Assembly: GCA_020854255.1 (NCBI GenBank)
Contig: JADZFV010000114.1
Coordinates: 1-32,643 of the forward strand
DNA from: Candidatus Melainabacteria bacterium
GTDB taxonomy: Bacteria > Cyanobacteriota > Vampirovibrionia > Obscuribacterales > Obscuribacteraceae
DNA length: 32,643 nucleotides
Direction of reading: 5' to 3'
This document shows positions 1-32,643 of this stretch, one piece after another (positions within the stretch are counted from its first letter, which is position 1; the number at the start of each line of letters is the position of its first letter). A model generated the notes under the pieces. It did not search any database. It saw only the letters and a list, made by a program, of their open reading frames with translations, and had not been told where the DNA came from. The position numbers were made by a program, and so were the translations under genes.

Positions 1-30
1 AATTCAGGCATTTCAGACCTTATTCATCAA

Positions 31-1104
31 TTAGGCAAAATAGAATGCGGCGCACAAAATCAAGTAGACAGCCAGTAATTGTACGCCTTCCAGCCAGTTG
101 CACTCACCGTCGGTGGCGACGTAGCCAAGGATGATTACAGACACGACAATGGAAAGCAGCTCGAATTCAGAGAAGAGAAGCCGCATCGGGTGGCCGAGAA
201 AAAAGCTGGAAAAAACGATGACCGGCGCCACGAAGAGCGCGATTTGCGCGCCTGAGCCAAGGGCGATGTTCATGGACAGGTCCATTTTGTTTTTCATGGC
301 CATCATCACGGCCGTGCTGTGCTCGGCGGCGTTGCCGACGATTGCCACCAGAACTGTTCCAATAAATAGCTGCGTCATGCCCAGTGTGTGAGCCGCTTCC
401 TCTACTGCATGCGTGAGGAATTCGGAAAGAACGGCGACGAATATGGTGCAGACGGCAAGCACGATAACGCTGCTTTTAACGCCCCAGCCGGTCACACCAA
501 TCGCTTCTTCTTTTTCTGCATCCACTTCGCAAACATAGAGCTGCTTGTGCGTCTTCAAACTGAACAAAAGACTGAGCAAATAAACGAAGAATTGAATGGA
601 GGCAATCACTATCGAGAGCCTGAGCTCATTGATGTGGGCACCTTTGTGGGCGGCATGGTGAAAAACGGCGGGCACGGACAAACTGATGGCGGCAAGAGCC
701 AGAAGGGTGGCGGATGTTGTTGCGGCAGTGCGATTGAAAGTTTGCGTCTGAAACTTCATGCCGCCGGCAACCATGCTCAATCCCAAAACGAGAAGAATGT
801 TGCCGATAATCGATCCGGTGATCGAGGCTCGCACCATATCTACATAACCGGCACGCAGTGCCGAAAGTGCAATGATCAATTCGCAAGCGTTTCCGAACGA
901 CGCATTGAGAAGCCCACCCCAACCGGCGCCGACCCGGTCGGCGAGATATTCCGTGGCCTTGCCCATCAGGCCCGCCAGAGGAACAATCGCCAGGCAAGAG
1001 CTCAAGAAAATGACAACCGGACTCCAGTGCAAAAATACCGCCAGAAATGGAACCGGCAGGAAAACGAATAGCAGATTGAGTACCGTATCCGCCGTTATTC
1101 GCAT
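31..1104 (-). CDS. cax: Calcium/proton antiporter (CaCA/Cax family)
   Basis: Inner-membrane antiporter expected to export Ca2+ in exchange for H+. The 357-aa product is almost wholly hydrophobic, with about eleven membrane segments. It has the two inverted signature repeats of the Cax family: GNACELI at residues 71-77 and GNAAEHSTAV at 257-266, whose Glu residues bind the cation. A short acidic, charged loop (about residues 184-205) separates the two halves, as usual. Length is typical for bacterial members (350-370 aa). The ATG at 1104 begins a normal first membrane helix; upstream only a weak purine stretch is visible. It is transcribed divergently from the dehydrogenase gene across about 400 nt, and no functional link is evident. 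Calcium specificity is inferred from the family. Confidence 0.95.
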   Translation of the reverse strand: MRITADTVLNLLFVFLPVPFLAVFLHWSPVVIFLSSCLAIVPLAGLMGKATEYLADRVGAGWGGLLNASFGNACELIIALSALRAGYVDMVRASITGSIIGNILLVLGLSMVAGGMKFQTQTFNRTAATTSATLLALAAISLSVPAVFHHAAHKGAHINELRLSIVIASIQFFVYLLSLLFSLKTHKQLYVCEVDAEKEEAIGVTGWGVKSSVIVLAVCTIFVAVLSEFLTHAVEEAAHTLGMTQLFIGTVLVAIVGNAAEHSTAVMMAMKNKMDLSMNIALGSGAQIALFVAPVIVFSSFFLGHPMRLLFSEFELLSIVVSVIILGYVATDGECNWLEGVQLLAVYLILCAAFYFA

Positions 1105-1505
1105 GGGGCTTCTTCGAGTCCTGATACCTGTACTGCGAGATCATACCCCGCCAGAGAAAAACCCAATGTCAAATGAACCTGGAAAACCTACCAATATATG
1201 TAAGCTGCTGATGACAACAAAAATGGAAGTGGGAAACGATCATTCTTAGGTAGCGCCAAGGCGCCGCACCAGATACGGTGCCATAACTTGCCGGGCGATG
1301 ATCAAGGCTCTGGCGGCGAAACGTTGATATATTGACAGATTCACAGTTTCTTTAGGATTACAAGCCTGTCAACCCATCTGAGAAATAATTAGCCGGAAGA
1401 CTTCCTTCAAGCCTGAATATCTAACGCATAGCAGCGGTAACATTATGCAACTTCAAATTTGTTATTTGTAGCGAATCACAGGCCACAATCTAAGGAGGTC
1501 CAGCG
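1105..1505. other. Divergent intergenic region upstream of cax and gdhA
   Basis: About 400 nt without a convincing gene. It has a TTGACA box at 1332-1337 on the plus strand, followed by TAGGAT at 1353-1358, although the 15-nt spacing is short. A small inverted repeat, GCACC/GGTGC, lies around 1266-1281. The dehydrogenase Shine-Dalgarno sits at the right end (AAGGAGGT, about 1492-1499). The leader between the candidate promoter and the start codon would be about 140 nt. No operator was recognised. Confidence 0.4.
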
Positions 1506-2789
1506 ATGGCAGTCTTGAAACCAGTGGAGCGCCCGAAGATGGAGTGCGAAACAGAGCACTTCCTCATGGCACAGCGTCAACTGGACGAAGTCGCGATGGA
1601 AATGGGGTTGGACATGGAGCTGCATGAGAGGCTCCGCTATCCCAAAAGAGCTTTGATTGTGACGGTGCCGGTGCGTATGGACGACGGCACCGTTCGTTCA
1701 TTTACCGGCTATCGAGTGCAGCACGACGTCACGCTGGGACCTGCCAAAGGCGGCATTCGCTTCCATCCGGACGTCAATCTCGGCGAAGTCTCCGGATTGG
1801 CCATGCTGATGACCTGGAAGTGCGCGCTGATGGGACTTCCCTATGGCGGAGCCAAGGGAGGCATTCGCGTCGAGCCCTGGAAACTTTCCATAGGCGAAAA
1901 CGAAAGAATGACCCGCCGCTACACTTCCGAAATCATCAACTTGATTGGTCCTGACAAAGACATTCCGGCGCCGGACATGTACACCAACGACCAGACCATG
2001 GCATGGATTATGGACACCTATTCCATCAACGTCGGCCACACAGTGCCGTCTGTCGTGACCGGCAAGCCCATCTCCATCGGCGGCTCCCTGGGTCGCAATG
2101 AAGCCACCGGTCGCGGTGTCGCTTATTGCGTCAGGCGCGCGGTCGAGCACTATGAAATCAAAACCAAAGCACCGACTGTAGTCGTGCAAGGATTCGGCAA
2201 TGTCGGCTCCATCACGGCAAAGTTGCTGCACGAATCCGGCTACAAAATTGTGGCTGTCTCCGATGTTTACGGCGGCATCTACAATCCCGATGGTCTGGAC
2301 ATTCCACGCCTTCTGGCCTACCTCTCTGAAATGGGCAGAGTGGAAGGTTTTACCGGATCCAGAACCGTCACCAACAAGGAATTGTTGGAATTGGAATGCG
2401 ATGTTCTCGTTCCTGCCGCCCTTGGCGACCAGATCAATGAGAAAAATATGCACAGTATCAATTGCCGCATCATCGTAGAAGGCGCCAACGGACCGACCAG
2501 CACCGAAGCAGACAAATACCTGCACGAAAAGGGCATCAAGATTGTCCCCGACATTCTCGCCAATGCCGGCGGCGTGACCGTCAGCTACTTCGAGTGGGTG
2601 CAGGGCATGATGCATCTTTTCTGGACGGAATCGGAAGTAAACAACAAGCTGGAAGAGATCATGGGACGCGCCTGCGATCAAGTGTTCGAAATGAGCACGC
2701 GCAGCGGATTGAGACCAAGAATGGCTGCATTGCGCATCGGCGTAGGCCGGATCGCGGAAGCCAAACGCTTGAGAGGCCTCTACCCCTAA
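1506..2789 (+). CDS. gdhA: Glu/Leu/Phe/Val dehydrogenase (glutamate dehydrogenase type)
   Basis: Catalyses reversible oxidative deamination of an amino acid, most probably glutamate to 2-oxoglutarate plus ammonia, linking nitrogen and carbon metabolism in the cytoplasm. The 427-aa protein has the usual length for hexameric enzymes. The N-terminal substrate domain carries GPAKGGIR (78-85), TWKCAL (103-108) and GGAKGGIR (114-121) with the catalytic Lys near 117, then PAPD (154-157) with the catalytic Asp. The Rossmann domain has GFGNVGS (229-235). An Asp (253) at the end of the second strand suggests preference for NAD over NADP (inference). The start is fixed by a strong AAGGAGG about 8 nt upstream. 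It is followed by a perfect intrinsic terminator, so it is monocistronic. Leucine or valine specificity cannot be excluded. Confidence 0.96.
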   Translation: MAVLKPVERPKMECETEHFLMAQRQLDEVAMEMGLDMELHERLRYPKRALIVTVPVRMDDGTVRSFTGYRVQHDVTLGPAKGGIRFHPDVNLGEVSGLAMLMTWKCALMGLPYGGAKGGIRVEPWKLSIGENERMTRRYTSEIINLIGPDKDIPAPDMYTNDQTMAWIMDTYSINVGHTVPSVVTGKPISIGGSLGRNEATGRGVAYCVRRAVEHYEIKTKAPTVVVQGFGNVGSITAKLLHESGYKIVAVSDVYGGIYNPDGLDIPRLLAYLSEMGRVEGFTGSRTVTNKELLELECDVLVPAALGDQINEKNMHSINCRIIVEGANGPTSTEADKYLHEKGIKIVPDILANAGGVTVSYFEWVQGMMHLFWTESEVNNKLEEIMGRACDQVFEMSTRSGLRPRMAALRIGVGRIAEAKRLRGLYP

Positions 2790-2827
2790 ACCGGTGGAGA
2801 CTGATAAGTCTCGATATCAGATTGCCG

Positions 2828-2862
2828 GGCGGATCGAATTAAATCGATCCGCCTCTTTTTTT
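2828..2862 (+). terminator. Intrinsic terminator of the dehydrogenase gene
   Basis: A perfect 10-bp stem (GGCGGATCGA at 2828-2837 with TCGATCCGCC at 2844-2853) around a 6-nt loop is followed by TCTTTTTTT. It lies 38 nt after the stop codon, a textbook Rho-independent terminator. Confidence 0.95.
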
Positions 2863-3145
2863 CATCGAATTCCGGAATTTTGAGCGTCAACGGTTTAACT
2901 TTCAAACTCAACTAACGAAACTAACGATTGAACAGGCAAGCAAAAGCCCGGCCGCAAAAGCGAAAGCCAATAAGCGTCAGCGGATGGGGGATTTCGGCTG
3001 ATAATTTTTCGGACGCCTACCCCAAATCCTTCTCTGAGCCTCGATTCTCAAACAAATACGGTAGATTCTTGCGCTCTCGTGGAACACAGTAATTGCGCCA
3101 GGTCGTATATAACAGATACTAGTTACACGGTAACGATAGAAACCA

Positions 3146-4810
3146 ATGTTTGGATCAAGTAAAGGCAGAGATGGTCCAGGACCAAGGAATGTAAGACTTC
3201 CAAAGCAGTCGGCCATGCCGAGCTATGGAGACATTGAGTTTTTGTCGCAAGAAGCAAAGAAAATCATCGGTCGCTGGGTGGAATTGCCCTGGACCGGTGC
3301 CGATAGAAAACACGATTTTATTTTGTCGGTTCGATACGATCACGATCAGGGCGATCCCAACTGGTCGATGTTCGAAACCGGACTGCAAGGCAATGTCGAG
3401 GTCTGGAATTACGCCACTCGCGACATCACTTTGATTTGCAATCTTCTGGCTACGGCGACAGGTTCCAACTCAGTTGAAGACTTCGTTCCGTCCAGCGCCC
3501 TTCTAGGCAAGGCATCAGATGTCGGAACGGCTACCGTTACGGCAACAGTGACCAACCCGACCATCGGCGGTGGTCTGCAGCCCGTCACGTTCGAGCCACC
3601 TCGCCCGGGCGCCAAGGCAACCCTGGAAGGTGATTTAAAAAACCTGCAGGTGCCCAACCTTTTGCAGTCGATCAATCTGGCAAAAATGACAGGCAAACTG
3701 GATATTCGCACGCGCTCGGAAAAGGCAGAAGTCTATTTCGTAGATGGCAACCCGGTTCATGCCGTTATCAAAGAGGTCAAAGGCGACCCGGCCTTGATCG
3801 AACTGATCACCTGGCAGGTGGGCGAATTCCGTTTTTGGCCCGACGAGCAGACGGCTGACAAATCAGTCTCTCGCCGGCTTGACGCAATGCTTATGGAAGG
3901 CGTCACCCTGCTCGATCAATCCAAGTACCTGGATTCGGCGGGACTGAAGATGGAATCAGTGCTGGTCAAGAAAAACGCCATGATCTCGGAAGAAGAGTTT
4001 CAAGCTCGCTTATCGAAAGGCGCACCATTAGACCTTACGCAGCAGCTCGACTTCTACGAATTGATCGACAACAAGAATTCTCTTTTCGATCTTTTGAGAA
4101 AACGACCGATGAATAAAGTAGGCTGGGTGCCGATTTTGTTCAACCTGGTCAGTTGCGGTCTGATACAGGTAACCGATCAAGCGCCGCAACAGAGCCGCCT
4201 GGCCAATTTGAAGGCCCTGGGCATTGATGAAACCGCTATTCAGCAAGTTACTAAAAACTTGCTTCGGCCGGAGACCGGCATCCTCACTTATCACGCGTTT
4301 ATCTATTTCCTCGATCAAGAGTACTTGCGCTACGAATACTTCAACTTGCCGTTTTCGCTTTTGATTTTTTCGATGGGGCTGCGCAAAACAAACGCCGCCG
4401 GCGGCACTTCGGTAGAAGCCTTGCAAATGCTTGGCGTGCGCCGGGCCATGCAGCGTATCGGTCTGGTCAAACGGCAGGTAGACCAGGTCGGTCACTACGA
4501 AACTTTCGACTATGCGATTTTGCTTCCCAATACCAACTCCATGGCGGCAGGAGCGCTGGCAAACCGCATCGTCAGTGTACTTCTGGAAGCTCCCCTTTCT
4601 TCCGATATGGATTCTCGCAGTCTGGCTCTGGCTTTTGGCGTTGCCACAGTGCCCGAAGATTGCCAGGAATTGGACAAACTCATCGTTCTTGCCAAACGAG
4701 CGCGCGATAGAGCCAAGCAAGGACAAAATAGAGTGGTCCTGGCCAGGGACGTTCAGCCCGTGCAAGCCCAGGCCCAATCGCCGCCGCCCCAACCACCGCC
4801 CTCATATTAA
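3146..4810 (+). CDS. DUF4388 (PATAN-like) protein with degenerate GGDEF domain
   Basis: Probable cytoplasmic signalling protein of 554 aa. Residues 1-155 are a variable N-terminal part with a stretch resembling a PilZ-like or beta-rich module (about 38-105) and a Thr/Val-rich linker. Residues 159-258 match the DUF4388 pattern (GDLKNLQVPNLLQSINLAKM, TGKLDIR, AEVYFVDG, VHA, GEFRFWP), a domain common in regulators of gliding and phototaxis. Residues 374-533 follow the GGDEF fold: ETGILTYHAFIYFL, LPFSLLIFSM, DYAILLPNTN, then ALANRI and a final helix. The GGDEF signature itself is HYETF (450-454), so diguanylate cyclase activity is not expected. The C-terminus is Gln/Pro-rich. No strong Shine-Dalgarno precedes the chosen ATG, and an ATG at 3215 is an alternative. 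The function as sensor or scaffold is inferred. Confidence 0.85.
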   Translation: MFGSSKGRDGPGPRNVRLPKQSAMPSYGDIEFLSQEAKKIIGRWVELPWTGADRKHDFILSVRYDHDQGDPNWSMFETGLQGNVEVWNYATRDITLICNLLATATGSNSVEDFVPSSALLGKASDVGTATVTATVTNPTIGGGLQPVTFEPPRPGAKATLEGDLKNLQVPNLLQSINLAKMTGKLDIRTRSEKAEVYFVDGNPVHAVIKEVKGDPALIELITWQVGEFRFWPDEQTADKSVSRRLDAMLMEGVTLLDQSKYLDSAGLKMESVLVKKNAMISEEEFQARLSKGAPLDLTQQLDFYELIDNKNSLFDLLRKRPMNKVGWVPILFNLVSCGLIQVTDQAPQQSRLANLKALGIDETAIQQVTKNLLRPETGILTYHAFIYFLDQEYLRYEYFNLPFSLLIFSMGLRKTNAAGGTSVEALQMLGVRRAMQRIGLVKRQVDQVGHYETFDYAILLPNTNSMAAGALANRIVSVLLEAPLSSDMDSRSLALAFGVATVPEDCQELDKLIVLAKRARDRAKQGQNRVVLARDVQPVQAQAQSPPPQPPPSY

Positions 4811-4902
4811 TTGCATCTAGTTTGAAAGGCTTTTCCTCATCGCTTTCTCAAAAGTGAAGGAGGTCGTTTGTTTTTGGAAAAACCGCCAAAGTTTATCCGA
4901 TC

Positions 4903-4931
4903 TTGACAATAGCCCTCCACGGGCGCAGAAT
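4903..4931 (+). promoter_or_regulatory. Candidate sigma-70 promoter for the 241-aa gene
   Basis: TTGACA at 4903-4908 and CAGAAT at 4926-4931 are separated by 17 nt, about 80 nt upstream of the ATG at 5011. The -35 box is perfect and the -10 matches at four of six positions. Confidence 0.55.
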
Positions 4932-5010
4932 ATCAAGTTGATCTATTCTTCCAATAGATTATTAGTAGGCAAATAGTCCACGATTGACCGACCAATCCAG
5001 TGAGGCAAAG

Positions 5011-5736
5011 ATGACCCAATCATTTGGGAATTCAATGTCGACAGCCGGATCGAATCACTTGCAGCAGAAAGCGACGCAGACTCCGTCCACTTTGGGCGGC
5101 TCTCCTCCCGCTTGCCAGCCGCAGGAGAATCTCGAAACCCGCAGTCTTTTCCAGCACATCGGTTTACCGCCAATGGCTAAAACTTTGCCGCCTTCCGGGT
5201 CGGATGATATCTTCGCCCCGCCGGAAGATGGCAAGCTTGAAGATGTTAGTACGTCCCAAAAATTCGATGAGCCCGGGGCAGACCCCCCGAAGGAAGAGAA
5301 AAGCTACGACAGTCCTTTCCACCAGCATGAAATTGACATCCTCTCCCACCTGTCTGATTTTACTAAGTCAAAAGAATTCAAACCCTTCCAGACCCCGCGC
5401 TCACGGCGTTCTCTCACCAATAAGGATGGTGCGGCAGTAATGGAAGAGCTGGCGCAAGATTTCTCCACGCGCAATCTGACCACGAGCAAGCACGGCTCGT
5501 CGGAGCAAGTGCGCGATCGCCTCGGCCGGCTCGTGTACGAGAAATTCCAGGAGGGCAAAACGTGGACGGCGCGTTTTCTTTATTATCACGATCAAGCCGG
5601 TAAGAAGAGTCCTTTTGTAATGGCATTGAAATCACTTTCGTCGGACGGGCGATTTAGAGAAGTACAATATTCCAGGCTCGGTCAGATCGAAAGCGAAAAA
5701 GAGACGCTGTACGATCTAAAACTGCCTCTGTCATAG
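5011..5736 (+). CDS. Hypothetical protein, 241 aa
   Basis: I do not recognise this protein. It is soluble, with no membrane segment or signal peptide. The first 90 residues are Ser/Pro/Gln-rich and probably disordered. The C-terminal part (about 100-241) alternates charge and hydrophobicity like a folded domain and contains aromatic-rich stretches such as TWTARFLYYHD. The ATG at 5011 is preceded by GAGG at 5-nt spacing and is preferred over an in-frame TTG at 4984, whose upstream sequence is poorer. A good promoter lies about 80 nt upstream. The macro-domain gene follows 50 nt downstream on the same strand, so the two may be co-transcribed. Confidence 0.75.
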   Translation: MTQSFGNSMSTAGSNHLQQKATQTPSTLGGSPPACQPQENLETRSLFQHIGLPPMAKTLPPSGSDDIFAPPEDGKLEDVSTSQKFDEPGADPPKEEKSYDSPFHQHEIDILSHLSDFTKSKEFKPFQTPRSRRSLTNKDGAAVMEELAQDFSTRNLTTSKHGSSEQVRDRLGRLVYEKFQEGKTWTARFLYYHDQAGKKSPFVMALKSLSSDGRFREVQYSRLGQIESEKETLYDLKLPLS

Positions 5737-5786
5737 CCTTGCCGAGTTTTTGAAAGCACAGAGACCCTCACGAAAGGCGGGACATC

Positions 5787-6365
5787 ATGGCGGACATTTC
5801 GGAGACATCCGGCACCTGCGAAAAGTCCAGCACCTCGAAGACAGTAGCAGGCAAAATCATTTCCCTGTTACGGGGCGATATAACGCACCAGGATGTCGAC
5901 GCAATAGTCAATGCAGCCAATTCCAGTTTGCTGGGAGGAGGCGGCGTGGATGGCGCCATTCATCGCGCCGGAGGACCGCAAATACTTGCGGAGTGCAAAC
6001 AAATTCGCGCCATGCAGGGACAGCTGTCCCCAGGATTTGCCGTCATCACCGGTGGTGGCAACTTGAAAGCTCGCCACGTCATTCACACAGTCGGACCGGT
6101 TTGGCGCGACGGCACAAGCAATGAGGAAGAAACGCTGGCCAGCGCTTATCGAGAAAGCCTGCAATTGGCCGCTCAGTATGAATTGAAGAAGGTGGCATTT
6201 CCTTCCATATCAACGGGCGCCTATGGGTTTCCCCTGGACAAAGCGGCCCCCATAGCCATTTTCACTACCGAAAAGTTTTTCGAAATGCCTTCATCCATTG
6301 AAGAAGTCCGCTTCGTACTCTTTGATGCTTTCGCATTCAGCGAGTTTCAAAAGGCGCTTTATTGA
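5787..6365 (+). CDS. Macro-domain protein (O-acetyl-ADP-ribose deacetylase/ADP-ribosyl hydrolase type)
   Basis: Cytoplasmic enzyme expected to bind ADP-ribose and hydrolyse O-acetyl-ADP-ribose or remove ADP-ribose from proteins or nucleic acids. The 192-aa protein is one macro domain. It shows LLRGDIT (27-33), VDAIVNAANSSLLGGGGVDG (37-56) with the catalytic-loop Asn and Asp, AIHRAGG, ARHVIHTVGPVW (95-106) and the phosphate-binding loop STGAYGFP (142-149). This is the MacroD/YmdB arrangement. The first 20 residues are Ser/Thr-rich and not part of the domain. AAAGGCGGG lies 6 nt before the ATG. The stop codon lies inside the 3' end of the convergent giant gene (7-nt overlap). The target is unknown; no ADP-ribosyltransferase is recognisable nearby. 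Confidence 0.94.
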   Translation: MADISETSGTCEKSSTSKTVAGKIISLLRGDITHQDVDAIVNAANSSLLGGGGVDGAIHRAGGPQILAECKQIRAMQGQLSPGFAVITGGGNLKARHVIHTVGPVWRDGTSNEEETLASAYRESLQLAAQYELKKVAFPSISTGAYGFPLDKAAPIAIFTTEKFFEMPSSIEEVRFVLFDAFAFSEFQKALY

Positions 6366-9300
6366 CGCGGTGGTCTGGGACCTCGATCGCCGCCCGGTTT
6401 GCCGCCGGGGGCGCCAAAGGGTTTGCGCGGTGTTTCGTCGCGCTGGCCTTTGCCCAATGCCAGATCGCCAATGATCTGACTGAGCAGATCGGGGTTGGAT
6501 GGATTGGTCTGCAAGCCGATCTCGCGTGCACGATCGATGATCGCTTGCAAGCGTGCCATCATTTCCATTGTTTGCTCGGGCGTCATCTCGACTCGCGGCT
6601 GACCGCGGGGAACGCGCGGTTGATACTGGTTGCGCACTTCCTGAATCTTGTTGAATTCCTCGAATACAGCTTTGACTTCGGCGCCTGAGGTTGCATTCTC
6701 GAGCATGAGAGAAAGCATTTGCTTGTATTGAGTGCGGAAAGGCGCAGTCTCTCCGATCTTGAAGAGAATGTCGTTGAGCAGCGGACGGTCGCTGGCAACC
6801 GCAGTCGCCAATTTGATACCAAGAGCGGTGGCAACCTGAGTTGCATCTGCTATGGACGGATCGCCTGCCTTGGCCGGGTCTTTCATGTCCGCTGACTTGA
6901 AGGCGTCCAGGGCTTGCTCCAATGACTTGGCGCGTTCTTCCGGCATATCCTTATCCCACGACCAGCCGCCTTTGCGTGCGGGAGCCTGAGCGGTATTGGC
7001 GGAGAGAAACTCCATAAGCACGTCGTCCGGCATTGCTTGCACATCGGCGCGCTTGAAGAGGCTCTTCCAGGCTGGCGGCAGGCGATCGGCATTCAATTGC
7101 ATGATCTGGCGCCAACGGTTGAATTGTTCGACACCTCTGGCGCGCGGATTCATCAAATATTGACTTTCCATGGCGCCCTGGAATTGCAGATTGCCGTCGC
7201 CGGAATTCATATTCTCCACGGCTTTGGTGACCGTCGGATTGATTTGTGTTTGTCCTTCGACAGGCGCTTCCGGCTCGACCACTACTTCCTCTGGAGCGCG
7301 CTCTGCCGGCACCGGCTTAGGATCGAACAGCTGGCGCTGATATGATGGGAAGTCGGAAAGGAAGCGACTTTGCATATGCGGATAAGAATCAATCATGGCA
7401 GCAATCGGGCTGAATTCGGTATTGGCTCCATAGGCTCTGGCATAATCCCAGAGATCCGGGTTGTTGTTCATCCACTCAAACAGGTCTTTTCTCACTCCCA
7501 TTTGATGTTCGAACCACTGGTTCATGCGCTCCAGCAAACTACCCGAGAATTGCGGATCTTGCGGCAATTTCGAGTTTTGCGCGATCTGGCGGAAGTCGGC
7601 GATGCGCTGCATAACATCGACTTGATTTTCGGGAGTCACATTTACTTCCAGGTTGCCCGTGCCTGGACGTGTTGCCGATTCGTGACCGAAGGTGCCCGCT
7701 TCAGCGAGGAAGGGCAGCATATCGTTGGCGTTTTGCTCACCTTTGAGAGCAGCCTGTATTTCCAGACGAGCCCGGACACGATCGATCAGGGGCTGTGGTT
7801 TTCCACCCTTACTCATGTAGTCCATCATCTCCGCCCAAACGGAGCGGACGAAAGCTTCACCATCGGGAAGGGACTGTCTTTCTCCCCCTGCAGCTCTTAT
7901 TTTTGCATCGGCAATTTGCAACTCGAGCATTTCTTTGCCGATGTTGGTGATATTGTCTTCGGCAGCCGAAAGCGACGGCACTGCCGCTTCAACAATATGC
8001 GCATCTAAATAATCGGCATTCTCCAGCCCCTTGGATTGAGCCAGACGGTCCAGATTTTTCTTGATTGCAGCTGCCGCCTCGTCGACGCGCATTCCGGCTT
8101 GCACTCTGGTTTTGAGTGCTGCATTGACTTCCAGTATCAAATTATACGGGTTGGCTGCTTCAGGCTTGGGCTGTCCGGTGCGCGCCGCTTCCCTGGAAGC
8201 GACTTCGATATCCATAAGCTTTTCTGCTTCGGCAAGTGTCGCGGTATCGGTCGGCCAGGCTGCTTCTCTAACAGCATCTCTCAGGAAGGCGGTGTCATCC
8301 ACTCCCTTCAAGCGGGCCAAAAGGTCGAGATTCTTCAATATCGCCGCTTTTGCATCTTCATATGGCTGCCCGGCATCAGTTCTGGCTTCGATCGCTCGGC
8401 TCAATTCGGTCATGAATTTGAGAGCAGACGTATTCTCAACCGGCTGGCCAAGCAAGCCGGCCAAACGCGCATCGATTAGCTTGCCGCCCGCATCGAGCGC
8501 CGGCACGTCGGTGTGCAAGCCTTCCATCTGACCGAATCCGGCATGGAAAGCGTCTTTGTATTGTGGATAATAGTCGGCCAGAAGGCGCATTTTCGAGAGA
8601 ACTTCCGGCTCCGGATTTTCCTGCGCGAATTTGACCAGCCTGTCCATCTGAGCCTGGGTACCGCCTGTGGCATCAGCTATGTACTTGCCACCCCAAAAGA
8701 ACTTGTCTTCCAGCGTGAAGGAATCCTTGTAGCGATCGTAGACGGCATCGGCAATCGAGAGGTCGAGTTTGGCAGCTTCGATGATGCCGCGTTTTACTTC
8801 TGCGTGATTATGCTTGCCTACGAATTCATTGAGAAGCCTGGTGGCTTCGCCATCGCCGGCCAGAGACTCGCGCAAGAATCTGGTGCCGAATTCCACCAAT
8901 TGGCTGTTGTGCAGAGTGTCCTGATAGGCTTCGTAGACGGCGCGGCTCATTTCCGGATGAGCTCTGGCAACCTTCATCATGCCTTCTTGAACATCGAAAA
9001 TCAGCTCGGAAGGATTGGTGCTGTCAGTGCTGCGCCTGGCGAATTCATTCAGTTGTTGTTGTGCGCCGGCCTCGCCTTTTGCGGCTCGGGTTGCCAGATT
9101 GACGCCTTCCTGAACCAATGCGGGCAGTTCGTCGGGACGTCGAGTAACGATGTCTTTGAGCGTGATTTGCTCGGGCGACGGCTCCGGCGCGACCACACCT
9201 TCAAGTGCTGTTTTGACGACCGCGTCGATCTCGGGATGCTGGGCGGCAATGGCTTCAAGAGCCGGTTTCAATTCCGGATGGTCGAGGGCTGTTTGTCTCA

Positions 9301-11521
9301 AGCGAGCGGCTGCTTCGCTCTGCACGTTGCCCTCGCCGACGACAGCTAAATACGCGTCGTTGACGGCTCTGCGTGTGAGGCGGTTGCCTTGAGTGTAAGT
9401 GGTACCGAACATGGCGCCCGTCTCTGCCACGACATCGATATCGGGCATGCTGACGACTTTGCCGTCGCCAACCAATTTATTTGTATTCTCGTTGCGCTGG
9501 AAGCCGACTGCTGTCCTGTCGGGGTAGACAATTTCGTCAAGCGGAATGCCGGTTTCTGCGTCTTTGATTTTGACGTAGTGGCGCCCATCTTTTTCACCGA
9601 GATATTCGACTACTTCGACTGGAACATCGGCATCTTTGTTTTTCCAGATCGCTTCGCCTTTCTGGAAACTCTCGGGTGGTTGAGGCCCTTCAGTGCCTTC
9701 TGTTTTTTCAGCCGGTTGCTTGGCTAATTCCATATCGCGCTTGATGGCGGCCAGACGTTCGTCCAGAGAGAGCGTCTCTTCCAGAGCTTCCGTGCGCGTT
9801 TTGTGCAATTCAGTCAGTTCGAGACGCTCCAGAGCGTTTAGCTCTTCGCCTTCGCCCGCTGCACGACGCAACAGCTCGTTATAGCGATCGACGGACTCAG
9901 CAGTTTTGCCTTGATTGCCGCTGACGATTTCCTCGGAGTCTTTTACTTCCTGCTGCGGATTGCGCGCTGCTTCCGCTTTGTGCATCGCTTCGGCAATCAT
10001 GTCGGGAAGCTTTTGGTAGCGATCTCTGTCTTTGATCACTTTCAATTCCATTTCAGGAATCGGCTTATCGCCGTTTGCTTGTCGGAGAATATCAGGCAGC
10101 CTCTGATACAACTTCATGGCACCCATATTCTGGACGCCCTTCAATTTCCCTTCGGCAGCCAAGGCATCTAAACGCTGTTGCAGAGCGGCTTGACCTGCAT
10201 CCAGCTCAGCCGACTCAGGAGTCACTTTAGCCACTTTTTCTACTTCAGGAACAACGCGCTTTTGGGCAAGTTCGTCCCCAACCGGAGTGACTTCATCAAC
10301 TCGTACAGTTTCGTCGATGACGGGCTCGTCTTCGCCTTTGCCTTTGCCCTTGTCCCCGCCTTGGTCTTCGCGGGTTCCCCAGCCTTTTGCTTTGGTTACG
10401 CGAGCAAGATCATCGCGCCAGTCGCCGAATTCGCCGTCTTGTTCTTCGCCGCCGCGCCTGCGGGTCTTGCCTGAAAATTGCGATTCGGATGAACTTTCTG
10501 TTGGTTTAAACAACCGCTCGCCGGCGCCTTTCAATTGGGACATAAGCGACGGGCCTTCTTTTTCGGTGAAGCCTCCGTGCGTGCCTGCGTTTTGCGGCAT
10601 GTACAGGCGACCGGCTTTGAAGCCAGTGCCGCCGGCAAACATGTCGACGCCACCCTGCAGCATCGAGCGCACAGCCAATTGAACCGGATCGAATTCACCT
10701 TTTTTCAACTGGTTCATCGCTTCACCGGTGAAGCCGCCGGTCACACCAAAACTGAAGCCGACGCCCATGTTGGAAGCCAGTCCGCTGCGCTCGAGCGCGC
10801 CGCCGGTTTTAGCGGAGATGCCTTTGAAGAGTTTGTGACCGACATGGAATGTCAGTGCGCCGGTGCCTGCACCCAGGAAAGTCGATTGTGTAGTGCGACC
10901 CAAGCCGCCGGCAATATCCAGGTTTCCTTCTTTGTTGAACCAATTCTCGCGGTGCATGCCTGTTTCCAGTGCACCACCGGCGCTACCAATGACAAGACCT
11001 TTCTCCCAGGTGCGCCAGCTTGTTGCACTGGCCTTGTCCATGATCACTTTCAGCCCGGCGCCTTTGCCGAAGCCCAAAAGACCGTCGGCAACCATTTCAC
11101 CGGCGGAAACATCAGGTGCGATTTTGATCTGGTCGACAGCGTGAACGCTTCCGGCAGCTATCCAGGGGATTTTGCCCCTGCCGGGAAGGAATAAGGTGGC
11201 TGCTTTGAGAAAGCCTGTGCCGTAAGTGCTGACTTCGTTCTGCCAATTCATGGTATCGCGGTCGGCCTTTACAGCAGCTGCGATTTCGCCTTGTTGTACT
11301 TTGCCTTGAGCGACTTTCTGCTCGAGTTCTTTTAGCGCGGTCAGCGACTTTTCATCGCCGCGGCTGAGAAAATTCGTGGTCGCTCTGTCGAGGAGGCCCC
11401 TGTGCTGGTCGATGAATTCGTGCTGGCGGATTTGCTCGCGCAGCGACTCAGCCGTGTCGGGAGGTGGCTCCTGAGCCCGGTTCAATTCCGGATTATTGAA
11501 TCTAGAGAGCCCTTCTGCCAT
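6359..11521 (-). CDS. Giant 1,720-aa repeat-containing protein of unknown function
   Basis: No known catalytic domain is recognised. Visible layout: charged helices (1-95); a Gly/Ala-rich, moderately hydrophobic region (100-310) with several weak membrane-like stretches; an acidic, Lys/Gly-rich disordered linker (340-435); helical segments with a short repeated motif (LYQRLPDILRQA at 471-482, RYQKLPDMIAEA at 501-512); a small beta-rich module (about 618-668); helical repeats at about 800-998; and a three-copy repeat at 1034-1090, 1127-1181 and 1224-1276. The C-terminus is Pro/Gly/Arg-rich. There is no signal peptide, so secretion is not indicated by sequence. Codon use is uniform throughout, supporting one intact gene. 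The Shine-Dalgarno is weak (GGGTGA about 14 nt upstream of the ATG). It stands alone, divergent from the regulator gene. A structural or scaffold role is a guess. Confidence 0.85.
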   Translation of the reverse strand: MAEGLSRFNNPELNRAQEPPPDTAESLREQIRQHEFIDQHRGLLDRATTNFLSRGDEKSLTALKELEQKVAQGKVQQGEIAAAVKADRDTMNWQNEVSTYGTGFLKAATLFLPGRGKIPWIAAGSVHAVDQIKIAPDVSAGEMVADGLLGFGKGAGLKVIMDKASATSWRTWEKGLVIGSAGGALETGMHRENWFNKEGNLDIAGGLGRTTQSTFLGAGTGALTFHVGHKLFKGISAKTGGALERSGLASNMGVGFSFGVTGGFTGEAMNQLKKGEFDPVQLAVRSMLQGGVDMFAGGTGFKAGRLYMPQNAGTHGGFTEKEGPSLMSQLKGAGERLFKPTESSSESQFSGKTRRRGGEEQDGEFGDWRDDLARVTKAKGWGTREDQGGDKGKGKGEDEPVIDETVRVDEVTPVGDELAQKRVVPEVEKVAKVTPESAELDAGQAALQQRLDALAAEGKLKGVQNMGAMKLYQRLPDILRQANGDKPIPEMELKVIKDRDRYQKLPDMIAEAMHKAEAARNPQQEVKDSEEIVSGNQGKTAESVDRYNELLRRAAGEGEELNALERLELTELHKTRTEALEETLSLDERLAAIKRDMELAKQPAEKTEGTEGPQPPESFQKGEAIWKNKDADVPVEVVEYLGEKDGRHYVKIKDAETGIPLDEIVYPDRTAVGFQRNENTNKLVGDGKVVSMPDIDVVAETGAMFGTTYTQGNRLTRRAVNDAYLAVVGEGNVQSEAAARLRQTALDHPELKPALEAIAAQHPEIDAVVKTALEGVVAPEPSPEQITLKDIVTRRPDELPALVQEGVNLATRAAKGEAGAQQQLNEFARRSTDSTNPSELIFDVQEGMMKVARAHPEMSRAVYEAYQDTLHNSQLVEFGTRFLRESLAGDGEATRLLNEFVGKHNHAEVKRGIIEAAKLDLSIADAVYDRYKDSFTLEDKFFWGGKYIADATGGTQAQMDRLVKFAQENPEPEVLSKMRLLADYYPQYKDAFHAGFGQMEGLHTDVPALDAGGKLIDARLAGLLGQPVENTSALKFMTELSRAIEARTDAGQPYEDAKAAILKNLDLLARLKGVDDTAFLRDAVREAAWPTDTATLAEAEKLMDIEVASREAARTGQPKPEAANPYNLILEVNAALKTRVQAGMRVDEAAAAIKKNLDRLAQSKGLENADYLDAHIVEAAVPSLSAAEDNITNIGKEMLELQIADAKIRAAGGERQSLPDGEAFVRSVWAEMMDYMSKGGKPQPLIDRVRARLEIQAALKGEQNANDMLPFLAEAGTFGHESATRPGTGNLEVNVTPENQVDVMQRIADFRQIAQNSKLPQDPQFSGSLLERMNQWFEHQMGVRKDLFEWMNNNPDLWDYARAYGANTEFSPIAAMIDSYPHMQSRFLSDFPSYQRQLFDPKPVPAERAPEEVVVEPEAPVEGQTQINPTVTKAVENMNSGDGNLQFQGAMESQYLMNPRARGVEQFNRWRQIMQLNADRLPPAWKSLFKRADVQAMPDDVLMEFLSANTAQAPARKGGWSWDKDMPEERAKSLEQALDAFKSADMKDPAKAGDPSIADATQVATALGIKLATAVASDRPLLNDILFKIGETAPFRTQYKQMLSLMLENATSGAEVKAVFEEFNKIQEVRNQYQPRVPRGQPRVEMTPEQTMEMMARLQAIIDRAREIGLQTNPSNPDLLSQIIGDLALGKGQRDETPRKPFGAPGGKPGGDRGPRPPRQ

Positions 11522-11840
11522 TACAACGCCGGTTCACCCTTTTATCAGCTCATTTACTGAACAGATCATTCATACATATACGCGAATTTATATATGCAAA
11601 TCGAGCTTACGATTAAATCTTTCCACGAACAATGGGGAATCTCCCACGGAGCTCGCGCAGTCGCCACTTAGCGGCATTTAGCCGGTTTATTTACTGTCAC
11701 CCGTTGTGCCATTGCCGCCTGCTCAAATGTCCATATAAATGGGTTGGAAAGATCCGCCAGCGGGGCATGAGACCATAGGGTCTTAAATCAATCCCGGCAA
11801 AGCTTTGTGACCGTTTTTTGTTTGTGTATTTGAGGCGGCG
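11522..11840. other. Divergent intergenic region between the giant gene and the regulator
   Basis: About 320 nt without a gene. It contains an AT-rich inverted repeat, CATATA at 11575-11580 and TATATG at 11591-11596, spaced by 10 nt. This could be an operator or the overlapping -10 regions of divergent promoters. A Shine-Dalgarno GAGG lies just before the regulator ATG. Nothing else is supported. Confidence 0.35.
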
Positions 11841-12521
11841 ATGGCGAAAGTTCTTGTAATCGAGGACGAACCGGACTTCTCAGAACTGATCGGCAGTTGG
11901 CTCAAAAGTGAACACCACACGATTGAAACAGTCGATAACGGCGAAGAGGCGCTTGACCGCCTGAAATTCTACAAATACGACATTATCATCCTGGATTGGG
12001 TGCTGCCGGGCCTTTCCGGCGTTGAAGTCTGCCGCGACTACCGCAATACCGGCGGCACGACGCCGATTCTCATGCTCACCTCCAAGAAGCACGTAGATGA
12101 GAAGTCGCAGGGACTTGATGCCGGCGCTGATGACTACCTGACCAAACCCTTTGAGCTGAAAGAATTGTCTGCCCGCGTGCGCGCCCTGCTCAGGCGTCCC
12201 AGCGCATTTTCCGGTTCGATTTTGAAAGTCGGCAATCTGGCCCTCGAGCCCAACAGCTTCAAAGTGAGCCGCTCCGGAGCAGAAATTTCACTACTGCCCA
12301 AAGAATTCGCCCTGCTCGAATTTCTGATGCGACACCCCAACCAGGTTTTCAGTGCCGAGGCAATTCTCGACCGGGTCTGGGCCTCAGAATCGGAAGCGTC
12401 GCCTGAAACCATCCGCACTTATATAAAACGCCTGCGCAAAAAGCTTGATATCGAAGGGCAGCCGAGCATTTTGGCGACTGTGCACGGGGTGGGCTACAAA
12501 CTGGAGCCCCCACCGGAATGA
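11841..12521 (+). CDS. OmpR-family response regulator (receiver + winged helix)
   Basis: Transcription factor activated by phosphorylation. The 226-aa protein has a receiver domain (2-115): acidic pair E8/D9, phospho-acceptor D52 in LDWVLPG, switch T80 and K102 in TKPF. A winged-helix DNA-binding domain follows (about 128-222) with the RTYIKRLRKKL recognition-helix region and the C-terminal HGVGYKLE hairpin. GAGG lies 6 nt before the ATG. No kinase gene is adjacent. It is of identical length to, and closely similar to, the regulator at 31280, which does sit beside a kinase, so cross-talk with that kinase is possible (inference). A lone receiver gene follows 71 nt downstream on the same strand. 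Confidence 0.95.
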   Translation: MAKVLVIEDEPDFSELIGSWLKSEHHTIETVDNGEEALDRLKFYKYDIIILDWVLPGLSGVEVCRDYRNTGGTTPILMLTSKKHVDEKSQGLDAGADDYLTKPFELKELSARVRALLRRPSAFSGSILKVGNLALEPNSFKVSRSGAEISLLPKEFALLEFLMRHPNQVFSAEAILDRVWASESEASPETIRTYIKRLRKKLDIEGQPSILATVHGVGYKLEPPPE

Positions 12522-12592
12522 AGCAGTGCGGATAATTGCGGACCGGCACTGAGACAGGCGAATAGAAAAGAACAGGAGAACCCAGTATCCAA

Positions 12593-12970
12593 ATGACCAT
12601 GAAAATACTGATCATCGACGATGAGGAAGACAATCGCCAGATTGCCAATCTGGCATTGACCATGATCGGCGGTTGGACGGTCATCGAGGCAGACGGCGGC
12701 GAAGCCGGACTTCGCCTTGCTGAAGCTGAAAAACCAGATGTAATCCTGCTCGACTTTGTTATGCCGGCGATGAATGGTCTCGATACTTTGAATGCGTTGC
12801 GCAGGAATCCTTCTACAGTCAAGATCCCGGTCATATTTGTCTCGACAAAATCGCTTAAGGAAAGAGAGAAAGAACTGATGGATGCAGGTGCTCAAGGCAT
12901 TTTGCAGAAGCCGTTCAATCCCACACAACTGCCTGAGATGATCAAATCGATTACCGGCTTGGGTTCTTAG
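12593..12970 (+). CDS. Stand-alone receiver-domain response regulator
   Basis: A CheY/Spo0F-like phosphoreceiver of 125 aa with no output domain. It has the acidic pair D9/D10, phospho-acceptor D54 in LLDFVMPAM, Ser/Thr at 84-85 and K106 in LQKPF. It probably relays phosphoryl groups or acts by protein-protein contact. AGGAGA lies 13 nt before the ATG at 12593; a second ATG at 12599 is too far from it. It lies downstream of the OmpR-type regulator with a 71-nt gap and is closed by an intrinsic terminator, suggesting a two-gene signalling unit. Confidence 0.93.
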   Translation: MTMKILIIDDEEDNRQIANLALTMIGGWTVIEADGGEAGLRLAEAEKPDVILLDFVMPAMNGLDTLNALRRNPSTVKIPVIFVSTKSLKEREKELMDAGAQGILQKPFNPTQLPEMIKSITGLGS

Positions 12971-13019
12971 AAAGGCTTCAAAGATCGCCGCCGCTTTGTA
13001 AAAAGCTCAAAAATCAAGA

Positions 13020-13063
13020 CGGTCCCCTCAGCAGAGATGGTGGCTGAGAAGACCGGCTTTTTT
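13020..13063 (+). terminator. Intrinsic terminator after the receiver gene
   Basis: The stem CGGTC-(CC)-CTCAGC pairs with GCTGAG-(AA)-GACCG, giving 11 bp with a 2x2 internal loop and a 10-nt apical loop, followed by GC and six T. It lies 50 nt after the stop and just before the 3' end of the convergent 91-aa gene. Confidence 0.85.
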
Positions 13064-13076
13064 GGCTGCTGCGGGG

Positions 13077-13352
13077 TTAAGCTTTTACAACTCCTAATAC
13101 TTCCAGCAAGGCGTTGCAGAAGGACATCAGGCAGGCGATTTTGCCTTCGTTGTTCTTCATTTGCATGGGCTTCAAGGCAGTCGAGGATTTCTTAGCGATG
13201 GCGGTAGCTGCCGGTTGGTTATTGCCGGTGGCGCGCATATTGGTTCTCTTTTGAAGATTCTGCTGTACCAATTGACGGGCGCCTTCAGCGTTTTTGTAAT
13301 TTACCGAGTTTAAAGAGTGTCCAGCGGTCAATGGGATAGCTTGTGCGTTCAT
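13077..13352 (-). CDS. Hypothetical small protein, 91 aa
   Basis: Not recognised. The protein is basic, Asn/Gln/Ala-rich in its first two thirds and probably disordered there. It ends in a hydrophobic helix containing two Cys (roughly residues 70-90, CLMSFCNALLEVLGVV). There is no N-terminal signal. Reality as a gene is supported by GGAGAG 8 nt before the ATG at 13352 and by its position between a terminator and an intergenic region on a strand with no competing frame. The C-terminal helix could be a membrane tail or an interaction helix. Confidence 0.65.
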   Translation of the reverse strand: MNAQAIPLTAGHSLNSVNYKNAEGARQLVQQNLQKRTNMRATGNNQPAATAIAKKSSTALKPMQMKNNEGKIACLMSFCNALLEVLGVVKA

Positions 13353-13557
13353 CTCTTTATCTCTCCGTCTTTCTAATTTGATCGTTCAGTCAGCCCTTAC
13401 ATTGGTGATAACCAAAGGTGGCTGAGTATTAGGGGGAAACGCCAAAATTTTTTTTGAAAAACTCAAAAACGCCCCAGGGGATGGACTTTTGAATTTTTGA
13501 AACATTTAAACGGTGTCAAGACTTGTATGTTTCAAACAGGGAACTGATCGATTAGCA

Positions 13558-13585
13558 TTGAAAAACATACAAATGTATGTATAAT
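13558..13585 (+). promoter_or_regulatory. Promoter with palindromic operator in the spacer
   Basis: TTGAAA (13558-13563) and a perfect TATAAT (13580-13585) are separated by 16 nt. The spacer holds the palindrome ACATAC-AAAT-GTATGT (13565-13580), which abuts the -10 box. Another GTATGT half-site lies at 13525-13530, followed by TTCAA, so the element TGTATGT..TTCAA is repeated in inverted order upstream. This is the usual geometry for a repressed promoter. No protein gene with a ribosome-binding site follows on the plus strand. Confidence 0.6.
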
Positions 13586-13589
13586 AGAG

Positions 13590-13720
13590 ATATAGGATTG
13601 AATGACTGCCCGAACATCAGCAGTAATGCTCCTATGCGCGAGTGTCTACCCGGGGCCCTCGCGCAATCAGAGGGGCTGCTTGCGCACATTGGTGGGCAGG
13701 TAGCTGTGTTGGCGCAGCAT
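13590..13720 (+). ncRNA. Candidate small RNA downstream of the operator promoter
   Basis: Downstream of a strong promoter there is no supported reading frame, but two hairpins are visible. GCGCGAG (13636-13642) pairs with CTCGCGC (13658-13664). A bulged stem pairs GCTGC..GC..CACA (13675-13688) with TGTG..GCGCAGC (13705-13718). The transcript would run towards and antisense to the 3' end of pyrE. No T-run terminator was found, so the 3' end is unknown. A short unknown peptide cannot be ruled out. Confidence 0.3.
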
Positions 13721-13753
13721 TTTCGAGTCGGTCAAAATTCTTGCGAAATAATA

Positions 13754-14386
13754 CTAGGCGCGAGCGGCCAGATAAGCCTTACCCTTGCCAACCGATGTGT
13801 TCACAGGTACGCCTTCGCGGCACAAAGGGCAGTCATTTTCTGCAAAAGAGTCCAAAGTCACGGCTGTCAGGGCATTCAGTGCCACACCTCCCATCGCCTC
13901 CGGTCCCACCCCGCTCCGATTACATAAAATACTGGCGCCCAGGATATTGCCGTTCAAAGCCCGAACTGCCTCCACTACTTTGGCCACACTGCCGCCTGTG
14001 GTGACTACGTCCTCGACAACCACGACATTCTTACCTCTTACAAGGACGTCATAGCCGCGTTTAAAAATCCTGTTTTTCTCCGTGCCTTCTTCCTCGGCAT
14101 ATACAGCCAGGGTTTCGCCCGCTCTGCGCCGCCGGGTCAAGTGATAGGCCACCCACTGAGACAAAACCACCCCGCCAATGGTGGGCCCGGCCACCGCATC
14201 CACTAAGTCTGCATCGTAAGCCAGAGCCATCATCTCGCCCACGCGAGAGGTAGCTTCGGTGTGTACATAGAGCGCATCCTTATTTATGTAAGCAGACCCG
14301 TGCCGGCCCGATGTGTAAATGATGTGGCTTTCGGTTACCAGCGCGCCAGCATCAGCTAGCAGACTCATTACTTCGTCATTACTCAT
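13754..14386 (-). CDS. pyrE: Orotate phosphoribosyltransferase
   Basis: Joins orotate and phosphoribosyl pyrophosphate to give orotidine 5'-phosphate in pyrimidine synthesis, in the cytoplasm. The 210-aa protein shows the orotate-side motif SGRHGSAYINK (26-36), the AGPTIGG loop (66-72) and the PRPP-binding motif VVVVEDVVTTGGS (121-133). It ends in a short extension with CPLC (186-189), a possible metal-binding or structural pair seen in some longer members. The start at 14386 is set by GGGAG about 9 nt upstream. The open frame extends 119 codons further upstream, but that part lacks enzyme-like sequence and lies antisense to a small gene. No other pyrimidine gene is nearby, and a role as a related purine or pyrimidine phosphoribosyltransferase remains possible. 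Confidence 0.92.
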   Translation of the reverse strand: MSNDEVMSLLADAGALVTESHIIYTSGRHGSAYINKDALYVHTEATSRVGEMMALAYDADLVDAVAGPTIGGVVLSQWVAYHLTRRRRAGETLAVYAEEEGTEKNRIFKRGYDVLVRGKNVVVVEDVVTTGGSVAKVVEAVRALNGNILGASILCNRSGVGPEAMGGVALNALTAVTLDSFAENDCPLCREGVPVNTSVGKGKAYLAARA

Positions 14387-14601
14387 CGAATTTCTCCCAA
14401 AAAATGCGCCAGAATTAAAGCCTGAGCCATTTTCTTGCAAAACAGAAGCACACCAATACAGCATTCCATATAGCGTTTCCAGCCTTTTTGAAGCGTATTC
14501 TGGGGTATCCAAAAGAAATTCTGTCTGTGACTCTGGTTCCACAATTTTGCCACAAAAAAAAATTACACTGCTTGCGTTGAGTCCAAAAAAGGCTTGTCGC
14601 A

Positions 14602-14772
14602 ATGAAACACCCAGACCGCTCCCCCCAAAAGAGTTTCCAAAGATTGAACTTGAAGGAGCTCGGTTTGCAGCAGCAAGTAGAGACCAGACTCGCCAGTCAG
14701 AAGCCCTCGCTATTAAGGCGCATGACTGAACAGTTGCAAGCACGACTGACCAAAAAGGCAGCTGCTAAGTAA
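14602..14772 (+). CDS. Small basic protein, 56 aa (paralogue of the 59-aa gene at 15055)
   Basis: Not a known family to me. It is Lys/Arg/Gln-rich and helical in appearance, without a signal or membrane segment. Residues 9-20 (QKSFQRLNLKEL) match QRGFQKLDLNEL in the 59-aa product at 15055, and both continue with a Lys/Arg-rich amphipathic helix. AAGG lies 9 nt before the ATG. A strong intrinsic terminator begins 34 nt after the stop. It lies divergent from pyrE. The shared motif, the start signal and the terminator support a real gene despite its size. A nucleic-acid- or protein-binding role is only a guess from charge. Confidence 0.6.
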   Translation: MKHPDRSPQKSFQRLNLKELGLQQQVETRLASQKPSLLRRMTEQLQARLTKKAAAK

Positions 14773-14806
14773 CTGACCACAGATAGCAAAGCTTTTCTTC
14801 GAAGGG

Positions 14807-14851
14807 GCGGACTCAAGAAATTGAGTCCGCTGGGGTTTTGGGGTCTTTTTT
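14807..14851 (+). terminator. Intrinsic terminator of the 56-aa gene
   Basis: The perfect 10-bp stem GCGGACTCAA / TTGAGTCCGC (14807-14830) has a GAAA tetraloop. It is followed by TGGGGTTTTGGGG and a run of six T at about 14846-14851. The flanking pattern GGGGC-stem-GGGTTTTGGGG recurs at the next terminator. Confidence 0.85.
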
Positions 14852-15054
14852 CATTTCTTGCCCGAGTCGGCGGATTTCGAGAAAGGGCAAAACCAGGATG
14901 AGTTATTCAGCGTCGCAGTGAGAGCTGGTCGATATTGGCATTTAATCTTTCTGCCCGAAAAAATTCGATTCGGGACGAAAATTCCACAACTATTCCACAA
15001 CTGATCCGTAAGCTGTTCACATCTGGACAACAGATTCCCCCCGAGGATATAACG

Positions 15055-15234
15055 ATGCAAGTCGAAAAGAGAGAAAGTCAACGCGGTTTTCAAAAGCTTG
15101 ATCTCAACGAACTCGAATGCCTCGCTAAGTCAAAGACCACAAAGAAAGATTTGCGCCGCGGATTGCGCCAGTTGATCTCGAATGCCGTCAAGTCAGTTAT
15201 GCCGGCGCAAAAATTCAATCACGACTATCAATAA
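15055..15234 (+). CDS. Small basic protein, 59 aa (paralogue of the 56-aa gene at 14602)
   Basis: Same unrecognised family as the gene at 14602: residues 9-20 are QRGFQKLDLNEL, followed by a Lys/Arg-rich helix (KKDLRRGLRQLISNAVKSV). There is no signal peptide. GAGG lies about 9 nt before the ATG at 15055. A longer frame starting at TTG 14935 has no comparable start signal and its extra residues do not resemble the paralogue. The stop is followed 25 nt later by an intrinsic terminator with the same architecture as the upstream copy. The pair looks like a tandem duplication that has since diverged. Confidence 0.7.
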   Translation: MQVEKRESQRGFQKLDLNELECLAKSKTTKKDLRRGLRQLISNAVKSVMPAQKFNHDYQ

Positions 15235-15259
15235 AAAGTTTTCACGACTAACGGAAAGG

Positions 15260-15295
15260 GGCGGGTCTGGTATTAACCGGACCCGCCGGGTTTTT
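15260..15295 (+). terminator. Intrinsic terminator of the 59-aa gene
   Basis: A 12-bp stem (15260-15271 with 15276-15287, one T-G pair) has the 4-nt loop ATTA and is followed by GGGTTTTT. The T-G pair forms only in RNA made from the plus strand, agreeing with the gene orientation. Confidence 0.9.
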
Positions 15296-15346
15296 GGGGA
15301 ACAACGAGAGATTCTTCGCGTCCACTGCAACATAACAAGAGCGAAA

Positions 15347-15490
15347 ATGAACGGGAAAAATCTGAGCAATCATTCAATGTTGAGTGCGTCTACGCAAAGT
15401 GTTCTTGCCGAAAAGAGAAGCAGGTATGGGCTAAGCAGAATCGAAAGAGTGCAAAGCTTACTTCGATCGAAAAAGATCGAAGTAAGCTAA
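15347..15490 (+). CDS. Possible small protein, 47 aa
   Basis: A short frame with a basic, Ser-rich product (residues 20-45 Lys/Arg-rich). There is only a weak purine-rich stretch before the ATG. It has no clear similarity to the two small genes upstream. Its last 12 codons are formed by one arm and the loop of a perfect 14-bp palindrome, which is an argument that the palindrome rather than a protein is what is maintained. Listed because position, size and charge resemble the neighbouring small genes. Confidence 0.25.
   Translation: MNGKNLSNHSMLSASTQSVLAEKRSRYGLSRIERVQSLLRSKKIEVS
15455..15488. repeat. Perfect 14-bp inverted repeat
   Basis: AGCTTACTTCGATC (15455-15468) and GATCGAAGTAAGCT (15475-15488) are exact complements around a 6-nt A-rich loop. 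No T-run follows directly, so it is not a classical terminator. A second AT-rich palindrome centred on CTGCAG follows at about 15497-15516. It could be a transcript-end or processing hairpin, or a protein-binding site. Confidence 0.7.
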
Positions 15491-15781
15491 GACAACGAAA
15501 TTTTCTGCAGAAAAATTTTTCCTCAAAAAAATTTCCATTGCTAATCACCGAGCGTGCTCCAGAACCAAGACAGAGTAATCGATTTGAGCATCGCGGCCGG
15601 GCACCGGTGACGGTGCCTAACGCATATCCAGTGCGTACAGAGAGTGTAGAAAACGGGCGCAAAGATTAAACTCTAACTTGACAGGGCGACGAATAAAAAT
15701 CATGCTTGTTAATAAGGGCTCTCTTATAGGGCTTTGCGTGAGAGATAAGAAGAACTGGTCAAAGAATTTTAGGGATACTTT
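15491..15781. other. Intergenic region with palindromes and a candidate promoter
   Basis: About 290 nt without a gene. It includes the AT-rich CTGCAG-centred palindrome, the inverted repeat GGCACCG-GTGA-CGGTGCC (15600-15617), and TTGACA at 15678-15683 with a weak -10 (CATGCT at 15701-15706, 17-nt spacing). The latter is a candidate promoter for the 82-aa gene. Confidence 0.4.
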
Positions 15782-16030
15782 ATGGAAACTGTAGATACAT
15801 TCGACTTACTCGAATTCCAGCAGAAAGCACGTGAGCTCTGCTGTCCCAAAAAGCTTTTTCAGCTTTGGGAGGATGTGTGCAGGCGTTACGACAGCCGTGA
15901 AATCGGCGAGTACGAATTGGAAGAAATGAAGGAAGTCATCTGGCCAAGCCTTCATGCTCTCGCTTCCCTTCGCAACAGTGTCAATGACGCACCGGCAGCC
16001 ATCGAAGAGCCGAAGCGCAAGCGCGCCTGA
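15782..16030 (+). CDS. Hypothetical small protein, 82 aa
   Basis: Not recognised. An acidic, helix-rich soluble protein (many Glu, Leu and Arg; CCPKKLFQLWEDVCRR in the first third) with a Lys/Arg tail (PKRKRA). There are three Cys within the first 35 residues, two of them adjacent. There is no signal peptide. AGGGA lies 8 nt before the ATG, and a TTGACA box lies about 100 nt upstream. It converges with the EVE-domain gene, with 55 nt between stops. The size and composition suit a small adaptor or regulatory protein, but nothing in the sequence shows the partner. Confidence 0.75.
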   Translation: METVDTFDLLEFQQKARELCCPKKLFQLWEDVCRRYDSREIGEYELEEMKEVIWPSLHALASLRNSVNDAPAAIEEPKRKRA

Positions 16031-16085
16031 GTCAGGAGATTCTTGCGTTGTTGCCGGCAAAAGCGTGCCTAAACGCGCACTTAAA

Positions 16086-16481
16086 TCAGGTGGAGAAATA
16101 CTTCCACTGCTCAACGGTTATCGGCATCACGCTCAAGCGTGAATTCGTCACCAGTAAAAAATCCGCAAAAGCTTTCTCCGCTTTGACTTGAGCCAATGTC
16201 ACCGGCTTGGTCAATTGCTTTTTGGGTTTAACGTCAAAAACAACCATTTTGGGATCATCCAGCTTCGGGTCGGCGTACGGTTCGGAAACCACTTCTAAGA
16301 TTCCGATGGCTGCTCTTACGTCGCCCGTGTGATAAACCAGTGCCAGATCGCCTTTGTGCACTTCGCGCATATACTTGAGCGCCAGATTGTTTCCCACGCC
16401 GTCCCAAACAGTGCGGCCCTCCTTCTCCAGGTCTTGATAGCTGTAGTCATCGGGTTCTGTTTTGAAAAGCCAGTAGGCCAT
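16086..16481 (-). CDS. EVE-domain protein (thymocyte nuclear protein 1-like)
   Basis: Small PUA-like fold protein expected to bind modified bases in DNA or RNA. The 131-aa product is a single EVE domain: MAYWLFKTEP at the start, YSYQDLEKEG, VWDGVGNNLALKYMR (25-39), GDLALVYHTGD (44-54), VVSEPYADPKLDD (64-76) and the terminal LSVMPITVEQW. Length is somewhat short (140-160 is usual) but the domain looks complete. AAAGGTG lies 9 nt before the ATG. No restriction or modification genes are in view, so a general RNA-modification or housekeeping role is more likely than a defence role here. Confidence 0.92.
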   Translation of the reverse strand: MAYWLFKTEPDDYSYQDLEKEGRTVWDGVGNNLALKYMREVHKGDLALVYHTGDVRAAIGILEVVSEPYADPKLDDPKMVVFDVKPKKQLTKPVTLAQVKAEKAFADFLLVTNSRLSVMPITVEQWKYFST

Positions 16482-16610
16482 TTTGTTTGCACCTTTTGAA
16501 GAACGGACTAATTTGCCGGAGCAACTCGTTAAAGAGTGACGGGGATTATACTAGCCAGTAAGGGCGCCAACAAGTATCAATACAGCTCAAAGGTCAAGCA
16601 CGCAAAACCT

Positions 16611-17777
16611 ATGCAGTCGAAAAGAAAATTCGCTCTTTCTTGCTTGATCGCTTTGTCTGCGTGTGGCAGCGTCATAGCATCCGACTGGGTTGATGACGAA
16701 AGAATAGACCAGTTTCAAACTCCGCGCCGGATACCAGCGGCAACGATTGAGCCTGAAAGTGATGGCGGGGCGGAACAACTACCTATGCACCGTACCAATC
16801 ATCCCAGTTCTGACTCTGAAGACCGTGAAGCGCATACAGCAGTAGAAGATCATGGCGCCGGGCATGGCATACCGGGACCGAAGAAAAAAGGCAACATGCT
16901 GGAAGGCGGCGTCACCCATTTCGGCAGCTCGCAACCGAATTCGAATCCATCACCGCCGCGCCATGGGTTTATCCAAAAAGAACCAACATCAGCTCACTAC
17001 CCACCGGCCAAAGAAGCAATTGTTGAGGCAAAGACTTTTCGCTCCTGGCTGGAAAAAAATCAACCTCAACTGCAAGGTGGCCTTAAAACTCAAAGAGAAC
17101 AGATTATCGAAGTCAAAGGCAAATGGGACGATTCGGGACATATCCTCAGAACTTTTGGGCTGGGTTGCACGAAAGTGGCACCGGACAATCTCAGCAAATA
17201 TGACTTGAGTAAATCCCGGATTCTCATCGTTGATTGTGCCGGCAACGTCCCTGCCGATGGGCTTCAAGCGATCAGAAAGTTCGTTCATGAGGGCGGCTAT
17301 TTGCTCACGACGGACTGGGCGCTGGAAGGATGTTTGCAGAAAGCAATTCCCGGATATATAGAGTGGAACGGCGACAATACAAGCGAAACCAGAGTCGTAG
17401 ACGCGCGAATCAACAGCAATGATCCGATTTTGACTCGAGGTACCGTGCCCAATGCGTATTGGAAACTCGACAAAAAAAGCCAGCTGATGCGCATTATCAA
17501 GACAAACGAAGTCGATATTCTGGCCAAAAGCGTACAGTTGAGATCCGATGACTCGGCAGGACGTGGCGATTTGGCCGCCACCTTTCAGTTTGGAAAAGGA
17601 AGAGTTCTGCATATGGTGGGGCATTTCGACTACAATTCCGGGCGCGCCTTCGCAAATCTGTTGCCGGATCCAGCCCCGCAGATAGGCATCAGTCTGCGCC
17701 AGGCAATTGCCACCAATTTCATTGCCGAAGCGCTTGGACAGAGCGATTCTCTGCCGGCTGTTTCCAGAGAGAATTGA
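16611..17777 (+). CDS. Probable lipoprotein with C-terminal glutamine-amidotransferase-like fold
   Basis: Envelope protein of 388 aa, function unknown. The N-terminus is a signal sequence (KRK, hydrophobic core, then LSAC at about residues 16-19), which fits a lipobox; a Sec signal cleaved slightly later is the alternative. Residues 25-145 are Pro/His/Ser-rich and low in complexity, probably a flexible spacer. The C-terminal half (about 170-375) has alternating beta strands (SRILIVDCAGNV, GGYLLTTDWALEG, GKGRVLHMVGHFDYNSG) like the ThuA/DUF4350 glutamine-amidotransferase-like group. A catalytic triad is not obvious. The ATG at 16611 is chosen because it starts the signal sequence; the frame opens upstream at a GTG at 16536. 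No strong Shine-Dalgarno is visible. Confidence 0.75.
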   Translation: MQSKRKFALSCLIALSACGSVIASDWVDDERIDQFQTPRRIPAATIEPESDGGAEQLPMHRTNHPSSDSEDREAHTAVEDHGAGHGIPGPKKKGNMLEGGVTHFGSSQPNSNPSPPRHGFIQKEPTSAHYPPAKEAIVEAKTFRSWLEKNQPQLQGGLKTQREQIIEVKGKWDDSGHILRTFGLGCTKVAPDNLSKYDLSKSRILIVDCAGNVPADGLQAIRKFVHEGGYLLTTDWALEGCLQKAIPGYIEWNGDNTSETRVVDARINSNDPILTRGTVPNAYWKLDKKSQLMRIIKTNEVDILAKSVQLRSDDSAGRGDLAATFQFGKGRVLHMVGHFDYNSGRAFANLLPDPAPQIGISLRQAIATNFIAEALGQSDSLPAVSREN

Positions 17778-17822
17778 AAACTGCGAATTTAAAACGCAAT
17801 TAGATTGGGGGCGAGCTTTGGG

Positions 17823-17848
17823 TTTGAACTGTGTGTTTGAACTGTGTG
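17823..17848. repeat. 13-bp perfect tandem duplication
   Basis: TTTGAACTGTGTG is present twice, head to tail (17823-17835 and 17836-17848), in the short gap between two convergent genes. It is probably a slippage product with no evident function. Confidence 0.9.
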
Positions 17849-17868
17849 CTTAAATCTAAATTCAAAAC

Positions 17869-18834
17869 CTAGTCGGCGTCGTTTAGAGACCAGTCGTATT
17901 CTTTGTAGACGACTTTATAGGCGCGGTAATCCTCATCGCTTTGGAATCGCTCTCTAACTTCCCTGGGGCTGCGCGAAACGATGTATCGCAGCACCACTTC
18001 GTCATCTTTCGGAGGCGGGTAGGGCACAGTTTTAAAACCAACAGCATTGAGAAAGTCCAGAGGGAACCAGGAGAAGAGTTTGGAAACTCGAACTACTTTT
18101 TGTTTGTGGTCAAAGTCAACGTTTTGCGGATTGAGGATAAACCTGTCTGTCTGCGCTTCCAGAGCAGCATCAAGTGTCTTTCCGACGTATGCTTCCTTGT
18201 TGATTTTGGCGCAGCCCTTAGCCGCGCAAACGACGGCAAAATGAATGCGCGGATCGTGCAGGCGCCTGCCGATGTCGTGCTCGATGTCATAGAGGCTGAC
18301 GCGGCGCCCGGCGACGACGAAAAAATATTCTTCCCACGCATCGGGAATTTGTCTGAAACTGTTTTTCGGATAGTAAGGCTCGCTGCCATTAATTGGATAA
18401 TGATCGAGCACGACTTTCACCGTAAAAGCATTGTAGGCGTTGATCCAGAGTGCCTCTTTGTCTTGAATGGAGAGTTTTTCGTATTCGTCCTGACTGATAT
18501 CCGAAAGCGATTTCAAATACTTTTCCAGCCGCTCGGTATGCAATTTCCATTTCTTGTAGTGAACCAGATCGTTTTCGACATATTGCTTCAGGTCTTCGGA
18601 AAACAAGGAATGCTCGAGGTCGACGGCAGCCAAGGAGGGAAGGGGTGCAACGCCAAAACCAGCGGCAAACGGAGCAAGCCAGACTAAGAGCAACAACCAC
18701 AGAGGTCTTGGCTTAGGCAGCCACAGGGGATTTAGCATCGAAAACCGGGCGACGCAGGGCGTCGCCCCTGCAGTTCTCGACCCGGCGACGCCAGGCGTCG
18801 CCCCTTCAGGCTGCTGCATCTTCGCAACGTTCAC
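17869..18834 (-). CDS. DUF547-domain secreted protein
   Basis: A protein of 321 aa from the GTG at 18834. Residues 33-70 (from an internal Met) form a typical signal peptide (PRPLWLLLLVWLAPFAAG). The rest matches DUF547: KEALWINAYNAFTVKVVL, DPRIHFAVVCAAKGCAKI and LSKLFSWF-like blocks, with the conserved Asn, His and Cys residues. The biochemical role of DUF547 is unknown; some members resemble papain-like folds. The GTG overlaps the upstream stop as GTGA and has GAGAGGG 5 nt ahead, so translation is coupled to the DUF255 gene. Between this start and the signal peptide, residues 9-32 are encoded by two copies of a 36-nt palindromic repeat. The signal peptide could instead start at the ATG at 18738 (289 aa), which lacks a ribosome-binding site. 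Confidence 0.87.
   Translation of the reverse strand: MNVAKMQQPEGATPGVAGSRTAGATPCVARFSMLNPLWLPKPRPLWLLLLVWLAPFAAGFGVAPLPSLAAVDLEHSLFSEDLKQYVENDLVHYKKWKLHTERLEKYLKSLSDISQDEYEKLSIQDKEALWINAYNAFTVKVVLDHYPINGSEPYYPKNSFRQIPDAWEEYFFVVAGRRVSLYDIEHDIGRRLHDPRIHFAVVCAAKGCAKINKEAYVGKTLDAALEAQTDRFILNPQNVDFDHKQKVVRVSKLFSWFPLDFLNAVGFKTVPYPPPKDDEVVLRYIVSRSPREVRERFQSDEDYRAYKVVYKEYDWSLNDAD
18747..18802. repeat. Two-copy dispersed palindromic repeat inside the DUF547 reading frame
   Basis: GGGCGACGC-AGG-GCGTCGCCC (18747-18767) and GGCGACGC-CAG-GCGTCGCC (18784-18802) are two hairpins exactly 36 nt apart, each followed by CCT. The same core, CGACGC-ATG-GCGTCGCCCCT, occurs at 26890-26907. It resembles REP-type dispersed elements. 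Confidence 0.85.
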
Positions 18835-20666
18835 TTCACCCTCTCAATCAGCTTTCCGAGGTCTTCAGGTTGATAGGCAGGCGACGAGCAGCGATTTCCA
18901 GCACACAAGAAAGCAGCAGCTTTGCCCAGGTCAGGAAAGTCCACATCCAGATTCGGCAAGATTCCTTCGCTCTTATCCAGCCAATCTATGCGTCTGTAAA
19001 TCAAAGGTGACTTGACCGCTGCAGAAAAAAGCTCCTTCGCCTGCGGGTCGGATTTTTTTCCAACCACGGTTATGTGGGCAGGCGGATGTACCATTTCGTG
19101 ATCGGCAATCAGAGTTCCGGCCACCAGAATGCGTCTTTTGGCAATGATCTCCGGCGTCGAGAGATAGCGCATGGCGGACTCAGCCATCTGTTTGTGTTTT
19201 GCTTCGCCGGTGTATTGATTAAGTAAATTGGCAAAGCGGCAAATAGCCTGGTTTTCCTCCAGAAGAGGTTCCGGCGCGGCAATTGCATTCACCTTCGCTT
19301 CTGCCGTCAGGAATCCAGCCGCCAGTTGATCTTTGCCCGCCCTGTTCTCAAAGTGCTGGGCGATAAAGTCCGCAGCTTGAGTGGCGCGCTTGAGCCAATG
19401 CGAATCGCCGGTCGCCTGATATAGCGTGAGGAAGGCACGCCCCATGGAGAGCGTATCTCCGAGGTAGGGACCACCCTTATCAGTTTGGTCGTGGCGGAAG
19501 CCGCCGCCTTGAATTGCACGATTGGCGATAATCCACTGCGTCGCTTTCTCAGCTTCCTTCAGATAATCCGGGTCGCCGGTCGCCATGTAGAGATAAACAA
19601 CGGCATTAATCGCCCAGCCATTTTCGCGCGCATAGACATGCTTGTCAATGCGAGGAATGCCTAATGCTCGACGTTCCTTGTCGTTCAAATTGAAGTATTC
19701 GGCCGAGTGCTCGCCCGGCTTCAAATCAGCGTCTTGGCTGGTGTAAAAAACACCATCGGGACTGAGCATGAAGTTGCGAAGATAACCCTCGATCGTTTTA
19801 GCGCTGTCGATATACTTCTGGTCTTTGAGAACCATGCCGGCAACTGCATACAAACGCAGGCATTCCGCCTGGGTTTCCATGATTTTCTCGAAGTGAGGGT
19901 GATCCCAATCGCCATTGGTTGAATACTGATAGACTCCGCCGAAGACAGGATCGAGCAGTTTTTGATGAGCGTCGAGAGTCTTTCTCACGCGCTCGAGTGC
20001 ATCCTTGTCGCCTTCTCTTGCCAGTTTAAGTGAATACTCCAGGCTGTTCCAATCGAGAAACTTATGGCCGCCTACGCCCCAGCCGCCGAATTGCGTATCA
20101 TATCCATGGACGTGTTTGAAGTTGAGATCTTTTCTTTGCTCGGCCGACAGTATATTGTTCGCCGAGTAGCTGATCTTTTCCTCTGCCGCCTCAGGTTCGG
20201 GCTGGTTCGGGCTGAGTGCAAGCTTGACCACCAGCTTCTTAAACTCGTCCGATTCCATATAGCCGGATCGTTTGGCCAACTCTTTGCCGTCGGCATTGAA
20301 GATGATCGTCGCCGGCCAGCCGTACTTCTCGTACTTGTTGGAAAGGTCGGGGCGTGAATCCTGGTCGACTTTGACTGCAATGATGTTCCTATTCATGAGC
20401 TTGATCACGCCCGGATCAGCGTAGGTCTTCTCGTCCATCACGTGACACCAGTGACACCAGACCGCCTCGAGATCGAGAAGAACCAGCTTGCCCTCTTTCC
20501 TGGCGCGGGCGAAGACTTCCTCGCTCCAATCTTTCCACTGCACCTTGGGGCGGGCTACCGCCTCCCTTTGATTGGCGAGAGCGGGTGGGCACGCGGCGCA
20601 GACTCCAGCCGAAATCAGAGTGAAGCTGAGGGCGCAAAGTAGTGTTTTTGACCAATTCAAAGTCAT
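18831..20666 (-). CDS. Secreted DUF255 thioredoxin-like / six-hairpin glycosidase-fold protein (YyaL type)
   Basis: A protein of 611 aa. A signal peptide (about 1-31, LLCALSFTLISAGVCAACPP) directs it to the periplasm. Residues 45-140 are a DUF255 thioredoxin-like domain with the AVWCHWCHVM motif; its CHWC (71-74) is a redox-type pair. The remainder (about 165-560) shows alternating helices with tetratrico-like Asp/Tyr repeats as in the (alpha/alpha)6 barrel of the YyaL/SSP411 family (SSGATNG-P2G family). Length agrees with the family. The ATG at 20666 starts the signal peptide and has GGAAATT just upstream; the frame continues 13 codons further to 20705. It is the first gene of a two-gene operon with the DUF547 gene. 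The substrate is unknown. Confidence 0.9.
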   Translation of the reverse strand: MTLNWSKTLLCALSFTLISAGVCAACPPALANQREAVARPKVQWKDWSEEVFARARKEGKLVLLDLEAVWCHWCHVMDEKTYADPGVIKLMNRNIIAVKVDQDSRPDLSNKYEKYGWPATIIFNADGKELAKRSGYMESDEFKKLVVKLALSPNQPEPEAAEEKISYSANNILSAEQRKDLNFKHVHGYDTQFGGWGVGGHKFLDWNSLEYSLKLAREGDKDALERVRKTLDAHQKLLDPVFGGVYQYSTNGDWDHPHFEKIMETQAECLRLYAVAGMVLKDQKYIDSAKTIEGYLRNFMLSPDGVFYTSQDADLKPGEHSAEYFNLNDKERRALGIPRIDKHVYARENGWAINAVVYLYMATGDPDYLKEAEKATQWIIANRAIQGGGFRHDQTDKGGPYLGDTLSMGRAFLTLYQATGDSHWLKRATQAADFIAQHFENRAGKDQLAAGFLTAEAKVNAIAAPEPLLEENQAICRFANLLNQYTGEAKHKQMAESAMRYLSTPEIIAKRRILVAGTLIADHEMVHPPAHITVVGKKSDPQAKELFSAAVKSPLIYRRIDWLDKSEGILPNLDVDFPDLGKAAAFLCAGNRCSSPAYQPEDLGKLIERVK

Positions 20667-21182
20667 AATTTCCAAGCTCAAAACGGATATCTGGGCACGG
20701 ATCATAACACCATGACCGGGTTACATGCCTGCTCGGCAAACCGGCGGACACGCCTGATCCATCAAAATTAGTTTTATCCGAGGGTGGATAGTAAAAGTCT
20801 ATGGCTTACAGAGGTAGGGATTAGAGGAAACGTTAAAAAGGTAATTTTGAATTTCCGCTTCTGTGACAATCTAACCTAAGAGTCCAGAAACATTGACAGG
20901 CTAAGGATACAGCGTACTTACAAACCGACAAATACAGCCGCTTTTGTACCCACATTCCGACGAATCCCGGCTATCAAGGGTGATTGGGTTGACAGTTTTT
21001 GGACACGCCCGTGCCATCACTACCGGTACTGCCGTACCCATTTCCGCACTGGGTCAGGGATTTCTAATCCCATCCTTCTTGACATCTTGGTGCCTTTACT
21101 ACTAGACTGGTACGTAAGCATGCAAATCAGCTCAACAGTGTATGTTCTGGGCTTTGCGGATTTGATGCTTAAGGTGATAACA
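20667..21182. other. Intergenic region upstream of the DUF255 and DUF378 genes
   Basis: About 515 nt without a gene. On the plus strand it holds three TTGACA boxes (20893-20898, 20989-20994, 21079-21084), of which only the last has a reasonable -10 partner. A small hairpin, GGTAC-TGCC-GTACC, lies around 21026-21039. No tRNA or regulatory RNA was recognised. Confidence 0.4.
21079..21108 (+). promoter_or_regulatory. Candidate sigma-70 promoter of the DUF378 gene
   Basis: TTGACA (21079-21084), an 18-nt spacer and TAGACT (21103-21108), 75 nt before the ATG at 21183. The -35 is perfect and the -10 matches at four of six positions. The transcript could continue into the folded non-coding region downstream. 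Confidence 0.5.
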
Positions 21183-21395
21183 ATGAAGAATCTTGAGCTA
21201 ATTGCATTTGTTCTTTTGCTCATCGGTGGAATCAACTGGGGCTTAGTAGGGATGTTTAACTACAACGTAGTAACAGCGCTATTGGGCGACGGCACCACAA
21301 TGACGAAAGTTGTATACGGCATGGTCGGATTGGGCGGACTCTACGAAGCATTTAAATTCTTCCGTAGTAAGTGCTCGTCTTCGGCCGAAAGCTAG
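21183..21395 (+). CDS. DUF378 small membrane protein (YuzA-like)
   Basis: A protein of 70 aa with two membrane helices. The first, LIAFVLLLIGGINWGLVGMF (residues 6-25), carries the family signature GGINWGLVG; the second covers about 41-58 with VVYGMVGLGGLY, the other conserved block of DUF378. The tail is short, with one Cys. The function of the family is not established. AAGGTG lies 8 nt before the ATG at 21183, which matches the usual start of the family; the frame also runs 32 codons upstream but without a start signal. The 3' side is followed by about 640 nt of non-coding, strongly folded sequence. Confidence 0.93.
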   Translation: MKNLELIAFVLLLIGGINWGLVGMFNYNVVTALLGDGTTMTKVVYGMVGLGGLYEAFKFFRSKCSSSAES

Positions 21396-21434
21396 GCATC
21401 AACAAACAACAGGTAACTTAAAAACTTAGAAGCA

Positions 21435-21907
21435 GTGCTTTCTGAGCACACTTTAGAAACGCGAAAACCTCCGCGCGTTTGCAAAGGCCTGCGCATCTGA
21501 AAAACAGATGTGAGCGGTCGAGTGTGTGCATGAGCCAGACTTAGGTGTCTTGCCTAAACGCAAGATTTCTCATTCCTGCGACCGAAACTTCGGTGGCAAA
21601 TCACCTGTGTGCGGGCGTTTTCATTACGGTGAAAACGTCCGTGCAATAGTTTGAACCGAAACTGCTCTGCAATGGGCAGGTCACTATGTTAACGCTCTAT
21701 CATGGAGCCGGCGCCATGTCTAATGTGAGTTGCCAAAGCAGCCACATTTCTGAAACACTTGCATCCTACTATTGAAATCGCAAAGACCGATCGAAACCTC
21801 TCTCCTTTGATCGGATTTCTGGGAAGAAAAAATCGCAGGGCGGTGTTGGAATCGGTGAACCAACCCCGCTCTTCGCTTTGGGGAGTAAAGGCATGACACA
21901 TTTTTTT
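21435..21907 (+). ncRNA. Candidate large structured non-coding RNA, about 470 nt
   Basis: There is no coding signal on either strand but a dense series of hairpins. GTGCT/AGCAC (21435-21449). AAACGCG/CGCGTTT (21457-21480). CGCATCTG/CAGATGTG (21492-21512). A nested set: CGGTCG/CGACCG (21515-21584) enclosing ATGAG/CTCAT (21530-21573) enclosing TTAGG/CCTAA (21541-21557). A 16-bp stem (21608-21623 with 21630-21645). ATAGT/ACTAT enclosing CTGCTC/GGGCAG (21646-21687). CATGG..CCATG (21701-21718). CCGATC/GATCGG (21787-21814). A 10-position stem with one mismatch (21840-21869). Several helices contain G-U pairs in plus-strand RNA that would be A-C mismatches on the other strand, so plus is the transcribed strand. 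Seven T at 21901-21907 may end it. It is unlike RNase P RNA, tmRNA, SRP RNA or riboswitches known to me. It could be a long 3' UTR of the DUF378 gene. Confidence 0.55.
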
Positions 21908-22039
21908 GCCATCACTGCGAAAACTGGAGATTTTTCGGAGTAATTCAAATGTTCAGTTTAAAAAACATCAGCGAAATGACCTGAGCTAAGTAAGCTCACC
22001 ATTTAGGTTTCAGAGTGCCAATTGTGGCATCAAGTGACT
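21908..22039. other. Non-coding stretch with two further hairpins
   Basis: Between the T-run and the 3' end of the 160-aa gene, TGAGCT/AGCTCA (21982-21998) and TGCCA/TGGCA (22016-22029) form small hairpins. They could belong to the folded RNA upstream or be the end structure of the minus-strand gene. Confidence 0.4.
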
Positions 22040-22522
22040 TTAGATGCGGACGGCGTTCGGCACTGGATTGAAAAGTAAGTTTCTCGGCGGTGCCTTCGGC
22101 GCAGCAAGCGCGACTTCGATTGGAAAGATTCTGAAAATGCCGTCTCGTCCACGCAGCCAGAGTTTGCCGTCAGGAGCGACAAACGGCTCGCCATCGATGT
22201 CTCTGAGGATAGTGCCGGCGTTATTGATATGGCACCATTTCTGGTCGCGGTCCATCGTCAGGCGGGTTTCGTCCGGCAAATAGATACAGGCTAGTTTTGC
22301 AGGAGCCCCTGCATACTCGTACAACAAGCGCATGCCGTCCTTCGATTCGAAGCTGAGCGCCTGTCCATTCGAGTTGGAAATTACAATCGAGCCATCCAAC
22401 AGTCTCGTTTGTACATTTCCGCCTGTGTATTCGCAGATGGAATTTCGGTACACATAACGGATGCTGCCATCGCTATCCACGGTGGCCATGAAATGATCGG
22501 ATGCTGATCCGGAGATTGCCAA
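22040..22522 (-). CDS. Hypothetical protein, 160 aa
   Basis: Not a recognised family. The composition is rich in Gly, Asp, Tyr and Trp with short repeated turns (DSDGSIRYVYRN, LDGSIVISNSNGQ, KDGMRLLYEY, DRDQKWCHIN, PDGKLWLRGRDG). That looks like a beta-rich fold of YD/Rhs-like or WD-like strands. Such modules usually sit at the end of longer proteins, so this may be a fragment or a single-domain relative. There is no signal peptide. The TTG at 22522 has AAGGCGGT closely upstream and is preferred to the ATG at 22489, which has none. It stands alone next to the folded non-coding segment. Confidence 0.6.
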   Translation of the reverse strand: MAISGSASDHFMATVDSDGSIRYVYRNSICEYTGGNVQTRLLDGSIVISNSNGQALSFESKDGMRLLYEYAGAPAKLACIYLPDETRLTMDRDQKWCHINNAGTILRDIDGEPFVAPDGKLWLRGRDGIFRIFPIEVALAAPKAPPRNLLFNPVPNAVRI

Positions 22523-22748
22523 ATTTTACCGCCTTAAAATCGTGAGGACCCGGGAAGCCCCGGGGTGGTCGATCTCGCCATACGCCTATTAAACGGATTA
22601 TTTGTTGAAATTTCGTGACTTTGGTATGCGGGAATTACGAAACCCGCGGATTTCATCTAAACACAAGATTTTAAAATAGTTTTGAAATCCTGGCGTGATT
22701 GCTGAAAATTTGCTGGAAGGGTTTCTCGACTCAGGCTGCCCCTGTCTG
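22523..22748. other. Intergenic region with two GC hairpins
   Basis: About 225 nt between two minus-strand genes. It contains a GC-rich near-palindrome (22548-22566) some 26 nt upstream of the 160-aa gene, and GCGGG/CCCGC (22628-22647). Neither has a T-run in the minus direction. No promoter was identified with confidence. Confidence 0.35.
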
Positions 22749-25220
22749 CTAAGCGGCAACCTTCGCTTTGACTGTGCAATCCCACAAAAGGAAGAGAAAT
22801 GCCAGAAGATAGCAGGCGGCGCCGCACCAGAAGGTGACAGTGATGCCGAAGTTCAAAGCAATAGCCACAGCCAACACTGAAGCACACACGGAAGTGGCTC
22901 CATTTATTCCCCAGAGCCATGGTGTCAGCTCACGCTGGGCGCCACCGGCCATCAGCATGCCAATCGGAAAAGCCATACCCATATAGAGTCCCAGCGGAAA
23001 GAGAAGCGCCACGGCAATGGCAATGCGCGCGGCAGTATCGGCACCCGAGAAGTTCGCAATCAACATCGGCGTGATGGATCCAAAGATGACAGGGACAATA
23101 AGAAGCGCACCAAAGCGCGCCACAGGCGAATTGAAGCTCGACATTTTCTCAGTTTTGGAAAGACTGTTTGTTGTAAAACTGCCCAGTCCGCTGGCAAGAA
23201 GCAGGGTGAAAAGCACCACAGACAATCCATAAACCGGGTGCCCGAGAAAGACGATCAGCCGCTGCATCTGCGAGATTTCGACGAACATGAAGCCCAGCCC
23301 GATCATGCCGAAATACATCAAGAGCGGCGCCGAGCCTTTGAGGGGTGCCGATTTGATGCGCAACAAAAGCGGTATGACGATGCACAGCGACGTCAGGAAT
23401 ATGACTGTTATGGTCAGCCAACCGAGCACACTTACAGCCATTGGATTGTGGCTCATGACACCGTTCGACCAGAGCGCAGCATTGAACATGTCTTTGAAGC
23501 GCAGCATGTGGAAGAAGTAAGGACTGTCGTCATTGGGCGGCGAGATGTTGACGGGAAAGCTGGCCAGAAGGGGCGTCAGATCTTTAGCCTCGGCGATCTT
23601 CGAGAAGTTCTCATCTATTGCTTTCGTCGGACTGAGGACGATTTCAAAGTCGTTTTCTTTTGCAAATTTGGAAATTTTCTCGAGGTCTGCTTCGCTAAAA
23701 GGCTTCTTGCTGATCATTAAGGTGCCTATGCCGTCCATGCCTCGACCACCCTGCGCCCCCTTCATGGCGGCAACAATGACGATGTTCTTGCGCGTATCCT
23801 CCACGCCTTGATCTTTCAAGGCCGCTGTCGCCAGTCCAACTAATCGATACATCTCAACGGGTCGATTCTTGAAATACCATCGAGATATAGTGAGGACGCC
23901 GTCCGGCTCCAGGTGGTTTAAAAAGCTGCGCCACGCCTCTACCGTGTAGAGCGAGTGCTCCGTCAATACGAATGCACCGGCTGCAGTGGCGGCAAACGTG
24001 TCAATCAGCGAAATCTGAATGATATCAAACTTGTCTTTCGAACGCGCTATGTAGCTGCGCGCCTCGTCATTGGCGAATTTGACATTCGGATAGCGATCCA
24101 GGTGCCCTGTGTAATCGCCGAAAGCATTATTTACTGCATAAATAATGTTGTTGTTGATCTCAATGCCTTCAATCCACTTTTGTTTGAATATGAGCGCGGA
24201 CAAAACGTCACGTCCGCCGCCCACGCCCACGATGAGCATGCGAGCATTCGGTCGAATGTAGTGAACGATGTTGGTCAAATCGCGCTTCAGATGCTCGACT
24301 TTGCTTTCGTCACCATCGAATTTCGTCAGCCAGGTGTTGGCGCCGGCGTCGATCATCAGCTCGAGTTCGCTGACTTTCTTGTCTTCTGGCCACTTGCTCG
24401 TCAATCCCCATGCGTAGGGGCGATGCAATTCATTGGGGTCACCGGCAACTTTCACACGGGAAAATGAGTTCCACTTCTCGAACAACGGCGTCGGCTCGAT
24501 GTAACCGTGCACCCACTTCAGCCTGATGATCGGGTTTTGTTGACTGGCCTTCACAGAATTCGCAGTAGCGAATGCGATCAAGCCAATAGCACAAACGAGA
24601 GAAGCCAGGCTAAGAGCGCCAAAACGTTTTACAAACTCCGACTTTCCAAGCGTAAAGAGAAACGCCCCCACCGCCGCAAATCCGGCGATGAAGAAAACCG
24701 CAGACGGCCCATCTACATAATTGAGCAGGGCGCCCAGAAGAATGCATCCGGCAGCGGCACCGCAAAGGTCAAAGGCATAGAGTTTTGAAACCTTCTGGGT
24801 GAACTTGGTCAACGCCAGACAGACTGCAATCCCGCTAAATATAAATGGAATCGAGATCACGACGAAAGTTGAGCTGACGTGCAACAGCCCCTGTTCCCAA
24901 GTAGCGCCGGAGGGTATGAACGGGACGAGCAAATGAAAAACAAAGCTCAAGATTATGGAGACGGAAAAGGCAAGCGAGCTGAGTGCAAGATGCTTCAGGG
25001 TCATGTCTTCGCGAAAGAAATTCGGCAACAGGTAGACAATAATGGCACCCACCGTCATACCGAACATGGCAATGGAAATAGCCATGAACGCAAAGTGGTA
25101 CCACATGGTGACGCTGAAAATCCGGGTCAGCAAAATCTCGTACATCAGCGTAGCCATTGCTACACTGAATAACCCGAAATAAATCGGACCGGTCACTTCG
25201 ATTGAGTCCTGATTTGCCAC
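22749..25220 (-). CDS. Membrane-embedded spermidine-synthase-like protein
   Basis: A membrane protein of 823 aa with a central cytoplasmic methyltransferase-fold domain. Residues 1-225 hold about six membrane helices; 320-560 form the Rossmann domain with motif I VGVGGGRDVLSALIF (331-345), acidic EGIEINN (351-357) and SLIDTFAATAAGAFVLTEHS (404-423). A second membrane bundle of about eight helices follows (600-815). This is the long spermidine-synthase-like family. In true spermidine synthases the block after motif II reads DxTD; here it is SLID, so the first catalytic Asp is replaced by Ser at 404. Aminopropyl transfer is therefore doubtful. The start is a GTG at 25220 with no clear Shine-Dalgarno. 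It is divergent from the esterase gene over about 140 nt. The substrate is unknown. Confidence 0.85.
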   Translation of the reverse strand: MANQDSIEVTGPIYFGLFSVAMATLMYEILLTRIFSVTMWYHFAFMAISIAMFGMTVGAIIVYLLPNFFREDMTLKHLALSSLAFSVSIILSFVFHLLVPFIPSGATWEQGLLHVSSTFVVISIPFIFSGIAVCLALTKFTQKVSKLYAFDLCGAAAGCILLGALLNYVDGPSAVFFIAGFAAVGAFLFTLGKSEFVKRFGALSLASLVCAIGLIAFATANSVKASQQNPIIRLKWVHGYIEPTPLFEKWNSFSRVKVAGDPNELHRPYAWGLTSKWPEDKKVSELELMIDAGANTWLTKFDGDESKVEHLKRDLTNIVHYIRPNARMLIVGVGGGRDVLSALIFKQKWIEGIEINNNIIYAVNNAFGDYTGHLDRYPNVKFANDEARSYIARSKDKFDIIQISLIDTFAATAAGAFVLTEHSLYTVEAWRSFLNHLEPDGVLTISRWYFKNRPVEMYRLVGLATAALKDQGVEDTRKNIVIVAAMKGAQGGRGMDGIGTLMISKKPFSEADLEKISKFAKENDFEIVLSPTKAIDENFSKIAEAKDLTPLLASFPVNISPPNDDSPYFFHMLRFKDMFNAALWSNGVMSHNPMAVSVLGWLTITVIFLTSLCIVIPLLLRIKSAPLKGSAPLLMYFGMIGLGFMFVEISQMQRLIVFLGHPVYGLSVVLFTLLLASGLGSFTTNSLSKTEKMSSFNSPVARFGALLIVPVIFGSITPMLIANFSGADTAARIAIAVALLFPLGLYMGMAFPIGMLMAGGAQRELTPWLWGINGATSVCASVLAVAIALNFGITVTFWCGAACYLLAFLFLLWDCTVKAKVAA

Positions 25221-25361
25221 CAGCCGATCATATCACTCTAAACAGGCTCAAATTCCGAAACAGCTTGCCTATTGAGGTTGTCGGGCGACGATCGCGCTGC
25301 CCAAACGGCGATTTTTGGGAAATACCCGCAAATTGCCAACTGTGTCCAATTTTGGAGAAAT

Positions 25362-26684
25362 ATGTATATAACCGATCGACCTCCCAAAGGCAGCGGTTCG
25401 AAATCCTCAAAAATGGCGATAATTGAACGACAGCATCAGTCTGCCGAACAGGCAGCATTGCATAATGGCGATCAGCCGAACAGTGTCGACAACTTGCAAG
25501 AGTTTCGCCTGGCTTTTACGTCAACAATGAAGGACAACAGCCGCTTCGTTTCCGAGACTGCAAAAGGTCAGGAATGCGCAAAGATTACTGAACTCTTTGG
25601 GTACTTCGACCTGGACGGCGACGGCTACCTAAGCCAAAGAGAAATCACCAAAGCGGACAAGACTCCACACCAGGTTGATGGAGCAGATCCTCATCTGTTT
25701 GCGACCTTCCTTGCCGACCGGTACAAGTCGCTAATGGGCGCTTCCAATGATGAATGGTTTTTCGAAAACAATGGTGTTTCACTCAAAGACATCAATAAAT
25801 ACATGGAAAATGTCCATGCGTTCAGCGGCAAAATAACGGATAAGAAAGGCGACACCAATTACACACTCGAGCTGCAAGGGCAAAAACGAGAAGTCACGGT
25901 GCATGTTCCACCTGACTACGATGGCAAAAATCCGTTGCCGATGGTGGTTATGCTGCACGGATTCATGCAAGACAAAGATGATATAGCCAGCATGTCAGAG
26001 TTCAAAGAAAAGGCAGACAAGGAAGGATTTATTGCCGTATTTCCAAATGCGACAGGCTGGGTGGGCGACCACCTGCGCTGGTGGAACGTAGGCAAAAACC
26101 AACTCTATCGCTCGGACGATGTCGACTTCATGCGGCAACTGACCGAAGTCATTCCGGCCAAGTTAAGCGTAGACAGAGACCGCATCTATCTGGTCGGCTT
26201 TTCCAACGGCGCCATGATGGCACAAGAAGCGGCTGCGAAACTCAATGACAGAATCGCTGCTGTCGCCAGTGTGAGCGGCGGAATGTTGAGAAAGCAAGAC
26301 AAGCCCACGGGCGATATGAATGCTCTGTTGATCCACGGCAGCATGGACGATGTTATCCCGGCATCCGGCGGTGTGCTCATGAGTTTGCTCGGCGCCCCAA
26401 GAGTTCTTTCATCTTTAAAAGCCTTTGAAGTGTGGGCGGACGCCAATGGACTCAAGCCAACTCTCAAGAAAACCGCGGGCGAGCCAATTCAAACATACAG
26501 CGCTGTCGACACGGAAAGCGGAAGAGAAGTCACTTTCTACAATTTGAAAGACGGAAACCATGACTGGCCGGGTGGACCGGGCAGCACTACCGCTGCAGCC
26601 AAATTCAAGGCGACAGACGCGGTCTGGAGTTTCTTGAATCGCCACAGCAAGAAAGAACTGGTAGCACGCGTGCGCCAGGCTTAG
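25362..26684 (+). CDS. EF-hand plus PHB-depolymerase/LpqC-type esterase
   Basis: A protein of 440 aa combining a calcium-binding loop with an alpha/beta hydrolase. Residues 83-94 (DLDGDGYLSQRE) are a canonical 12-residue EF-hand loop. Residues 165-430 are the hydrolase, with oxyanion motif MLHGF (197-201), nucleophile S281 in GFSNG, acid D330 in HGSMDD and H400 in GNHDWPG. The family cleaves esters such as polyhydroxybutyrate or feruloyl groups. There is no signal peptide at either candidate start, so a cytoplasmic location or non-classical export is implied. GGAGAAAT precedes the ATG at 25362 directly; the frame opens 30 codons earlier without a start signal. It is monocistronic, followed by a hairpin at 26746. 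Confidence 0.9.
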   Translation: MYITDRPPKGSGSKSSKMAIIERQHQSAEQAALHNGDQPNSVDNLQEFRLAFTSTMKDNSRFVSETAKGQECAKITELFGYFDLDGDGYLSQREITKADKTPHQVDGADPHLFATFLADRYKSLMGASNDEWFFENNGVSLKDINKYMENVHAFSGKITDKKGDTNYTLELQGQKREVTVHVPPDYDGKNPLPMVVMLHGFMQDKDDIASMSEFKEKADKEGFIAVFPNATGWVGDHLRWWNVGKNQLYRSDDVDFMRQLTEVIPAKLSVDRDRIYLVGFSNGAMMAQEAAAKLNDRIAAVASVSGGMLRKQDKPTGDMNALLIHGSMDDVIPASGGVLMSLLGAPRVLSSLKAFEVWADANGLKPTLKKTAGEPIQTYSAVDTESGREVTFYNLKDGNHDWPGGPGSTTAAAKFKATDAVWSFLNRHSKKELVARVRQA

Positions 26685-26720
26685 GGGAAACTGCAACAGA
26701 CTCAGGGGAAACCGCAACAG
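26683..26720. repeat. 21-nt imperfect direct repeat at the end of the esterase gene
   Basis: AGGGGAAACTGCAACAG (26683-26699) recurs as AGGGGAAACCGCAACAG (26704-26720) with a 21-nt period. The first copy includes the last base of the stop codon region. Confidence 0.8.
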
Positions 26721-26745
26721 GCGTTAGTAGAAATATATAGGGGAA

Positions 26746-26776
26746 CTACATGCGACTCTCAAGGGGTCGCATGTAG
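26746..26776. terminator. Strong hairpin between convergent genes
   Basis: The perfect 11-bp stem CTACATGCGAC / GTCGCATGTAG has a 9-nt loop, 62 nt after the esterase stop. No T-run flanks either side, so it may protect transcript ends rather than terminate, or be another copy of the local palindromic element. Confidence 0.5.
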
Positions 26777-26791
26777 ACTTGGGAAACGTCC

Positions 26792-26910
26792 GCATGCAAT
26801 GAGCAGCTCCTGGCTCAATGCGGGGGCGCGCAATGCGCGGCTACTGGTTCAATGAAGGTACATGCAGTGCACGGCGGCTATTGGACGGTCGACGCATGGC
26901 GTCGCCCCTA
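26792..26910. repeat. Degenerate 34-nt tandem array ending in the dispersed palindrome
   Basis: Three units start at 26792, 26826 and 26860 with an exact 34-nt period (GCATGCAATGAGCAGCTCCT, GCGCGCAATGCGCGGCTACT, ACATGCAGTGCACGGCGGCT at their beginnings). A fourth partial unit at 26894 merges into CGACGC-ATG-GCGTCGCCCC, the core also found inside the DUF547 gene. It is not CRISPR: there are no conserved repeats with unique spacers. Confidence 0.65.
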
Positions 26911-27513
26911 GTAATTTTTCAACTGCTCGATAGACCTATCCAGTGCATCGTGCGGCGCAGACAGTGCGTAGAAGAGAAGATCGGCACGGGCCTGTCCGTT
27001 GTCGCGCAGCATCTCTCCAAGCTTGATGCAGGCATCACCTTTGGTATCTTCCAATTCCAGTTTGTAGCACAAGCGCGTCGACACCGCTTCGCATACACTG
27101 CCTACGCCCAGATCATCTTCATAAGTGGACATTATCTCCTGGCTGGAGGGTGCCGGATAAAGCCTGTCGGCGGCCGCCCAGCAGTCAATGAAAAATTCGC
27201 GCAGCCAGGGCGGAACGTCACCATCCAACTGATCGACCATGGTCAACCAGATGCTCAGTCCGAGTAATTCTTTGACAGCTTGATGATGCAGTTCTGCCGA
27301 CTCTTCATTGATCGGATAGCTGGGAGTCTCACCCATGCGATTCGGCCTCAGACAATAGCGCATGTAGTCGGAAAGAAGATCCAGGCAGCGAATACCTACT
27401 GCAGTGGAAAAATAAAGTGCACGACGCCAGCGGTCGCGCTCGTCTGCTGGCTGATGGTTGTGAAGCTTCCGGTAGTAAGTACTGGAAGGTCCGCTGTCAT
27501 CCATGTCCGGCAT
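26908..27513 (-). CDS. Hypothetical protein, 201 aa
   Basis: Not recognised. A soluble, helix-rich acidic protein with many aromatic residues and several Cys (for example RCLDLLSDYMRYCLRP, WLREFFIDCWAAADRLYP). There is no signal peptide or membrane segment. AGGAGG lies 7 nt before the ATG at 27513, one of the best ribosome-binding sites in the window. It starts 10 nt after the stop of the TPR/membrane gene, so the two form an operon and probably act together. The last codons abut the dispersed palindromic repeat at 26890-26907. Confidence 0.8.
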   Translation of the reverse strand: MPDMDDSGPSSTYYRKLHNHQPADERDRWRRALYFSTAVGIRCLDLLSDYMRYCLRPNRMGETPSYPINEESAELHHQAVKELLGLSIWLTMVDQLDGDVPPWLREFFIDCWAAADRLYPAPSSQEIMSTYEDDLGVGSVCEAVSTRLCYKLELEDTKGDACIKLGEMLRDNGQARADLLFYALSAPHDALDRSIEQLKNY

Positions 27514-27523
27514 GAAAAGCCTC

Positions 27524-29188
27524 CTACGGAATCAAGCGATTGACATACCAGACCAGCCAGACAAGTGCAAAAACAACGGTCAATACTTCAAGCAAAGTGG
27601 GCAACATCTTTTTGTTTTCCAAACGCTTCGCTGCGTCGACGAGCGCCCAGAGAATCAGCGTAAAACCTGTCAGGCAACCGAAGATAATCGGCAATGTAAA
27701 CTTGAGCGGGATTTGCCCAAAGAGGGAGGAGCCTTCTTTGACTACGAAGATATTGGCACCATTGAGAGTGGCAACCAACTTTTTGTAATATGCATCACCG
27801 ACTCCATCGCCGCCTTCCAGATGGTTGGCCGGTTGCGCGCAATAGAAGTAAGAAACACCAGGGATTGCAGATGGAATTACCTTTCCATTGCGATCGAAGC
27901 CCTGCATGAATACAGGGGAAACGCGGAAGAATTCGTCGTCGACTTTCTTGTCTGTAACGATGGCGAAAGTATTGACACTGCCTGGACCTGCCTCTGGTTC
28001 ATTATTCCAATTCTCTCCCAGGGCGAGATTCTTGGCAAAGTCCTCGACATTGGAGACGCCAGGGAAAACAATCTGATACTTCGACATCAACTGATAAGTC
28101 GGGATCATATCTTGCTTGGTTACGGCATTAGTCAGCTTCACAGCCGGATCTGCGGTCCACTTATCCAACCTGGGCGGGAATGTTCCATTTTTGGCGTAGT
28201 ATTCCTCGAGGTGTGCGCCCAGTCTGCGCATCTGTTCCACCGTCTTCACTTCAGGAGCTTCGTCTGTGTGTATGAGAAATCCATCCGGTCCAGCAATGCC
28301 ATTTGGTGTTTGTTCCAACCAGAATTCTTTTCTGGCGAAGGCACCGACAATCAAGGTCTGGATTCCTTCAACCGAAAAGTCGATGGTTTTGTATTTGAAT
28401 TGCCTGGTTTCTAATGGCGTTTTCAAAGTCCCGGTCATTTGATCGCCAATGGTCAAACTAACCTTGCCGTCAGGCGTTCTAAATGTTTGCCCCTCAATCT
28501 TGAAAGATTCCTGCGTGAGGCCCGGTGCCGTAGGCGCATGAAACTCCGTGCCGGCAGTCATCCACATAAACCAGCCAACCGCAAGCCCAGCCAGTAGCAG
28601 AGAACCGACTGTGGAAAAAACAATCTGATTTTTCTTGAGGAATTGTTTGCGCCCTCCCGGCTCGCCTCCACCTACCAGTGTCTCCATTGTTTCTTTGAAG
28701 ACAGGTTTGGGCAGCTCGAGGGCGGTGACTTTCTGTTTGAATTCCTTTTGCGGCGCCGATCTGATCGAAGCGGCCTCGCGAATGTGCTTGATCAGAACAT
28801 CGCCCTTAGGCAGGTTTTGCTCCGCCAAACGAAGCACTCGATTGTAAATGTTGGCGGCATCTTCGGAGGCGCCGGCGCCGTCGCAGACCTTCGCCAGGAT
28901 AAACATATTAGCGATGACATCGCGATTGCCCTCGCCGAGCAGGGCTTCCGAAGTGACAACCAGACGGCTGTAGGCGGTAATCGCTTTGTCCAAATTGCCG
29001 TCGGAATAGTAAATGGCGGCCAGATTCTTGAAACAAGCCAGAGCCTGCTCAGACTCGCTTAAACCGTTCTTTTCCATCATTTCCAGCGCATCTTCGTAAT
29101 GCCGCTGCGCGGACAGATAGTCGGCATTATCAAATGCCCGACCGGCCATATACAGGAGTCCATCTAACTGTTTTTTCGAAAACGCCAT
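27524..29188 (-). CDS. TPR-containing membrane protein with pilin-like periplasmic segment
   Basis: A protein of 554 aa. Residues 8-140 form about three tetratricopeptide repeats (YLSAQRHYEDALEMMEKNGL, ALACFKNLAAIYYSDGNLDK, DAANIYNRVLRLAEQNL). A membrane helix follows (188-210), then a large domain (about 215-495) expected outside the cytoplasm, then two C-terminal membrane helices (498-520, 532-550). Within the domain, MRRLGAHLEEYYAKNGTFPP (320-339) looks like the helix-turn of type II pseudopilins (GspG-like), though without a prepilin signal. The ATG at 29188 is chosen because the TPR begins there; no clear Shine-Dalgarno is seen. It is the first gene of an operon with the 201-aa gene. A role in envelope assembly or secretion is inferred. 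Confidence 0.82.
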   Translation of the reverse strand: MAFSKKQLDGLLYMAGRAFDNADYLSAQRHYEDALEMMEKNGLSESEQALACFKNLAAIYYSDGNLDKAITAYSRLVVTSEALLGEGNRDVIANMFILAKVCDGAGASEDAANIYNRVLRLAEQNLPKGDVLIKHIREAASIRSAPQKEFKQKVTALELPKPVFKETMETLVGGGEPGGRKQFLKKNQIVFSTVGSLLLAGLAVGWFMWMTAGTEFHAPTAPGLTQESFKIEGQTFRTPDGKVSLTIGDQMTGTLKTPLETRQFKYKTIDFSVEGIQTLIVGAFARKEFWLEQTPNGIAGPDGFLIHTDEAPEVKTVEQMRRLGAHLEEYYAKNGTFPPRLDKWTADPAVKLTNAVTKQDMIPTYQLMSKYQIVFPGVSNVEDFAKNLALGENWNNEPEAGPGSVNTFAIVTDKKVDDEFFRVSPVFMQGFDRNGKVIPSAIPGVSYFYCAQPANHLEGGDGVGDAYYKKLVATLNGANIFVVKEGSSLFGQIPLKFTLPIIFGCLTGFTLILWALVDAAKRLENKKMLPTLLEVLTVVFALVWLVWYVNRLIP

Positions 29189-29394
29189 ATTTTTATCGGC
29201 AGTAAGCCAAAACCTCCCAACAGTTATAGTTCTACCTTCTCTCAGTAGAGCTAAAACTCGGCAATACATTTCGAGAGGAAAGTTCTGCCACGACTTGTCC
29301 CAAAGCCCGATTTGCGCCTAATTTACCGAGCGGCGGCAATTTAATCGGGTATAGGAGTACAAGTATTGGAAATGGGCGTCTTAAAAGCGGATAC

Positions 29395-31215
29395 ATGCTT
29401 CAAGACCTGAAATTACGTCAAAAAGGAATTCTGATAGTAGCTCTGCCGCTGCTAACTGAAACCATTTTCGTGGCGATTCTGGTCTTTTTACAGCAATCGG
29501 CCGAAGCCGAGGCGCAGAAGTCGTTTTACTCGAAAATGATTATCGGACAAACGCAATCCGTGGTCCGCTTGATCTGGGAAGGGGGCGCCAATTTCACCCT
29601 CTGGGGTTTTACTCACTCGCCGTCTTTCGAGCAGCGCATGATCAATCAAATCAAGGAAGTGCCCAAAGAGCTGAGCGAGCTCAAACGAATGGTCAAGGGC
29701 AATGCGATTCAAGAAAAGAACGTCGCGGAATTGGAGAAGGTGACGAATACAGCGGTCGAGACACTTATGCATTACAAAAAGCGCATGGAGTCGGGCGAGC
29801 ACTACATACTGACACACGAGGCGCGCATGATGGTCACCGACCACTTGCGAGCCATAGTCACAGGCGCAGCTGCCATTCACCGGCAGGAAATGAACTATCA
29901 AGAAATGCATCCGGAAAAAACTCAGCAGTGGCGGATGGCATTGCAAATTTGGCTTCTGGCCGGGTTGATCGTGCAGATCAGCCTGACTTTCTGGCTGGCC
30001 AGCTTCTTTGGTCGCAATATCACCGCTCGTCTTGCCACCATTACCAGCAACGCGCAATTGCTTGCAGAACACCGGCCATTGCGGCGCCCGATTGACGGCA
30101 ATGATGAGATTGCGCAGCTCGACACGATGTTTCACAAGATGGCAATCACGTTGGAAGTAGCTTCACAGCGCGAAAGAGCGATCATCGACAACGCCAAAGA
30201 CGTGATTTGTTCGCTTACAGAGGATGCCGAATTCAAGCAAATGAGCCCGGCCGCAAAACTAAATTGGGGTTACGATCCAGTCGAATTGGTGACCAGGCCT
30301 TTTTCGGAATTCGTAATCGAGGAAGATCGTGAGCGCCTCCAGCGCGTTTTGACCGAGGCAAAACAGCAAAAGGAGACCGCGATGTCTATCGATGTGCGAA
30401 TGGTGCGCAATGATTTAAGCGAGGGCTGGATGCTCTGGTCGATTTATTGGTCGCCGCCGGACCAGTCATATTACTGCGTCGCGCACGATATCAGCGACCG
30501 CAAAGAGCTGGACCGAATGAAAGCCGATTTTGTCAACATGGTCAGCCATGATTTGAGAACGCCGCTTACAGGCATGCGCGCTTTTCTCGATTCCCTGGGC
30601 GCCGGTGTTTATGGTGAGCTGAATAAAAAGGGAAACCAGGCGGCTATCCGCATTCAGTCCAGCCTGACGCGCCTTGTCAACCTGGTAAACGACTTGCTGG
30701 ACGTCGAAAAGATGGAAGCCGGGCGCATGGAGATGCGTTTTGGCACCTATAGTCTCAGGCATCTTGTCGACGCCTCGCTTGATATGGTGCGGGGCTTCGC
30801 CGACGAGCAAAAGGTAACGATCGAGGTCGGAGAGATCGTAGATGCTAGCGTACTGGCGGATCTGGACCGCATGGTTCAAGTTTTGCAAAACCTTCTTGCC
30901 AACGCCATAAAATTCTCACCCAAAGGCGAAGTAGTCACCATCTCATCGTCCATAGAGCCGGGTTTTGTGAAAGTGTTTGTAAGCGACCGCGGCGCCGGCA
31001 TAGCCGAATCCGACATCGCCCAGATATTCGACAGATTCCGTCAGGTTGCGCCCAGTAAAAGCGGTGTCAAGGGTGGAACAGGGCTTGGTTTGGCTATTTG
31101 CAAAGCGATTCTCGAGCAGCACAACGGTGAGGTCGGGGCAGAAAGTCAAGTGGGAAAAGGCAGTACTTTTTGGTTTCGCATCCCGGGTGCACAGAAACCG
31201 GAAAAAACCGCGTAA
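29395..31215 (+). CDS. Membrane sensor histidine kinase
   Basis: Two-component sensor of 606 aa. Membrane helix 1 at about 11-32, an extracytoplasmic four-helix-type sensor region (33-180), membrane helix 2 at 182-205 and a HAMP linker (206-258). A PAS domain follows (260-370), then a HisKA domain with phospho-acceptor H385 in NMVSHDLRTPL and a HATPase domain with the N box (NLLANAIKFSP, 499-509), G1 DRGAGI (531-536) and G2 GGTGLGL (560-566). All catalytic motifs are intact. The regulator gene follows 64 nt downstream, its likely partner. The ligand is unknown; the helical periplasmic part resembles CHASE3-type sensors. Confidence 0.96.
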   Translation: MLQDLKLRQKGILIVALPLLTETIFVAILVFLQQSAEAEAQKSFYSKMIIGQTQSVVRLIWEGGANFTLWGFTHSPSFEQRMINQIKEVPKELSELKRMVKGNAIQEKNVAELEKVTNTAVETLMHYKKRMESGEHYILTHEARMMVTDHLRAIVTGAAAIHRQEMNYQEMHPEKTQQWRMALQIWLLAGLIVQISLTFWLASFFGRNITARLATITSNAQLLAEHRPLRRPIDGNDEIAQLDTMFHKMAITLEVASQRERAIIDNAKDVICSLTEDAEFKQMSPAAKLNWGYDPVELVTRPFSEFVIEEDRERLQRVLTEAKQQKETAMSIDVRMVRNDLSEGWMLWSIYWSPPDQSYYCVAHDISDRKELDRMKADFVNMVSHDLRTPLTGMRAFLDSLGAGVYGELNKKGNQAAIRIQSSLTRLVNLVNDLLDVEKMEAGRMEMRFGTYSLRHLVDASLDMVRGFADEQKVTIEVGEIVDASVLADLDRMVQVLQNLLANAIKFSPKGEVVTISSSIEPGFVKVFVSDRGAGIAESDIAQIFDRFRQVAPSKSGVKGGTGLGLAICKAILEQHNGEVGAESQVGKGSTFWFRIPGAQKPEKTA

Positions 31216-31279
31216 AATCTAAAAGTAAGTTCTAAATATTGTTTTCTGGCCAGCACCTGCGCGATAAAAACTGGAATCT

Positions 31280-31960
31280 ATGTCGAAAGTTTTGCTCGTT
31301 GAAGATGATCTCGTCACCTGCGACATGGTCAGAGACTGGCTTGAGCATGAGCTCTACACAGTCGAAGAAGCGCACACGGGTGAAGAAGCTCTTGACTTGA
31401 TGAAACTTTATCAGTACGACATTGTCGTATTGGACTGGGGTTTGCCAGGCAAAAGCGGCGTGGAGATATTGTCGCGATTTCGCGCCGATGGCGGCACAAC
31501 GCCTGTTTTGATCCTGACTGGAAAACGCTCGGTCGGGGAGAAAGAGGAAGGGCTGGACGCAGGCGCCGATGACTATTTGACAAAACCTTTCGATATGCGC
31601 GAATTATCGGCTAGATTGCGCGCGCTCTTGCGCCGCTCGCACTCGCCCAGAGCTTCTGTTTTGTCTGTTCGCAATATCACTTTAGATCCCGCCACCTGCC
31701 AAGTGACCCGCGACGGTGAAGAATTAAAGTTGCTGCCCACCGAATATGCGCTGCTTGAATTTTTCATGCGCCATCCTGATCGCGTATTCAGCACTGACGA
31801 TATTTTGAATCATGTCTGGAAATCAGATTCGGAAGCCACTGCGACCGCAGTGAGAACTTACATCACCAGACTGCGCAAAAAACTGGACATCGAAGAGAAA
31901 GCATCAATCATCAAAACCGTACATGGCATCGGCTACAAGCTGGAATCGCGCGAAGACTAG
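31280..31960 (+). CDS. OmpR-family response regulator, partner of the kinase upstream
   Basis: A transcription factor of 226 aa. The receiver domain has acidic residues E8/D9/D10, phospho-acceptor D52 in LDWGLPG, T80 and K102 in TKPF. The winged helix carries RTYITRLRKKL and ends in HGIGYKLE. It is the same length as the regulator at 11841 and shares long identical blocks with it (for example EGLDAGADDYLTKPF versus QGLDAGADDYLTKPF), so the two are recent paralogues. It lies directly after the kinase gene on the same strand, forming a standard operon. GGAA lies 5 nt before the ATG; there is no terminator before the convergent gene 20 nt downstream. Confidence 0.96.
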   Translation: MSKVLLVEDDLVTCDMVRDWLEHELYTVEEAHTGEEALDLMKLYQYDIVVLDWGLPGKSGVEILSRFRADGGTTPVLILTGKRSVGEKEEGLDAGADDYLTKPFDMRELSARLRALLRRSHSPRASVLSVRNITLDPATCQVTRDGEELKLLPTEYALLEFFMRHPDRVFSTDDILNHVWKSDSEATATAVRTYITRLRKKLDIEEKASIIKTVHGIGYKLESRED

Positions 31961-31980
31961 GGCAATCTACAATACTTTTG

Positions 31981-32610
31981 TTAGAACAGATCCAGTGCGC
32001 AGAGATGATGATAAATACTGTCTTTGACCTGAGGGCTCCAGGAGGGGTACCGCTTCGCCATCTCGCCCCATGCAGCCATCAACATCTGTGAAGCAGTCTT
32101 TCCTTCAGGCACTTGCATGACTTCTTGAAAGGACTTGCCTTGCTGGCGCATTGTCTGAGCTTTATTGAAAAACATCGCTTGATTGTCGATAGCACTTACA
32201 ACCTGCGCCTTGAAACTTTCCAGTCCGCGCGGCGTCGGCTCAGCCACAATTTTGGCTCTCTGGGCAGCAATTGCCGCGTAATAAACAGAGTAGGCATTGG
32301 CAAAACCACTGGACCCATTCAGCGCCGAAAGCATTACCATTTTCGCATGCAATGCTTTCAGAATTAGACTATAAACATGGTTGATAAACTGCCTGTCGCC
32401 GGCGGGAATACCCGTGAGGTCGGCAGGAAGAGCAGTAAGAGCGCAAGGATACTGTTGACCGCTCGGCGGTGTTATATCCCGTGGATACCAGCTTTGATAA
32501 GATTGCGCAGATACACCATATGTGGTGCCAAGTATTAAGGCAAGCGCAAGCGAATTTGCAAATGAGAAAAATGCGACTCTGGATCTTGCTTTCATAGTTT
32601 GACTACTCAT
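31981..32610 (-). CDS. Hypothetical secreted protein, 209 aa
   Basis: No family recognised. The first 36 residues are a clear signal peptide (Lys/Arg-containing start, FFSFANSLALALILGTTYG, then VSAQ with a cleavage site after Ala), so it is exported. The mature part is helical with few Cys and contains a Pro/Gly-rich beginning (YPRDITPPSGQQYPCAL). The ATG at 32610 is used; an in-frame ATG at 32595 also precedes the signal peptide. It converges with the regulator gene, with 20 nt between stops. The right boundary of the window lies just upstream, so the promoter is not fully visible. Confidence 0.75.
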   Translation of the reverse strand: MSSQTMKARSRVAFFSFANSLALALILGTTYGVSAQSYQSWYPRDITPPSGQQYPCALTALPADLTGIPAGDRQFINHVYSLILKALHAKMVMLSALNGSSGFANAYSVYYAAIAAQRAKIVAEPTPRGLESFKAQVVSAIDNQAMFFNKAQTMRQQGKSFQEVMQVPEGKTASQMLMAAWGEMAKRYPSWSPQVKDSIYHHLCALDLF

Positions 32611-32643
32611 AAAAGATTCACTCTATACTTTCCACACAATACA

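What the first reader, a model, noticed from the sequence alone, without database searches (positions are those of the whole stretch)
21435..21907. Possible new large structured RNA class between DUF378 and an orphan gene
About 470 nt lacks coding signal but packs roughly ten hairpins, including a 16-bp stem (21608-21645) and a nested three-helix element (21515-21584). G-U pairs occur in the 16-bp stem (three), in CGCATCTG/CAGATGTG and in CTGCTC/GGGCAG; read from the other strand these would be A-C mismatches. Selection on plus-strand RNA explains this better than chance palindromes. I recognise no RNase P, tmRNA, SRP, 6S or riboswitch signature.
Basis: partly seen in the sequence, partly recalled or inferred. 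Interest (0 to 1): 0.75.

Follow-up and report, generated by a model that had tools for sequence, protein, structure and literature searches.

The report
Structured RNA downstream of DUF378
Downstream of a small membrane-protein gene in an uncultured non-photosynthetic relative of cyanobacteria there is a real, folded RNA region that no database knows; it is best read as a long regulatory tail of that gene's message plus a conserved hairpin module at its end, and it occurs only in one genus.

Summary
The region is real and structured. It has no Rfam match, even at E<=10. Its plus strand folds far better than shuffles (z -5.3; minus strand -1.8). Homologues lie at the same place, directly 3' of DUF378, in 5 of 8 genomes of the genus, with no credible match elsewhere in 289 genomes of the class. 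Eight helices survive with compensating changes (330/356 cells paired; 16 pairs with double changes, shuffles mean 8.9, maximum 15). It is not one uniform large RNA. Three conserved hairpins follow the DUF378 stop (A). A fast-evolving middle follows (B); its only conserved unpaired motif, AUCACCU, complements the DUF378 ribosome-binding site. A strongly conserved 140-nt end (C) has promoter-like spacing, a CU-rich-loop hairpin and a terminator-like hairpin usable on both strands. A sixth genus member keeps A and lacks B and C. Best reading: a structured DUF378 3' UTR acting on its own start site, as in icaR, closed by a possible small-RNA module. Transcription, RNA boundaries and function are unshown. 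In passing: a better-supported, covarying 5' leader hairpin, always on DUF378, in 22 genomes of the family. New RNA, known kind, narrow distribution.

The parts
21079..21108 (+). Promoter of DUF378: TTGACA - 18 nt - TAGACT
   Evidence: Pattern scan; the same arrangement precedes DUF378 across the family.
21113..21182 (+). 5' leader hairpin of DUF378 (AAGCAT/ATGCTT, CAAATC/GATTTG, AGCTC/GGGCT) ending in the ribosome-binding site AAGGTGAT (21171-21178)
   Evidence: Covariation score 0.242 against shuffled 0.149 (sd 0.015), 0/500; covariance model R2 finds it once per genome in 22 family genomes, at the DUF378 start where the DUF378 position is known.
21183..21395 (+). DUF378 gene (70 aa); first 28 codons almost free of third-position change
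   Evidence: Pfam PF04070 E 1.8e-18; third positions variable 3/28 against 24/43, Fisher p 1.4e-4.
21435..21512 (+). Block A: three hairpins, H1 21435-21449, H2 21457-21480, H3 21492-21512; start of the DUF378 3' UTR
   Evidence: Kept in all six genus genomes that have DUF378, including G007; double changes in H2 (1 pair) and H3 (3 pairs).
21547..21644 (+). Block B: hairpins H5 21547-21566, H6 21577-21598, H7 21609-21644 (16 bp)
   Evidence: H6 has 8 of 9 pairs with double changes across five genomes; sequence identity only 29-66%.
21600..21606 (+). AUCACCU, complementary to the DUF378 ribosome-binding site AGGUGAU
   Evidence: Best duplex site for the ribosome-binding site in all five genomes; pair probability 0.85-0.96 in four, 0.08 in the window's own genome; ATCACCT absent from all 28 other DUF378 3' regions.
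21741..21772 (+). Start of block C: invariant GCCACATTTCTGAAACA, 9 variable bases, then TAnnAT (TACTAT here, 21767-21772); promoter-like
   Evidence: Alignment A1: spacer length fixed while its sequence varies; the combined motif is unique in the genomes. Promoter activity not shown.
21787..21814 (+). C1 hairpin CCGATCG/TGATCGG with CU-rich loop AAACCTCTCTCCTT
   Evidence: All 35 cells pair on the hand alignment; one compensated pair T-A to C-G; on the MAFFT alignment alone covariation is not above shuffles.
21838..21871 (.). C2 hairpin GGGCGG-T-GTTGG/CCAAC-C-CCGCTC; terminator-like on both strands (minus-strand tail AUUUUUUC)
   Evidence: Nearly invariant; U-rich tail on + in G003 and G006, on - in G005; the convergent gene lies downstream.
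22040..22522 (-). Convergent gene of unknown family (160 aa)
   Evidence: No Pfam match; conserved in all genus homologues of the locus.

Best explanation
21396-21735 is the long structured 3' untranslated region of the DUF378 message, transcribed from the conserved promoter at 21079-21108. Three hairpins protect or punctuate its start. Further on, the exposed motif AUCACCU (21600-21606), held between hairpins H6 and H7, pairs back to the ribosome-binding site AGGUGAU (21172-21178) of the same or another copy of the message and so lowers DUF378 translation, as the 3' UTR of icaR mRNA does in Staphylococcus aureus. The message or an internal start runs into block C, whose last hairpin (21838-21871) ends transcription from DUF378 and from the convergent gene. 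Shown: structure conservation, position next to DUF378, complementarity. Inferred: co-transcription, regulation, direction of effect.
For: Homologues always sit directly 3' of DUF378. Nothing resembling a promoter was found between the DUF378 stop and block A. Helices covary. The ribosome-binding site's best duplex partner in the whole 390-480 nt is the same AUCACCU site in 5/5 genomes, although block B is only 29-66% identical. Folding the full transcript pairs the two with probability 0.85-0.96 in four of five genomes. ATCACCT is absent from DUF378 3' regions of all genomes without this RNA. A 5'-3' UTR pairing that blocks translation is an established mechanism (PMC3868564).
Against: In the window's own genome the predicted pair probability is only 0.08. 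The duplex energy alone is no better than shuffled sequence (10-71% of shuffles do as well). G006 has AGCACCU, with no compensating change in its leader. G007 has the leader and ribosome-binding site but no such motif. No expression data exist for these uncultured bacteria.
Confidence: 0.42

Rival explanations
1. Block C is an independent trans-acting small RNA of about 100 nt (start near 21780, end near 21880): its own promoter (GCCACATTTCTGAAACA - 9 nt - TAnnAT), a 5' hairpin with a CU-rich loop that pairs with Shine-Dalgarno sequences of other messages, an A-rich linker and a terminator hairpin. Blocks A and B are then the DUF378 3' UTR or spacer.
For: C is the best conserved block (71-91% against 12-33% just after it). 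The spacer between the invariant box and TAnnAT keeps its length but not its sequence. The loop CTCTCTCCTYT is invariant but for one site and complements AGGAGAGAG. The nuoJ ribosome-binding site GAGGAGAGAG matches it in G000, G005 and G002.
Against: No -35 hexamer of the TTGACA type. The nuoJ match is lost in G003 and weakened in G006, which have the RNA. Covariation in C rests on a single compensated pair. The terminal hairpin's better U-tail is on the opposite strand.
Confidence: 0.27
2. An ordinary intergenic region between two convergent genes: terminator hairpins and palindromes, with no regulatory role.
For: DUF378 (+) and the 160-aa gene (-) converge here; C2 is terminator-like on both strands; much of block B is poorly conserved; G007 does without B and C.
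Against: Terminators do not explain H6, rewritten in 8 of 9 pairs with pairing kept, the invariant GCCACATTTCTGAAACA and CU-rich loop, or z-scores of -3.3 to -5.5 over the whole length.
Confidence: 0.17
3. A single large non-coding RNA of 400-480 nt folding as one unit, like OLE, ROOL or GOLLD in style.
For: Continuous strand-biased structure over 390-480 nt in five genomes; no known family.
Against: No conserved long-range helix links A/B to C; blocks evolve at very different rates; block A exists without B and C in G007; lengths vary from 392 to 482 nt; one genus only.
Confidence: 0.12

Closest known systems
icaR mRNA 5'-3' UTR pairing (Staphylococcus aureus; PMC3868564)
   Same: A long 3' UTR holds a C/U motif complementary to the message's own Shine-Dalgarno region.
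   Different: Other gene, phylum and motif (AUCACCU, not UCCCCUG); here only predicted, with weak support in the window's own genome; RNase III cleavage not tested.
alpha-r14 / NfeR1 small RNAs with anti-Shine-Dalgarno loops (PMC10746234)
   Same: A hairpin exposes an invariant C/U-rich motif able to pair with Shine-Dalgarno sequences.
   Different: One such hairpin, not three; loop CUCUCUCCU, not CCUCCUCCC; no sequence relation and no confirmed target.
OLE, ROOL and GOLLD large ornate RNAs (PMC12286853)
   Same: Several hundred structured nucleotides, no known coding, unknown function.
   Different: Those are widely distributed and conserved along their length; this one is confined to a genus and in blocks. 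No Rfam match to any of them.

Membership tests
icaR-type autoregulatory 3' UTR | 3' UTR motif complementary to the Shine-Dalgarno region of the same message, conserved among homologues | tested here: met
   AUCACCU/AGGUGAU in four genomes, CACCU/AGGUG in the fifth; same best site in 5/5.
icaR-type autoregulatory 3' UTR | The pairing is favoured in the full transcript | tested here: inconclusive
   Pair probability 0.85-0.96 in four genomes, 0.08 in the window's own genome.
icaR-type autoregulatory 3' UTR | Pairing reduces translation and gives an RNase III substrate | not testable with these tools
   Needs RNA or a reporter assay.
Trans-acting small RNA (block C) | Own promoter | tested here: inconclusive
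   TAnnAT at fixed spacing after an invariant box, but no standard -35; no sigma-70 pattern hit there.
Trans-acting small RNA (block C) | Intrinsic terminator at its 3' end | tested here: inconclusive
   Conserved hairpin; plus-strand U-tail good in G003 and G006, weak in the other three; minus-strand tail stronger.
Trans-acting small RNA (block C) | Target pairing conserved with the RNA | tested here: not met
   The only shared candidate, nuoJ, is matched in 3 of 5 genomes and lost in G003. Only one seed pattern was tried.
Any Rfam family (RNase P, tmRNA, SRP, 6S, riboswitches, OLE, ROOL, GOLLD) | Match to the family's covariance model | tested here: not met
   No match at gathering score in the window; nothing credible at E<=10; no tRNA or tmRNA; 6S lies elsewhere in G002 and G006.
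Large ornate non-coding RNA | One long RNA conserved end to end | tested here: not met
   Block-wise conservation; A without B and C in G007.

The most novel reading that the evidence does not exclude
The DUF378 transcript is a compact multi-part riboregulator: a family-wide 5' leader hairpin, a ribosome-binding site that a genus-specific 3' UTR closes by long-range pairing, and a 3' end that is released or separately started as an anti-Shine-Dalgarno small RNA. This would be a new RNA family in uncultured non-photosynthetic Cyanobacteria.
Probability: 0.15. Interest if true: 0.6.

Novelty: new member of a known kind. Interest (0 to 1): 0.38.

Why it matters
It adds undescribed structured RNA to a lineage (Obscuribacterales) for which my literature searches found no RNA study, and links it to DUF378, a widespread protein of unknown function. 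The family-wide leader gives a concrete, testable regulatory element for that gene. If the 5'-3' pairing is real, it extends a mechanism described in S. aureus to a distant phylum.

Tried and rejected
Known RNA: Rfam at gathering score and at E<=10, ARAGORN, and 6S in six genomes - rejected. Coding: in block C the four substitutions around C2 are spaced by multiples of three and look synonymous in one frame on each strand (SQGGVGIGEPTPLF and SGVGSPIPTPPC). Rejected because G003 has a +2 indel, the frames meet stops, and conservation stops at 21878. Wider homologues: DNA search of 99 genomes, covariance model R1 over 289 genomes of the class, exact pattern over GTDB, and R1 over all fetched DUF378 loci found only the five genus members; class hits at E 0.0025-0.09 were taken as chance for that many genomes. 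Small-RNA target: GAGGAGAGAG before ATG; nuoJ shared by three genomes but not by G003 - not accepted. Regulon of the C promoter-like motif: no convincing second site; the G007 site lies within an apparent coding region. The sister genus g14 has its own non-coding stretch after DUF378 but no homology to this RNA. Papers: two DUF378/Obscuribacter searches and one on structured RNA gave nothing on this locus.

Full report
Setting. The window is contig C114 of a 6.19-Mb draft genome, 90% complete. Related records that carry the RNA are named Obscuribacterales, Melainabacteria or Cyanobacteria MAGs, so the organism is most likely in the Obscuribacterales, a non-photosynthetic lineage of Cyanobacteria (inference). 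DUF378 (21183-21395, PF04070) faces a convergent 160-aa gene of no known family (22040-22522, minus). The finding lies between them.

Noticed in passing
window 21113-21182: A 5' leader hairpin of DUF378 with compensating changes, found once per genome in 22 genomes of the family, at the DUF378 start; not in Rfam. Better supported than the finding itself.
   Followed up: yes
window 21183-21266: First 28 codons of DUF378 nearly lack third-position change among five species while the rest varies freely (3/28 against 24/43, p 1.4e-4).
   Followed up: partly
window 21844-21865: In the C2 stem the mismatch changes as a pair: T.C in G000 and G005, A.G in G002, G003 and G006; never a standard pair.
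   Followed up: no
L095, L096, L101 (G000, G005, G002), just upstream of nuoJ: The nuoJ ribosome-binding site reads GAGGAGAGAG in three genomes and differs in the other genus members.
   Followed up: partly
L036-L038 (G043, G037, G020), downstream of DUF378: The sister genus has its own non-coding stretch after DUF378, with the shared motif GTTCTAGCTGA..AAAAA.ACAAC, unrelated to this RNA.
   Followed up: no
window 22752-25220 and 22040-22522 (minus): The 823-aa multi-spanning protein and the 160-aa protein next to the RNA have no Pfam match.
   Followed up: no
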